A stretch of 50,539 bases of DNA from positions 1 to 50,539 of IMG/VR virus record IMGVR_UViG_3300037258_000268, one strand, 5' to 3'. This DNA comes from a virus. Below the pieces are notes generated by a model. It was not told the DNA's origin. It worked only from the letters and a program-made list of their open reading frames with translations, and made no database searches. Positions 1-50,539 of the stretch are shown here, piece by piece; positions within the stretch are counted from its first letter, which is position 1; each line of letters begins with the position of its first letter. The position numbers were made by a program, and so were the translations under genes.

Positions 1-134
1 GCAGCCTTCTCCGCCCTTGACAGCCGCGGCCGCCGTCCACTGCGGCGCTGCTTCAGGCGCCTTTCCGCCTCCGACCGCAGCAGGTAGCCGGCGATCGCCG
101 CGGACACCGCCACGAAGGCGATCCCGCGCTTCAC
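1..134 (-). CDS. Small membrane-anchored protein, partial
   Basis: Reading leftward from a GTG at 134, the frame stays open to the window edge, so the C-terminus is missing. The visible 44 residues have one hydrophobic segment (IAFVAVSAAIAGYLL) followed by a strongly basic tail, suggesting a single-pass inner-membrane protein with a cytoplasmic positive tail. The GTG overlaps the stop of the upstream gene (GTGA, 131-134), the same coupling used throughout this operon, which supports the start. No family is recognised. Confidence 0.6.
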   Translation of the reverse strand, partial: MKRGIAFVAVSAAIAGYLLRSEAERRLKQRRSGRRPRLSRAEKA

Positions 135-421
135 CGCCACCACGCTCCCTTGGCTGCTCGCGTGCGGAGCTTCTCGCCGAGCTCGGCGGCCGCGGCCGCG
201 TCGACCGCGTCGCAGTGCTGCGAGACGTGCAGCTCGCCGCCTGCCAGCGGCCACAGCCACGCCCGCCACGCCTCCGGCTCACCGTCCCCGTCGACGCGGA
301 GAACCGAGCCGACGGCCAGGACGTGACCGCTGTGGTAGCTGTCCGGGGGCTCTGTGACCGCGATGACGAATCCACCGCGGTCACCGGCGAGCGCGACCTT
401 GATCATCGGGTAGACGCTCAT
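131..421 (-). CDS. Hypothetical early-operon protein
   Basis: A 96-residue protein starting at ATG 421, inside the ATGA overlap with the upstream gene. It is Trp/Ala-rich with a run of alanines near the C-terminus, and it has no membrane segment or recognisable motif. A longer in-frame start at 475 is less likely because it would overlap the upstream gene by about 58 nt instead of 4. Function unknown. Confidence 0.65.
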   Translation of the reverse strand: MSVYPMIKVALAGDRGGFVIAVTEPPDSYHSGHVLAVGSVLRVDGDGEPEAWRAWLWPLAGGELHVSQHCDAVDAAAAAELGEKLRTRAAKGAWWR

Positions 422-789
422 GCGCGCCGCCCGCAGTTCCAGCACTTCGCGTCGCCGCACCACGTCACGTCGCAACGCCTGCAGCGGCGCAGCATCCCGT
501 CGCCGTGCTGCGTTCCTCCTTGCAGCGCGCCCGCGCTCTCTCCCCCGAACACCAGCACGTTGGGCCAGCAGGGCGAAGATGCCGCGTCGAGCTCCCCGGG
601 AGCCAGCAGCGGGGACGCCTGGTAGTTGTAGACGGGCGCGAGCGGCTCGTCCGGGAACGGCTCAGGCTCGTACGGGGGCTGCGGCGAGACAACGCGCACA
701 GGCACCCTGCCGAGGCGCACGGGGCGCGCGACTTCCGCCGGGCGCCTCCACGGGTGCACCCAGCTGTGGTCGAAGATGGCCGGGATCAT
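418..789 (-). CDS. Hypothetical protein with C-terminal cysteine cluster
   Basis: A 123-residue protein starting at ATG 789, overlapping the upstream stop by 4 nt. The N-terminal two thirds are Pro-rich and probably flexible. The C-terminus carries a tight cysteine cluster (CRRC, then WC, then KCWNC) that could bind one or two zinc ions, as in small zinc ribbons. The partner (DNA, RNA or protein) is unknown. It is one of many small cysteine-cluster proteins in the window. Confidence 0.65.
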   Translation of the reverse strand: MIPAIFDHSWVHPWRRPAEVARPVRLGRVPVRVVSPQPPYEPEPFPDEPLAPVYNYQASPLLAPGELDAASSPCWPNVLVFGGESAGALQGGTQHGDGMLRRCRRCDVTWCGDAKCWNCGRRA

Positions 790-1400
790 GACCCGCTCCC
801 GCAGGTGATCCGGCAGCCGAGCGACCCCATCGGGTAACCGCACTTCCGGTGCCGTTCCAAGACCGGGTCGGGCAGCTTCACCTTGATGCAGCCGACACGG
901 TGCTCCGGCGGCGGCGCCCCGCACTCCGGGCAGCAGGCCGCGGCTAGCCGGGCCCGCTCAGCCGCCTCCGCGCGCTCGACGTCCTGCGCCCGTTCCCGGG
1001 GGCCGCTGAGCGCCACCGGCGTATGGTCGTGCGGTGCGGCCGCCAGCGGCGCCGAGGCTTTCCCGAGGGTGACCGTGACAGGCGCCGGCACGGGAACCTC
1101 CCCGGCGGCCTCCGCTTCCAGCCGCGCCCGGGATATGCCGCTGGTCAGCTCGTCCCTGCCTGTTCCCCGGTACACGTAGCCGCTGGGCTCGGGCAGCCCG
1201 TTGCGGGAAGCGCCGCCCGGGATCGCGCTACGGCCCGTTAGGTGCCGGCCGTCTCCCACCTGCTGTTCCTCCTGCTCCCTGATGCGTGCGAGTACGTTCT
1301 CCGGCCGTCCCCTCGACGGCCGGCCGGCCGCGGCCCCGTACACGTACGGGGCGAACTCCGGACTGGGTGCGCCGCCGGGGCCTTTCGCCGTGCGGTTCAC
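786..1400 (-). CDS. Hypothetical zinc-ribbon-like protein
   Basis: A 204-residue protein. GTG 1400 is chosen as start because it makes the GTGA overlap with the upstream gene; a longer frame to 1451 exists but would break the operon pattern. The N-terminal half is low-complexity and Arg/Gly/Pro-rich. The C-terminus has CCPECG followed about 10 residues later by a single Cys, then CGYPMGSLGCRITC, consistent with a zinc-binding fold. No family is recognised. Confidence 0.65.
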   Translation of the reverse strand: MNRTAKGPGGAPSPEFAPYVYGAAAGRPSRGRPENVLARIREQEEQQVGDGRHLTGRSAIPGGASRNGLPEPSGYVYRGTGRDELTSGISRARLEAEAAGEVPVPAPVTVTLGKASAPLAAAPHDHTPVALSGPRERAQDVERAEAAERARLAAACCPECGAPPPEHRVGCIKVKLPDPVLERHRKCGYPMGSLGCRITCGSGS

Positions 1401-1690
1401 CGTGCGCGGCCCGTTCTGGTACCGCCCTCGGCCGCGGCGCGACTGAAGCACGCGGCCGAGGGCGGGCTTATGGCCGCCCCGCTCCCCATGGAGGGGTCGG
1501 CGGGGAGCGGGGCGACGGTACCGGGCTCTACACAGCCCGGTACGGAACCGCGGCCGGCCGGCACGGGGGCACCGGCTTCCGCGGCGGCGTGGCCAGGAGC
1601 AAGCTCAACCGGCACGCCGTCTTGCCCCGGTCCGGACTGGGGGGAGTATCCGGACCGGGAGTCATCAGAGGAGATAAGGATCATGCTCAT
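1397..1690 (-). CDS. Hypothetical protein, low complexity
   Basis: A 97-residue protein rich in Pro, Gly and Ala, with both ends set by 4-nt overlaps with its neighbours. That context is the main reason to believe it is translated. After a short N-terminal stretch the sequence looks disordered, with no motif. A non-coding segment is the alternative, but it would break an otherwise continuous chain of coupled genes. Confidence 0.5.
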   Translation of the reverse strand: MSMILISSDDSRSGYSPQSGPGQDGVPVELAPGHAAAEAGAPVPAGRGSVPGCVEPGTVAPLPADPSMGSGAAISPPSAACFSRAAAEGGTRTGRAR

Positions 1691-1878
1691 GAGGCACCTG
1701 CATGCCTGCCGCGGGCCACCAGGAGCCTGCGGGCACCGCGCACCAGGTGCACGATCACCGTCACCGTGTCCGCCACGGCCGAGCACAGCCGCCACGCGCC
1801 CAGGACCAGCAGGGCCGTGACCGGGATGTAAGTCGCGAGGGGCTCGGCCTGCAGCAGCGCCATCACCGTCCCGTTCAC
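1687..1878 (-). CDS. Small single-pass membrane protein
   Basis: A 63-residue protein starting at GTG 1878 in a GTGA overlap with the HNH gene. Residues about 13-48 are hydrophobic (TYIPVTALLVLGAW, then VTVIVHLV) and are followed by a basic C-terminal tail (RGARRLLVARGRHAG). This could be one long or two short membrane segments. No family is recognised; a holin role cannot be argued because it sits among early genes. Confidence 0.6.
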   Translation of the reverse strand: MNGTVMALLQAEPLATYIPVTALLVLGAWRLCSAVADTVTVIVHLVRGARRLLVARGRHAGAS

Positions 1879-2522
1879 GCCGCACCGGCCATTTCCGGCC
1901 GGACCGTCGCGTAACCGCCTTCAGGCTTGAGCCAGACCGGCGACCTCCAGCCGGACTCGCTGAACAGCATCAGCGGCTCCATCGCCGGGTCCTGCCAGGT
2001 CTCCAGCCGGTAACCCTTGAGGGCCATCTCCGGGTCATCCGCCTTGTGCGCCAGGTTGTGGCTCGCCCGCGAGAGCGAAACGAGGTTGACCAGGCTGAAC
2101 GCGATCACCGGATCAGCCGTCCCGCCCATGCCGCGACGCACCCGGTGGTGAACGTCCACTGCGGCTTGGCCGGAGTGCAGGCAGGTGTACGAGTCACGTT
2201 CAAGGACCAGCTGCTTAGCCACTGCCCAAGCCGCGGCCTCCACCGACTCCGGGTTGGCGCCGGTGATCCGCGCGGCCTGCGCGACTGTCTCCTGGCCGGC
2301 GAGCACCAGGTGCACGGCAGCCTTGACTGAGCCTCGCGGCGAGCCCGGCCGGTCAGCCCGGGCCACGCTCGGGGGCGCCGGCGGCTTCCAAACGTGCCAG
2401 CCGCCGCACCCAGCCGGGCACCTGAAGAACTGCGCGCCCTCCGTCCGGCTGGCCTTCGACCTCTCGGCGGCTTCCTTCGACTCCCACCGCCTGCCGCACC
2501 TGCGCATCTCGGAACGGTTCAT
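1875..2522 (-). CDS. HNH endonuclease-like protein
   Basis: A 215-residue protein. The N-terminal part has a short zinc-like CPAGCGGWH motif. The central to C-terminal part carries an HNH-type core: YTCLHSGQ, then DVHHR, then an Asn and a late His in LVNLVSLSRASHNLAHK. HNH nucleases cut DNA with a single metal ion. Phage versions act in packaging, homing or recombination. Because it sits directly after an exonuclease and a helicase in a coupled operon, a DNA-processing role is more likely than terminase cooperation. Confidence 0.75.
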   Translation of the reverse strand: MNRSEMRRCGRRWESKEAAERSKASRTEGAQFFRCPAGCGGWHVWKPPAPPSVARADRPGSPRGSVKAAVHLVLAGQETVAQAARITGANPESVEAAAWAVAKQLVLERDSYTCLHSGQAAVDVHHRVRRGMGGTADPVIAFSLVNLVSLSRASHNLAHKADDPEMALKGYRLETWQDPAMEPLMLFSESGWRSPVWLKPEGGYATVRPEMAGAA

Positions 2523-3139
2523 GACGCCGGCCCCCGCTCGATCACGTCGAGCATCGCGGCGACCAGGTGACAGTCGCCGAGAGCCGAGTGCCGCTCGAAG
2601 TCGTCCGGGTCGATGCCCATCGCGTGAGCAAGGTCATCGGTGCTCGCGTCCATCGGCGGCGCGTCCAGGTGATGCGGCAGGTGGTGCGCCTGAAGCCGCG
2701 CCCAGGCCATCGAACCGATGTCACGCAGCCGGTAGTGCCACGTAGACGCGTGGCCGTTCGCGCGGAGGAATGCCGCCAGGAACCCGGCATCGAATGCCGG
2801 GTTTGCAGCTACCAAGGTCACGTTGTCGAGTAGCGGCGCGATGACGGCGGCGAGTGCGGCCGACTCGGACCACTCCAGGTCCCAGCCGGGTATTAGCTTC
2901 ACGAGGTCCCACGCGTTGACCGGCCGGCAGGCACACATGTCCTTGGTGCGCTCGTAGAAGCGCCCGACCGAAAGGGCCTGCGAGTCGGCTCTCGCCAGGT
3001 CCGGCTTCATCCGCCACAGGTGCTCAGTGCCGGTGGCCCGCTCGATCACAGCGAGTTCCCAGATGACCCCGGCTCCGGTTCCGTAGTCCGGGACTAGCGA
3101 GGTGGTCTCGCAGTCGACGATCACAACCGGCCGGCTCAT
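2519..3139 (-). CDS. DnaQ-like 3'-5' exonuclease (DEDDh)
   Basis: A 206-residue protein with the Exo I motif VIVDCETTSL near the N-terminus and an Exo III motif HSALGDCHLV near the C-terminus, where HxAxxD is the DEDDh signature. The enzyme should remove nucleotides from 3' ends of DNA using two metal ions. It is coupled on both sides by 4-nt overlaps, to the helicase upstream and the HNH protein downstream, which suggests joint work in phage replication or end processing. Confidence 0.85.
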   Translation of the reverse strand: MSRPVVIVDCETTSLVPDYGTGAGVIWELAVIERATGTEHLWRMKPDLARADSQALSVGRFYERTKDMCACRPVNAWDLVKLIPGWDLEWSESAALAAVIAPLLDNVTLVAANPAFDAGFLAAFLRANGHASTWHYRLRDIGSMAWARLQAHHLPHHLDAPPMDASTDDLAHAMGIDPDDFERHSALGDCHLVAAMLDVIERGPAS

Positions 3140-4647
3140 GCTGCTGCCTCCGATGCAGCGGGAAGGTAGTGGTCAACCCAGGCGAGCCCGCTCCGGTCCA
3201 GCACGTACATCCCGCGGGTGACCGCCACGTAGGCAAGCCGCGCCATCTCCGGGGGAATCCTGGGCAGCTGGTCCCTCGGGGCTTCGGGGTCACGCTTCGG
3301 CTCACGGAAGTCGTCAGCGATCTGGACCATCCGCCACTCGCGGCCCTTCGCCGAGTGCGCCGTCGAGATCGTGATGTCTGCCTCGGCGCCCTTCTCCTCG
3401 CTGCCGATCTGCGACAGGATCTCGAACAGGCCGTCGACCCCGTGCTCGTCGACCAGGCCGACGAACTGCTTCAGGTCCTCCCCGTCCGGGTCGTTGTCGA
3501 CGAAGTCCTGCAGCTGCCCCCAGCTGGTGAACGCCATCAGGTCCGGGTGGTCGCACGGCCGGCCGAGCTTCAGGTCCTTAGCAGCCTTGGTGAGGCTGAC
3601 CAGCTCGCCGGTGCCCTTCGGGAACGCGACCTTCAGGCCCTTCTCGATCGCGGCGATCGCCCGCTTGAGCGCCTCGCCGTTCGTGCGGCACAGCACCGCG
3701 TCAGGATGATCAGGGGCGACACCGATCCGGGACCGGATCTGCTCATAGCCGCGCAGCGGCAGGGGCGCACCCAGGAGGGCCAGCCACTTGTTGCCCTCAG
3801 CCGCGATGGAGGGACCGAACCGGAACGACTGGGTGAGCGACAAGACGGTGACGCCGGGCTCTGCAGCGAATCCCTTCATGGCGTCGACCGCGCCACGCCA
3901 CTCATAGATCGCCTGGTAGGTGTCGCCGACCATGATGACCTGCGTGCCGTAGGCGATCTGCTCGCGGACCATCGCCGCAACACAGGGGTTGGAGTCCTGC
4001 GCCTCGTCGAGGGCGATCACGTCGCCGGGCAGCTGCGGATGGGTAAGCGCGAACGCCTTCAGGTAGTAGTCGTGCTCCATCGGGATGAGCCCGGTGTCCC
4101 TGGTGATGTCCTGCTCCCAGATCCGCCGTGCGATCGGCGGCACGACCTGCTGCAGCGCCTCAAGCTCGTCGGGATCGGTGAACCGCTTCAGGTCCCAGGG
4201 CACATGCGACTTGGTGATGGTCTCGTCGGCGGAGTAGCAGAACTTCCTGATCGTCGCCTTGACGACAGAGGCCAGCTGGCCGGGCGACAGTACCCGCTTG
4301 TCGGTTAGCCGCTGCGGCCCGGTGATCTTCATCAGCTTCGCGAGCTGCGGGCCCGGCATGTACCTGCCGCCGCCGACCCGCTTCGCCATGCTGAGCATCG
4401 GCTGGAACGCGAGCCCGTGGCTCGTGTAGCAGCGGGTGTTGAGCGGGAACGCGGCCCGCGCGTCCAGCTGCGCCGCCTTGTTGTAGGCGAGGTACAGGAA
4501 CCGCTTGTCCGGTGACGCCTGCGCGAGCATCTTCAGGATCGTTGTTTTGCCCGACCCGGCGTAGGCGTTGACCACCAGGTTCTCGCCACGCCGGTAAGCC
4601 TCGATGATCGCGGCCTGCTCGGCTGTCGGAGTCCGCTCCGCGCTCAT
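3136..4647 (-). CDS. UvrD/Rep-family superfamily 1 DNA helicase
   Basis: A 503-residue protein with SF1A helicase motifs in order: Walker A AGSGKTT (about residue 30), motif II LDEAQD, motif III VGDTYQAIYEWRGA, motif IV region SLTQSFRFG, motif V STAHSAKGREW and motif VI AYVAVTRG. ATP-driven 3'-5' DNA unwinding is expected. It is shorter than cellular UvrD (about 700 aa), as is usual for phage versions. ATGA overlaps on both sides couple it to the exonuclease and to the gene upstream. Confidence 0.9.
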   Translation of the reverse strand: MSAERTPTAEQAAIIEAYRRGENLVVNAYAGSGKTTILKMLAQASPDKRFLYLAYNKAAQLDARAAFPLNTRCYTSHGLAFQPMLSMAKRVGGGRYMPGPQLAKLMKITGPQRLTDKRVLSPGQLASVVKATIRKFCYSADETITKSHVPWDLKRFTDPDELEALQQVVPPIARRIWEQDITRDTGLIPMEHDYYLKAFALTHPQLPGDVIALDEAQDSNPCVAAMVREQIAYGTQVIMVGDTYQAIYEWRGAVDAMKGFAAEPGVTVLSLTQSFRFGPSIAAEGNKWLALLGAPLPLRGYEQIRSRIGVAPDHPDAVLCRTNGEALKRAIAAIEKGLKVAFPKGTGELVSLTKAAKDLKLGRPCDHPDLMAFTSWGQLQDFVDNDPDGEDLKQFVGLVDEHGVDGLFEILSQIGSEEKGAEADITISTAHSAKGREWRMVQIADDFREPKRDPEAPRDQLPRIPPEMARLAYVAVTRGMYVLDRSGLAWVDHYLPAASEAAA

Positions 4648-5279
4648 GGTTCGACCACCCCAGTGATCGCGGCGAAGGCCTCGGCCGCGCGCTCCTCAAG
4701 CGTCGCCACGATCTCTCCGTGCTCGGTGACGGTGCCGTCCTTGAGCGCCGCGAGGACGGCCGCGGTGCCCTTCTTGCCAGGGGCATAGGAGAACTTGCCG
4801 GTGGGGTCGTGCCGGGACACCTCGGCGACCTTGACCGTCTCCCCGGTGGCGGTATTGGCCAGCCGGCCGTCGGTCTCCTCGCACGTCTCGGCGAGCGCCG
4901 CCCTGTACGCCGGGTTGATCCGCTGCTGAACCAGCTCGGGGAACTTCCCGCGGATCAGGTCGAGCACCCGCTTGTCGGTGAGCACCGAGGCCGGAAGGTA
5001 GTCCTCGACCTCATCAGGCGCGGACTCGTCGACCAGGGCGCGAAGCTTGCCCTCATCGAAGTGCACGTCGACCGCGCCGCGCTCGATCGACAGCGTGCCT
5101 GCCTCGATGCCGCCCGGCAGCACCGGCGTGACGGACTTGTTTCCCGCGAGCCGGTGGACGGCGTACGCCTTCTCTGCCGCCACGCGGGCGGCGCCGAGCT
5201 CGGCGGTGAGCTCGTCGTGCCGCACCCGGAGCACCGCCACCTTGACGGTGCACGCGGCTACCTGGCCTGCGTGGCTCAT
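4644..5279 (-). CDS. Hypothetical protein between ATPase and helicase genes
   Basis: A 211-residue soluble protein. The N-terminal 40 residues are alpha-helical with heptad-like spacing and may form a coiled coil; the rest is mixed and acidic. No catalytic motif is evident. Its position between the Sak4-like ATPase and the UvrD-like helicase, with 4-nt overlaps to both, implies a role in recombination or replication, such as an accessory or ssDNA-binding factor. That is inference from context only. Confidence 0.75.
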   Translation of the reverse strand: MSHAGQVAACTVKVAVLRVRHDELTAELGAARVAAEKAYAVHRLAGNKSVTPVLPGGIEAGTLSIERGAVDVHFDEGKLRALVDESAPDEVEDYLPASVLTDKRVLDLIRGKFPELVQQRINPAYRAALAETCEETDGRLANTATGETVKVAEVSRHDPTGKFSYAPGKKGTAAVLAALKDGTVTEHGEIVATLEERAAEAFAAITGVVEP

Positions 5280-6508
5280 GCCGGCACCAGTTCTTCCTGT
5301 GCCGGCTCCGGCTCAACCGGGGCCGGGGCCGGCGCGGCGGCGATCTCGCGCACCTTCGCGCTGTACGCCTCACGCAGCCCCGTCAGCCGCGGGCCCATTT
5401 CCGGCTTGCCCGCGAACACCTCGTCTATCGCGGCCTTGATCTTCACCGGGTCCTCGAACAGGGGCATCCCGGCGATCGACTCAAGCCACGCGTCGTCCGG
5501 GTCGAGGTCTTTGCGTGCTGCGGCCCGGGCGGCGCCGATCCGGCCGAGCATGGACCCGATCAGCTCCTCCTTGCCGTACTCGTTCAGCACGGTCATGGCG
5601 TAGCGGGCCTGCTTCGCGATCTCCCACAGTTCCCGGATCCGGGCGGAGCACGTCCACACGTCGACGGCCTCGGTGCGGATCTGCTCCGGGGTCATGTCCT
5701 GCCGCATCTCCGTGTAGCCGCCCACGGCCGCAGCGGAGGCATCAAGGCCGAGGGTGCCGAAGATCACCGACTCCAGGGTCCAGTCGTCTGCTAGCCGCCG
5801 GGGCGGGTCGATACCGGGCCTGATCGGGTCGTGCACGCCCTTCTTGCTGACCAGCAGCGGCCGGGCCTCGTTCGACAGGCGGATGTGGGCGGTCGCCGCG
5901 GACGGCACGCCCTTCTGGGCCTGGACGCTCCATGCCGGCTGCTTGCTCTTGGCGGGCTGCCCGTTCTCGAACAGGGTGACCTCGCCGCCCCGGGCGACCA
6001 TGATCACGATGCCGGGGAACGTCAGCAGGACCGCCATCAGTTCCCCGTGCCGGGCGTTGGAGTCGTTCCAGTAGTTCGGTGAGACGTCCACCTTGACGTC
6101 AGGGTCGGCTTCGAGTGCCTTGCGGCCGGCAACGGAGTTGGCCGCCCGGTGAGACGCCCAGTTCTTCAGGCCATCCCAGACAGCCGTCATCTGGTCGATG
6201 CAGAACACGAACGGCGGCTCGCCCGCTGCGACCGCCGCGGCCGCCACGTCCCGGACGTCCTTGGCGATGCCGATGACCGACGCCCATGTCCCGTCGTGCT
6301 CGGCGATCTCGAACCGGGAGCCGGGAATCCCTCCGTACTCGTTCCACATGGAGGTGTCCTCGCCGAGCACCAGGACCACGGTCCGCCCCACCTTCGGTGA
6401 CGCTGACAGCTCCGCCACGGACCAGGACTTTCCACTGTGCTGGGTGCCTTCGAGCAGGATGCGCGGCCATGCGGTACGGCCGCTGGGCTTAACCGTCTTC
6501 AGCGCCAT
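5276..6508 (-). CDS. Sak4-like RecA-fold ATPase (phage recombination)
   Basis: A 410-residue protein with Walker A GTQHSGKSW near residue 22 and Walker B FVFCIDQ near residue 95, in the AAA_24/Sak4 style of RecA-like phage NTPases. Members promote single-strand annealing with phage SSB proteins. ATG 6508 is chosen because it shares one base with the upstream TAA; the frame continues to 6697, but that part is Arg-rich out-of-frame noise. The C-terminal 100 residues end in a Pro/Glu tail. Confidence 0.8.
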   Translation of the reverse strand: MALKTVKPSGRTAWPRILLEGTQHSGKSWSVAELSASPKVGRTVVLVLGEDTSMWNEYGGIPGSRFEIAEHDGTWASVIGIAKDVRDVAAAAVAAGEPPFVFCIDQMTAVWDGLKNWASHRAANSVAGRKALEADPDVKVDVSPNYWNDSNARHGELMAVLLTFPGIVIMVARGGEVTLFENGQPAKSKQPAWSVQAQKGVPSAATAHIRLSNEARPLLVSKKGVHDPIRPGIDPPRRLADDWTLESVIFGTLGLDASAAAVGGYTEMRQDMTPEQIRTEAVDVWTCSARIRELWEIAKQARYAMTVLNEYGKEELIGSMLGRIGAARAAARKDLDPDDAWLESIAGMPLFEDPVKIKAAIDEVFAGKPEMGPRLTGLREAYSAKVREIAAAPAPAPVEPEPAQEELVPA

Positions 6509-7119
6509 TACTCCGCGCCCCCGATCTGCTCCAGGCTGCCGAAGGTGCTGTCGCCGAGTTCCGCGGTTCCCTCTGCGAGCGCGGTCCGGACCATGTCGAG
6601 GGCGGCGGCGTCGGTCGGGGCCCCGACGACGGCGTCGTTCAGGTCCGCGTACGTGCGGCTCTTGGCGACGTCGCCGTCGTCGGGGTCGGCGTACCACTGG
6701 GCTGCCAGCCAGAACGCGTCGGCGAGCAGGTCGCGGAGCACGGTGCCGCCCGGCTCTGGCTCTTCGGCGGGGGCGGCGGCGGCCCGCGGGCCGGTGCCGT
6801 AGTGCTCGGCCACCGCGCCGGCGAAGATCAACTCGCCGGAGCGCGGTAGCCGCTTCAGCCCGTCGCGGGTCCTCCGCAGCAGCTCAAGGTCGGCCTCAGG
6901 CGCGGCGAACGGGACAGGTGCGGTCAGGGCCGCGCTGCGCTCGCGGACGTCGAGCGGCGTCACTTCAACTGGGGTGAAGGTCGGCATGCCCGCCACGACC
7001 GGGGCGAACGGGCGCACCAGCGCCGGGCCCTCCGGGTCTAGCCTCGCGAGCCGCTTCGCCTGCTCTTCGGCGATGTCCATCCCGAGGTACGGCAGGCTCG
7101 CGGCGTCCATGGCGCTCAT
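6508..7119 (-). CDS. Hypothetical protein upstream of Sak4-like gene
   Basis: A 203-residue acidic, Ala-rich soluble protein with no membrane segment or motif. Its TAA stop overlaps the next ATG (TAATG), and its own ATG overlaps the upstream stop, so it is firmly part of the coupled operon. Function unknown; the Pro/Glu-rich segment in the middle looks like a linker between two small domains. Confidence 0.7.
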   Translation of the reverse strand: MSAMDAASLPYLGMDIAEEQAKRLARLDPEGPALVRPFAPVVAGMPTFTPVEVTPLDVRERSAALTAPVPFAAPEADLELLRRTRDGLKRLPRSGELIFAGAVAEHYGTGPRAAAAPAEEPEPGGTVLRDLLADAFWLAAQWYADPDDGDVAKSRTYADLNDAVVGAPTDAAALDMVRTALAEGTAELGDSTFGSLEQIGGAE

Positions 7120-7439
7120 GCGACTGCCCCAGTTGCCGTCTCCCCGGCCTCAGCCGCGGGGGCGTAGTAGACGGCTTCCGCGTCGGCCTCGTAGCCGGGA
7201 GTGGTCAGCCGGGCGACATACTGCGTGCGCTCCGCTGACCACATGGGCTTGACGCCCCACGCGGCGGCGAGCGCGTCGACCGCCTCCGGGGACTGGACGG
7301 TGAGCGCACAGCGGCTGAATGCCCGCGCCCGTGGCCCTGCCGCGTCGAGGGAAGCTGTCACGCGGGCGAGCATCTCCTGCGCCCGGCCCAGGTCCCCGTC
7401 CAGCCGCGTAGGCGCCGGGATCATCGGTGTGATGGTCAC
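7116..7439 (-). CDS. Hypothetical protein, first gene after the operon's internal terminator
   Basis: A 107-residue protein starting at GTG 7439, with an AAAGGAG ribosome site about 11 nt upstream. It is the first gene downstream, on the minus strand, of the hairpin at 7485-7510, so it may have its own promoter in 7440-7484. There is no recognisable domain. The AAWGVKPMW segment and alternating polarity suggest a small alpha/beta fold. Confidence 0.65.
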   Translation of the reverse strand: MTITPMIPAPTRLDGDLGRAQEMLARVTASLDAAGPRARAFSRCALTVQSPEAVDALAAAWGVKPMWSAERTQYVARLTTPGYEADAEAVYYAPAAEAGETATGAVA

Positions 7440-7441
7440 TT

Positions 7442-7484
7442 CGGATTCACTCCTTTGCTTGTAAGCTGTGCAGCGGATTCACTC
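7442..7484 (-). promoter_or_regulatory. 11-bp direct repeat before gene at 7439
   Basis: The 11-mer CGGATTCACTC occurs at 7442-7452 and again at 7474-7484, start to start 32 bp apart. The nearer copy overlaps the ribosome-binding region of the gene that starts at 7439. This could be a tandem operator or a duplicated leader. No clear -10/-35 pair was found between the copies. Confidence 0.4.
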
Positions 7485-7510
7485 GCCCCGGCCGCTGACA
7501 CGGCCGGGGC
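7485..7510 (-). terminator. Hairpin terminator inside the early operon
   Basis: A perfect 10-bp stem (GCCCCGGCCG paired with CGGCCGGGGC) with a 6-nt loop lies just after the stop of the gene at 7519-8022 when read leftward. It lacks a strong U-tract, as is common in GC-rich genomes, so it could attenuate early transcription instead of ending it. Confidence 0.6.
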
Positions 7511-7518
7511 ACCCTTCG

Positions 7519-8022
7519 TTAAGGGGCAAGTCCCTCCAGCGGGACCTCGCCGCGGAGCTCGCTGATGACGTCGGCCGTCGTGGCATCGCCGGACAGCTTC
7601 GGGCGGACGCGCTCGTAGGCGGCCTCGAAGTTCTTCCAGTCCGCCTCGGCGCTCTCGATGGAGCCCTCGGTGCGGCTGCGGATCATCGCGTAGGCGTTGT
7701 CCCAGTCATGGGCGGTCATCGTCATGACGGGCTTGGAGACGCCCGGCTGAACGAACAGGCGCGGCTTCAGGTCCGGGAACAGCTCGCCCTGGAGCGAGGA
7801 GACTGCGGCCGGCGCGGCCGGGTGCTGGTGCTCCCGGTGCCAGGCGTCGAGCGCGCGGCCGGCGTAGTCCGCGTAGATGGCGAGGATCAGCGGGTCGTCG
7901 GCCTTCGCGGCGATCTCGTCGCGGACAGCGGTAACGACCTCCTGGCGGGTGAGCGTGCCGCCGAGCCGCTGAGAGCCTTGGTGGTCGACGATGTCCTTGA
8001 GCCATGCGGGCAGCTGGTTCAC
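7519..8022 (-). CDS. Hypothetical early protein
   Basis: A 167-residue soluble protein coupled by an ATGA overlap to the HTH gene upstream. It is mostly helical by composition, with Trp/His-rich stretches (AWHREHQH, AHDWDNAY). No catalytic motif is recognised. As the third gene from the early promoter it is likely made early, possibly as a regulator partner or replication accessory; this rests on position only. Confidence 0.7.
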   Translation of the reverse strand: MNQLPAWLKDIVDHQGSQRLGGTLTRQEVVTAVRDEIAAKADDPLILAIYADYAGRALDAWHREHQHPAAPAAVSSLQGELFPDLKPRLFVQPGVSKPVMTMTAHDWDNAYAMIRSRTEGSIESAEADWKNFEAAYERVRPKLSGDATTADVISELRGEVPLEGLAP

Positions 8023-8303
8023 GCGAGTCTCCGGAGGGGGATGACGGCGGCGTCCTCGCTGTCACATTCCGCTGTCACGTTTCCGCCCCTCGGGGGCGTC
8101 TTTGTGACAGGCAGATGTGACACCGAGGCATCGGGGGCGTTGAGCTCGTCCCACCGCGCAAGATCGCGGCGGACGGTCTCGTAGGAGACTTCTTGCTCGG
8201 CCGCGATCTGCCGGAGGGACTTGCCCTCGCCGCGCAGGCGCGCGGCCCGCCTCATCCGGGCATCGCGGGGAGACTTCGGCTTGACCGGCTTGTAGGTCCT
8301 CAT
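8019..8303 (-). CDS. Small HTH DNA-binding protein
   Basis: A 94-residue protein with a clear helix-turn-helix at about residues 28-52 (GKSLRQIAAEQEVSYETVRRD), in the style of resolvase/sigma-type HTH domains, preceded by a basic arm. It overlaps its neighbours by 4 nt on both sides. It lies second in the operon after the Cro-like gene, so a transcriptional or origin-binding role is likely. Confidence 0.75.
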   Translation of the reverse strand: MRTYKPVKPKSPRDARMRRAARLRGEGKSLRQIAAEQEVSYETVRRDLARWDELNAPDASVSHLPVTKTPPRGGNVTAECDSEDAAVIPLRRLA

Positions 8304-8614
8304 GACGCTTTCCCGAGGACTCGGGGAGTGCGTCCGGCAGCGAGCCTGTCGAGCAGCTCGTCGGGCATGAGGTCTTCCGGCTCCTTGCCGAGGGCCTTAG
8401 CCAGGAGCCGGACGTTGGGCATGCTGGTGCCCTGCCTGCCCCGCTCCCAGGCGGAGACGAGGGACTGGGTGACCTTGCCCCCGGCCTTGGCGGCGACCTC
8501 TTCCTGGGTGAGGTCGACATCAAGCCGCCACCTGAGGAGCTTGTCGCCGTCGAGGTACCGGACGCGCTGCCGCCGCCTGTGCGGGGCGGTTGTGTCCGGT
8601 GAGGTCGATGTCAT
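8300..8614 (-). CDS. Cro-like XRE-family regulator
   Basis: A 104-residue protein whose XRE-type HTH spans about residues 28-80 (LTQEEVAAKAG, then QSLVSAWERG, then LLAKALGKEPEDLM). It is the first gene of the leftward early operon and is divergent from another XRE regulator at 8787, the usual Cro/CI arrangement of temperate phages. The -10 at 8623-8628 puts the start of transcription within about 2 nt of the ATG, so its mRNA is probably leaderless. Confidence 0.8.
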   Translation of the reverse strand: MTSTSPDTTAPHRRRQRVRYLDGDKLLRWRLDVDLTQEEVAAKAGGKVTQSLVSAWERGRQGTSMPNVRLLAKALGKEPEDLMPDELLDRLAAGRTPRVLGKAS

Positions 8615-8622
8615 GGGAACGG

Positions 8623-8651
8623 AGACTAGCGGTTAGTGCACGATAGTGCAA
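8623..8651 (-). promoter_or_regulatory. Leftward early promoter
   Basis: On the minus strand, TTGCAC (8651-8646) and TAGTCT (8628-8623) are separated by exactly 17 nt. This fits a vegetative actinobacterial promoter, with predicted start near 8616. Both operator repeats (8634-8650) overlap the -35 and spacer, so binding there should block transcription. Confidence 0.6.
8634..8650. promoter_or_regulatory. TAGTGCA tandem operator
   Basis: TAGTGCA occurs at 8634-8640 and 8644-8650, spaced exactly 10 bp start to start, so two sites face the same side of the helix. They sit within the leftward promoter. A third copy is at 9357-9363 inside another promoter. Likely binding sites of one of the two XRE proteins. 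Confidence 0.55.
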
Positions 8652-8786
8652 CATAAATCCCGCTACTTTCGGGCACATTCATACAGCCGCTCAGCTATCA
8701 GTGGCCTCGCAGGGTCGAACGTGCTTGGGTTACACTGCGGAAAGTACAGTTAAGTGGATTTAGGGAGCCCGGGAAGGGAGCGGCGA

Positions 8787-9281
8787 ATGCCCCTCACCAG
8801 CACGCCGCGGACACCCGAGGGCAGGCTCATCCGCCGCGCCCGCAAGGAACGCGGCCTGTCCATCCCCGCCGCCGCCGCCCTCGCCGGGATCAGCACCCAG
8901 CACTGGGGCAACATCGAGCGCGGCCACCAGACCCTCAGCGCCACCGAGCGCCTCGAGGTCACCGGCACCGCCGACATGATCGCCCTCATGGCCCGCACCA
9001 CTGGTGTCTCCCCGGCGCACCTCGAGACGGCCGGCCGGCCCGACGCCGCGGGCGAGCTCCGGGAGATGGGCGGCAACAGGGCCGCAGGCACCACGGCCCC
9101 GTCCGCTGGCGAAGAGGACCGCGCGGCCACCATCGCCGCGGTCCAGCAGCTGTACGCCGGCGACGTCGCAGCGATGAACGCGGCCATGTTCATCATGACC
9201 CAGTGGCACAAGCCGCTGGCGCAGCGGCGCCGCGAGCTGGCCGCCGTGGAGCGGGCCGCGACGGGCGCAGCCGAGGCGTGA
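8787..9281 (+). CDS. XRE-family regulator, likely immunity repressor
   Basis: A 164-residue protein starting at ATG 8787 after a GGGAAGGGAG ribosome site; an in-frame GTG at 8754 is less well placed. The N-terminal HTH (RRARKERGLSIPAAAALAG, then TQHWGNIERG) is of XRE type, followed by a helical C-terminal region that may dimerise. Transcribed away from the Cro-like gene, it is the best candidate for the lysogeny repressor, though the C-terminal domain lacks a visible LexA-type cleavage site. Confidence 0.75.
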   Translation: MPLTSTPRTPEGRLIRRARKERGLSIPAAAALAGISTQHWGNIERGHQTLSATERLEVTGTADMIALMARTTGVSPAHLETAGRPDAAGELREMGGNRAAGTTAPSAGEEDRAATIAAVQQLYAGDVAAMNAAMFIMTQWHKPLAQRRRELAAVERAATGAAEA

Positions 9282-9345
9282 CACGTGCGCGTGCATGTGC
9301 ACCGTAACGAACCAGGCACAATCAGCAGATCCGGTAAACAGCCAC

Positions 9346-9375
9346 TTACGTCCAGGTAGTGCACCTCGGTATAAA
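9346..9375 (+). promoter_or_regulatory. Rightward promoter with embedded operator
   Basis: TATAAA at 9370-9375 is an unusually AT-rich -10 in this genome, with a weak -35 TTACGT near 9346. TAGTGCA at 9357-9363, identical to the repeats at the early promoter, lies in the spacer. The promoter should drive the gene at 9507 and be co-regulated with the switch. Confidence 0.45.
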
Positions 9376-9506
9376 AAGCCTACGCACACACCGGGCACCC
9401 CCGCTCAACCCCGTTGTCACGTGCAGTACCGCAAGACACGCGAGCAGCCTGCGCATCATCCCGCGCCGGCTGCCGCATCCGCGCGCCGGGGAAGGGGCAA
9501 ACGAGG

Positions 9507-9830
9507 ATGCACGCAAATACGGGGGCCTGGGCAGTGCTGCCCGACGTCCCGTGGAACACGACGGACGGAACCAGCTACCGCGAGCTCGGGGCGTGCGCTG
9601 CCGCTCTCCTGACGCTCCTCGAGTCCGCGATCGCCGACCGGGGACTGCGCGGCCGGGTCCCGGTGACCCTCCTCGCCGTGCGGATGGGCGAGATGAGCGA
9701 CGCGCTGCGCGACCTGGCGTCCTCCGAGCTGGCCGTCACCGCGCTCATCGAGCTCGGGCGGGCGATCGAGCGCGGCCGCCGCCCGAAGCGCCGGCCGGGG
9801 CGTCACCTGCGTCACCTGCGCCTCCTGTGA
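9507..9830 (+). CDS. Hypothetical protein under switch-region control
   Basis: A 107-residue protein starting at ATG 9507 behind a purine-rich ACGAGG. It is an alpha-helical, Leu/Ala-rich body ending in a strongly basic tail (RGRRPKRRPGRHLRHLR) that could contact nucleic acid. It sits downstream of a promoter carrying the same operator as the early promoter. The 9359 and 9414 in-frame starts lack ribosome sites. No family is recognised. Confidence 0.6.
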   Translation: MHANTGAWAVLPDVPWNTTDGTSYRELGACAAALLTLLESAIADRGLRGRVPVTLLAVRMGEMSDALRDLASSELAVTALIELGRAIERGRRPKRRPGRHLRHLRLL

Positions 9831-9845
9831 GCCGCCTGCGCGCCG

Positions 9846-10715
9846 TCAGGGGACGAGGGCGACCGCCGAGATCGCCCGGGCGACCGGCTGCTGGCGGCCG
9901 AACTCCGCAGACGCCCAGTCAAGCTCACGGCCGCGGACGTCGGTTACCCCGGGGGGAGCCAGATCGAGGCCGGCCGCCTTGACCCACGCTGCCACCTCGT
10001 CGGAGTCGTGAAGGCAGACCGTGCCGCCGGCGCCGCCGAGGGCCTCCATGTACTCGACCGAGCCGGGGCCCCCGCCGGGGACACCGAGTGTGAGGGCAAG
10101 CGTCGACCCGGGCGAATGCTTCCGGAGCAGCCGCGCGTACTCGGCGACGGCCCATGCGGCGAAGTCCGACGGCCACCAGTGGGCGCACAGTTGCAGCTGC
10201 ACCATCACCGGGCCGCGGGCCAGGATGGCCTGCGCCTGCGGGGCGCCGAGCAGCTTGGCCGGGTCGCTGGCCTGCGCCTCGTAAGCGGATACGTGCCCAT
10301 GGTCGGGATCCGCCAGGAGCGCCTCGCTGAACGCGACAGCGTCGGGATCCGCATCGACGTAGGCGTACAGGGCATCCGGGCGCGCTGCCTGCGCGGCTGC
10401 GTGGAAGCCCCGGTAGACCGTGCGCCCGGAGGGGTCGGTGCCGCCGGGCGGCGGGTAGCCGGAGCCGGCGAAGATCACCCCGGCTGCCTCAGGCACGCGG
10501 AACTCAGGGGCCCCGCCGGTGACAGCCCAGTGGGCGGCACGAGGGTAGAACTCGTTCGCGTCCCTGGTGAGGTCCGCGGCCCACGGCCAGCGCTGCAGGA
10601 TCGACGCGGCGAACTGCCGGTCCGCCTCAAGGGCCAGGTGGCCGCCTGCGAGAACATCCCGGATCCGTGCGATGCTCCCGGCGTCAAGCACGGGCGCGGG
10701 AGGCTGGGCAGCCAC
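9846..10715 (-). CDS. SAM-dependent methyltransferase, Methyltransf_19 (DUF574) family
   Basis: A 289-residue protein starting at GTG 10715 with a GAGAGGAAAG ribosome site. Family hallmarks are visible: the N-terminal SIARIRDVLAGGHLALEADR, the ANEFYPRA segment, an acidic YAYVDADPDAV loop expected to bind the SAM ribose, and a late LGVPGGGPG. These enzymes are abundant in Streptomyces and relatives, with substrates mostly unknown. It is convergent with the gene at 9507 and looks host-derived, not viral. Confidence 0.85.
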   Translation of the reverse strand: MAAQPPAPVLDAGSIARIRDVLAGGHLALEADRQFAASILQRWPWAADLTRDANEFYPRAAHWAVTGGAPEFRVPEAAGVIFAGSGYPPPGGTDPSGRTVYRGFHAAAQAARPDALYAYVDADPDAVAFSEALLADPDHGHVSAYEAQASDPAKLLGAPQAQAILARGPVMVQLQLCAHWWPSDFAAWAVAEYARLLRKHSPGSTLALTLGVPGGGPGSVEYMEALGGAGGTVCLHDSDEVAAWVKAAGLDLAPPGVTDVRGRELDWASAEFGRQQPVARAISAVALVP

Positions 10716-10822
10716 GCGGCTTTCCTCTCGATTGGAATGCGAACGGCGTGCAACCGGCCGCGCCAGCGGATCCCCGGGAGCGCATTTCCCTTCCGCGCGT
10801 CCCGGCAAACCGGAATCTGCCT

Positions 10823-10850
10823 TGAACGTTCACGCTCGTTCATGATCGTT
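10823..10850. promoter_or_regulatory. Phased CGTT operator-like repeats
   Basis: CGTT occurs at 10827, 10837 and 10847, exactly one helical turn apart, and the first lies in the perfect palindrome TGAACGTTCA (10823-10832). The stretch lies between the divergent methyltransferase and GntR genes, so it is a good candidate operator for the GntR protein. Confidence 0.45.
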
Positions 10851-10893
10851 GCCGACCGTAGCCGCTCGTACCCGGTCCCCTAGGTTGCCCAAC

Positions 10894-11187
10894 ATGGATT
10901 TCAGCGGGACCCGCGATCCCGGCGACGCCCACCTGTACCTGCGGATCGCCGCAGTCCTCGAGGAGGCCATCCGCTCCGGTGAGCTGCCGGCGCGTTCACC
11001 GGTCCCCTCGGAGACGACCCTGGTGCAGGAGACCGGCGCGGCGCGCAACACCGTCCGCAAGGCGATCGGGCACCTGCGTGACCGGGGGCTCGTCTATACG
11101 GTTCCCCAGCTGGGCACGTTCGTCAGCCCGGCGGGTGGTCCGCCAGCCACAGCAGGAGAGTTACCCGGTTACGCGTCCTGGTCTTGA
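10894..11187 (+). CDS. GntR-type winged-helix regulator without effector domain
   Basis: A 97-residue protein that is almost only the DNA-binding domain: YLRIAAVLEEAIRSGEL, then SETTLVQETGAARNTVRKAIGHLRDRGLV and the wing TVPQLGTFV. Full GntR regulators are about 240 aa, so the ligand domain is absent, as in many element-borne versions. ATG 10894 follows a TAGGTT -10-like box by 7 nt, suggesting a leaderless mRNA. The last 65 nt overlap the opposing HTH gene. Confidence 0.75.
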   Translation: MDFSGTRDPGDAHLYLRIAAVLEEAIRSGELPARSPVPSETTLVQETGAARNTVRKAIGHLRDRGLVYTVPQLGTFVSPAGGPPATAGELPGYASWS

Positions 11188-11341
11188 CGTAGGCCGACCG
11201 CAGGTGGCCCTCCACCGTCCGCGGCGACACTCCCAGCCGAGCGGCGGCCTGCGCGGACCGCAGTCCCTCCGCGGCTGCGAGCCGCGCCACCTCGGCCTCC
11301 CGTGGCGTCAGGGGCACGCCAGGGGCCATCCTCGTAGCCAT
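11123..11341 (-). CDS. LuxR/GerE-type HTH protein
   Basis: A 72-residue protein consisting of a LuxR-type HTH only: LTPREAEVARLAAAEG, then SAQAAARLGVSPRTVEGHLRSAYVKT. There is no receiver or ligand domain. ATG 11341 shares a base with the upstream TGA. Its 3' end overlaps the convergent GntR gene by 65 nt, so each could silence the other by antisense pairing. Confidence 0.75.
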   Translation of the reverse strand: MATRMAPGVPLTPREAEVARLAAAEGLRSAQAAARLGVSPRTVEGHLRSAYVKTRTRNRVTLLLWLADHPPG

Positions 11342-11604
11342 CAGGGCGCTATCCGGAGGGTGCCGAGACAGGCGAGCCACTCGCGCATCTGCGCCTTCCG
11401 CCCGCCGGCGCGCACCTTCTCAGGGCTTCCGGCGAGCAGCCACACGCCCGGCAGGCCGCGCGCCTCGACGACGCCTGCGAGCTCGGGGTGCACGGTGACC
11501 TCGCAGCCGAGCTCGCCGGCGAGCTTGTCCGCCTCGAACCGCCCCTGCATCCTCCGGGCCTCCCTGGCGAGCTCCGCGGTAGCGGACGACGTCCAGAGGC
11601 CCAT
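11341..11604 (-). CDS. Hypothetical protein
   Basis: An 87-residue protein starting at ATG 11604 (or GTG 11607), overlapping the upstream stop. It has an N-terminal helical segment (TAELAREARRMQGRFEADKLAGEL) followed by beta-like VTVHPELAGVV and WLLAGSPE. It has no known motif. It is the middle member of a three-gene minus-strand set ending in the LuxR-type HTH protein. Confidence 0.6.
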   Translation of the reverse strand: MGLWTSSATAELAREARRMQGRFEADKLAGELGCEVTVHPELAGVVEARGLPGVWLLAGSPEKVRAGGRKAQMREWLACLGTLRIAP

Positions 11605-11852
11605 CACTGGTCCAGCGGAGCTGAGGGATCACGGGGGATCGGCTTGAGGGAGTAGTCGGCGTAGATTGCTGCCGAAAGCGCCTCCGGTTCGTCTGCGGTG
11701 ATGGCGCCGCCCAGGTCATCGCGGCGAGCCGCCCACCACCCGCGTTCGGCGTCCCAGCCGATCCGGTACGCCTCGCCCCAGCCGAACCTCAGCGCGGCCA
11801 GCAGGTCCTGGTCGGCACCGATCTCGGCAGCCTGCGGTGCTGCCTCGTTCAT
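11604..11852 (-). CDS. Hypothetical protein
   Basis: An 82-residue acidic protein with a Trp-rich centre (GWGEAYRIGWDAERGWW) resembling small conserved Streptomyces proteins of unknown role. It is the first gene of the 11852-to-11123 minus-strand set and diverges from the XRE-TPR gene across 145 bp. Confidence 0.6.
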   Translation of the reverse strand: MNEAAPQAAEIGADQDLLAALRFGWGEAYRIGWDAERGWWAARRDDLGGAITADEPEALSAAIYADYSLKPIPRDPSAPLDQ

Positions 11853-11997
11853 CCGTCACTCCCGGTCTCGGTTGCGTTACCCGTACCGGCAGGATGCGCC
11901 TGCGGGGAGTACCGTAGGAAGTGATGCCACGTTGCCCATCCCAGGCGGCGCGACGGGGCAACAGGCAACACCCCCTACACGTGATTGGCACACGCGG

Positions 11998-13128
11998 ATG
12001 GCGGACGATTTCACTGCTGTCGTGAAGCAGCACATGGAGCAGCGCGGCCTCGGGCTGCGCGGGCTCGCGAGGCGGCTGGGCTGCAACCCCGGCACCCTCT
12101 CCAAGATCGTCAACGGACTCCGGGCATGCGGCCCTGACCTCGCAGGCCGCATTGACGACGAGCTTGGCGCCAGCGGCCGGATCGTCAGAGCCGCCGCCGT
12201 CCACCCGTCCCCGGCCGCCGGCATCGCGGTCCCGCTGCTGCAGCCCGGCGACACCGGCCCGGCGGAGCAGCTGACGGCGTTCCTGCGGTCCGTTTCCGAG
12301 TCAGACAACCTGTTCGGGCCGCGACGGCTCATCGGGGTGATCCGCGAGCACATCAACCTCATCGCCGAGCTGAGGAAAGACGCCGCGGGGACCGACGGGC
12401 GGCAGCTGATCGGCATTCAGGGACGCTACGCCGAGACGCTCGCCTGGCTTTACCAGGACAGCGCAGACTGGCGCGGCGCCCAGTACTGGCTAGACCGCGC
12501 GCTGGAATGGGCGTTCATGTCCGGCGACACGCAGCAGGCCGCCTTCGCGCTGTCCCGCAAGTCCCAGCTCGCCGGCGACATGCGCGACCCGGTCGCCGCC
12601 GTCGACCTGGCCGACGCCGCGGCGCGGCTCGTCGGCGGCGGCCGGCTCCTCGCGGCGGGAGCCTCCTACCAGGCACACGGCCACGCCCTGGCCGGCCGCG
12701 AGGCCGACGCTTTCCGCGTGCTCGACACTGCCCGCGAGATCGCCGCGGGCCCCCCCGACTCGCCGGACGCCCCCTGGTCACCCTGGCTGGACACGGGGTA
12801 CGTGGACGTGCAGCGCGCCCGGTGCCTCACGGTCCTCGGCTCCCCCGAGCAGGCGGTCCCCCTTTTCGAGCGGGCGATCAGCCAGACTCCTGCGAATTTG
12901 CGCCGGGACCGCGGCGTCTACACCGCCCGGCAGGCCGTCGCCCAGGTCCTCGCCGGCGACACCGCGGCTGCGGCCGGCAGCGGCATGACCGCCTTGTCGG
13001 TCCTGAGGCTGACAGGTTCAGGCCGCATCAGCGCCGAGCTCCGCGACCTCGACGCGGCCCTGAAGCCCCAGAAGGCCGACCCGGCCGCCGCAGCGTTCCG
13101 CCGCGCGTTCGCCTCGGCCCGGTCCTGA
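11998..13128 (+). CDS. XRE-family regulator with TPR-like C-terminal region
   Basis: A 376-residue protein with an N-terminal HTH (LGLRGLARRLGCNPGTLSKIVNGLR) and then about 290 residues of helical repeats (for example GRYAETLAWLYQDSADWRGA and RALEWAFMSGDTQQAAFALS) typical of the TPR-containing XRE regulators widespread in Streptomyces. The repeats probably sense a partner protein or peptide. The start at ATG 11998 lacks an obvious ribosome site, so a leaderless or slightly upstream start is possible. Confidence 0.8.
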   Translation: MADDFTAVVKQHMEQRGLGLRGLARRLGCNPGTLSKIVNGLRACGPDLAGRIDDELGASGRIVRAAAVHPSPAAGIAVPLLQPGDTGPAEQLTAFLRSVSESDNLFGPRRLIGVIREHINLIAELRKDAAGTDGRQLIGIQGRYAETLAWLYQDSADWRGAQYWLDRALEWAFMSGDTQQAAFALSRKSQLAGDMRDPVAAVDLADAAARLVGGGRLLAAGASYQAHGHALAGREADAFRVLDTAREIAAGPPDSPDAPWSPWLDTGYVDVQRARCLTVLGSPEQAVPLFERAISQTPANLRRDRGVYTARQAVAQVLAGDTAAAAGSGMTALSVLRLTGSGRISAELRDLDAALKPQKADPAAAAFRRAFASARS

Positions 13129-13156
13129 CAACGCTCCCGCCCCCGGAAGGCCCCCG

Positions 13157-13831
13157 ATGCCGCGCCCCTATGTCCTGCTGTCCGTCGCCCAGTCCATCGA
13201 CGGCTACATCGACGACACGACACCCGAGCGGCTGGTCTTGTCCAGCCCCGAAGACCTCGACCGGGTTGACGAGGTCCGCGCCGGCGTCGACGCGATCCTC
13301 GTCGGCGCCACCACGCTCCGCCGCGACAACCCGACCCTCCGCGTCAAGTCACCCGCGCGGGTCGCTGCCCGCGAGGCGCACGGAGAACCGCCGCAGCTTC
13401 TCCGCGTCATCGTCTCCCGCTCCGGGAGCCTTCCCCGCAGCCTGCGCCTGTGGGGATCTCCCGGCCCGAAGATCGTGTACGTGCATGAGCCTGCCGCCGC
13501 CGACGCCGGGAAGGCCCTCGACGGCCTCGCGGACGTCGTGCCGGTTGATCCCGGCGCCGGCTTCGGCCCGGTGCTCGACGATCTCGGCGAGCGCGGGATA
13601 CGCCGGGTCATGGTGGAAGGCGGCCAGCAGGTTCACACCCAGTTCCTTCAGCAGGACCTGGCCGACGAACTTCACGTTACGATCGGCGGGTTCTTCGTCG
13701 CGGACCCGGGCGCACCGCGGTTCACTGCGCCGGGCGTGCGCCTGCCGCAGGACAGCGGCAGGCGGATGCGTCTCGTCGGCGTCTCACAAGCCGGGGAAAC
13801 GGCAGTCCTGCGGTACCTGGTGGCGCGGTAG
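13157..13831 (+). CDS. RibD C-terminal/dihydrofolate-reductase-fold reductase
   Basis: A 224-residue protein with the RibD C-terminal fold: PYVLLSVAQSIDGYI at the N-terminus, DAILVGATTLRRDNP, then GIRRVMVEGGQQVHTQFL. It lacks the deaminase half of full RibD. NADPH-dependent reduction of a pyrimidine or related carbonyl substrate is expected, but stand-alone homologues have diverse roles. A GGAAGG ribosome site precedes the ATG. It follows the XRE-TPR gene by 28 nt and may be its target. Confidence 0.8.
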   Translation: MPRPYVLLSVAQSIDGYIDDTTPERLVLSSPEDLDRVDEVRAGVDAILVGATTLRRDNPTLRVKSPARVAAREAHGEPPQLLRVIVSRSGSLPRSLRLWGSPGPKIVYVHEPAAADAGKALDGLADVVPVDPGAGFGPVLDDLGERGIRRVMVEGGQQVHTQFLQQDLADELHVTIGGFFVADPGAPRFTAPGVRLPQDSGRRMRLVGVSQAGETAVLRYLVAR

Positions 13832-13865
13832 CCGCTATCCTGAGCTAGCGAAGCCAATCGCGTGT

Positions 13866-13899
13866 GATGCCCCGCAGCCTGGGAATGCAGCGGGGCATC
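13866..13899 (+). terminator. GC-rich hairpin after reductase gene
   Basis: A perfect 10-bp stem (GATGCCCCGC paired with GCGGGGCATC) with a 14-nt loop lies 35 nt past the reductase stop. It has no U-tract; it is probably a factor-independent GC-type terminator. Confidence 0.55.
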
Positions 13900-14038
13900 G
13901 TCATTCCCGGGATTCCCTCACGTAACGGACTTTCCGTAACAGGTCGGCAACAACAGGGAACTCCTGTGCACCTGTCCGCTTCCCGCCGCGTCACCCTTCC
14001 CAGAGGTGCATTGCGCCGCGGGGGCAACGGGAGGACGG

Positions 14039-15016
14039 ATGGGGCAGCAAGGGGATTACGGCTACGACGACCAGGGGCAGCCGCCCCGTGGCCGTGGCCC
14101 GGGGAACACCGTGCGCGCCGGGTTCGGCCCGCAGGGAGAGCACCCCAGCACGCGCCCTGCGCGGACACCGCCGCAGTTCCGGCCGGAAGCCCCGCCACGC
14201 CAGGACGGCGCCCGTGCCGTGCCGCAGCAGTACGCGCAGCCAGGTTTCACGCCCGCGTACCAGCAGCCCGGCGGCCAGCCGTACGTCCCGCCGCGGCCAG
14301 GCGATCCCGCCGTCGACCCGTGGGGAGCGTCCGTGGACGGCTCATGGCAGCCGACCCGCATCCAGTACCCGCCCCGCCAGCCTTACCAGCAGCCCTACCA
14401 GCCGCCCTACCAGCCGCGGTACGCGCCCCGGCCGTCCCGGCAGCGCAGCCCGCACATAGCACGGAACATCATCGGTGGCATTGGCGCCCTGATCGGCGTC
14501 ATCATCGTGATCAGCGTCGCCGCGAACAGCGGCGACCACACCATCCAGACCGCGGGCAGTACGGGAGGCACCGCCGCTCACAGTGCCAGCACGGCGAAGA
14601 CAGCAGGGATCGGCGCCGCGATCACCCTGACGGGCGACAGCTCCGGCGAGCAGATGTCCGTCACGGTCACCAAGGTGATCAGCGACGCCTCTGGGAGTGA
14701 CGAGTTCAACGAGGCGCCGGCGGGGGACCGGCTGTACGCCGTCCAGTTCCGGCTCACCGACACCGGAACCGCCGCGTACTCCGACTCGCCCAGCAACGGG
14801 GCTACGGTCGTCGACTCGTCCGGCCAGCCCTACCAGTCAGGGTTTGAGACCGTGACAGGCTGCCAGAGCTACGGGGGCACGGAGAACATCGCCTCCGGCG
14901 CGTCCGGGCTCGGCTGCATCGTGTTCGAGGTACCCAAGTCGGCGAAGATCACGCAGGTGCAATTCACCCTCGACTCGGGCATGGGACCGGACACCGGCCA
15001 GTGGGGCGTCGGCTAG
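14039..15016 (+). CDS. Membrane-anchored DUF4352-like surface protein
   Basis: A 325-residue protein starting at ATG 14039 behind GGGAGGAC. Residues 1-140 are disordered and rich in Pro, Gln and Tyr (repeated PYQP units). One membrane helix follows (IIGGIGALIGVIIVISVAA), then an exported beta domain of about 150 residues. The domain's layout (ITLTGDSSGEQMSVTVTKV, then DRLYAVQFRLTDTGTAAY) fits the DUF4352 immunoglobulin-like family. Exposed on the cell surface of a lysogen, it could affect phage entry or mating; that is speculative. Confidence 0.7.
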   Translation: MGQQGDYGYDDQGQPPRGRGPGNTVRAGFGPQGEHPSTRPARTPPQFRPEAPPRQDGARAVPQQYAQPGFTPAYQQPGGQPYVPPRPGDPAVDPWGASVDGSWQPTRIQYPPRQPYQQPYQPPYQPRYAPRPSRQRSPHIARNIIGGIGALIGVIIVISVAANSGDHTIQTAGSTGGTAAHSASTAKTAGIGAAITLTGDSSGEQMSVTVTKVISDASGSDEFNEAPAGDRLYAVQFRLTDTGTAAYSDSPSNGATVVDSSGQPYQSGFETVTGCQSYGGTENIASGASGLGCIVFEVPKSAKITQVQFTLDSGMGPDTGQWGVG

Positions 15017-15231
15017 CGCGCGAGCACGGCCACCATCAGGTCGAGCTGGCGCTCCGCCGCCTCTGACTCAAACTCGGGCAGCTCGGCCCACCTGTCGAGG
15101 CGCAGCCGGAGCTCGACGGGGAACGTCCAGTACCCGGCTACCGCGAGGCGGTGCAGCACGGGCACGGGCAGGCAGGCAGGATCGAACAGGGGAACCTCCG
15201 GCGGGACTGGTGCGCGATCGCGCGTGATCAG
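15013..15231 (-). CDS. Small hypothetical protein with probable CTG start
   Basis: A 72-residue frame with coding-like composition (VLHRLAVAGYW, PVELRLRLDRWAELPEFE). No ATG, GTG or TTG begins the conserved-looking part. CTG 15231 forms a CTGA overlap with the upstream stop, exactly as ATGA/GTGA do elsewhere here, so CTG initiation by coupling is proposed. An internal GTG would give a shorter protein. Its stop overlaps the opposite-strand stop of the membrane protein gene (CTAG). Confidence 0.5.
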   Translation of the reverse strand: MITRDRAPVPPEVPLFDPACLPVPVLHRLAVAGYWTFPVELRLRLDRWAELPEFESEAAERQLDLMVAVLAR

Positions 15232-15554
15232 CCTACCGAAGTACCGGCCGGCCGCACCGACACCACGGCACCAGTCGCGGTGGTCAGGTCGGGCACCAGG
15301 ACCTGCGCAGCTGCTACCGCTGCCGAAGGCCTTGCTGCGAGGACCGTCAGCGAGACAACGACCTGGTCGGCCGACCAGCAGCCGAGTACCTCGGGGGGCA
15401 GTGCGACCGGCACCAGCGGCTCGCCGCCGTCCGACCGTGGAACCGTCACAACGACCTCGAAGGGACGACGCGGCTCGGCCAGATCAGGGAACAGGACGTC
15501 GAGGCGGACAGTGGGGGAGTCCATGACAGCCACGGTAAGCGCGGGCACCGACAT
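15228..15554 (-). CDS. Hypothetical protein
   Basis: A 108-residue protein starting at ATG 15554 in a TAATG overlap. It is mostly beta-like and Val-rich (TVRLDVLFPDL, FEVVVTVP, QVVVSLTVL), with no cysteine cluster. It belongs to the four-gene minus-strand operon headed by the GntR gene. Unknown function. Confidence 0.6.
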   Translation of the reverse strand: MSVPALTVAVMDSPTVRLDVLFPDLAEPRRPFEVVVTVPRSDGGEPLVPVALPPEVLGCWSADQVVVSLTVLAARPSAAVAAAQVLVPDLTTATGAVVSVRPAGTSVG

Positions 15555-15850
15555 TAGCTGTCGCACACGGGGCAGAGGATGTCCATCCGCGCCCAGGCGT
15601 CCTGTCCCTTGAGGCGGGCGTACACGGAGCCGCACAGGCAACGCTGAAGCACGGCAAGTTCCTCGGCCGGCAGTGACAGTTTCCACCGAAGCTCGGCAGC
15701 CGCCCGGTCCTGCAGCTCCAGCTGGCCCGCGCGACCGTCTGCCGCGGTTGCGATCGTTCCTGTCGGCGTGTGCGTGAGGCGCACCACGCGGCGTGCACCG
15801 GTGAAGACTTCCACCCGGACATCGGGATCATCAAGCAGGGGATCGCTCAT
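15554..15850 (-). CDS. Hypothetical protein with C-terminal zinc-type cysteines
   Basis: A 98-residue protein starting at ATG 15850 (ATGA overlap with the GntR gene). The N-terminal half is beta-like; the C-terminal part has CLCGSVYARL, then DILCPVC, giving two CxC/CxxC pairs about 20 residues apart, as in zinc ribbons. Co-transcribed with the GntR regulator. Confidence 0.6.
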   Translation of the reverse strand: MSDPLLDDPDVRVEVFTGARRVVRLTHTPTGTIATAADGRAGQLELQDRAAAELRWKLSLPAEELAVLQRCLCGSVYARLKGQDAWARMDILCPVCDS

Positions 15851-16431
15851 GCCGGCCTCGCCGTCACCGAGGCACCAGCAAGATCCCAGCCGTCCCATGA
15901 CCATGCATCCGTCTTCGCCGACCAGACGAGGCCTTCGGCGATGTCCCCGGCCCGGGCCGGGCTGACGGCGATCACGTCGAGGCTGACTATCGCAGCCGAG
16001 GGCGACGTCGCGGCAACGGCTGTCCGCACCGCGTCGTCCTGAACTGCCGCGGCCGCGACCGCCGCGTCGAGCTCGGCTGCCTCGCCGTCGCGCCAGGGGA
16101 CGTCCTCGGGGCGCGCGATGACCGCGTCCACCCTGAACAGCCGCCGGGGCCGGAGGAACGACCCACGCCCCTGCTCGAGCGTCACCCATCCCTCAGCTGC
16201 CAGCATGCGGAGCACCACGCTCGCGTTCTCCAGCGAGATCTTGTGGTTCCGGTTCAGCTCGGCCCGGCTGGGCGCCCTGCCCTTGTCGTCGTAGCGGCCG
16301 GCAATGATCTCGGCACGCACGATGGCGGCGACCGCGGCGGCCGTAACCGCGTCCTTCGGTGTCATGAGGGCTTCGGCGAGCTGGGGATCACCCGCTACAT
16401 GGTAGAGATCGCGGTCCGTATCCGATAGCAC
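15847..16431 (-). CDS. GntR-family transcriptional repressor of the transfer-like operon
   Basis: A 194-residue protein starting at GTG 16431 with an AGGGGG ribosome site. The winged HTH is at about residues 30-95 (AAIVRAEIIAGRYDD, then PSRAELNRNHKIS, then SVVLRMLAAEGWVTLEQGRGSF). The C-terminal 95 residues do not resemble a known ligand domain. It diverges from the translocase operon across a promoter and perfect palindrome. In pSAM2-type elements a GntR protein (KorSA) represses transfer genes; a similar role is inferred. Confidence 0.75.
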   Translation of the reverse strand: MLSDTDRDLYHVAGDPQLAEALMTPKDAVTAAAVAAIVRAEIIAGRYDDKGRAPSRAELNRNHKISLENASVVLRMLAAEGWVTLEQGRGSFLRPRRLFRVDAVIARPEDVPWRDGEAAELDAAVAAAAVQDDAVRTAVAATSPSAAIVSLDVIAVSPARAGDIAEGLVWSAKTDAWSWDGWDLAGASVTARPA

Positions 16432-16441
16432 TCATTCCCCC

Positions 16442-16469
16442 TTGACTCTGGGCGTTGCACGCTTAGGCT
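16442..16469 (+). promoter_or_regulatory. Promoter of the translocase operon
   Basis: TTGACT (16442-16447) and TAGGCT (16464-16469) are separated by 16 nt, a good vegetative promoter. It lies just upstream of the palindrome at 16474-16489 and 42 nt before the first gene. Confidence 0.6.
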
Positions 16470-16473
16470 TAGT

Positions 16474-16489
16474 CTGTAGTCCACTACAG
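16474..16489. promoter_or_regulatory. Perfect palindromic operator
   Basis: CTGTAGT-CC-ACTACAG is a 7+2+7 perfect inverted repeat. It lies immediately after the -10 box, covering the expected start of transcription. Its GT...AC symmetry is that preferred by GntR proteins, and a GntR gene is divergently encoded next to it. Confidence 0.65.
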
Positions 16490-16510
16490 AGATAATCAAG
16501 GGGATGCCCG

Positions 16511-17035
16511 ATGAACCGCGCAGACCGCAAAGCCTGGCGCTCAGCCGGCACTCTCACCGACCTCGGCGAGCTCGTGGTCAGGTGGCTGAACGGGGAGATC
16601 CAGCAGACTCCCTGCCACATGGGGCCACCGGAGCGCGAGACGATCCCGCTTATCCCGGCGCTGACAGTCATCAACCGGGGCGGCCTCATCACCGCCTGCT
16701 CCCAGCGCGCAGAAACCCTCAACGGGGACACGTGGAACACGTGGGTCGACGGCTTCGCCACCGACGCCGTGCTAGAGCGCCTGCAGGAGGCTGTCGCCGG
16801 GACGCCGCTGGTCCTGGCTGCCTGCAGCCGCCGCGTCCACGAGCACGACCGTGCGCGCATCTGGGCGCGCTGCCTGTGGCGTGAGGAGACCGGCTTCTGG
16901 GCTGAGAGGTGCCCGGCTGTCGCGGCCGCGCTACAGGGCTGCTGGTTCGTTTCTGTGGAAGACCCCGAGCCGGGGCGCAATGACCTGCTCTGGGGCACCC
17001 TCACCCGCGCGCTCGTCACCGGACACGCAGCATGA
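16511..17035 (+). CDS. DUF6919-like protein
   Basis: A 174-residue protein starting at ATG 16511 behind AAGGGG. The opening (RADRKAWRSAGTLTDLGELVVRWLNGEI) and the internal NRGGLITACSQ match what I recall of the Streptomyces DUF6919 family, often found beside transfer or plasmid genes. Function is unknown. It is the first gene of the operon controlled by the palindrome and overlaps the next gene by 4 nt. Confidence 0.6.
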   Translation: MNRADRKAWRSAGTLTDLGELVVRWLNGEIQQTPCHMGPPERETIPLIPALTVINRGGLITACSQRAETLNGDTWNTWVDGFATDAVLERLQEAVAGTPLVLAACSRRVHEHDRARIWARCLWREETGFWAERCPAVAAALQGCWFVSVEDPEPGRNDLLWGTLTRALVTGHAA

Positions 17036-17367
17036 TCCCCCGCCCTGTAGTCATCGCCGCCAAAGTCCTGACAGTTCTCGTGGTGGTGCTTGCCCTGGCA
17101 GTCAGCCTCCAGGTGCTCGCGGCCATCATGATCGGCGCAGGCGCGCTCGCGCTCGCGGCCTACCGGTTCGGCATCGTCCCCGTCATCGCCGCCCTCGCCG
17201 GCACTGCCGCCGTCATGCTCGCCGTAATGCTCGGCCCCCACGCCTTCCTGGCGCTCGCGTTCAGCATGGCGGTGCTCACAATCGGCGCCCTCGCGTACGG
17301 CATCGCCCGCGTTGCCGCTGCGGGCGGCGTCAGCCCCGGCATCATGTGCTGGGAGGCGGCGTCATGA
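17032..17367 (+). CDS. Small multi-pass membrane protein (Spd-like by context)
   Basis: A 111-residue protein that is almost entirely hydrophobic, with three or four predicted membrane helices (VLTVLVVVLALAVSLQVLA, IVPVIAALAGTAAVMLAVML, AFLALAFSMAVLTIGALAYG). It overlaps both neighbours by 4 nt. Streptomyces conjugative elements encode small membrane Spd proteins that spread DNA between mycelial compartments. Position next to the translocase suggests this role, without a family-level match. Confidence 0.65.
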   Translation: MIPRPVVIAAKVLTVLVVVLALAVSLQVLAAIMIGAGALALAAYRFGIVPVIAALAGTAAVMLAVMLGPHAFLALAFSMAVLTIGALAYGIARVAAAGGVSPGIMCWEAAS

Positions 17368-19520
17368 CGCACCCCGACGACGACGACGGCAACGTAGTCC
17401 ATCTGCCTACCGTGCCTCCGTCCGAGTGGGGCGGCGCGATGCGGGACCGCTTCGAGCATGTCCTTGACGACGAAGACGACGCCGCCGACGCGCTCGACAA
17501 CCCGCAGCCGGTCCACCCGCCAGGCGGCTACCAGCTGCCTCGCATCAGAGCGGAGCGGGCACCTGTCCTCCCCTCCTGGCTACGCGACCCCGAAGCACTC
17601 AAGGTCGAGCTAGCCGACCGCTGGGACCAGTTCCTGTACGAGTTCCAGTTCCACGGCATCCGCTCACCCTGGTACCTCGCCAAGACCGGCGGTTACGCCC
17701 TGTGGGGCCTGGCCGTCGCCGCTGACCGGCTACGCCGCTGGTGGTGGCTGTCAGAGGCGACCGGGGCCCGCCTGCTGGCCGCCCTCGAACACGACGGCCG
17801 CGAGTACCGCACCCAGCACCTGCACCAGCGCAAGGTCCGCGCCGAGCGCGGGGCGATCATCGGCGTCACCGCCGTCTTCACCCTGCTCCCCCTGCTGGTC
17901 ATCACGCTGCTCGTCCCGTGGCTCTGGCTCGGCATCGCCCCGCTCGCCACCGCGCTGCTCGCCCGCGCCGGCCGCCCCGCCGGCAAGCGGATCATCACCG
18001 CGTCCATGGCCCAGCACGCCACCCGCGTCATCAGCGAGGACACCCTTGTCCGCGCCTACGCCGTCGGCAGCCTGTGCAAGCCCGGCACCGAAGGCCAGGG
18101 GCTCGGGCTCGGCGTCATGGCACGCGAGCGCAACGGCACCACCGTCGATGTCATGCTCCCGCACGGCAAGACCTTCGCCGACGTGCTCACCGCGCTGCCG
18201 AAGATCGCGTCAGGCCTCGACGTCAAGGAATCCCAGATCGTCCTGACCGAGAGCGAGGTGTCCGGGCGCCGTCACCGCATCTGGATCGCCGACGAGGACC
18301 CGCTCGGCATCCCCGCGGGCCGCTCCCCGCTGCTCGACCTCAAGCGGCGCAACGTGTGGCGTGACCTGTTCCCGATGGGCCTCGACCAGTTCGGCCGGGT
18401 AGTCGCCTACAGCCTCCTCTGGGTGTCGTTCCTGATCGGCGCGCAGCCGCGCAAGGGCAAGACGTTCACTGCCCGCCACCTCGCCCTGTTCTGCGCCCTC
18501 GACCCCCACGTCCGCATCACGATCGCGGACGGCAAGGCGTCCCCTGACTGGCGCGCGTTCCGCTACGTCGCCCACCAGGCGATATTCGGTACCCGCCCGA
18601 CCCGCGAAGGCGACCCCCGTCAGCGGCTGCTCGAGGCGCTGACAGGCGTCGTCAAGCACATCGAGGACGTCAACGAGTTCCTTTCCACCCTCACGACCAC
18701 CGAGTGCCCGTACGGCAAGGTCACCGAGGAACTGTGCCGCAAGTACCCCAAGCGCGTGTTCATGTGGCTGGTCGTCATGGAGGAGTTCCAGGAGTACGTC
18801 GAAGGCGACGACCAGGACCTCAACAAGAAGATCGCCGGGCTGCTGGCAACCATCCGCGCCCTGGGGCCGTCCGTCGGCGTCATCCTGATCAGCAGCACGC
18901 AGAAGCCTGCCGGCATCGGCAGCGGCGACGTGCTCCGCCTCATGGCCCGCTACCGCGACAACCACGACGTCAGGATCGCCCTCAAGTGCGGCAGCAAGAC
19001 CGTGTCCGAGGCGGTGCTCGGCGGTGACTCCCTGGCCGAAGGCGACGACGCCACCAAGCTCCCGAGAGGCAAGCGGTTCAAGGGCATCTGCATCTTCCGC
19101 GACCATCCCGACTTCGAGACCAGCCTGACTGTCCGCGGGTACCTCGCAGACGGTGAGGACGCCGAGGTCATCGTCCTGGCCGGCCGCCGCTACCGCGAGC
19201 AGGCCGGCACCCTCAGCGGCGAGGCAGCCGGCGAGGACCTGACCGTCCCGGCGCGCGACGTGCTCGCCGACGTGCTCGACATGTTCCGCGACGGCGAGGC
19301 CGGCCTGCACTGGAGAGTGCTCGCCAAGCGGCTGGACGACGAGGTTCCCGAGCGGTGGGCTGACGTCACCCACGGCGCGATCTCAGCTCAGTGCCGCGCT
19401 CTCGAGGTCCCCTCGGTCCCCGTCAAGATGGCCGGGGAGTCCGACCGCGGGTGCCGCCGCGCCGACATCCTGGCCGCCATGGGGAGGGAACGTGCCGCCG
19501 TCTTACCCCCCATCCGGTAA
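17364..19520 (+). CDS. FtsK/SpoIIIE-type DNA translocase (TraB-like)
   Basis: A 718-residue protein with an N-terminal acidic region, two membrane helices near residues 170-210 (IGVTAVFTLLPLLVITLLVPW), Walker A GAQPRKGKT at about residue 360, Walker B VFMWLVVMEEF, and a C-terminal domain (about 630-710) resembling the winged-helix recognition domain of FtsK/TraB. TraB proteins of Streptomyces plasmids form hexamers that pump double-stranded DNA into recipient hyphae after reading short repeats. Finding it in a phage element is the key anomaly of this window. Confidence 0.85.
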   Translation: MTHPDDDDGNVVHLPTVPPSEWGGAMRDRFEHVLDDEDDAADALDNPQPVHPPGGYQLPRIRAERAPVLPSWLRDPEALKVELADRWDQFLYEFQFHGIRSPWYLAKTGGYALWGLAVAADRLRRWWWLSEATGARLLAALEHDGREYRTQHLHQRKVRAERGAIIGVTAVFTLLPLLVITLLVPWLWLGIAPLATALLARAGRPAGKRIITASMAQHATRVISEDTLVRAYAVGSLCKPGTEGQGLGLGVMARERNGTTVDVMLPHGKTFADVLTALPKIASGLDVKESQIVLTESEVSGRRHRIWIADEDPLGIPAGRSPLLDLKRRNVWRDLFPMGLDQFGRVVAYSLLWVSFLIGAQPRKGKTFTARHLALFCALDPHVRITIADGKASPDWRAFRYVAHQAIFGTRPTREGDPRQRLLEALTGVVKHIEDVNEFLSTLTTTECPYGKVTEELCRKYPKRVFMWLVVMEEFQEYVEGDDQDLNKKIAGLLATIRALGPSVGVILISSTQKPAGIGSGDVLRLMARYRDNHDVRIALKCGSKTVSEAVLGGDSLAEGDDATKLPRGKRFKGICIFRDHPDFETSLTVRGYLADGEDAEVIVLAGRRYREQAGTLSGEAAGEDLTVPARDVLADVLDMFRDGEAGLHWRVLAKRLDDEVPERWADVTHGAISAQCRALEVPSVPVKMAGESDRGCRRADILAAMGRERAAVLPPIR

Positions 19521-19602
19521 CGCCCGCGTTACCGCCCTGACCAGCGCGAACACGCGACCGAGTTACCCGCGTTACCGCCGCGTGCCGCTGACCTGCGGTA
19601 AC
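19515..19602. repeat. GTTACC/GGTAAC cluster 3' of the translocase (clt-like candidate)
   Basis: Five GTTACC or GGTAAC hexamers lie in 88 bp: 19516, 19528, 19562, 19571 and 19597. The first two form a perfect 9+2+9 inverted repeat (19515-19534) that includes the translocase stop codon, and the third and fourth are tandem. TraB proteins recognise short repeats in the clt locus, which in pSVH1 lies by traB. These repeats are therefore a candidate recognition site or an operator. Confidence 0.5.
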
Positions 19603-19658
19603 ACCAGCACCCAAGTTCACATCGGGGCCGCCCCTGCAAGCACCCCATGGGGGTCACG

Positions 19659-20120
19659 GTGAAGCTCCAGCTGACCTTGTTCACCTGCGGAGGATGCGAT
19701 AAGCCCCGCGGCCTCCATCACCTGTGCCGCGGCACCAGGAAAGGCCGCGACAAGCCCCGCCTGACCGTCCGCTACGAGTGCAAGAAGTGCGGCCGCAGCG
19801 TCCGCAACCCGTTCCGCCACACCTGCTCGATCCGCACCGACTGGGCGCGCAGGCGCAAGGCAGCCGCCCGCCGGGCGAAAGCAGCTGCCCGCCGCGAGCT
19901 CCGGAAGAAGCGCGCCCGCGAAGCCGCCGCCCGCCGCAAGGCGGTCGCCGCCGAGCGCCGCGCCAAGGCCAGGGACGCCAAGCGCACCAGGCCGCGCGCC
20001 GAACGCCACAACCCGCGCAACTGCCGTGACCCCGAGTGCACCCGCTACCCCTGCCACCTCTACGACGACGGATTCACCGACGGGCTCACAGCAGCCGCGC
20101 AAGGGAGAGAAACCCGATGA
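19659..20120 (+). CDS. Highly basic zinc-finger protein
   Basis: A 153-residue protein. GTG 19659 is preferred because GGGGG lies just upstream; ATG 19647 in frame adds four residues. The N-terminal part has CGGCDKPRGLHHLC and CKKC, then RHTC, giving two zinc sites. A long Arg/Ala/Lys helix of about 60 residues follows, then RDPECTRYPC. It may bind nucleic acid and is likely co-transcribed with the translocase despite the repeat-filled gap. Confidence 0.65.
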   Translation: MKLQLTLFTCGGCDKPRGLHHLCRGTRKGRDKPRLTVRYECKKCGRSVRNPFRHTCSIRTDWARRRKAAARRAKAAARRELRKKRAREAAARRKAVAAERRAKARDAKRTRPRAERHNPRNCRDPECTRYPCHLYDDGFTDGLTAAAQGRETR

Positions 20121-20371
20121 TCCATACCCTCTACCAGCTCGGTGTCGCGTTCATGTTCCTTCTGGCCATCGCCGCCTACCGGCTCGGCAGGGCATGGATC
20201 GACCCGTTCCGCACCTGCCGCCGCTGCGAAGGGAACGGCGTCAGCGGCAGCGGGAAGACCTGCCGCCGCTGCAAGGGCCGCGGTGAAGTTCGCAGGCTCG
20301 AAGCCCGGTGGACGCTCCGCGCCCACTTGGCCCTGGTCCGCGCGATCGAGGAAAGAAGGCAGTTCCGATGA
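20117..20371 (+). CDS. Membrane protein with DnaJ-type zinc motif
   Basis: An 84-residue protein starting in an ATGA overlap. One N-terminal membrane helix (YQLGVAFMFLLAIAAYRLG) is followed by CRRCEGNG...CRRCKGRG, the CxxCxGxG pair of the DnaJ zinc domain, and a helical basic end. Such small membrane zinc proteins recur in Streptomyces mobile elements. Function unknown. Confidence 0.7.
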   Translation: MIHTLYQLGVAFMFLLAIAAYRLGRAWIDPFRTCRRCEGNGVSGSGKTCRRCKGRGEVRRLEARWTLRAHLALVRAIEERRQFR

Positions 20372-20646
20372 GCCCCCCGATCGTCGTGCGTCGGTGGAGG
20401 CTGAAAGTGTGCTGGATCTGGGTCGGCGACCCGCCGCCGACGTACACCGTCGAGGTCATCACCCCGCCGCGCGCAGCCGTCACCGCCGGCCCGGCATCCC
20501 TGCCGCCAGCCGCCCGGCCGGCGCTCGCTGCCCCTGCCGAGCTCGCTCGAGGAGACCATGACGCCGCCGGGCCTGCGTGGTGGTGCCACGTGTGCATGAG
20601 GCCGGTCCCGGCCAGCGAGGTGCCCACGCACCAGCACGACAGGTAG
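20368..20646 (+). CDS. Hypothetical protein with C-terminal CxxC
   Basis: A 92-residue protein in an ATGA overlap with the DnaJ-motif gene. It has a basic, Trp-rich start (VVRRWRLKVCWIWVGD), an Ala/Pro-rich linker and a terminal WWCHVCMRPVPASEVPTHQ that could hold zinc through two Cys and two His. Last gene before the DUF2637 protein. Unknown role. Confidence 0.6.
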   Translation: MSPPIVVRRWRLKVCWIWVGDPPPTYTVEVITPPRAAVTAGPASLPPAARPALAAPAELARGDHDAAGPAWWCHVCMRPVPASEVPTHQHDR

Positions 20647-20683
20647 GGCCACCCGGAGAACTACGACGGAAGACAGGACGACG

Positions 20684-21652
20684 ATGACCATCACCGCCCC
20701 GCTGACACACGCCAACGGTGCGACGCATCCGCAGCCGCCGCCGTCTGTTCCCCTCTTGCCGCGCGGCCCGGCGTGCCCGTGGCCCTCCGGCGACGTGACG
20801 CCGGACACGGGCACGCTCACCGCTGTCGCGGCATCGGCCGTGTCGCGCTTCTTGTCGCGGCTGCGCGTTCCGGACGGCGACACGGTGATCACCTGGGCGA
20901 TGGCAGCCGCCGTCGCGCTTGTCGCGGTCGACGCGGCGATCGTGTCGTACTCGCACATCTACGGCCTCGCGACAGGCCATTGGGGGAGCGGCGCTGAGAC
21001 AGGGATCCAGGCGCGGCTGCTGCCGCTCAGCATTGACGGGGTGATCTTCGAAGCGTCGCTGGTGAAGCTGTACGGGGCGCGACACAAGACGGTGCGCGGT
21101 CCGCGTCGCAGGTTCCGCATGCCGGGTCTGGCGACGTTCATGTTGTGGCTCGGCATCGTGGCCACTGTCGCGGCGAACGTCACCCATGGCCTGCCGTCGT
21201 CGCTGCTGTCGCCTGTCGCGCACATGGTCATCATGGCGCTGTTGTCGGCGTGGCCGGCGGGGGCGCTGATCGGCTCGGTGGAGATGGCGATGGGCCTGGT
21301 GCGCGACAAGCACGCTGTCGCCTCGGCCCGCGGGGGTGACGCCGGCGACGAGGACAGCGACAAGACCGCTGCCGACGAAGAGGACGCGCGCCGCGCCGCC
21401 CGCAGCGTCGCAGCACCGCCGGCATCGCGCAAGCCGCGACGTGCCGCCGTTAAGCCCGGGCCGCGATCCGCGACGCCACCTGGCACCTCCGATCCTGTTG
21501 TCGCCGCGATCAGGGACCACGACGCGTGGAAGGCAGGACGCAGGCTCACGCGCGACGACAAAGACGAGATCGCGAAGACGGCCGGAGTGTCGCGCCGTAG
21601 TGTCGAGCGCTGCCTCGCCGACGCGCGGCGCATGGGGCCGCAGAATCCTTAG
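20684..21652 (+). CDS. DUF2637 membrane protein with C-terminal HTH
   Basis: A 322-residue protein with four membrane helices at about residues 65-205 (WAMAAAVALVAVDAAIV, LLPLSIDGVIFEAS, FMLWLGIVATVAANV, VIMALLSAWPAGALIGSVEMA), the DUF2637 layout. The C-terminus carries an HTH (TRDDKDEIAKTAGVSRRSVERCL). DUF2637 genes are typical companions of FtsK/TraB genes in actinomycete integrative elements and are thought to be Spd-like. The gene is unusually dense in TGTCGC/GCGACA sites, often made with T-ending codons that are otherwise rare here. Confidence 0.8.
   Translation: MTITAPLTHANGATHPQPPPSVPLLPRGPACPWPSGDVTPDTGTLTAVAASAVSRFLSRLRVPDGDTVITWAMAAAVALVAVDAAIVSYSHIYGLATGHWGSGAETGIQARLLPLSIDGVIFEASLVKLYGARHKTVRGPRRRFRMPGLATFMLWLGIVATVAANVTHGLPSSLLSPVAHMVIMALLSAWPAGALIGSVEMAMGLVRDKHAVASARGGDAGDEDSDKTAADEEDARRAARSVAAPPASRKPRRAAVKPGPRSATPPGTSDPVVAAIRDHDAWKAGRRLTRDDKDEIAKTAGVSRRSVERCLADARRMGPQNP
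20824..21603. repeat. Fifteen TGTCGC/GCGACA hexamers within one gene
   Basis: TGTCGC starts at 20824, 20841, 20853, 20920, 21166, 21207, 21214, 21316, 21499 and 21598. GCGACA starts at 20877, 20969, 21079, 21303 and 21357. From base composition, about one would be expected in 780 bp. Several sites use codons such as GCT, CTT, ACT, CCT and GTT before GTC-GC, rare choices in this GC-rich window, which suggests selection on the DNA and not the protein. Confidence 0.6.
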
Positions 21653-21671
21653 CGCGCCGCGTTGTCACCAC

Positions 21672-21687
21672 TCATCTGGATAGATGA
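21672..21687. promoter_or_regulatory. Inverted repeat upstream of gene at 21698
   Basis: TCATCT-GGAT-AGATGA is a perfect 6+4+6 palindrome 11 nt before the next start codon. It may be an operator or an mRNA hairpin controlling translation of that gene. Confidence 0.4.
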
Positions 21688-21697
21688 TCATTGGCGC

Positions 21698-22426
21698 ATG
21701 ACTGCGCAGGCATGCCCGGGCGGGTGCAACTCCAGGTACTGGAAGGCGTGGGACGCCTACGACAAAGCCGTCGCGGCGTACGACCCGCTGAACCCCGCGA
21801 CGTCGCGGCCCGAGCCGCCTGAGGTCCGCTGGCGCGCCGACGGCGAGCCCGTCTGGTGCGGTGAGCACACCGCCCAGATACGCCGCGAGCTCGCATCCCT
21901 CGACGACCTGTCCGCCCTGCTGCTGCGCACCGCCGACGGCTACGAGTCACAGCCCCGCACCGAGCGCGCCGGCAGCTCCCCCGAACCCCGCTCACCGTCA
22001 CCTGCCGCGGAGAAACTCGACGAGCTCGACCGGCTCCTCACCTCATGGGAGAAGGGCTACCGGGACCTCATGGGCTGGGACTCACCACCCAAGCGGGGCA
22101 CTGACGCCGACCGGCGTACCACCTGCATCGCGTGGCTGACCAGCCACCTCGACGGCATCCTCACCTCCGCCTACGCAACCGAGTTCGGCTGGGACGTCCT
22201 CGCCTGGCGCAAGCTCCTCGCCCGCGACGTCAAAGGCGAGCCGCCACCCGGCAGGCGCCTGCCGCTTCGCTGCCCGAAACCAGGCGGCTGCGGGCTCCTC
22301 ACCCTCACCCGGAAAGACGCCAACCGGGTGGAATGCGCCAACCCAGCGTGCCAGCGGAGCCTCTCGTGGGACAAGTACGAGGAGGAAGTGGGACACGCCG
22401 CGGCGGCGGTCACAGCGGGTTCTTGA
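21698..22426 (+). CDS. Hypothetical protein with zinc ribbon, pre-terminase
   Basis: A 242-residue protein with ATG 21698. An N-terminal CPGGCN and later WCGEH could bind metal. A central helical region follows (AAEKLDELDRLLTSWEKGY). The C-terminus has CPKPGGCG...CANPACQRSL, a four-cysteine ribbon. It closes the left part of the rightward transcript before a strong hairpin. No family name can be given. Confidence 0.65.
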   Translation: MTAQACPGGCNSRYWKAWDAYDKAVAAYDPLNPATSRPEPPEVRWRADGEPVWCGEHTAQIRRELASLDDLSALLLRTADGYESQPRTERAGSSPEPRSPSPAAEKLDELDRLLTSWEKGYRDLMGWDSPPKRGTDADRRTTCIAWLTSHLDGILTSAYATEFGWDVLAWRKLLARDVKGEPPPGRRLPLRCPKPGGCGLLTLTRKDANRVECANPACQRSLSWDKYEEEVGHAAAAVTAGS

Positions 22427-22438
22427 CCGCATGTTGTC

Positions 22439-22455
22439 ACCTTGTGTACCTTGTG
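22439..22455. repeat. ACCTTGTG direct repeat
   Basis: ACCTTGTG occurs at 22439-22446 and 22448-22455 (9-bp period) in the gap between the zinc-ribbon gene and the terminase region. It is a possible regulator or packaging-protein site; small terminases bind repeats near their own genes. Confidence 0.35.
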
Positions 22456-22466
22456 CGTGGACTTGC

Positions 22467-22496
22467 ATGCCCCTGGAGCCATCGCTCCAGGGGCAT
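22467..22496 (+). terminator. Strong hairpin before packaging genes
   Basis: A perfect 13-bp stem from ATGCCCCTGGAGC to its complement with a 4-nt loop (CATC). It should separate the transfer-like block from the packaging genes. There is no long U-tract. Confidence 0.6.
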
Positions 22497-22520
22497 TCTC
22501 GCGTTCAGGGGGTGTGCCGT

Positions 22521-22814
22521 GTGACTCCCCAGCCTCCCGCCGACCTCGACCTGACCGCGCTGCTCACCGCAGCCCAGGCATGCCTGTACGCCGGCCTCGT
22601 CGACGACCAGGGCAAGCCGAAGGTCAACGTCATCGTCAACTGGCGCAACCGCGGCCTCCTCCCCGTCGCAACCGACGACGCAGGCCGCGAGATCCGCGAC
22701 TGGCGCGGCCGCCCCTCCTACCGGCTCCTCGACGTCGCGAAAGCCGACGCCAAGACCAGGGAGCGCGCCGCCGTGATGGCCGGACGACTGACCGCACGGG
22801 CAAACGCCGCATAG
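22521..22814 (+). CDS. Small DNA-binding-like protein upstream of terminase
   Basis: A 97-residue protein. GTG 22521 is preferred (AGGGGG 7 nt upstream); GTG 22512 is the alternative. The core VNWRNRGLLPVATDDAGREIRDWRGRPSYRLLDVAK resembles MerR/excisionase-like winged HTH domains, where a helix and wing read DNA. Located right before the small terminase, it may help mark the packaging site or regulate late genes. Confidence 0.6.
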   Translation: MTPQPPADLDLTALLTAAQACLYAGLVDDQGKPKVNVIVNWRNRGLLPVATDDAGREIRDWRGRPSYRLLDVAKADAKTRERAAVMAGRLTARANAA

Positions 22815-22828
22815 CTGACAGGAGGCAC

Positions 22829-23344
22829 ATGCCCCCGATCAGCGACGCCACCCGCGCAGCCGTCCTCACCGACATCAGAACAGGCGGCCAGTCCGCCAGG
22901 CAGATCGGCAGAACACACGGCATCAGCGACGCCACCGTCCGCCGCATCGCCCGCGCCGAGGGCATCACTGACGCATGGTCGCGCGACAAGACCGAAAAGG
23001 CGACACGTGCGCGCGTGGCGGACAATGCGGCGAAGCGCGCCCAGCTCCAGTCGGATCTGCTCGACGACGCGCAGAAGTTCAGGGACCGGGCCTGGTCGAA
23101 GTACAAGATCGCGGTGGCCGGCCCGGACGGCGCTGAGATCGTCGAGCTTGAGCTGCCGCCGCTCCCGGATGCTGCTCGGGCGTACACGGCGATCGGGATC
23201 ATCGTCGACAAGGACCGCGCGTATGAGCGGGACAAGTCGGGGTCGGGCGGGACGGATCACGCTAGGTCGATGCTCGGGCAGCTGATGTCGGGGCTGGCTG
23301 AGGTGTTCGGGGACGAGACGGACACACCGTCAGGCGACGGCTGA
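22829..23344 (+). CDS. terS: Terminase small subunit
   Basis: A 171-residue protein with ATG 22829 behind a perfect AGGAGG. It has an N-terminal HTH (SARQIGRTHGISDATVRRIARAEG), a central helical oligomerisation-like region (AKRAQLQSDLLDDAQKFRDRAWSKY) and a variable C-terminus. It is directly followed by the large terminase gene. It should bind the packaging site on phage DNA and regulate the motor. Symbol by role. Confidence 0.8.
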   Translation: MPPISDATRAAVLTDIRTGGQSARQIGRTHGISDATVRRIARAEGITDAWSRDKTEKATRARVADNAAKRAQLQSDLLDDAQKFRDRAWSKYKIAVAGPDGAEIVELELPPLPDAARAYTAIGIIVDKDRAYERDKSGSGGTDHARSMLGQLMSGLAEVFGDETDTPSGDG

Positions 23345-23357
23345 CGGGAGCGGCGCC

Positions 23358-24629
23358 GTGGCCCTGAACCTCCAGGGCTTGTCGATGTCCCGCAAGCAGC
23401 TCGAGTCGGTGTACCGGGCTCAGCACGTGCCGCAGATCGCCTTGTGGTCGGGTGCGGTCGCCGCGGGGAAGACAGTCGCGAGCCTGCTGGCGTGGCTGAT
23501 CGCCATCGGGGACGCTCCCGAGACAGGCCTGATCATGATGGTCGGGCAGACGCTGCAGACGATCGAGCGGAACCTGATCGAGCCGCTGCAGGACGAGCGG
23601 CTGTTCGGTGAGCTCGCGAACGAGACGCACCACACGCCGGGCAGCAACACCGCGGTGATCCTCGGCAAGACGGTCCACCTGGTCGGCGCGTTCGACTCCC
23701 GCTCCGAACGGCGGATCCGCGGGGCGACCGTTGCCCTCGCGTACATCGACGAGGCGACGCTGGTCCCGCAGGCGTTCTGGATCATGATGCTCAGCCGGCT
23801 CCGCGTCCCCGGTGCCCGCCTGTTCGCGACAACGAACCCTGGTGCCCCCGCTCACTGGCTCCGCCGCGACTTCATCGTCCGCGCCGGCGCGGTCGGGATG
23901 CGGCACTGGCACTTCACCCTCGACGACAACCCGTACCTTGAGGCGTCGTTCGTAGAGCGGCTGAAAGCCCAGTACACCGGCCTGTTCTACAAGCGGTTCA
24001 TCGAAGGCCGCTGGATCGCCGCCGAGGGCGCGATCTACGACATGTGGGACCCGGACCGGCACGTCGTCGACGTCATCCCGCCGATCGTCCAGTGGACCGG
24101 CGTCGGCATCGACTACGGCACCAAGGCCCCATTCAGCGCCGAGCTCCTCGGCCTGGGCGTGAACGGCACCCTGTACCTGGTCGACGAGTGGCGGTGGGAC
24201 TCCAAGCAGCAGCACCGGCAGCTCACCGACGTCGAGTACTCCAAGCGGATCCGTGACTGGCTCAACCAGGTGAAGCTGCCCGCCTCCCAGCTGCGCGGCG
24301 TCGAACCGCAGTTCGTGATCGTCGACCCGTCCGCGGCAGGGTTCCGTACGCAGCTGCACCAGGACGGGCTCAGCCCGGTACTGGCGGACAACAGCGTCCT
24401 TGACGGGATCCGGCTCATGTCCTCTGTCCTGGGAGCGGGGAAGCTGCTGGTCTCCCGCCGCTGCCAGGGATTCATCGACGAGGTGGGCGGCTACTCGTGG
24501 GATGACCGTGCTGCGCTGCTCGGCGAGGACAAGCCCGTCAAGGCAGACGATCACTCGCTCGACGCGGCCCGCTACGTGCTGAAGACGACACGGCAGACGT
24601 GGCACTCGCACGTGCAGCTCGCCGCCTAG
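23358..24629 (+). CDS. terL: Terminase large subunit
   Basis: A 423-residue protein starting at GTG 23358. ATPase half: Walker A SGAVAAGKT (about residue 31) and Walker B ALAYIDEAT (about 129), then a TTNPG coupling motif. Nuclease half: acidic residues in GIDYG, IVDPSA and DDHSLDAARYV. This is the XtmB/Terminase_3 type that drives DNA into proheads and cuts it. Length is normal for the family. Confidence 0.93.
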   Translation: MALNLQGLSMSRKQLESVYRAQHVPQIALWSGAVAAGKTVASLLAWLIAIGDAPETGLIMMVGQTLQTIERNLIEPLQDERLFGELANETHHTPGSNTAVILGKTVHLVGAFDSRSERRIRGATVALAYIDEATLVPQAFWIMMLSRLRVPGARLFATTNPGAPAHWLRRDFIVRAGAVGMRHWHFTLDDNPYLEASFVERLKAQYTGLFYKRFIEGRWIAAEGAIYDMWDPDRHVVDVIPPIVQWTGVGIDYGTKAPFSAELLGLGVNGTLYLVDEWRWDSKQQHRQLTDVEYSKRIRDWLNQVKLPASQLRGVEPQFVIVDPSAAGFRTQLHQDGLSPVLADNSVLDGIRLMSSVLGAGKLLVSRRCQGFIDEVGGYSWDDRAALLGEDKPVKADDHSLDAARYVLKTTRQTWHSHVQLAA

Positions 24630-24634
24630 TTACC

Positions 24635-24657
24635 ACCCGGTAGCGATGCCGGGTTTC
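24635..24657 (+). terminator. Short hairpin after terminase
   Basis: ACCCGG and CCGGGT (6 bp) enclose an 8-nt loop and are followed by TTTC. This may attenuate transcription between terminase and downstream genes. Confidence 0.45.
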
Positions 24658-24690
24658 TGCAGGTCGCACCTATCCAGGAGGCTCCCCCTC

Positions 24691-25062
24691 ATGACGCCAA
24701 CCATTGGCCGCATCGTCCACTACAAGCTCAGCTCAGGCGACGTCGAGCAGATCAACCGCCGCCGCGAGGACTTCCACGCGTTCAACCGGGCGAACTACGC
24801 CCCGGGCGCCACCCCCGGCTACTTCCCCGGCAGGTCCGGGCACGTCGGCCACTTCGGCAACGAGGTGAGCGAGAGCGACGTCTACCCGGCTACCGTCGTC
24901 CGGGTCTTCAGCCCCGGAAGCACCACTGTCAACCTGCAGGTGCAGCTCGACGGCAACGACGCCTACTGGGCGACCTCGCGTCCCGAGGGCGATGGCCCGG
25001 GCCAGTGGTCGTGGCCGCCGCGCGTCGAGCACCAGGCCGGCGACCGCCCGGCGCGCTTCTGA
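24691..25062 (+). CDS. Hypothetical protein
   Basis: A 123-residue protein with ATG 24691 after CCAGGAGG. It begins with TPTIGRIVHYKLS and contains a beta-rich core (YPATVVRVFSPGSTTVNLQVQLDG, then YWATSRPEG) typical of small phage proteins with an SH3-like barrel. Its TGA shares a base with the next ATG. Function unknown. Confidence 0.65.
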   Translation: MTPTIGRIVHYKLSSGDVEQINRRREDFHAFNRANYAPGATPGYFPGRSGHVGHFGNEVSESDVYPATVVRVFSPGSTTVNLQVQLDGNDAYWATSRPEGDGPGQWSWPPRVEHQAGDRPARF

Positions 25063-25673
25063 TGAGCGGCCACGGCTGGGTGACACCCAACCCTGACGGG
25101 ACGAGAGCACGCTGCGGCGGGCCCGCGATCTGTGCTGAATGCGCCAGGGAACAGGGCACAGGCCCAGCGCGCATCGGTGCCCGTGTTGTCGCGGCAGCTG
25201 CCGCGCTCCTGCCGCTCGGCCTCAGCCTCGTCTTGCACGGAGACAGCTTCATCGTCACCGACAAGCCGGACGATCTCAGCGAGACCGCGTTCGTCTACAA
25301 GTCGATCGAGCAGGTCGAGGAGTTCATCGCAGACCACCGGCGCACCGGCGCCCCGAGGCCAGTCGAGCAGCGCAAGCCGCGCGTCGGCGACGACGTGCAC
25401 TACGTGTCCCACGGCAGCCCTGTCCTCGCCGACGGCACCCAGGTGCACACGAGTGCCTGCAGGGCGGCGAAGGTCACCAAGGCGTGGAGCGCTGACATGG
25501 TCAGCCTGTTCGTCATGAACCCGACCGGGACGTTCCACGACTCGAGTGTCCGCTACGACAGCGGCACATTCGCCGGGCCGGCCCGGGAGGCGCTTCCAGG
25601 TGCGCCGCTGCCGCTGATCACCTGTGACGACCTCACGTTCGAGGGCGGCACCTGGCACTGGATCTCCGCATGA
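25062..25673 (+). CDS. Hypothetical protein, two-part
   Basis: A 203-residue protein starting in a TGATG overlap. The first 30 residues have a zinc-like cluster (RCGGPAICAEC); the rest has a beta-rich C-terminal half (VGDDVHYVSHGSPVLADGTQVHTSACRAAKVTKAW). A basic linker in the middle may join two domains. No catalytic motif is recognised. Confidence 0.6.
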   Translation: MSGHGWVTPNPDGTRARCGGPAICAECAREQGTGPARIGARVVAAAAALLPLGLSLVLHGDSFIVTDKPDDLSETAFVYKSIEQVEEFIADHRRTGAPRPVEQRKPRVGDDVHYVSHGSPVLADGTQVHTSACRAAKVTKAWSADMVSLFVMNPTGTFHDSSVRYDSGTFAGPAREALPGAPLPLITCDDLTFEGGTWHWISA

Positions 25674-26017
25674 TCCGCGCCTTCGTCGCCAACGACCCGA
25701 TGAGCTTCGGTGTCCGCGTGGCTATCTTCAATCAGCGTGGCGACGGCGATTACCCGCGCGAGGTCCTCCGCATCGTCGGTGACGAGAGCGGTGTCCACCA
25801 CTTCCACTGGCAGGCGGTCTCGCCGCATGAGCTGGTCGAGCCGACGCTGCAGATCCCCGGCGACATGGCCCGGGCGCTGCTCGACGGCCTGACCCGCCAC
25901 TTCAGCGGCGCGGAGGATACCCGTGTGCTGCGCCAGGACTACGACGCAGAGCGCAAGCGGGTCGACAAGCTCACCGACGCGCTGATCGAGGCCGTACTCA
26001 AGCAAGGTGGCACCTGA
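25670..26017 (+). CDS. Hypothetical protein
   Basis: A 115-residue protein in an ATGA overlap. A beta-rich N-terminal half (SFGVRVAIFNQR, EVLRIVGDESGVHHFHWQAV) is followed by two C-terminal helices with heptad spacing (RQDYDAERKRVDKLTDALIEAVLK) that could dimerise. Unknown function, conserved order with packaging genes. Confidence 0.6.
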   Translation: MIRAFVANDPMSFGVRVAIFNQRGDGDYPREVLRIVGDESGVHHFHWQAVSPHELVEPTLQIPGDMARALLDGLTRHFSGAEDTRVLRQDYDAERKRVDKLTDALIEAVLKQGGT

Positions 26018-26151
26018 TGGCGTCGATGTGGCCGATCCTCGGCTACTGGCTCGACCTGCCGCCTGAGCGCCCGCAACCAGGCCAGGGCAAGCGCCGTGGT
26101 GTCACCCAGTCCCCGAAGCGGCCCAAGCGCCGCAACCGCCGGAAGCCCTGA
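26017..26151 (+). CDS. Very small basic protein
   Basis: A 44-residue protein bounded by TGATG overlaps on both sides, which is strong context support for so short a frame. It has a short hydrophobic start (MWPILGYWLDLP) and an extremely basic C-terminus (KRPKRRNRRKP). It may bind nucleic acid or act as a membrane-tethered basic peptide. Confidence 0.55.
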   Translation: MASMWPILGYWLDLPPERPQPGQGKRRGVTQSPKRPKRRNRRKP

Positions 26152-26714
26152 TGACCGAGGTCTACTACGACACGGAATTCCTCGAGGGCCACAGGACGAT
26201 CGACTTGATCTCGATCGGGCTGGTCCGAGAGGACGGCGCCGAGTATTACGCGGTCAACTCGGAAGCGAACTGGGCGGAGATCGGCAAGCACCGGTGGCTG
26301 TGCGAGAACGTGGTCCCGCACCTGCCGCTCGCCGGCAAGGGCATCAGCGAGACCCAGGAGAACGGCCGCGGGACGGCGAAGACGTGGAAGTTCGCAGTCG
26401 ACACGACCGATACCCGCGTCAAGCCGCACTGGGTGATCGCGAACGAGGTCCGGGAATTCATCCTGGGCGTTGAGGACCCGCGCCTGTGGGCCGACTGGGG
26501 TGCCTACGACCATGTGGTCCTGTGCTGGCTATGGGGCACCATGATGCAGCTCCCCGCGGGCATCCCGATGTGGACGCACGACCTCCGCCAGGAGATCGAG
26601 CGCGCAGGCAACCCGGTCATCCCGCCGCTTGGCGGCCTGGCCGCGCACCATGCGCTCGGCGACGCACGCGAGGTCGCGTGGCGGCTCAACTGGCTCCGTG
26701 AGCACCAGGAGTAG
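26151..26714 (+). CDS. Rv2179c-like 3'-5' exoribonuclease (DEDDh)
   Basis: A 187-residue protein with YYDTEF (DxE) at the N-terminus, the IDLISIGLV strand, a central acidic WADWGAYD, and HHALGDAREV (HxAxxD) near the C-terminus. The DTEF and HxAxxDA combination matches the Rv2179c-like exoribonuclease family common in actinobacteria and actinophages. RNA 3' trimming is expected. It is the second DEDDh nuclease in the window, distinct from the DnaQ-like one. Confidence 0.8.
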   Translation: MTEVYYDTEFLEGHRTIDLISIGLVREDGAEYYAVNSEANWAEIGKHRWLCENVVPHLPLAGKGISETQENGRGTAKTWKFAVDTTDTRVKPHWVIANEVREFILGVEDPRLWADWGAYDHVVLCWLWGTMMQLPAGIPMWTHDLRQEIERAGNPVIPPLGGLAAHHALGDAREVAWRLNWLREHQE

Positions 26715-26717
26715 CCC

Positions 26718-27233
26718 GTGGCCGCCGCGATCGTGCTGGTGGTCGTCCTGTCGCTCGCCGGCCATGTCCTGCTCGCAGCGGGCCGCGCCCAGAACAAGCC
26801 GCAGCTGACCGCAGGTGACACCGAGCACGGCGTCTGGTGCGAGCCGTGCAACGCCCCGGTCGCCGTCCGGGTGCCGCTGCGCTACGGCGACAGCATCACC
26901 GTCGCGGGATGGCTGACGGTGTGTGCCTCGTGCGGTACCCGCCACATGCCGGCCGTGCCCGTCGCCATGCTCACCCGTCCCGGCTGGCGTCGGCCGAGGC
27001 CGTGGCTCGCGCTGCTGTGGCACCTTCACCGGCGTGACAGCGCACGCCGCGGCCGCACACCTGTGGCCTGTGCGATGCCCGGCTGCGAGCGGCCGGGCTG
27101 GTGGGAGTGCGCCTGGTACGAGGCGGTCGACGACGGCCGGATCCGGTGGATGTTCTGCTCTGCCAGGCACCGCCGTGAATGGCTCCAGTCGAGGCACGCG
27201 GCAGTTCCGGACCTGATGTTCACGAGGGGATGA
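26718..27233 (+). CDS. Membrane-anchored zinc-type protein
   Basis: A 171-residue protein starting at GTG 26718, with AGGAG at the end of the previous gene. One N-terminal membrane helix (AAAIVLVVVLSLAGHVLLA) is followed by WCEPCNAPV...CASCG and later CAMPGCERPGWWEC...CSARH, giving two four-cysteine sites. Unknown function; the pattern of membrane helix plus zinc sites repeats elsewhere in this element. Confidence 0.65.
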   Translation: MAAAIVLVVVLSLAGHVLLAAGRAQNKPQLTAGDTEHGVWCEPCNAPVAVRVPLRYGDSITVAGWLTVCASCGTRHMPAVPVAMLTRPGWRRPRPWLALLWHLHRRDSARRGRTPVACAMPGCERPGWWECAWYEAVDDGRIRWMFCSARHRREWLQSRHAAVPDLMFTRG

Positions 27234-27243
27234 CCAGCCCCTC

Positions 27244-29055
27244 ATGAGCATGATGTCCGGCACGAACGCGAGCGCCTACCTCGGCGTGCCGCCTGTCGGG
27301 CAGACAGGCCTGCCCTACTACACCGACAGCCGCATGAGCAACGAGCTGCCAGTCGAGGGAAACGCACCGTGGCCGCCGCCCCGCTTCAACCCGATCATGT
27401 TCGACTACCGGGTGTGGGATGCCTGGTGGCGCGGCGACCCCGATGCGCTCATGCGCGCCTACTACTCGATCGGCGCGAACTCGAGCATCGGCCGCCAGTA
27501 CTTCGCCACCACCGGCGAGGCAGGCATCAGCGCGGTCCGCCCGGGCCAGTACCGCGGCGGCCTGATCGGCTCGATCCGCCGCTACTTCTGGGGCCAGCCG
27601 ACACCACCCGGTGAGAAGCGCACCAACTACCACCTCCCGCTCCCCGCCGACCTGGCAACCGCCAGCTCGGCGCTGCTGTTCGCGCAGCCGCCGAGCCTCA
27701 CCTACGACGGCGACACCACGGTGCAGGACTGGCTGAACACCGCCGTCGACGACGGGATGCACGCCAAGCTCCTCGAGGCAGCGGAGATGTGCGCGGCGTT
27801 CGGCGGCGTCTACCTGCGTGCCGTGTGGGACACCGACGTGTCCGACAAGGCGTGGATCGACCTGGTAGGACCCGACGCGGCGGTACCGGAGTTCCGCTAC
27901 GACAGGCTCACCGCGGTCACGTTCTGGTCGGTGATCCAGGACACCGGTTCGACGGTGATCCGTCACCTTGAGAAGCACATCCCGCACGACAACGTGATCC
28001 TCCACGCGGTGTACGAGGGCAAGCAGGACAAGATCGGCCGGCGTGTCGACCTCAAGGCGTTCCCGGAGACCAGGCCGTTCGCGGCGGTCGCCGCCGACGG
28101 CGTGATCCGGCTCCCTGACCAGCCGAAAGACGCCAGCACGGTTGTGTACATCCCGAACCTGCGCCCCAACCGGGTGTGGCGTGACCTCGGCCCGATGGCC
28201 GCCCCGCTGGGACGGTCGGACTTCTCCGGTCTCGAAACCAGCTTCGACGGCCTCGACGAGGCTTTCTCCAGCTGGATGCGGGACATCCGCCTCGGCAAGG
28301 CCCGGCTCATCGTCCCCCACTCCTACCTTGACTCGGTTGGCCGCGGCAAGGGCGCGGTGTTCGAGCCTGAGCGTGAGGTGTACTCGCCGGTCAACATGCT
28401 GGTCAACGGCGAGTCCGGCAAGGGAACCGGCATCCTGCCGCAGCAGTTCGACATCCGCTGGCAAGCCCACCAGCAGACGGTCAACTCGATCATCGAGATG
28501 ACCGTCAACGAGGCCGGGTACGCCGGGCAGACCCTCGGCCTGCAAGGTGACATCGCCCAGACCGCTACTGAGGTCGTCGCCCGTGAGCGCAAGAGCCTGA
28601 CCACCAGGGCAAGGAAGATCCTCTACTGGCGTCCCGCCATCGCGGACATCCTCTACGGGCTCATGACCGTCAACCAGGTCGTCTACAAGTCGCCGATCTC
28701 CGCGGTGCGGCCCGACCTTGAGTTCCCCGACGTCGTGCTGCCCGACGCGCTCGAGCTGGCGCAGACCGTCGCGGCGCTCCGCGGCGCCGAGGCGATCTCG
28801 ATTGAGACCGCAGTCGCGACAGCGCACCCCGACTGGGACACCACCCAGGTCGCCCAGGAAGTCAGCCGGATCTACGCGGAGATCTCCCTCGACGCGCTGT
28901 CCCGTGCGCGGGTTTCGCTCGGCGGCATGCCGACGGAGACTCTCGGCCAGGAGCTGGCGGAGATCCCGAAGGCGGTCAGCGAAACCGACCTGACCAGTCA
29001 GGTCGAGCAGGTCGCGTCGGCGACGACGGACGCCAGCGGCGCCGAAGTGGACTAG
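27244..29055 (+). CDS. Portal protein
   Basis: A 603-residue protein of SPP1-like portal size and position (after terminase, before MuF). Portal-like features include an N-terminal YYSIGANSS region, LPLPADLATASSALLFAQPP, the helical stem region around DLGPMAAPLGRSDFSGLETSFDGLDEAFSSW, and a C-terminal helix pair with acidic tail. It should form the dodecameric ring at one capsid vertex through which DNA moves. Confidence 0.85.
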   Translation: MSMMSGTNASAYLGVPPVGQTGLPYYTDSRMSNELPVEGNAPWPPPRFNPIMFDYRVWDAWWRGDPDALMRAYYSIGANSSIGRQYFATTGEAGISAVRPGQYRGGLIGSIRRYFWGQPTPPGEKRTNYHLPLPADLATASSALLFAQPPSLTYDGDTTVQDWLNTAVDDGMHAKLLEAAEMCAAFGGVYLRAVWDTDVSDKAWIDLVGPDAAVPEFRYDRLTAVTFWSVIQDTGSTVIRHLEKHIPHDNVILHAVYEGKQDKIGRRVDLKAFPETRPFAAVAADGVIRLPDQPKDASTVVYIPNLRPNRVWRDLGPMAAPLGRSDFSGLETSFDGLDEAFSSWMRDIRLGKARLIVPHSYLDSVGRGKGAVFEPEREVYSPVNMLVNGESGKGTGILPQQFDIRWQAHQQTVNSIIEMTVNEAGYAGQTLGLQGDIAQTATEVVARERKSLTTRARKILYWRPAIADILYGLMTVNQVVYKSPISAVRPDLEFPDVVLPDALELAQTVAALRGAEAISIETAVATAHPDWDTTQVAQEVSRIYAEISLDALSRARVSLGGMPTETLGQELAEIPKAVSETDLTSQVEQVASATTDASGAEVD

Positions 29056-29065
29056 GGAGGCTCCT

Positions 29066-29341
29066 GTGGCGGGCAAGAGCGGCGGCAAGAAGGTCATCAA
29101 GCCGAAGCCGGGCAGCGGGCAGAAGGCCGTCTCGTTCCAGCAGGGCGGCCTGCACCAGTCGCTCGGTGTTCCGGCCGGCCAGCCGATCCCCGCGGCGAAG
29201 ATGCAGGCTGCGCTCAGCGGCAAGAAGGGCCCGAAGGCCAAGGCGCAGGCGAATTTCGCGGTCAACGTCCTCGGCATGAAGAAGCCCTCCGGGGCGGCGA
29301 AGCCCGTTGCGGGCAAGAAGGGAGCCAGCCGTGGCAAGTAG
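29066..29341 (+). CDS. Lys/Gly-rich small protein
   Basis: A 91-residue protein starting at GTG 29066. It is strongly basic with repeated GKK and KPK units (AGKSGGKKVIKPKPG, LSGKKGPKAKAQ, PVAGKKGASRGK) and no hydrophobic core. It may be a disordered DNA-binding peptide. It overlaps the next gene by 11 nt. Confidence 0.55.
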   Translation: MAGKSGGKKVIKPKPGSGQKAVSFQQGGLHQSLGVPAGQPIPAAKMQAALSGKKGPKAKAQANFAVNVLGMKKPSGAAKPVAGKKGASRGK

Positions 29342-29558
29342 CGGAGGCCTCACCCCGACGTCAGCGCAGCGGTCCGCCCCGGCCGCACCCGACTCCACCA
29401 GGACCGCGCAGCACAAGCTGCCGACCTCGGGGGCCGGGCCGCTCACCATGACGAAGCGGACCGCGTCGACCGGACTCAGCGGCCCTGGCGGTACCGCGAC
29501 CCTGTCCGGGCCGGCGCTTCGCGGTGCCACCGCGGCGGACGCTCACCCGTGCCCGTGA
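29331..29558 (+). CDS. Small disordered protein
   Basis: A 75-residue Ser/Thr/Ala/Gly-rich protein starting at GTG 29331 with GAAGGGAG upstream. No motif. Tight overlaps with both neighbours support translation. Confidence 0.45.
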   Translation: MASSGGLTPTSAQRSAPAAPDSTRTAQHKLPTSGAGPLTMTKRTASTGLSGPGGTATLSGPALRGATAADAHPCP

Positions 29559-29845
29559 CCAGTGCGCCAGGGCCGGCGTCTTCGCCGCCGTCTTCCCCGG
29601 CGCCTGCGCCGCTGCCGCCTGAGCCGCCGCGGCCGATGCACACGACATCAGCGTTCAGCGGTGCGCAGATCACGCCGACCGGTGCCTTCCACCCGCACCA
29701 GGCCGGCGGTGTGGTCACCACGACGGTCGGCACCAACCCGGACGCCCCTGCTGACCGGCAGGCCGCACCGGACATCTCCCCGACCGTCCCGTACACCGGG
29801 GACTCGCCGACCGGCTACGACCCCTACACGATGGGCACTTTCTGA
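29549..29845 (+). CDS. Pro/Thr-rich hypothetical protein
   Basis: A 98-residue protein starting at GTG 29549 (or GTG 29555, in a GTGA overlap). The first third is Pro/Ser-rich; the last part has DISPTVPYTGDSPTGYDPYT and ends GTF. Perhaps a linker or a small virion protein. Its TGA shares a base with the next ATG. Confidence 0.5.
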   Translation: MPVTSAPGPASSPPSSPAPAPLPPEPPRPMHTTSAFSGAQITPTGAFHPHQAGGVVTTTVGTNPDAPADRQAAPDISPTVPYTGDSPTGYDPYTMGTF

Positions 29846-29976
29846 TGCACTGGCTTCGCGCCCTGCTGGACAGGTGGCGCGACGCGGCGGGCATCCGGAG
29901 CGCACGCGCGTTCCATCACGCTATGGGCCACTCCTGCTCGTTCTGCACGTACGACAAGTCACGAAGGGAACCGTGA
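29845..29976 (+). CDS. Tiny CxxC protein
   Basis: A 43-residue protein between two TGATG overlaps. It is helical, with basic and aromatic character (HWLRALLDRWRDAAG), then HSCSFCTYDKSRR with a single CxxC. Possibly a metal-binding peptide; the double overlap is the main support. Confidence 0.5.
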   Translation: MHWLRALLDRWRDAAGIRSARAFHHAMGHSCSFCTYDKSRREP

Positions 29977-30158
29977 TGGCCGCCAAGAGGATGCCGCCAG
30001 CCGGCCGTCCGCACCGCACTCCCGGTGCTGTCCAGCCGCCAAGGCGCACTGGCGTGCTTCCGGAGGGGACCGCGCTGCAGCTCGCCACGCGGGTGTACCC
30101 GTCTAAGCCCCAGCCGGACGGTTCGGCGCCGGCACCTCAGGGCGGCTCTGGGTCATGA
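29976..30158 (+). CDS. Small basic/proline-rich protein
   Basis: A 60-residue protein starting at ATG 29976 in a TGATG overlap. It is rich in Arg, Pro and Gly, with no structured core. A longer in-frame frame to 29562 exists but runs through two other genes and is rejected. Confidence 0.45.
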   Translation: MAAKRMPPAGRPHRTPGAVQPPRRTGVLPEGTALQLATRVYPSKPQPDGSAPAPQGGSGS

Positions 30159-30424
30159 CGGCTGGATATGCCGGGGACGCGTTCACTGCGATCGATGACC
30201 TCACAAAGGCGGAGTGGCGGCTAGCCAGGGCGTGCGAGGAAGCATGCTACGCGGCGACCGGGGCCATGGTGGCGGCCGAGGGCGAGTACGCCGAGGTCAT
30301 GGTGGCGCTCCCCGCCGGTGACCCGGAACCCGGTGCCTGGGTCTGTGCTCGCTGCGAGCGCGGCCAGTGCGGGCGGTGCGCGGATCCGGACTGCACCTGC
30401 TGCAACGGGAACCCGGATGGCTGA
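30155..30424 (+). CDS. Cysteine-rich small protein
   Basis: An 89-residue protein in an ATGA overlap. The helical N-terminal two thirds (DDLTKAEWRLARACEEACYAATG) are followed by a C-terminal cluster CARCERGQCGRCADPDCTCC, with at least seven cysteines, enough for two zinc ions. Unknown role. Confidence 0.6.
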   Translation: MTAGYAGDAFTAIDDLTKAEWRLARACEEACYAATGAMVAAEGEYAEVMVALPAGDPEPGAWVCARCERGQCGRCADPDCTCCNGNPDG

Positions 30425-30653
30425 CGAGTCCGACCCCAAGCGCGACGCGATCCATGAGGCCATCCAGCAGAATGCACGCACCGCGGAAGACGGCGCGGTC
30501 CTCACGGGGTGGGTCCTGATCGCGGAGTGGATGGACGAGGACGGCGAACGGTGGCTGTCCAAGGGGCACGCAGCCCACACGGCCCACTGGAGCGCCAAGG
30601 GCATGCTGCACGAGGCGCTGTTCGGCGAGTGGCCCGATCCGCCTGATTCCTAG
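30417..30653 (+). CDS. Hypothetical protein
   Basis: A 78-residue protein at ATG 30417 overlapping the previous gene by 8 nt. It is acidic with a Trp/His-rich centre (LTGWVLIAEWMDEDGERWLSKGHAAHTAHW), similar in style to short conserved Streptomyces phage proteins. Ends just before a strong terminator. Confidence 0.6.
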   Translation: MADESDPKRDAIHEAIQQNARTAEDGAVLTGWVLIAEWMDEDGERWLSKGHAAHTAHWSAKGMLHEALFGEWPDPPDS

Positions 30654-30656
30654 ACT

Positions 30657-30695
30657 CCCGGGCGGCTGCTGGTGGGGGAGCCACAGCCGCCCGGG
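30657..30695 (+). terminator. Strong hairpin terminator
   Basis: A perfect 12-bp stem (CCCGGGCGGCTG with CAGCCGCCCGGG) and a 15-nt loop directly after the stop at 30653. It ends the run of small genes that follows the portal. Confidence 0.6.
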
Positions 30696-30710
30696 CCCAA
30701 ACGCCCGCGT

Positions 30711-30783
30711 GCACGTCTAGCCCGGCTAGTAACCGGGGACCGTGAGGTACGGAGCGTGCGGGGTTCGAGTCCCCGGACGTGCA
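30711..30783 (+). tRNA. Degenerate tRNA-like element
   Basis: The 73-nt span has a perfect 7-bp acceptor stem (GCACGTC with GACGTGC) and T8-A9. It also has a perfect T arm (CGGGG, loop TTCGAGT, CCCCG) exactly adjoining the acceptor strand. The D arm is only partly paired. The anticodon arm has at most a 3-bp CCG/CGG stem with loop TGAGGTA, lacking U33. No CCA is encoded. It is either a decaying tRNA or a tRNA mimic. Confidence 0.3.
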
Positions 30784-30804
30784 CGCGGCCAGAGTAATCA
30801 GGCG

Positions 30805-31020
30805 GTGACCTTGGCGCCCTACGTCGTGCTGATAGCCCCTGGCGAGCCGGAGACCGGCCTGTGGTGCAACGCGTGCCTGCTCCCGTCCGCTGTCCGCGTT
30901 CCGCTGATCATGATCACGGAGTCCGGCGCCAGCGACACCGCGTTGTCGCCCGTGGAGCTGTGCACGGAGTGCGGCAAGCAGGAACTGACCAGGAGGACCG
31001 CCGATGATCCCGGTCGCTGA
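30805..31020 (+). CDS. Small two-CxxC protein
   Basis: A 71-residue protein starting at GTG 30805, clear of the tRNA-like element. It has WCNAC, then CTECGKQ about 40 residues later, a likely zinc ribbon around a beta hairpin (VRVPLIMITESG). It resembles the N-terminal domain of the membrane zinc protein at 26718 (WCEPCNAPVAVRVPL). It overlaps the next gene by 17 nt. Confidence 0.6.
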   Translation: MTLAPYVVLIAPGEPETGLWCNACLLPSAVRVPLIMITESGASDTALSPVELCTECGKQELTRRTADDPGR

Positions 31021-31321
31021 GCGTGTCCTCATGCAGGTGTGGTGGACCGATGCGACCAACGTCGCCGGCGGCTGGCACGACGACGAGGACCTGGCCGACT
31101 TCGCCACCAACGGCGCATGGGAGGCGAGCAACACGGGGTGGCTCGTCTGGGAAGACGACGTCTGCCTGGTGCTCTCCGGGCGGATGACGGACGACGGGAA
31201 GAACGTCGGCCTGATCGAGCGCGTCCCGAAACGAGCCGTTACCCGCATGAGCCGGTTCGACGTTCAGGGGAGCGATGGCGGCTCAGTGGCCGACTCGCGC
31301 CGAACTAAGGTCGACCCGTGA
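31004..31321 (+). CDS. Hypothetical protein
   Basis: A 105-residue protein with ATG 31004 behind CAGGAGGACC. It is beta-rich with paired Trp segments (VWWTDATNVAGGWHDDED, TGWLVWEDDVCLVLSG). Its tail overlaps, in another frame, a 22-bp copy of the start of the MuF gene (31275-31296), so its present C-terminus may be secondary. Confidence 0.6.
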   Translation: MIPVAERVLMQVWWTDATNVAGGWHDDEDLADFATNGAWEASNTGWLVWEDDVCLVLSGRMTDDGKNVGLIERVPKRAVTRMSRFDVQGSDGGSVADSRRTKVDP

Positions 31322-31675
31322 CGCTCGCTGACATCCTGAAGGAAACTCCCCAAGCGCCCCCATCAGGCACCCGCCCCCTCGTGCTTGTGGCAGCGCCGAC
31401 CCAGCGCATCTTTGAGGACTGGTGCCGTGCCAAGGGCATCCGTCGCGATGGCGCGCGCCGCCTGTGGCGTGAGGAACACCTGCGGGGCATCTGGGGCTGT
31501 CAGGTCTTCCTGGTCGAACGGTCAGACGGCCGCCACGAGCTTAGGTTCCTCCGCTGCCTGGACCACCGGGTCGCATGCGGGGCGATCACCGTCATTTACG
31601 CCTGATGTCGAGCACGCTCTGACCTGCGAGTTAACGAAGTCACCGGAGGCTTCATGGCGGCTCAGTGGCCGACTC
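31275..31675 (+). repeat. 22-bp direct repeat flanking a small cargo gene
   Basis: The 22 bases ATGGCGGCTCAGTGGCCGAC+TC occur identically at 31275-31296 and 31654-31675, 379 bp apart. The second copy is the MuF start; the first is an orphan copy opening an 18-codon frame. The gene at 31318-31605 lies between. This looks like a tandem duplication or insertion that carried a gene in. Confidence 0.7.
31318..31605 (+). CDS. Small cargo protein between 22-bp repeats
   Basis: A 95-residue protein starting at GTG 31318 in a GTGA overlap. It has an alpha/beta pattern (RPLVLVAAPTQRIFEDWCRAKG, RRLWREEHLRGIW, QVFLVERSDGRHELRFLRCL). No family is recognised. It is flanked by exact copies of the MuF start, implying recent acquisition as a moron-like gene. 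Confidence 0.6.
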   Translation: MTLADILKETPQAPPSGTRPLVLVAAPTQRIFEDWCRAKGIRRDGARRLWREEHLRGIWGCQVFLVERSDGRHELRFLRCLDHRVACGAITVIYA

Positions 31676-32853
31676 CGGGTGACCGCCGCGAGGACCACGC
31701 CACCGCAGCCGGATCCGCGATCGCCGTCATCTACGAGCAGGCCGAGCTCGTCATCATCGCCGCGATCGCCACGCTTGCCCGCAAGGTAGCCACCAGGTCG
31801 ATGCTCCCCGCGATCGCGGCACGCCACTTGCAGCAGACCGTGGACCGGGTGCTGTCCGGTGCGGCACCGCAGGCTCGCGCGGTGCTCGACGAGGCGATGA
31901 CGGGCGCGGCCGCTCAGGTGCGCGGCATGCTCGCGCCGACGCTCGCGCTACCAGGGCACACGCCGACGCTGCCGCTCCCGGTCGCGCGGACGGAGCCGCT
32001 TGCCGCGCTGCTCGACCAGGCGACGGACACCGCCGCGCAGTCAGCCACCAGGCAGCTCACGGCGATCACCGCGGCCGCGGCACAGGTCACCGACGCAGCA
32101 CCGGCGCGCGCCGCGGCCGCCACGTCAAGGCTCACCCTGCTGCCGCCGCCACCTGACAACCCGTACGCCACGGCGCTCGATAAGGCGTTCGGGAAGTTCA
32201 ACGGCTTCCCCGGCCAGTCGCTCAGCTACCGGCGCCTGCAGGCCGCACAGGGGATGCTCGACGAGCTGGCCAGCAAGGGCATTACCGGGTTCACCGACAA
32301 GGCCGGACGTAACTGGGACCTCGCCACCTACGTGGAGATGGCCACCCGCACCGCGGTCAGCAACGCGTGGGATGACATGCAGGCCGACGTCGCGGTCCGC
32401 TCCGGCCTGGACCTCGTGGAGACCGGCACCCACTCAACCGAGGGAAGCTGCCCGCTGTGCATCCCGTGGCTTGGCCGCAAGCTCTCGCTCACCGGCGCGA
32501 CACCGGGTTACCCGACGCTCGCCGAGGCGAAAGCCGCAGGTTGGCGCCACCCGAACTGCAGGTGCTTCTGGTGGATCATCGGCGCGGGCTACATGACCGA
32601 CGTGACCAACCCCGTGCCGATCGGCGACGCGGCCGCGGTGTACAAGCACTCGCAGGTCCAGCGCACCCACGAACGCGCGGTCCGCGTAGCCGGGCGCCGC
32701 GCCCAGGCGGCGATCACCCCGCAGGCGAAGACGAGAGCACGCCGCGAGCTCGCGGCCGCGCACCACGCGGCGGCCGCTCACCGGCAGCAGCACCAGCTCC
32801 GCATCATGCAGGTCACCAGCAAGCGGCGCGAGATGCCGTACGGCCCCAGATAA
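31654..32853 (+). CDS. MuF-like minor head protein
   Basis: A 399-residue protein. The N-terminal 170 residues are helical and Ala-rich. The C-terminal half shows the MuF core: TYVEMATRTAVSNAWDDMQ, then GSCPLCIPWLGRKLSL and GWRHPNCRCFWWI. MuF proteins join the portal and prohead in SPP1-like phages and sometimes carry toxin domains; none is seen here. The C-terminus is a long basic helix. Confidence 0.85.
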   Translation: MAAQWPTPGDRREDHATAAGSAIAVIYEQAELVIIAAIATLARKVATRSMLPAIAARHLQQTVDRVLSGAAPQARAVLDEAMTGAAAQVRGMLAPTLALPGHTPTLPLPVARTEPLAALLDQATDTAAQSATRQLTAITAAAAQVTDAAPARAAAATSRLTLLPPPPDNPYATALDKAFGKFNGFPGQSLSYRRLQAAQGMLDELASKGITGFTDKAGRNWDLATYVEMATRTAVSNAWDDMQADVAVRSGLDLVETGTHSTEGSCPLCIPWLGRKLSLTGATPGYPTLAEAKAAGWRHPNCRCFWWIIGAGYMTDVTNPVPIGDAAAVYKHSQVQRTHERAVRVAGRRAQAAITPQAKTRARRELAAAHHAAAAHRQQHQLRIMQVTSKRREMPYGPR

Positions 32854-32863
32854 GGAACACACC

Positions 32864-33085
32864 ATGGACATCGGCCAGGCACTCGCCGCGCTCAAGAGCG
32901 GCCAGAAGGTCACCCGTGCCGGCTGGAACGGCCCTAACCAGTGGATCGCCCTTCAGGTGCCCGACGAGAACTCGAAGATGCGCAAGCCCTACCTGTACAT
33001 CTCGCCCGTCGACGGCGAGCTGGTGCCCTGGCTGGCCAGCCAGACAGACATCCTCGCTACTGACTGGCAGGTCGTCCCGGCCTAG
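32864..33085 (+). CDS. DUF2829 protein, Tad2-family anti-Thoeris candidate
   Basis: A 73-residue protein matching the DUF2829 signature along its length: the opening MDIGQALAALKSGQKVTRAG, then W-N-G and GELVPWLASQTDILATDW near the end. DUF2829 includes Tad2, which blocks Thoeris immunity by sequestering the cyclic ADP-ribose signal. The Trp-rich pocket and SQTD-L-A-x-DW end are intact. It sits as a last plus-strand moron before the minus-strand island. Assignment to the family is strong; activity against a specific signal is not shown. Confidence 0.8.
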   Translation: MDIGQALAALKSGQKVTRAGWNGPNQWIALQVPDENSKMRKPYLYISPVDGELVPWLASQTDILATDWQVVPA

Positions 33086-33096
33086 CCGCGCGGTCC

Positions 33097-33345
33097 TTAG
33101 GGCGCGTCGACCTCGGTCCAGTCCTCGACCACGATGATCCGCCGCCGGTAGACCTTGCGGCCGTCACGGAGCGCGTGTCCGAGCCTCTTGACCGTCGGGT
33201 AGTCGCTGTTGTCCGGCGGCCACACTTCGAACCCGCCGTCGCTCAGCTGAACGCCGTACTCGGCGACCAGGCCGCAGACCGCCTCCACGCGTGGCCTCGC
33301 CTCTGGTGCCTCGCTGTCGTGGAGGCGGTAGCTGGCGCTAATCAC
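33097..33345 (-). CDS. Hypothetical protein, island gene
   Basis: An 82-residue protein read against the structural operon. Mixed alpha/beta (EAVCGLVAEYGVQLSDGGFEVWPP) with a basic C-terminal stretch (DGRKVYRRRIIVVEDW). Its start overlaps the upstream gene by 8 nt. No family is recognised. Confidence 0.6.
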   Translation of the reverse strand: MISASYRLHDSEAPEARPRVEAVCGLVAEYGVQLSDGGFEVWPPDNSDYPTVKRLGHALRDGRKVYRRRIIVVEDWTEVDAP

Positions 33346-33709
33346 GAGGCAACTCGATCGTCAGCGCCTGGTCTTCGGGGACAAGCAACTCATCCTGGTA
33401 GACGGTGGTCGCCTGCAGCCCACCTGAGGGCATCATGGCCAGCTGCGTTGAGAGCGCCAGCTTGATCACGTCACCCCAGGCCGATGCGAAGCCGTTGATG
33501 GCCGATTGGGGCCGTTCCGGCTGCGGCTGCCGCTTCCCGTTGCAAACCCGCGCGTGCCTGGTGGCCTGCGCCATGAGCTGGGGCAGCGTCATCCCGTACG
33601 CATCCCCGCGCCAGTCGCATTCTCCGTTGACGTGGACCAGGTGCGCACCCTCTCCGTAGCAGTCGTCCTCTACGGAAAACCCGCGCAGGACCGAAGTGCG
33701 CTTAGCCAT
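33338..33709 (-). CDS. Hypothetical protein, island gene
   Basis: A 123-residue protein. An N-terminal HVNGECDWRGDAYGMTLPQLMAQATRHARVCNGK resembles a small C-x-H-type metal site around a helix. The C-terminus is beta-like (ATTVYQDELLVPEDQALTIELP). It overlaps its neighbours by 8 nt on each side. Unknown. Confidence 0.6.
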   Translation of the reverse strand: MAKRTSVLRGFSVEDDCYGEGAHLVHVNGECDWRGDAYGMTLPQLMAQATRHARVCNGKRQPQPERPQSAINGFASAWGDVIKLALSTQLAMMPSGGLQATTVYQDELLVPEDQALTIELPRD

Positions 33710-34064
33710 GCTCGGCTCCCCAGCCGTGGCCGTCGTCCCAGATGCCAGCCAGGATCCCAGTTAGCCGCTTCCGTTGCTGGTAGTCGAGGCCGTGCACGAG
33801 GTCTTCGATCTGCGCGTGAGCCGGGCCGATGCAGTCACCGCGAATTGCCGTGCGCCTGATCTCAGTCGTTGCGGTTGCTGGCCATACCCGGTTGGGGCAG
33901 CGGTAGCGGTGCTCGGCGTAGCCGCCGCAGCACGGGTAGCCATCGTCAGTGTCGTCTGCCGGTGTCACCGCCCGGATCGCTTCCGACCAGTCGTAGCCAG
34001 AGCTGAAGGGATGCTCGGCGCACACCGGCGCGCACGAGTGGGATCTGTAGTCGATGTCGCCCAT
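33702..34064 (-). CDS. Cys/His-rich hypothetical protein, island gene
   Basis: A 120-residue protein starting at ATG 34064; the frame continues upstream through the next gene but that part is not credible. The N-terminal half has HSCAPVCAEH and CCGGYAEHRYRCPN, enough ligands for one zinc. The C-terminus is helical and aromatic (IEDLVHGLDYQQRKRLTGILAGIW). Function unknown. Confidence 0.6.
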   Translation of the reverse strand: MGDIDYRSHSCAPVCAEHPFSSGYDWSEAIRAVTPADDTDDGYPCCGGYAEHRYRCPNRVWPATATTEIRRTAIRGDCIGPAHAQIEDLVHGLDYQQRKRLTGILAGIWDDGHGWGAEHG

Positions 34065-34075
34065 GGTCACGCTCC

Positions 34076-34573
34076 TCAGTAGTGCAGGTGTACGGGTCTG
34101 ACGTCCCAGGAGACCGGTACCGGGCCTAGGCCTTGGTCGTGGTGCCACTGGCTGAAGATCGAGTCCCCGGTCACCTCGGGCGACGTGGCCAGGTACTTGC
34201 TGATGATCGCGTGCGGCAGGTAGACGAGGCCGAACCCGAACTGGTCGCAGTACGGCTCGCCCTCGGTGATCCACTGCGGGTGACGGCCGAAGCGCCGGTG
34301 CGCCCACACAGGCTCAGGCAGGTTCGTCGACACGGGATAGAGCCGGTACGGTGCGACCCGAACCCGGTTCGGCTCAAGCTGGCACAGCATCGTGAACAGG
34401 GCGACGTCCTCCTGGCTGACTGCCAGGTCCCATTCGACGATCACCGTGTCACCGTCGAGCTGCTCGAGCACGGGCACGTAGTTGTAGCTGTCCATCTCGA
34501 TACGAGGTAGTAGGTCGGAAACGTAGGCGCGGCCCACGGGGATCCTGGCCGGCCAGGTCCGCACCCACCTCAT
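34076..34573 (-). CDS. Glycosyltransferase-like protein, island gene
   Basis: A 165-residue protein at ATG 34573 in an ATGA overlap. DTVIVEWDLAVS carries a D-x-D-like acidic position, followed by RVAPYRLYP, PVWAHRR, and the end GDSIFSQWHHDQG...WDVRPVHLHY. This layout is reminiscent of short phage glycosyltransferase-like proteins that read a nucleotide-sugar. It is shorter than full GT-A enzymes, so activity is uncertain. It may decorate virions or host surface. Confidence 0.5.
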   Translation of the reverse strand: MRWVRTWPARIPVGRAYVSDLLPRIEMDSYNYVPVLEQLDGDTVIVEWDLAVSQEDVALFTMLCQLEPNRVRVAPYRLYPVSTNLPEPVWAHRRFGRHPQWITEGEPYCDQFGFGLVYLPHAIISKYLATSPEVTGDSIFSQWHHDQGLGPVPVSWDVRPVHLHY

Positions 34574-34821
34574 TCCGGCGCCTTCGCCTGATACGGCTTG
34601 GCGTCGCACTCCGCCGCGTGGGCCTTAGCCTGCTCGATCAGGTCGACCAGCGAGCACCCGCTGATCCGCTCGTCCCACGAGCACTTACGCATGTGCTCAA
34701 TCCGGATGCCCTCGTCCCCTTCGACGTAGACCTCGAACAGGCGGAGCACGTCCACGTCTGCAGGGCTCGCCACGGAACCGCCGGTTGGTGCAGTTTCCTG
34801 CACTTTCGTGTACTCAGTCAC
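34570..34821 (-). CDS. Hypothetical protein, island gene
   Basis: An 83-residue acidic protein with a central SPADVDVLRLFEVYVEGDEGIRIEHMRKC and a helical Cys-containing C-terminal half (SLVDLIEQAKAHAAECDAK). It is coupled to the glycosyltransferase-like gene by an ATGA overlap. Unknown. Confidence 0.6.
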   Translation of the reverse strand: MTEYTKVQETAPTGGSVASPADVDVLRLFEVYVEGDEGIRIEHMRKCSWDERISGCSLVDLIEQAKAHAAECDAKPYQAKAPE

Positions 34822-34850
34822 ACGGTGACCGTACCGCCCAGATCGGGTGC

Positions 34851-35117
34851 TTAGCGGTGCCGCTCCAAGATGTCGCCGACGTCCTCACCGGGCAGCAGCA
34901 GTGTCCCGTCGATCTTCCTCGGTACCGGATCGATCAGCGCGTTGACGGCCCGCTGCGCCTGGCAAACCTCGGCCCACCGTTCGGGGTGAGCTTCGCGCAG
35001 GTGGATGTACAGGTTGCCCGGATCGATGACGTGAGTGTCTCGCTCGACGTCGATCGCCCAGGGGACCTCAATAGGCGCCCCGCAAAGAGGGCACTTGGCC
35101 GTATTCACGTGCCCCAT
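34851..35117 (-). CDS. C2H2-type zinc-finger protein, first island gene
   Basis: An 88-residue protein at ATG 35117. CPLCGAPIEVPW, then YIHLREAHPERW provides CxxC...HxxxxH, a single C2H2-like finger; the C-terminus is helical and acidic. As the first gene of the minus-strand island it is a candidate regulator of it. The in-frame start at 35201 would run through the plus-strand terminator and is rejected. Confidence 0.6.
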   Translation of the reverse strand: MGHVNTAKCPLCGAPIEVPWAIDVERDTHVIDPGNLYIHLREAHPERWAEVCQAQRAVNALIDPVPRKIDGTLLLPGEDVGDILERHR

Positions 35118-35123
35118 TAGACC

Positions 35124-35152
35124 AACCCGTCGCCAGGTGCGGCGGGTTTTTT
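35124..35152 (+). terminator. Intrinsic terminator with U-tract
   Basis: AACCCGTCGC pairs with GCGGCGGGTT (10 bp, one G-U) around a short loop and runs straight into six T. It would stop rightward transcripts before the scaffold gene. It also shields the island promoter. Confidence 0.8.
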
Positions 35153-35203
35153 CATGCCCAGGACTGGTCCCGGGCATCGCTCGAAGCCCCTGGAGGGCCA
35201 ACC

Positions 35204-36130
35204 ATGTTCACCACCCACCCGTCGATGCAGCCTGGCGCGATCATCGGCTACCGCAAGTCAGGCGCTCCAATCCGACTCATCGCCGGCGGGTCCGGCGAAG
35301 GCGACGGAGATACCGGCACTACAGGCCAGGAAGGCGGCACCGGCGGCGACGCAGGCGCGGGCACCGGCCAGCAGCAAGACCCGGGCAGCGGCACCGCGGG
35401 CCACGATGGCACCGGAACAGCCGCCAGCACCGGCGACGCCGGCGACGGCGACAAGACCGCCCGCACCATCGAGGCGATCCGCGGCGACTTCAAGACCGAG
35501 CGCTCACGCAGGCAGGCCCTGGAGCAGCAGCTCACCGACCTGAAGACCGCCCAGGCGCAGCAGGCCGAGCAGGAGAAGGCCCGCAACCTCGCACTGGCCA
35601 AGGCCTTCGGGTTCGCCCCGGACGAGCCTCCGGACCCCGCCAAGCTCGCCGCCGACCTCGAGGCCGCACGGCAGCAGACCGCGGCGGAGATCGCCAAGGG
35701 ACAAGCCCGCGAGCGTGAGCTCACCATCGAGCTCGAAACCCGCAGGCGCGCCGCCCGCCTCGGCGCCGACCCCGAGCTGCTCGCTGACTCCCGGTCCTTC
35801 ATGACCACTGTCAGCAGGCTCGACCCGGCGTCGGAGTCGTTCGGCGAGGACCTCGCCGTGGCGATCGTCCAGGCGGTCACCGCTAACCCGTCCCTCAAGA
35901 TCGGCGCCACGACGGCGACGACGGCTGAGCCGCCGAAGCCTCCGGTCAATCAGTCCGCTACCACCGCCCCGCCGGCCCGTTCCGGCGGTGAGCACAACGC
36001 CGCCCCAGGCGGCAGCAGGCAGTGGACCAGGGAGGACGTAGTGCGGGCGACGCCGTCCGAGGTCAACCAGGCCATTAGGGACGGCCTGCTCGTCGAGCTC
36101 GGGTTCGCGCCCCCCAAGTCACGGCGCTAG
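35204..36130 (+). CDS. Scaffolding protein
   Basis: A 308-residue protein with ATG 35204 behind TGGAGG. It has a Gly/Thr-rich N-terminus, a long coiled-coil core at about residues 85-200 (TERSRRQALEQQLTDLKTAQ, then ADLEAARQQTAAE) and a C-terminal helical tail. Acidic coiled-coil proteins directly upstream of the capsid gene are scaffolds that guide prohead assembly and leave or are cleaved before packaging. Confidence 0.8.
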   Translation: MFTTHPSMQPGAIIGYRKSGAPIRLIAGGSGEGDGDTGTTGQEGGTGGDAGAGTGQQQDPGSGTAGHDGTGTAASTGDAGDGDKTARTIEAIRGDFKTERSRRQALEQQLTDLKTAQAQQAEQEKARNLALAKAFGFAPDEPPDPAKLAADLEAARQQTAAEIAKGQARERELTIELETRRRAARLGADPELLADSRSFMTTVSRLDPASESFGEDLAVAIVQAVTANPSLKIGATTATTAEPPKPPVNQSATTAPPARSGGEHNAAPGGSRQWTREDVVRATPSEVNQAIRDGLLVELGFAPPKSRR

Positions 36131-36185
36131 CCGCACCACCCCGCACAGGGGTGACTCCGCGGCGGCACGCGCCATCACCCACCAG

Positions 36186-36215
36186 GCCCCGGAACCGCAC
36201 ATGGTCCGGGGCTTT
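36186..36215 (+). terminator. Hairpin before capsid gene
   Basis: GCCCCGGA pairs with TCCGGGGC (8 bp) around an 11-nt loop, followed by TTT. Located 20 nt before the capsid start, it may set the scaffold-to-capsid ratio or protect the capsid mRNA 5' end. Confidence 0.5.
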
Positions 36216-36235
36216 GTCGTGCAAGGAGACACCCC

Positions 36236-37144
36236 TTGACTGTCAACAACTTCATCCCCGAGGTGTGGTCCAAGGTCATCCTGGCCGCCCTCCAGAAGTC
36301 CCTGGTCTACGGCTCGCCGATGGTCGTCAACTCGGACTACGACGGTGAGATCGCGGGCCCGGGCGACGCGGTGCACATCACCCAGTTCGGTGACCCGACC
36401 ATCGGGACGTACACCAAGGGCCAGGACATCACCTACCAGGAGATCGTCGACGCCGGCGAGACCCTGTACATCAACCAGGCGAAGTACTTCGCCTTCTCCG
36501 TCGACGACGTCGACCGGCGCCAGGCCGCGGGCGACATGCAGGCCTACCTGGAAGGCCGCGCGGCTTACCAGATGGCGAACACAGCTGACTCGTTCATCGC
36601 CGGCCTGTACACCGGCTCCGCTTCGGCGAACGTGCTCGGCTCGACCGGCGCGCCGGTGACCCCGATGCCCTACGGCGGGTCGACGTCGCACCCGGCGGAC
36701 TTCTTCGTCCAGGTCCTCGAGCCGGCCAAGGTCATCCTCGACCAGGCGAACGTGCCGGAAGAGGACAGGTACATGGTGTGCCCCCCGTGGGCGGTGTCCC
36801 TGCTCAGCCAGACCCAGGCGTTCGTGGCCGTCACCGACATGCAGGGCCAGCCGAGCCAGACGTTCCAGAACGGCTTCGTCGGCCGGGTCAGCGGCTTCGG
36901 GAACATCCTCAAGTCCAACAACGTCCCGCAGCCCATCTCCGGCGGCGCGGGCACCGGCGTGTGGGCCCTCCAGTTCGGTCACCCGATGGGCATCACCTAC
37001 GGCGAGCAGATCACCCAGACCGAAGCCCTGCGCCTCCAGACGCAGATGGCTGACGGTGTCCGCGGGCTCCACGTCTACGGCGCGGAGATGACCCGCCCCG
37101 ACACGATCGGCGTCGCCTACGTGCAGCGCCCGACCGGCATCTGA
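36236..37144 (+). CDS. Major capsid protein
   Basis: A 302-residue protein starting at TTG 36236 with AAGGAG 8 nt upstream. It is HK97/P22-coat-like: an N-terminal arm (NNFIPEVWSKVILAALQKSLVYG), an E-loop-like IAGPGDAVHITQFGDPTIG, and a C-terminal P/A-domain with YGEQITQTEALRLQTQMADGVRGLHVYGAEM. Position between scaffold and connectors confirms the role. TTG for the most abundant virion protein is notable. Confidence 0.9.
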   Translation: MTVNNFIPEVWSKVILAALQKSLVYGSPMVVNSDYDGEIAGPGDAVHITQFGDPTIGTYTKGQDITYQEIVDAGETLYINQAKYFAFSVDDVDRRQAAGDMQAYLEGRAAYQMANTADSFIAGLYTGSASANVLGSTGAPVTPMPYGGSTSHPADFFVQVLEPAKVILDQANVPEEDRYMVCPPWAVSLLSQTQAFVAVTDMQGQPSQTFQNGFVGRVSGFGNILKSNNVPQPISGGAGTGVWALQFGHPMGITYGEQITQTEALRLQTQMADGVRGLHVYGAEMTRPDTIGVAYVQRPTGI

Positions 37145-37162
37145 CCCTTCTTCCCGCTTCTC

Positions 37163-37189
37163 CCCGGGCAGCGGGAAACGCTGCCCGGG
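37163..37189 (+). terminator. Hairpin after capsid gene
   Basis: CCCGGGCAGCG pairs perfectly with CGCTGCCCGGG (11 bp) around GGAAA. It probably ends or slows transcription after capsid and protects the capsid mRNA 3' end. Confidence 0.6.
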
Positions 37190-37208
37190 CTAGTGATTGG
37201 AGGCGCCG

Positions 37209-37634
37209 ATGACGGCGCGTACTGCTCTTACCCCTGTCGTCCTCGTCCAGGACGGGAATGTCTCGGAGGGATCCGGGACGTCCATCGCCGCCCTTGTCAG
37301 CCCCGGCGCGACCGTCGCGGCACCGCCCGGCCCGAACCACGTGTTCCTGATCGTCAACAACACGGCGACCGCGGCGCACAACGTCACGGTCCGCGCCGGC
37401 GGCAACGGCGTCACCGCGGCCGGCGGCACCGCTGTCGCGGTCCCGTTCGAGGGCGCGACGGTCGGCGACCTGGTGACCTCGGTCGCCGCGTCGGGCACCC
37501 AGCTGATCGGCCCGCTCACCACGGACCGGTTCACCCAGGCGGACGGCTCCCTCAGCATCGACTTCGATGCGGGGACGACCGGCAGCATCTGGGTGATCCA
37601 GCCGCCGAACCGGCACCTCGCCGCGGACTTCTGA
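37209..37634 (+). CDS. Small beta-rich head protein (decoration-like)
   Basis: A 141-residue protein at ATG 37209 with TTGGAGG upstream. It is all beta by pattern (FLIVNNTATAAHNVTVRAGG, then TQLIGPLTTDRFTQADGSLSIDF). It resembles the protein at 40270 in layout, with matching GPF/GPL-T-D/R-F-x-Q-x-G segments near the end. A capsid decoration or stabilisation role is likely from its place after the capsid. Confidence 0.6.
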   Translation: MTARTALTPVVLVQDGNVSEGSGTSIAALVSPGATVAAPPGPNHVFLIVNNTATAAHNVTVRAGGNGVTAAGGTAVAVPFEGATVGDLVTSVAASGTQLIGPLTTDRFTQADGSLSIDFDAGTTGSIWVIQPPNRHLAADF

Positions 37635-37636
37635 CC

Positions 37637-38011
37637 GTGAGCGAGCAGAAGCCGCCGATGGTGTACCTGCGGGGCGGCCACGTCTGCGGGTTCACCGTGC
37701 CGCTCCCGCCAGCGGTCGTGGAGCGCTGGAAGCGAGGCGAGCTGCAGCGGGTCACCGAGGACGGCCAGACCTGGCCGGGTGACCCGTGGGTCATGCCCGG
37801 CGACGAGCGCGAGCCTGAGCCGCAGGACGACAGCACCGGCGAAAGCGGCGATGCCTCGGGCCGGCCGAAGGGCAACGCCGCCAAGGCGGACTGGGCCGCG
37901 TACGCAGTCAGCCTTGGCGCCTGCACCGAGGACGAGGCCGGCAAGCTGACCCGTGACCAGCTGGCCGGGCTGTGCACCGCTCCTGAGGACAAGGCCGGCG
38001 CGGACAGCTAG
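37637..38011 (+). CDS. Hypothetical head-region protein
   Basis: A 124-residue protein at GTG 37637, two bases after the previous stop. The N-terminal YLRGGHVCGFTVPLPPAVVERWKRGELQRVTEDG has a compact beta/alpha look. A disordered acidic linker follows, then a small helical domain (AKADWAAYAVSLGACTEDEAGKLTRDQLAGLC) reminiscent of Rho-N/SAP-type folds. Function unknown. Confidence 0.6.
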   Translation: MSEQKPPMVYLRGGHVCGFTVPLPPAVVERWKRGELQRVTEDGQTWPGDPWVMPGDEREPEPQDDSTGESGDASGRPKGNAAKADWAAYAVSLGACTEDEAGKLTRDQLAGLCTAPEDKAGADS

Positions 38012-38031
38012 CGAAGGGGGGTGACCTGACC

Positions 38032-38973
38032 GTGAGCATGCCGTACAACCAGGACAACTTCGCGTACGTGCTGCCCGGCGGGCAGATCACCCTCACCGCT
38101 TTCTTCCAGACCTACGCCGGGAGCGGGCTCGAGCAGCCCGTCTCCGGCGTGGAGATCACGATCACCCCGGTGAACGGCGGCACGGCGGTCTACGGGCCGA
38201 CCTCGGACGGGATCACCGCGGCGGACGAGGCGACCTACAGCCTCCAGTGGCAGCCGCCCGTCAGCACCGCGGCGGGCGACTACACGGTCACCTGGACGTC
38301 GACGTCGCCCGCGCTGACGATCAAGCAGGCGGTTACCGTCGTCGCGCTCCCCGCGGAATCCCCGGCACCCGGGGTGTACGCGACGGTCGCGCAGTACCGG
38401 CTGCGGAGCGGTGACCAGTTCACCGCCGTCGCCCGCGTCCAGCAGCTGCTCATCGTCGCTACCGAGTGCATCGACGAGGCGCTCATCGGCGCCGTGTATC
38501 CCACGGACGCCGACTCGATGCCGACCAACCCGGCGCACATCGACCTCTTCATGCGGGCTACCGTTGCCCAGGCGTCGTTCCTCGGCAGCCTGAACGACCC
38601 GGATTTCGTGAAGTCCCAGTACTCCTCGACGTCGATGGGCGGGGTGTCCCTGACCCGCACTGGTGGAGCGCAGTCGCAGGTGATGCCGCCGCTCGCCCCG
38701 CGGGCCGCTCAGATCCTGCACACCGGCGGAGCGCTCGCCACCGCGCCCCTGATCAACTGGTTAGCCAGCCATGATGGAGCTCGCCAACACCACGCTGACC
38801 GTCTGCCGCGGCACGGACGTCAACGCCTGGGGCGACAAGACCAACGTCGGCATCCCGCTCTACACCGGCATCCCGGCCGCGGTAGTCGAGTCGGCCAAGC
38901 AGGTGTTCGACCGCGCGTCCCAGCGGTTCCAGACCATCCGCACCAGCACCTGCGTCGTCCCCGCGGACGCTGA
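38032..38973 (+). CDS. Head-tail connector with Ig-like domain, possible C-terminal frameshift
   Basis: GTG 38032 has GAAGGGGGG upstream. Residues 1-110 form an Ig-like beta domain (GGQITLTAFFQTYAG, TYSLQWQPPVSTAAGDYTVTW). Residues about 125-245 form a helical connector-like domain (VARVQQLLIVATECIDEALIGA, LFMRATVAQASFLGSL). After about residue 246 the frame runs 203 nt through the next gene and becomes His/Arg-rich nonsense. In the neighbouring frame a TGA at 38772-38774 would give the usual ATGA junction, so the real end is probably near 38774. Confidence 0.6.
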   Translation: MSMPYNQDNFAYVLPGGQITLTAFFQTYAGSGLEQPVSGVEITITPVNGGTAVYGPTSDGITAADEATYSLQWQPPVSTAAGDYTVTWTSTSPALTIKQAVTVVALPAESPAPGVYATVAQYRLRSGDQFTAVARVQQLLIVATECIDEALIGAVYPTDADSMPTNPAHIDLFMRATVAQASFLGSLNDPDFVKSQYSSTSMGGVSLTRTGGAQSQVMPPLAPRAAQILHTGGALATAPLINWLASHDGARQHHADRLPRHGRQRLGRQDQRRHPALHRHPGRGSRVGQAGVRPRVPAVPDHPHQHLRRPRGR

Positions 38974-39121
38974 CATCCTCGACACCGACACGCTTGTCGA
39001 CGAGACCACCGGCAACACGTTCATGATCGAGTCAGTCACCCTGCAGCCAACCCTGGGGCCACCGCCGGACAAGATCCTGATCCTGCGCTGGCGGTCCGGA
39101 GTGAGCGTGGAGAGCGACTAG
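38771..39121 (+). CDS. Head-tail joining protein
   Basis: A 116-residue beta-rich protein at ATG 38771 (ANTTLTVCRGTDVNAWGDK, AVVESAKQVFDRASQRFQTIRTSTCVVPADADILDTDTLVDETTGNTF). Size, fold pattern and place between connector and tail genes match the head-completion/stopper proteins of siphoviruses. It has no ribosome site of its own and should depend on coupling to the gene before it. Confidence 0.65.
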   Translation: MMELANTTLTVCRGTDVNAWGDKTNVGIPLYTGIPAAVVESAKQVFDRASQRFQTIRTSTCVVPADADILDTDTLVDETTGNTFMIESVTLQPTLGPPPDKILILRWRSGVSVESD

Positions 39122-39152
39122 CACGGCGGTCCGGCCGTTTCTGCGGCGGGTC

Positions 39153-39200
39153 TCTGACCTGGGGTTACCTGGAAGTCGTTACGCATCTCCGCAGGTCAGA
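39153..39200 (+). other. Structured RNA-like gap before HK97-gp10-like gene
   Basis: TCTGACCTG (39153-39161) and CAGGTCAGA (39192-39200) can form a perfect 9-bp stem around 30 nt. It is followed by a T-loop-like CCGGTTCGATTACCGG. No reading frame fits the 134-nt gap between genes here, so a leader RNA structure is likely. Confidence 0.4.
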
Positions 39201-39255
39201 CGGCGGGCCGGTTCGATTACCGGGCGGGCAAACGAAACCACGGGGGGTGACCGCC

Positions 39256-39738
39256 GTGGGCCGTGTCACGATCAACCCTGACTGGGAATCCCGGATCATG
39301 CCCGCGTGGATCAACTTCGCTGAGTCACGCCTTGGCCCGGACATCGCCGACGACGCCCGCAAGTACTGCCCGGTAGACACCGGCGCGCTGAAGGCGAGCA
39401 TCCGGGACGACATGGAAGGCCTGGACCTGATCGTCAGCGCGACAGGCGGCGGCGAGGACGGCCCGGACGGTGCAGGCGGCAACCTGTACGTCTCGATCCG
39501 GCCGGGAAAGGTCAGTGAGCGCTACGGGACCCACTCCGGCGGCTCCGACCCGTTCCACCATCGCGGATCGGGGAGAACCCGTGAAGTCCACCACGTCGAC
39601 GAGGGCGGCCGCAGCTACGCCGCGTACGTCGAGCTCGGCCACCGCGTCTACCACCCCACTACCGGCGTCACCGGCCCTGAGGTAGTCCGGGCTCAGCCGT
39701 TCCTTCGCCCGGCGCTGTTCACGCGGCGCGGCGAGTGA
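39256..39738 (+). CDS. HK97 gp10-like head-tail protein
   Basis: A 160-residue protein. GTG 39256 is preferred (GGGGGG upstream); GTG 39247 is in frame. The family core is ARKYCPVDTGALKASI near residue 40, with YAAYVELGHR and PFLRPALF near the end. It is a neck component that joins the stopper to the tail. It overlaps the next gene by 4 nt (GTGA). Confidence 0.75.
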   Translation: MGRVTINPDWESRIMPAWINFAESRLGPDIADDARKYCPVDTGALKASIRDDMEGLDLIVSATGGGEDGPDGAGGNLYVSIRPGKVSERYGTHSGGSDPFHHRGSGRTREVHHVDEGGRSYAAYVELGHRVYHPTTGVTGPEVVRAQPFLRPALFTRRGE

Positions 39739-40253
39739 CCGGGTACGTCCCGCCGGCGCCGATGCCGACCGATGTCCTGGTCGCCGCGGCGTGGATCGCG
39801 ACGATCCCGGGCTTCACCCCGGCGATGACGGGGGAGACGCTGCCTCCGGACGTCCTCCCGCCGACGCCCGGCGGCCGGATCCGCCCGGCACCCTGGCTGA
39901 AAACGGGGTTCATTACCGTTCAGTGGGCCGGCGGCAGCCCCGACCCGAACCTGCCGCGCCGCAACCCGGTGATGCAGGTCGACGTCTGGGCGGCCAAGCC
40001 CGGCTCCAACGACCCGCCCTGGCACATGGCCGAGGCGCTCGGCGAGGCAATCTGGCTCGCCACCATGCAGCGCACCGGGTTCAACCGGCCGCTCACCATC
40101 GAGGTCGAGGGCATCGCCTACGGGACCGCGGTGGCGCAGGGCGCCTACCTGGCCACCCATTTCAGGCGCGTCTACGACGACGCGGCCGACTACGCCCGGG
40201 TCCAGGGCGACCTCGCCCTGTCCTGGGTGATGCCCAGCCTCGTCATCCCCTAG
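39735..40253 (+). CDS. Tail terminator (tail-completion) protein
   Basis: A 172-residue protein at GTG 39735 in a GTGA overlap. Mixed alpha/beta, with FITVQWAGGSPDPNLPRRNPVMQVDVWAAK and a late YARVQGDLALSWVMPS, typical of tail terminator proteins, which cap the tail tube. Position just before the tail tube supports this. Confidence 0.65.
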   Translation: MTGYVPPAPMPTDVLVAAAWIATIPGFTPAMTGETLPPDVLPPTPGGRIRPAPWLKTGFITVQWAGGSPDPNLPRRNPVMQVDVWAAKPGSNDPPWHMAEALGEAIWLATMQRTGFNRPLTIEVEGIAYGTAVAQGAYLATHFRRVYDDAADYARVQGDLALSWVMPSLVIP

Positions 40254-40269
40254 CGAAAGGGAAACAGCC

Positions 40270-40644
40270 ATGACCCTCATGACCCTCACCGCGACCCCGC
40301 AGCCGAGGGCCGGTAACGGCGCGACCCCGGTGAACCTGACGACGCTGCTCGCCGCGGGCAGCCTCGGCTCCAACACCGGCGTCCAGTTCCAGAACTCCAA
40401 CCGTGAGGTGCTCTACATCGAGCAGGGCACCGCCGTGTCCAACTTCACCGTGGCGGTCGGCACCACAGTGGAAGGCCAGACCGTCCAGAGCATCACCTAC
40501 ACCGGCGTCGCCAGCGACATCCAGTTCATCGGTCCCTTCGACACGCTGTTCGACGTGCAGCCCGGCGACTGGATCGAGGTTACGTTCGCCACCGCGGCCA
40601 ACATCGCCGGCGTGGCACTGATCGCCAACGTCGGCGCCGTCTGA
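40270..40644 (+). CDS. Small beta-rich tail-region protein
   Basis: A 124-residue protein at ATG 40270 after GAAAGGGA. It is beta-rich and ordered like the putative decoration protein at 37209 (NREVLYIEQGTAVSNFTVAVG, then GPFDTLFDVQPGDWIEVTF). It may be a second copy of that fold used as a tail or capsid ornament. A terminator follows. Confidence 0.55.
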   Translation: MTLMTLTATPQPRAGNGATPVNLTTLLAAGSLGSNTGVQFQNSNREVLYIEQGTAVSNFTVAVGTTVEGQTVQSITYTGVASDIQFIGPFDTLFDVQPGDWIEVTFATAANIAGVALIANVGAV

Positions 40645-40692
40645 CCTTCCCCGTCTTACCAGTTCCCTCCGGCTCCCCCTCCGGCCTTCCAT

Positions 40693-40716
40693 GCCCGCCA
40701 GCGCGCGGGCTTTTTT
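40693..40716 (+). terminator. Intrinsic terminator with U-tract
   Basis: GCCCGC pairs with GCGGGC (6 bp) around CAGCGC and is followed directly by six T. It separates head/neck genes from the tail tube gene. Confidence 0.75.
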
Positions 40717-40759
40717 CATGCCCGCACGCGCCCCGCCAGGCGAGTGCCTCACCACGGAG

Positions 40760-41359
40760 GTGGTCACAATCGCGGTCCAGACAAGGAACCTGGTAATGGG
40801 GCCGGCGCGGATCTACTGGGCGCCGTTCGGCACCGCAGAGCCGGCCGACGCCACAGTCACTGCCGACGGGTGGCTCACCCCGCCGCCAGCGCCCTGGCTG
40901 GACCTGGGCGGCACGAACGGCGGCATCAACCTGGAGGTCGACACGACCTACACGGCGAAGGTCGTCGACCAGATCCTCATGGAGGCCGGCGCCACTCTCA
41001 CTGACCTCAAGATGTCGGTGACCGCGCCCCTCGCGGAGATCAGTGACCAGAACCTGGCCGTCTCCCTGAACAACATCGTTGAGCAGGGCACCGGCGACGG
41101 CTTCGTGACGCTGGAGATCATGGACGGCTCCTACGCGACGCAGACCCAGTACTCGGCGCTGATCATCGACGGGTGGGGGCCTGAGCTCGCCACCGGCGCC
41201 CCGGCGCTGCGGCGCGCGATCGTCCGCAAGGTCCTGTCCCAGGCGAAGGTGAGCCTGACCAGCGACCGCAAGACGCAGCAGAAGATCGACACGACCTGGC
41301 AGACCTACTTCGTCGGCGAGGGCATCAAGCCGATCAGGTTCGTCACCGCCACCGCCTAA
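40760..41359 (+). CDS. Major tail tube protein
   Basis: About 199 residues. The body (VQTRNLVMGPARIYWAPFGTAEPADATV...LGGTNGGINLEVDTTYTAKVVDQI) matches actinophage tail tube proteins, which usually begin MAVQTRN. Here the corresponding codon is ATC at 40769, with GGAGGT 7 nt upstream. GTG 40760 is the listed conservative start but overlaps its own ribosome site. The protein forms the hollow tail tube. Confidence 0.85.
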   Translation: MVTIAVQTRNLVMGPARIYWAPFGTAEPADATVTADGWLTPPPAPWLDLGGTNGGINLEVDTTYTAKVVDQILMEAGATLTDLKMSVTAPLAEISDQNLAVSLNNIVEQGTGDGFVTLEIMDGSYATQTQYSALIIDGWGPELATGAPALRRAIVRKVLSQAKVSLTSDRKTQQKIDTTWQTYFVGEGIKPIRFVTATA

Positions 41360-41398
41360 CCCGTCCCCCTCCTTTTCTCCCCCGAAAGGACTACCCCA

Positions 41399-41830
41399 AT
41401 GGCAGCAACCGCCCGCACCCCGCGCCCGGCCGCCAGGCCGAAGCCGGGAGCCCCGCCGCGGCGGGCGCTCCCGCCGCCCAGGCCGGCCGACGCGCCCGTG
41501 ATCATAGGCATCCCGGTGCCCGCCGAGGACGAGGAACTCCCTGAGCCGGAGCGGGTGCCGGTCTTCCAGATCGGCGACACCGTCTACACGATGCTCGCGG
41601 ATCCGCCGCCCACGATCGGGATCGCGGCGATCGACGCGTCGGAACGCAAGGGCGGCCCCGGGTTCGGTGAGATGTACGTGCTCCGCGAGATGATGGGCAG
41701 CGCGGCCCTCAACGCCCTGATCGACGCGGGCAAGAAGCGCTGGCTGACCAAGGCGCAGTACGAGGCGATCACCACCCGCGTCAGGAATGCAGCCTTCGGG
41801 CTGGAAGAGGACGACGACCCAAACCCCTGA
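41399..41830 (+). CDS. Tail assembly chaperone, unshifted product
   Basis: A 143-residue protein at ATG 41399 with AAAGGA upstream. A Pro/Ala/Arg-rich N-terminal 45 residues precede a conserved helical region (EMYVLREMMGSAALNALIDAGKKRWL). The CCCAAAC slippery site lies four codons from the stop, giving a longer shifted product, as in lambda gpG/gpGT. It loads tail tube subunits on the tape measure during assembly. Confidence 0.85.
   Translation: MAATARTPRPAARPKPGAPPRRALPPPRPADAPVIIGIPVPAEDEELPEPERVPVFQIGDTVYTMLADPPPTIGIAAIDASERKGGPGFGEMYVLREMMGSAALNALIDAGKKRWLTKAQYEAITTRVRNAAFGLEEDDDPNP
41818..41824 (+). promoter_or_regulatory. -1 ribosomal frameshift site CCCAAAC
   Basis: In the zero frame this reads C CCA AAC, a canonical X XXY YYZ slippery heptamer, three codons before the TGA at 41828. 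Slippage by one base joins the chaperone to the frame ending at 42150. This is the expected lambda G-GT-style signal. Confidence 0.85.
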
Positions 41831-42150
41831 GGCGCCGCATCACCCAGCTGATGTGGATCCCGGCGCACCTGGCTGACATCGAGTCGGACATGTCCGCGGT
41901 GCACAGGGTGGACGACATCCGCTCGGTGACGGCGCCGCGGTTCTTCGCCCTGGCGTGGCGGCTGCCCCACTACCAGGGCGTCATGCGGGACCGGGTCATC
42001 GCCCTGCAGCGCGAGCAGGAGGACGGGCCGCAGGCGGCTCCGGTATGGCCTGGCAGGCAGCGGACCCGGAAGCCAGTGGCCGACGCCCAGCCGGTCACCG
42101 AGGCGGCGCTCAGTGACCCGGTAATGAACAGGATCTTCGACTTCGGCTGA
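41824..42150 (+). CDS. Tail assembly chaperone, frameshifted extension (GT product)
   Basis: The -1 frame continues PLRRRITQLMWIPAHLADIES and ends at 42150, giving a 250-residue fusion with the upstream gene (41399-41824 joined to 41824-42150). Internal ATG 41851 has no ribosome site, which supports frameshift expression over independent translation. The T domain recruits tail tube subunits. Confidence 0.8.
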   Translation, partial: PLRRRITQLMWIPAHLADIESDMSAVHRVDDIRSVTAPRFFALAWRLPHYQGVMRDRVIALQREQEDGPQAAPVWPGRQRTRKPVADAQPVTEAALSDPVMNRIFDFG

Positions 42151-42174
42151 ACCCGGTCGCGGGGGTGATTCCCC

Positions 42175-45100
42175 GTGGCGGACGGCTTCGAGATCGCGAC
42201 CGCGTACGTAAAGATCTCCCCGGACACCGACGGGTTCGCTGAGGAACTCGAAGCCAAGGTCGAGGAAGCGACCGCCGGGGCCGAGGGCAAGGTCAAGGTC
42301 GGCGCTGACGACGCCGAGCTGGACGCGGTCCTCGACGACGCGCGGGCGAAGCTTGACGAGCTCGACGGCAAGGACGCCACCGTCTCCCTCCGGGCCGACG
42401 GGGCGGACCTGTTCGCGGAGGCCGACGACGCCACCGCCCGGCTCCGCCAGCTCGACGAGACCGAGGCGACCGCGAGGCTGTACCTGGACGCCGCTGATCT
42501 CGACGCGACGTCCGATGACGCGAAAGCGAAGCTGGACGAGTTCGACGGCAAGGATGTCAGGCCCAGGCTGGGCCTCGACAAGGCCGAGTGGGACGCCCAG
42601 ATCGCTGAGGCGGACGCGCAGCTCGACGAGCTGAAGGCGAAGGCCTGGTCTGTACGGCTCGGCGGTTCAGGTGGCAGCGGCGGCAGTTCTTCGGGAGGCG
42701 GCCGCGGCGGCCTGTTCGGGACGCTCCTTGCCGGGGCCGGGTTCGCTATCGGCGGCCTCACGCCGGGCATCGGGGGTGCCCTCACGGGCCTCGGGCTGCT
42801 CGGCGCGACCGGTGGCCTCGCGTTCGGCGGGGTCGCCCAGGCGCTGTCCGCGGCGCACCAGTCAAGCCAGAACACGGGCCTTACCTCAGCGCAGGTAGCG
42901 GAGCAGAACTTCTCCAACGCCGTCCAGATCACCCAGGCGAACGAGCAGATCCAGCAGTCGCAGATGAACCTCGCCGAGGTGACCCGCAACGCCGCGGCCT
43001 CCCAGGTGCAGGCGTTGCAGTCGGTGACCGAGGCGCAGCAGCAGGTCCAGCAGTCCACCTACGGCCTGTCCGAGGCGAACTACAACCTGTCCCAGGCCTA
43101 CATCCAGGAACGTCAGCAGATCACCCAGCTGAACGACCAGCTCGCCGACAGCAAGCTCAGCGTCTCAGCGGCCAGCCTCGCCGTCCAGCAGGCGCAGCGC
43201 CAGGAAACCCTGGTCAACCAGTCCGCCTACTCCACCGACCTCGACCGGCAGCAGGCCACCCTCGCCGTCGCCCAGGCCAAGCAGCAGCTCCAGGACGCGA
43301 CGGACAAGGAGGCCGACTCCCAGACCGCGGCGAACCTCGCCAGCAGCCAGGGCGTTGACGGTTCCCAGACGGTCATCCAGGCCAAGCAGGCGCAGCTCTC
43401 CGCCCAGAACGCCCTCACCAACGCGCACAACTCCTACGCCGACGCCCAGACGAACCTGACGAACACGCAGCTGAACAACGCCACGCAGGTCAAGCAGGCG
43501 CAGATGCAGGTCGCCGACGCGCAGCAGAACCTGACCAACACCATCAAGGAGCAGCAGCTCCAGTGGGCGGCAACCGAGTCGACCGCCAACCAGGCGGCGA
43601 ACCAGTTCGCCAAGTACATGGCGAACCTGACCCCGGCCGGCCGGGCGTTCGTCAACCAGGTCCTCGGGATGCGCACCGCATTCAAGGGGCTTGAAGGCGA
43701 CGCCCAGACAGCGACGCTGCCCGGGTTCACGAAATTCCTGCAAGGGGTCAACATCCTTGCCCCGGAAATCGGCACCGGGGTAACCCGGATGGGCGGCGCC
43801 ATATCGCAGGCGTTCGCCCGAATGGGCACCGAAATGAAGACCCCGCAAGCCGTGACGGTCCTCAACGGGCTGATCGACAATGGCATGGAATTCGCGGATA
43901 CGGTCCTGCCGGCCATCGGGCGGGCGTTCGGCGCGGTCTTCGACCTGGGCTCCTCGAAGGGGGCCGCTACCGGGCTTTCCAACATGTTCAGCGGGCTCTT
44001 CGACGGGGTAGCAGGATTTGCTAAAGGGCTGAAGCCGTACATTCCTGACCTGAATGATTTCTTTACCGCCGTGGGGAAAATCGCGAAAGCGGTAGGCCCA
44101 GAGCTTGCGAAAGAAATCGGCGGAATAGCGAAATTCCTTGACCCTCTGGCGAAATTCCTGAATTCAAAGCAGGGTCAGCCTTTCCTAGACGGAATCGCTA
44201 AGATCATCACCGCCCTCATCACCGTGAAAGGCCTCGCGAAGATCCTGCCGGGCGACCTCGGCGAGGCCGTCGGCGGCGCCCCCGGCATCATCCTGTCCCT
44301 CATGACCAAGCCGCTGAAGAAGCAGCTGGGGCCGGCGCTCTCCGGCGTCTTCAAGAACGCGTTCGGCGGGGCGGCGAAGGACGGCGAGGAAGCCGCAGCG
44401 GGGGAGCTGGGCAAGAGCGGCGGCATGTCCGGCCTCATCAGCGGGATAGGCGGCATGCTGACCGGCATACCGGGGAAGATCACGCCGATCGTCACGGGGA
44501 TCAAGGAATGGGGCATCTGGTCGAAGGTCGCCGCCGGGGCAACCAAGATCTGGACCGGGATCCAGGCCGGGTTCGACCTGGTCATGGACGCGAACCCGAT
44601 CGGCCTGGTGGTCATCGCCCTGGTCGCGCTCGGCGTCGGCATCTATGAGGCGTACAAGCACTTCAGCGGGTTCCGCGACGGGGTCAAGGAGGTCTTCGAC
44701 TGGCTCAAGGAAGCAGCGGACTTCCTGTGGCATGACGTGTTCGACCCGCTGTGGCACGGGATCGAGGCTGGCGCGGACGGCTTCGTTTCAGCGTTCCGGA
44801 CGACCTGGGGGAAACTCGAATCGGTGTTCAAGGCGCCGGTCAATTTCCTGATCCAGACCGTCTACGACAAGGGCATCGCCGGCTTGTGGAACGACGTCGT
44901 CGGCGCCGTCGGCCTCGGCTCGCTGAAGCTCCCGATCATCCCCGCTCTCGCTCACGGCGGCATGGTCCCGGGCACCGACCACGGGCGCGACGAGGTCCTC
45001 ATCGCGGCGCGCCCCGAGGAAGGCGTCCTCGTCCCCGGCGCGGTCCGCGCGATCGGCGGCGCTGGCGCCGTCCACGCGCTGAACGCGGCGCACGGCGGCG

Positions 45101-45933
45101 GGGGCACCGGGGCACCGGGGCACTACAGCCTGGGCGGCATCGTCAGCTCGTTCATCAGTGGCGGCGCGGACACCGCGAAGGCGGTAGCGGCACTGGTGAC
45201 CGGGAACACCACGGCGTTCACCAACGCCCTTTCAGGCCTGATCGGCACCAGCGCGGCGGGGACCCTAGGGCAGGTCATGGTGGCACTGCCGAAGACCCTC
45301 GTGGCTGATGCGGCCAAGGCGGCGATCGGGATGATCGGCGGCGGAGGCGGCACCGTAACACCGTCCGGCACCGTCGCATCCTGGTTCACCCAGGGGACGA
45401 AGGCGGCCGGGGTCCCGGCGTCGTGGATCCCCGACCTGGAGACCATCGGCCAGCATGAGAGCTCGGATAACCCGAACGCGATCAACATGTCCGACTCCAA
45501 TTCGGCCGCAGGTGACCCGTCCCGGGGGATCATGCAGCTCATCGGGTCTACGTTCGCCGCTTACCACGCCCCCGGCACCAGCATGAACATTTACGATCCG
45601 GTCGCTAACATCGCCGCCGGGTCAAGGTACATCCAGGGCAGGTACGGGACGCCGGCGAACGTGCCCGGCATCATGTCGCTCGCCCAGGGCGGCAAGTACG
45701 TCGGCTACGACTCCGGCGGCATCCTGCCGCCTGGGATGACGGCCGCGGTCAACCTGACAGGCAAGCCGGAGGCCGTGCTCACCGCGGAGCAGACGCATGC
45801 GCTGAGCCAGCTCGGGAGCGGCGGCGGGGCACGGCCCGCGCCGACGATCATCAACAACTGGTACGGGCCGCAGATGCCGTCCCAGGAGCAGATGGCGGAG
45901 ATCGAGCGCAGCCTGTCACTCCTGGTCGGCTAG
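42175..45933 (+). CDS. Tape measure protein with lytic transglycosylase domain
   Basis: A 1252-residue protein at GTG 42175, the longest here, in line with a siphovirus tail. Repeated acidic units (about 25-150; SFDGKD/LDGKD style), a Gln-rich coiled coil (about 240-480), Gly-rich membrane-like segments (NPIGLVVIALVALGVGIYEAY near 810) and a C-terminal SLT-type domain (about 1070-1160; ETIGQHESSDNPNAIN, then GIMQLIGSTF) for peptidoglycan cutting at entry. The stretch about 43690-44215 is clearly richer in A/T-ending codons than its flanks. Confidence 0.9.
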   Translation: MADGFEIATAYVKISPDTDGFAEELEAKVEEATAGAEGKVKVGADDAELDAVLDDARAKLDELDGKDATVSLRADGADLFAEADDATARLRQLDETEATARLYLDAADLDATSDDAKAKLDEFDGKDVRPRLGLDKAEWDAQIAEADAQLDELKAKAWSVRLGGSGGSGGSSSGGGRGGLFGTLLAGAGFAIGGLTPGIGGALTGLGLLGATGGLAFGGVAQALSAAHQSSQNTGLTSAQVAEQNFSNAVQITQANEQIQQSQMNLAEVTRNAAASQVQALQSVTEAQQQVQQSTYGLSEANYNLSQAYIQERQQITQLNDQLADSKLSVSAASLAVQQAQRQETLVNQSAYSTDLDRQQATLAVAQAKQQLQDATDKEADSQTAANLASSQGVDGSQTVIQAKQAQLSAQNALTNAHNSYADAQTNLTNTQLNNATQVKQAQMQVADAQQNLTNTIKEQQLQWAATESTANQAANQFAKYMANLTPAGRAFVNQVLGMRTAFKGLEGDAQTATLPGFTKFLQGVNILAPEIGTGVTRMGGAISQAFARMGTEMKTPQAVTVLNGLIDNGMEFADTVLPAIGRAFGAVFDLGSSKGAATGLSNMFSGLFDGVAGFAKGLKPYIPDLNDFFTAVGKIAKAVGPELAKEIGGIAKFLDPLAKFLNSKQGQPFLDGIAKIITALITVKGLAKILPGDLGEAVGGAPGIILSLMTKPLKKQLGPALSGVFKNAFGGAAKDGEEAAAGELGKSGGMSGLISGIGGMLTGIPGKITPIVTGIKEWGIWSKVAAGATKIWTGIQAGFDLVMDANPIGLVVIALVALGVGIYEAYKHFSGFRDGVKEVFDWLKEAADFLWHDVFDPLWHGIEAGADGFVSAFRTTWGKLESVFKAPVNFLIQTVYDKGIAGLWNDVVGAVGLGSLKLPIIPALAHGGMVPGTDHGRDEVLIAARPEEGVLVPGAVRAIGGAGAVHALNAAHGGGGTGAPGHYSLGGIVSSFISGGADTAKAVAALVTGNTTAFTNALSGLIGTSAAGTLGQVMVALPKTLVADAAKAAIGMIGGGGGTVTPSGTVASWFTQGTKAAGVPASWIPDLETIGQHESSDNPNAINMSDSNSAAGDPSRGIMQLIGSTFAAYHAPGTSMNIYDPVANIAAGSRYIQGRYGTPANVPGIMSLAQGGKYVGYDSGGILPPGMTAAVNLTGKPEAVLTAEQTHALSQLGSGGGARPAPTIINNWYGPQMPSQEQMAEIERSLSLLVG

Positions 45934-45949
45934 GGCTAGGAGGCTGCTG

Positions 45950-47209
45950 GTGACAGTTCAGGGCACCGCCGGCCTCGCGGTCATCCTCGAGGGAAACCTC
46001 GAGATCGGCGGGGTCCTCACCGACGCCGCGACGACCCAGCTCGATATCACCTACGGTGCGCCGTACCAGGCGGTATCGGACTTCGCGGGGCCGGTCACCT
46101 GGACCGGTGCAATGTCGCCGGTGCCGGGCCAGGTATGGCACTCGGGTACCGGCCAGTATCAGTTCACCTGGCAGGTTCCCGGGTCCGCACCGTCAGGCCT
46201 GTACGTGGCCACGTGGACGTTCACCTACAGCGGAAGCACCTACACCGCCGCAGAGAACGTCTGGATCCAGGGCAGCGTCCCGGTGCCCGTCCCGGCCGGC
46301 GACACCGGCTACTGGACCGGCGGCATCATCCTCCCCTCAGCCGGCCTCGACATCGAGTTCGGCAAGGTCGACAGCAACGGCACCGCGTGGCTGTGGCAGA
46401 AGCTCACCGGATGGGACGGCCCGCCGGTGCAGGGCGCCGGAGTCATCCCCCGCTCGGGCGACCACGGGGCATGGCCGTCACCGCAGTGGTTCGCAGCCCG
46501 CACGATGACCCTCACCTGCAGCGCCGCCGCCCAGACGCAGGCCTTGCGTGACGTCGCGAGGGCTCAGCTGCAGCAGGCGGTTCCCGTCGGCTCAGACGGG
46601 AACCTGGCGATCCTGCGGTACGACGAGCCGGTACCGAAACAGTGCCTGGTCCGCCGGTCGGGGCAGCTGCCGGAGAACTGCCCGACCCTGGTCGACGTCG
46701 GGTTCACGATCGGCCTGGTCGCACCCGACATGCGCAAGTACGGGACGCAGCAGAAGACACTGCCGATCGCAGCACCCCCACCGGTCGCCGGCACCTTCAC
46801 CGTCCCGTTCAGCGTCCCGTTCAGCCTTGCTGCCTCACCGCCGCCAGCGGTCTCGGGCTGCGTCAACGACGGTAACTTCGGAAGCCCTCCGGTCGTGGTG
46901 ATCAGCGGGCCGTGCACCGGGCCCGCGCTGACCAACGCGACCACCGGCCAGACGGTGTCCTGGTCGGACCTCACCCTGACCGCTGACCAGACCATGACGG
47001 TCGACTTCCTCAACTGCCAGGGGTGGGTCGGCGCGGTCAACTTCCCTGGCCTGCCCGGTCTCCCGCCCGGTGGCGGCTCTTACCAGCCGGCTGACGTCGC
47101 GTCGGCCTGGTGGACCTTGCAGCCGGGACCTAACACGGTCGCGTTCACCGCGGCGTCCACCGGAACCGGCGCATCGGCGGTCTTCTACTTCTTTGATGCG
47201 TGGAGCTAG
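45950..47209 (+). CDS. Distal tail protein (Dit-like) with Ig-like N-terminus
   Basis: A 419-residue protein at GTG 45950 after CTAGGAGG. Residues 1-105 form an Ig-like beta domain (TTQLDITYGAPYQA, GQYQFTWQVPGSAPSGLYVATWTF) similar to that of the connector at 38032. Then comes the Dit-like core (ILPSAGLDIEFGKVDSNG, RSGDHGAWPSPQWFAARTMTLT) and a beta-rich C-terminal domain that may bind carbohydrate. Located after the tape measure, as Dit proteins are. Confidence 0.75.
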   Translation: MTVQGTAGLAVILEGNLEIGGVLTDAATTQLDITYGAPYQAVSDFAGPVTWTGAMSPVPGQVWHSGTGQYQFTWQVPGSAPSGLYVATWTFTYSGSTYTAAENVWIQGSVPVPVPAGDTGYWTGGIILPSAGLDIEFGKVDSNGTAWLWQKLTGWDGPPVQGAGVIPRSGDHGAWPSPQWFAARTMTLTCSAAAQTQALRDVARAQLQQAVPVGSDGNLAILRYDEPVPKQCLVRRSGQLPENCPTLVDVGFTIGLVAPDMRKYGTQQKTLPIAAPPPVAGTFTVPFSVPFSLAASPPPAVSGCVNDGNFGSPPVVVISGPCTGPALTNATTGQTVSWSDLTLTADQTMTVDFLNCQGWVGAVNFPGLPGLPPGGGSYQPADVASAWWTLQPGPNTVAFTAASTGTGASAVFYFFDAWS

Positions 47210-47218
47210 GGGGCAGCC

Positions 47219-48319
47219 TTGACGACGTCTCTTGCCACGAGCCTGCCGTGGGTGCTGGCCGGGTGCACGTACGACGACGACGGCGGCAACGACTTGCGCA
47301 ACAGCACGGTCACCCCGTTCTTCTACGACCCGGGCCCGAGCGGATCAGGCAGCACGATCAACCCTCTCAGCGGGGTGATCGGCGGTGCGGGGCTCCTCGT
47401 CACGGCAGGCGGCGGGATGACCGTCGCCGTGGAGCAGGGCCACTTCGTCGTAGCTAACACTGGCAGCCCCACCTCCGGCGCGTACGCGTCGACCCTCGCC
47501 CAGTCGGGGACCCTGACCCTCGAAACGGCTGACCCGTCCAACCCGCGGATCGACATCATCGTCGCCGTCGTCGAAGACAACGGGGACGACACGTCATCCG
47601 GGGCGGTCAAGGTAGTCACCGGGACCGCCGCGTCGTCTCCCTCGGTCCCGGCCGCGCCGGCGAACTCGATCACGCTCGCCCGGGTCGCGGTCGCCGCGGG
47701 GGCCACCACGATCACGAGCGGGAACATTACCGGCACCAGGCCGTTCACCACCAGTGCGGGCGGGGTTCTCGTCGCCGCGAAGGGAAGCGTCCTCGGCTAC
47801 TTCGGGCAGCTCGGCTACGACGCCGCCAGTGACAGCTTCTACAACAACAGGAACTCCGGGAACACCCCGGCCCCGCGGCAGATGCGTACGCTCCCGTTCG
47901 CACCCGTCACCGCGGTGCTGACCGGGGGTTCCTACGCGCTGACCACCAGCGCGACGCAGGTCCCGGGCCTGTCGGCGTCGGTAACCACGGACGGCAACAC
48001 CGACCTCAAGCTGACCTACCACATTGCCGGGTTCACCGGCTACGCGAGCTCCGCCGCGGTGATCACGGTGGGCGTCTACATCGACGGGACGCTCGTCGAC
48101 CAGCAAGACAGCCCGGTCATCGCCGGCACCGGCGCGCAGGGCGGCGTAACCGGCATCGGCTACACCGGCTCTATCACCAGCAACACCCCTTCGGCTGCCT
48201 CGCACACGGTCACGGTGCAGGCGTTCTCGTCGGCAGTGTCGGGGAGCGCCCCGCAGGTCCACGCGTTCGGCGGCGTCCCGGCAAGCGCATGGCTGCGAGT
48301 GGAGCCAGTCGGCCTGTGA
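47219..48319 (+). CDS. Minor tail protein, Thr/Ser/Gly-rich
   Basis: A 366-residue protein at TTG 47219 with GGGGGC upstream. The N-terminal part is baseplate-like (VLAGCTYDDDGGNDLRNSTVTPFFYDPG); the rest is beta-rich and repetitive. It may be an upper-baseplate or receptor-contact subunit; the exact role cannot be told from sequence alone. It overlaps the next gene by 4 nt. Confidence 0.6.
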   Translation: MTTSLATSLPWVLAGCTYDDDGGNDLRNSTVTPFFYDPGPSGSGSTINPLSGVIGGAGLLVTAGGGMTVAVEQGHFVVANTGSPTSGAYASTLAQSGTLTLETADPSNPRIDIIVAVVEDNGDDTSSGAVKVVTGTAASSPSVPAAPANSITLARVAVAAGATTITSGNITGTRPFTTSAGGVLVAAKGSVLGYFGQLGYDAASDSFYNNRNSGNTPAPRQMRTLPFAPVTAVLTGGSYALTTSATQVPGLSASVTTDGNTDLKLTYHIAGFTGYASSAAVITVGVYIDGTLVDQQDSPVIAGTGAQGGVTGIGYTGSITSNTPSAASHTVTVQAFSSAVSGSAPQVHAFGGVPASAWLRVEPVGL

Positions 48320-49515
48320 CCACCTGGCGGTACGTCTCGACAGATCTCTTGACCGGGAAGGTCCTCGCCGACAAGCTCCCGCTGACCGTCCAGTCGGCCG
48401 GCAGCACGCTGAACGGCTCCGGGACGCTCACCGGGTCGCTGAACTTCGCCGCGGACTACCGCAGCAACCTGCCGTTCCTGAACGCCCTCGCCTGCCGTCG
48501 TGCCGTCCTCTGGATGCTCGCGGACAACTGGCCGGCGTGGGCCGGAATGCAGCTGGACCAGCCGGACATGTCCCGCGCGCAGGGCACCCTCCCCATCTCG
48601 GCGCAGACCCTCGACGCACTCTGGGGCAAGCGCCTGATCACCGACACGATCGAGTACCAGGGCGTCGAGCTGTACACCGCGTTCCTCGACCTCGCGCAGT
48701 ACGGGATGACGAAGAACAGCCCGTACATCGCCGCGGTTTCCCCGGCCGCGACCCGCAACCCCGGTTACCTGGCGATGGTCGCCACCCAGGGCCGTGTCGC
48801 CCGGCTCGTGCTCCCGACAGCGGGGAACTCCGGGCAGACCTGGACCGCCGGGTACACCTACTCCGACCGCACCGCAGTCAACAGCGCCTGGTCCGACATG
48901 TGCAGCTCAGGCAACCTCGAGTACTACTTCGAGCCGGGCCTCGACGAGAACGGCCAGCTGGCGATCTACCTGAAGCTCGGTTACATCGCTCTCGGGCGCC
49001 CCTTGTCCGAGACAGGGCTGACGCTGACCTATCCCGGCACGTTGCTCGACTACGGCTTCCCCACGACCGGCAGCCAGGGCGCGAACATGCTGTGGGCCAG
49101 CGCACCGCCGAACGGCACCACCGTGAACTGGATGAGCGCATGGCCGCACGGCGCCGACCTCACCGACCTCGAGTCGTACCCGCTGATGGAGACCACCGCG
49201 ACCTGGCAGGGCAGCGTGGTCACCGAGCAGGCACAGATCGACGCGTGGGCTGACGGGCAGGTCGCCATGCTCACCGCGGGCATGACCGCCCCGGTCCTCA
49301 ACGTAGGCGGCGGCGCATGGCCCCGGCCGCAGGACATCCACCTCGGCGACGGCACCAAGCTGGCCCTGACCTCCCAGTTGCACCCGCCCGGGCCGAACGG
49401 CGAGCCCGGCTACCAGGGAGAAGTCCGGGTCACCGGTATCACCATCTACCCGGACGGCCCGAGCCAGAGCAGCTACATGCAGTTGCAGACGAGCGCGGTC
49501 CTCGCGGCAGCCTAG
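48316..49515 (+). CDS. Minor tail protein, baseplate hub (Gp37-like/Tal type)
   Basis: A 399-residue protein at GTG 48316 in a GTGA overlap. The opening TTWRYVSTDLLTGKVLADKLPLTVQSAGSTLNGSGTLTGSL resembles siphovirus Gp37-like hub proteins, which close the tail tube. The remaining two thirds are mixed alpha/beta. Position after Dit and the Thr-rich minor tail gene supports hub assignment. Confidence 0.65.
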   Translation: MTTWRYVSTDLLTGKVLADKLPLTVQSAGSTLNGSGTLTGSLNFAADYRSNLPFLNALACRRAVLWMLADNWPAWAGMQLDQPDMSRAQGTLPISAQTLDALWGKRLITDTIEYQGVELYTAFLDLAQYGMTKNSPYIAAVSPAATRNPGYLAMVATQGRVARLVLPTAGNSGQTWTAGYTYSDRTAVNSAWSDMCSSGNLEYYFEPGLDENGQLAIYLKLGYIALGRPLSETGLTLTYPGTLLDYGFPTTGSQGANMLWASAPPNGTTVNWMSAWPHGADLTDLESYPLMETTATWQGSVVTEQAQIDAWADGQVAMLTAGMTAPVLNVGGGAWPRPQDIHLGDGTKLALTSQLHPPGPNGEPGYQGEVRVTGITIYPDGPSQSSYMQLQTSAVLAAA

Positions 49516-49523
49516 GAGCGCCG

Positions 49524-49838
49524 GTGACCCAGTACCCGCAGAAGCTCGGCCCTGACCGGATCGCCAAGACCCACAGGACCACGCAGGACCGCCTCACCAG
49601 GCTTGAAAGCCGCACCCTGGGTATCGACTCCGGGATGCCGCTCGGGCTGCTGCCCGGCGTGATCAGCAGCAGCTACACCAGCGGTGACCCGATGGTCGTG
49701 GTCAACGGCGCGGCTGCGGCGAGCGGCCCGTACAGGTACCTCACCAGCTACACCCCGGCGGCGAATGACAGCGTCATCCTCGCGCCGGTCGGCGGGTCGA
49801 TGAAGGCGTACATCGTGATCGGCAAGCTCAGCGCCTGA
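49524..49838 (+). CDS. Small tail protein
   Basis: A 104-residue protein at GTG 49524 after TAGGAG. A helical N-terminus (RIAKTHRTTQDRLTRLESRTLG) with coiled-coil spacing precedes a beta-rich end (SVILAPVGGSMKAYIVIGKL). Similar short proteins sit after the hub gene in many actinophages and often join tail fibres to the baseplate. Its end overlaps the opposite-strand zinc gene by 11 nt. Confidence 0.6.
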   Translation: MTQYPQKLGPDRIAKTHRTTQDRLTRLESRTLGIDSGMPLGLLPGVISSSYTSGDPMVVVNGAAAASGPYRYLTSYTPAANDSVILAPVGGSMKAYIVIGKLSA

Positions 49839-50007
49839 CCTCGGCATGCCACTGGTCGTGGACTGCCGTGTCGGCGACCACAGCACCGCACTGCTCGCAG
49901 ACCAACGGCTCTGATGGCGGCAACGGCGGCAGGGACCGATAGCCGAGCGGCACTGCAGTGAACAGGATCTCGTATCTAGGCAGGTTGGCGCCTGGATCGT
50001 CGCTCAT
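49828..50007 (-). CDS. Tiny C2H2-like zinc protein in tail region
   Basis: A 59-residue frame on the minus strand at ATG 50007 (MSDDPGANLPRYEI...). CEQC, nine residues, then HDQWH gives a C2H2-type finger. It is antisense to the structural genes and fills the gap between two tail genes. A moron-like regulator is plausible; translation is supported only by composition and the zinc motif. Confidence 0.5.
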   Translation of the reverse strand: MSDDPGANLPRYEILFTAVPLGYRSLPPLPPSEPLVCEQCGAVVADTAVHDQWHAEVRR

Positions 50008-50066
50008 ACCTGCATCATTCCAGCCTAGGCCGCGCGCCGGCCATCTCTACCCGGAGGTGACCGCGC

Positions 50067-50539
50067 ATGGCGCTGGCCTACGTGACCGTCGTCCTCGACC
50101 TCTTCAACGCGCAAGGTGCCCTCCTGTCCGGCGGGAACGCCGTGTTTACCCCGTCGGGGCCGCTCACGGATGTCGCGGACAGCATGATCATCGCGGCGCA
50201 GCCGCTGCCCGTGCCGTTCACCGGGGGCACCATGGCGCCGGCGGTGCAGCTGCTGGCCACCGACAACGGCAACCCGCAGCCGAACGGGTGGACGTGGGGC
50301 GTGTCGTTCACCGCCAAGGGCGCCCCGACGCCGTTCTCGTTCTACCTGCCGGCCGGCCCGGCGTCGTTCAGCATGGCATCCGAGTCGCCGACGCTCACCT
50401 GGACGGCCGGCGGCGGCCTGATGAGCCTTCCTGTAGGCACCGGGGTGAAGCTGAGTGGCGGCTCACTGCCAGCCGGGTTCAGCCAGGGCATCACCTATTA
50501 CGTCGTCGCGAGCTCGGGCCTAACGGTCGAGCTCGCGAC
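50067..50539 (+). CDS. Tail protein, N-terminal part (truncated by window)
   Basis: Open from ATG 50067 (GGAGGTGA 6 nt upstream) to the window edge, at least 157 residues. Beta-rich (AYVTVVLDLFNAQGALLSGGN, then PLPVPFTGGTMAPAVQLLATDNG and WGVSFTAKGAPTPFSFYLPAG), like N-terminal domains of tail fibres or receptor-binding proteins. The rest lies beyond the window. Confidence 0.65.
   Translation, partial: MALAYVTVVLDLFNAQGALLSGGNAVFTPSGPLTDVADSMIIAAQPLPVPFTGGTMAPAVQLLATDNGNPQPNGWTWGVSFTAKGAPTPFSFYLPAGPASFSMASESPTLTWTAGGGLMSLPVGTGVKLSGGSLPAGFSQGITYYVVASSGLTVELA

Follow-up and report, generated by a model that had tools for sequence, protein, structure and literature searches.

The locus considered here raises the question why a short DNA word should be packed many times into the coding sequence of a membrane protein, and which protein would read it. 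The window, that is the whole stretch of DNA that was analysed, is a 50,539-base virus record and comes from an actinobacterial phage with genes for the small and large terminase, the portal and the capsid, and its TerL is kin to those of Streptomyces phages. Upstream of the terminases lies a module that resembles Streptomyces transfer regions. Its genes code for a GntR regulator, a DUF6919 protein and an FtsK/SpoIIIE-like translocase, with small genes and a DUF2637 gene besides (Table 1). The translocase was matched to phrog_1358 with a longer reading of its gene (16851-19520), the end of which is followed by the DUF2637 start after about 1.2 kb; an FtsK search of viral contigs found no relative. 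Between FtsK and DUF2637, the gene at 20117-20371 encodes a small protein that contains a CXXCXGXG zinc motif of the DnaJ type and seems to have a hydrophobic segment at its N terminus. The phage also bears a gene for a RibD C-terminal-domain (reductase-type) protein (13157-13831) and one for an S-adenosyl methyltransferase (9846-10691).

Table 1. Features of the transfer-like module and of the repeated word in the window.
Feature	Position	Strand	Basis
GntR-type regulator, head of module	15847..16431	-	PF00392
FtsK/SpoIIIE-like DNA translocase, proposed motor partner	17364..19520	+	phrog_1358, E 2.1e-18
DUF2637 gene, 322 aa, membrane protein with predicted C-terminal helix-turn-helix, host of the array	20684..21652	+	PF10935
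Codons of four membrane-type helices, residues 65-217	20876..21334	+	AlphaFold2 and hydropathy
Codons of C-terminal helical domain, residues 271-316, proposed DNA reader	21494..21631	+	AlphaFold2
TGTCGC/GCGACA array, 15 sites	20824..21593	both strands	counts and shuffle tests
Motif site 1	20824..20829	+	
Motif site 2	20841..20846	+	
Motif site 3	20853..20858	+	
Motif site 4	20877..20882	-	
Motif site 5	20920..20925	+	
Motif site 6	20969..20974	-	
Motif site 7	21079..21084	-	
Motif site 8	21166..21171	+	
Motif site 9	21207..21212	+	
Motif site 10	21214..21219	+	
Motif site 11	21303..21308	-	
Motif site 12	21316..21321	+	
Motif site 13	21357..21362	-	
Motif site 14	21499..21504	+	
Motif site 15	21588..21593	+	

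The TGTCGC/GCGACA array and its controls

The DUF2637 gene holds exactly 15 sites, ten reading TGTCGC and five GCGACA, in agreement with the fifteen copies in about 780 bp noticed in a preliminary description of this DNA. The remainder of the 50.5-kb window holds 48 sites, about one per kb, and no 780-bp bin outside the gene contains more than three. The same description had set the array against roughly one copy predicted from base composition; the excess is real, but its fold was somewhat overstated, because codon-aware controls expect 2.1-3.2 copies, which makes it an excess of about 5-7-fold and not 15-fold. Synonymous shuffles that keep both the protein and the codon counts (20,000 replicates) gave a mean of 3.2 sites (sd 1.46) and at most 10, and resampling from the window-wide codon usage gave a mean of 2.1 and at most 7 in 5,000, so that the codon-shuffled controls did not come to similar counts. 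Correcting for all hexamers leaves a p of about 2e-5 for the whole gene, and among the window genes longer than about 350 bp no other hexamer comes near z = 8, the next best reaching 5.2.

The sites occupy all three frames and both strands, in 5/6 frame/strand classes, and therefore no single peptide or peptide repeat explains the array. Site spacings range from 7 to 142 bp, with no obvious helical period by eye. The further claim that T-ending codons are used where they create the motif finds weak support, with T as third base in 14% of the motif codons versus 8% elsewhere in the gene and, for alanine, GCT at 2/10 in the motif versus 2/44 Ala codons.

It could be argued that the hexamers have no function and arise from codon bias, peptide repeats or recent tandem duplication, as repetitive stretches resembling coiled coils occur in some of the plasmid DUF2637 proteins and dense TGTCGC is found in unrelated viral contigs too. 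The persistence of the excess in synonymous shuffles and the use of several frames and both strands largely refute this, and we consider it very improbable. Among the listed matches of viral contigs with three closely spaced TGTCGC, the densest are mostly of lower G+C, and these loci look like repetitive or chance cases. The array of the window is a real feature at the level of the DNA and not a coding artefact, a statement that we make with high confidence. The suggestion of a DNA code inside a coding sequence is supported, as the excess outlasts the codon shuffles and recurs in distant DUF2637 genes, either with this word or with another one specific to the element. Of the roles that had been considered for it, a restriction or methylation context fails to explain why the array is restricted to one gene, and a replication iteron found no support and is judged unlikely.

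Repeated words in other DUF2637 genes

Two further phage-like records, G009 and G030, were found among TerL-related virus records and by a DUF2637 search, respectively, and neither was picked by the motif. Their DUF2637 genes (L048 and L049) contain 14 and 23 TGTCGC versus about 4-5 expected, and in each record the DUF2637 region is the sole strong hot spot of this word. The two proteins are distant relatives of the window protein, and the motif lies mostly at non-homologous positions; between the two, 4 of 13 aligned sites are homologous with the motif retained. Their sites fall largely into the codons of the disordered linker and the C-terminal domain (mostly linker codons in the AlphaFold2 model of L049), whereas the sites of the window lie also in the membrane part. 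Directly 3' of the G030 gene, a ribbon-helix-helix (CopG-type) gene (L049, 8728-9177) holds three TGTCGC.

The closest homologue of the window protein (L002, 61% identity in the core) shows a weak excess, with four TGTCGC versus 1.5 expected. A homologue without motif excess had been named as evidence against a DNA code, and L002 partly is such a case. Its C-terminal helix-turn-helix also differs from that of the window, and its gene has a weaker related word, CCTGTCG (4 versus 0.3 expected), plus another word, GCGCACCC. No match was obtained by tblastn of the window DUF2637 protein against phage and plasmid records, and neither this protein nor L002 picked up a relative in a first scan of genome contigs. 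A DUF2637-like gene of another phage record (G007; L030, 1237-2121) is enriched in a different word, CGGGAG (10 versus 2.8, p 1e-3).

A survey of 112 DUF2637 genes and 584 neighbour genes of 700-2500 bp from plasmids, phages and genomes, with a per-gene hexamer test at p<0.001, found a significant hexamer in 15/112 DUF2637 genes versus 4/584 neighbours (odds ratio 22, Fisher p 1.2e-9), figures to be read with the caveats that the window was picked for its motif and that neighbours in one record are not fully independent. On plasmids the proportions are 12/21 and 3/94, on genome contigs 1/86 and 1/463. One of the positive neighbours adjoins an array-bearing DUF2637 gene, that of p12A09 (L034), and another is the ParA-partner gene of plasmid 891-h. 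The p12A09 neighbour (7650-8684), which lies beside a TGGCCA-bearing DUF2637 gene, holds five TGTCCA versus 0.3 expected and seven TGGCCA, and the array may therefore spill over into neighbours.

The word differs from element to element, with GTGAGCGC, TGCCGAAACGG, CGGGGACCA, TGCCGAGA, CGAGACG, TGGCCA, CTGAAG and CGAAGCG as examples and CCGAAACGG, its front overlapped by TGCCGA, as a further one. The word is TGTCGC in the window, GTGTCGC in L049, GTGAGCGC on NBC_01213 (L285) and CCGAAACG on NBC_00271 (L289), and in most elements the words lie on both strands and in several frames. These sequence comparisons suggest that DUF2637 genes of mobile elements often carry their own element-specific repeated DNA words. 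In the S. coelicolor plasmid SCP2 (AL645771), the gene SCP2.27c (L302, 2088-3689), encoding a DUF2637-like "multidomain membrane protein", contains GCCGAAGC nine times versus two expected.

Candidate readers of the array

The window protein matches PF10935 over residues 71-183 with 29.3 bits, the cut-off being 22.8. In the AlphaFold2 models, DUF2637 has four predicted membrane helices, then a disordered linker and, at the C terminus, a compact helix-turn-helix-like domain. The pLDDT of the membrane-type helices is about 52-76 per ten-residue block in the window protein, and that of the C-terminal domain is about 78-91 in the window protein and 84-92 in L049. Homeodomain-like matches of the C-terminal domain are weak in both Foldseek and Pfam, and Foldseek with the whole window model gave nothing at E<=0.001.

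We favour, with a probability of about one half, a self-recognition in which the membrane-anchored helix-turn-helix of DUF2637 reads the array of its own gene and tethers the DNA of the element beside a motor; both the reader and the role are what we infer from the comparisons given below. The array would then act in cis as a cluster of binding sites for a protein, embedded in the DUF2637 coding sequence, and its reader would be the C-terminal helix-turn-helix of the four-helix membrane protein. Many DUF2637 copies on the array would hold the DNA of the phage or plasmid at the membrane, and the tether would adjoin the DNA motor of the same element, which would be FtsK/TraB-like in the window and ParA on some plasmids. 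Loading, transfer, spreading or stable inheritance could be the purpose.

Most relevant in this respect are plasmids that share some of these genes and not others. NBC_00887, NBC_01213 and ITFR-21 (L035, L285 and L293) have GTGAGCGC and DUF2637 (56-73% identity) in common and almost no other nearby gene. NBC_00887 and NBC_00271 have a TraB-named gene that is 87% identical, whereas their DUF2637 proteins are only about 30% identical and the motifs differ. The reverse is found for NBC_01281 (L286) and NBC_00271, which have the same motif and DUF2637 proteins of 80% identity, with 29% identity in the ATPase and 32% in FtsK. As these recombinants share the word with DUF2637 and not with the neighbours, DUF2637 itself is the simplest reader.

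The comparison of the putative reading domains points in the same direction. With motif classes and helix-turn-helix cores assigned by eye, the helix-turn-helix score has a median of 89.5 in same-motif pairs and of 13 (maximum 41) in different-motif pairs. Some pairs, such as L293 and L288 with 51% identity in the membrane part, differ in both helix-turn-helix and motif. Six further plasmid genes were picked by helix-turn-helix similarity, and the CCGAAAC family was found in 5/6 (z 3.9-6.9), the sixth, SCP2.27c, having the variant GCCGAAGC. The p12A09 gene and L045 have one homologous site in ten, with the motif retained. The window and L145 (TGAGCG) are weakly assigned exceptions: the latter fits its group poorly, and the helix-turn-helix core of the window shares only 4-6 of about 20-23 residues with L048 and L049 despite the common TGTCGC. 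The covariation of motif and protein is also partly phylogenetic, because the array lies inside the DUF2637 gene and is co-inherited with it. Further points against self-reading are the single array among 86 genome-contig DUF2637 genes at p<0.001, the small TGTCGC excess of L002, and the TGTCGC clusters of 891-h, which lie outside its DUF2637 gene.

The preliminary description had also proposed recognition by a translocase, which stays a live rival. The array would then be a loading site of the FtsK/TraB-like translocase, read by the C-terminal winged helix of that protein by analogy with clt/TRS and TraB. An FtsK-like gene lies a short way upstream of DUF2637 in 3/3 TGTCGC phage-like records (window, G009 and G030), and the clt sites described so far likewise consist of short repeats in several copies that differ between plasmids. 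However, across plasmids the motif tracks DUF2637 and does not covary with the translocase-like neighbour: it is the same beside the dissimilar ATPase and FtsK of NBC_01281 and NBC_00271 and different beside the similar TraB-named genes of NBC_00887 and NBC_00271. BLAST found no match of the window translocase to those of L048 and L049, and the complete array plasmids p12A09 and Kitasatospora NBC_01302 unnamed3 gave no match to the FtsK_SpoIIIE profile, which also misses the FtsK-like protein of the window. The element common to the records is DUF2637 together with its array, while the motors differ, and we think that loading of the translocase is unlikely to be the explanation, though it is the strongest of the alternatives.

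Another rival is a partition centromere whose reader would be a separate protein, either ParB-like or of the ribbon-helix-helix type. In its favour, the linear plasmid 891-h of Streptomyces sp. 891-h (L038, NZ_CP050694.1) has 28 TGTCGC in a gene beside parA and 10 in an FtsK gene (4334-4666 and 3192-3439), with spacings of 6-8 bp in places, whereas its DUF2637 gene holds only one copy; this cluster is possibly a centromere with the same word. ParA is also encoded close to DUF2637 on several array plasmids, a ribbon-helix-helix gene follows DUF2637 in L049, parS1 of SCP1 is located within parB1, and arrays of repeats are used by ribbon-helix-helix systems (PMC13245405). Against a centromere, neither the window nor G009 has a ribbon-helix-helix match, and the scanned part of the window genes yielded no ParA. 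We regard this explanation as improbable, and less likely than that of the translocase. A ribbon-helix-helix protein as shared reader was rejected, the gene being present in only 1/3 TGTCGC phage-like records.

Another suggestion had been a packaging signal, here a phage pac site close to the terminase genes, and in the window the small terminase gene does follow about 1.2 kb downstream of the array. In G009, however, it is about 8 kb away from the terminase genes, and as plasmid DUF2637 genes carry the same kind of array, we give this possibility hardly any weight.

Known systems and what self-recognition would mean

The clt of Streptomyces conjugative plasmids, where TraB reads 8-bp repeats, partly overlaps the tra gene in pWTY27 (PMC3583192). 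With its 15 sites beside an FtsK-like gene, the window likewise has a short, multi-copy, element-specific motif; the arrays differ from clt/TRS in having 10-20 sites over hundreds of bases, on both strands and inside a DUF2637 coding sequence, and in that the motif tracks DUF2637 and not the translocase-like neighbours. SpdB2 of pSVH1 and SLP2, a spread protein integral to the membrane, binds dsDNA and is an interaction partner of TraB, and spdB2 affects the stability of SLP2 (PMC4170104). The window protein, with its predicted membrane helices and predicted C-terminal helix-turn-helix and its gene beside FtsK, may be of this type; the DNA binding of SpdB2 was reported to be non-specific. SpdA2, with a role in plasmid stability, binds the sps palindrome inside its own gene, spdA/spdA2 (PMC4170104). 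This is similar in that a plasmid DNA-binding protein has target repeats in its own coding sequence, but the palindrome sps is 12 bp long, conserved and found two to three times, whereas the DUF2637 words are element-specific and present in 10-20 copies. We know of no link between SpdA2 and DUF2637. The parS/parC sites resemble the arrays in being short, clustered and close to ParA or ParB genes (parS1 of SCP1 being inside parB1), and they differ from the window in the points raised above for a centromere. All of these, clt, SpdA2, SpdB2 and parS1, are precedents and not tests.

DUF2637 was matched in 93/247 genomes sampled from the class, and similarity to one member places it on 265 plasmid records. 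In a full-text literature search, mostly of papers outside subscription journals, one paper mentions it, and the titles and abstracts retrieved hold no evident report of the motif. We tentatively propose, with somewhat less confidence than for self-recognition as such, that one DUF2637 gene provides both a membrane-bound sequence-specific DNA binder and its own dispersed sites, making up an element-specific membrane anchor in which word and helix-turn-helix diversify together and the motors, FtsK/TraB or ParA, are exchangeable. SCP2 with SCP2.27c would be a good laboratory model for this.

The array illustrates that a dense non-coding code can sit in a coding sequence and be visible only to codon-aware statistics. 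If DUF2637 genes indeed carry their own element-specific binding arrays, this family of unknown function would gain a testable role, and computation may be able to locate the cis-acting site in many plasmids of Streptomyces and in related phages. Protein and DNA word would then be a coevolving pair, and its natural variants could be used to decode how the specificity of a helix-turn-helix changes.
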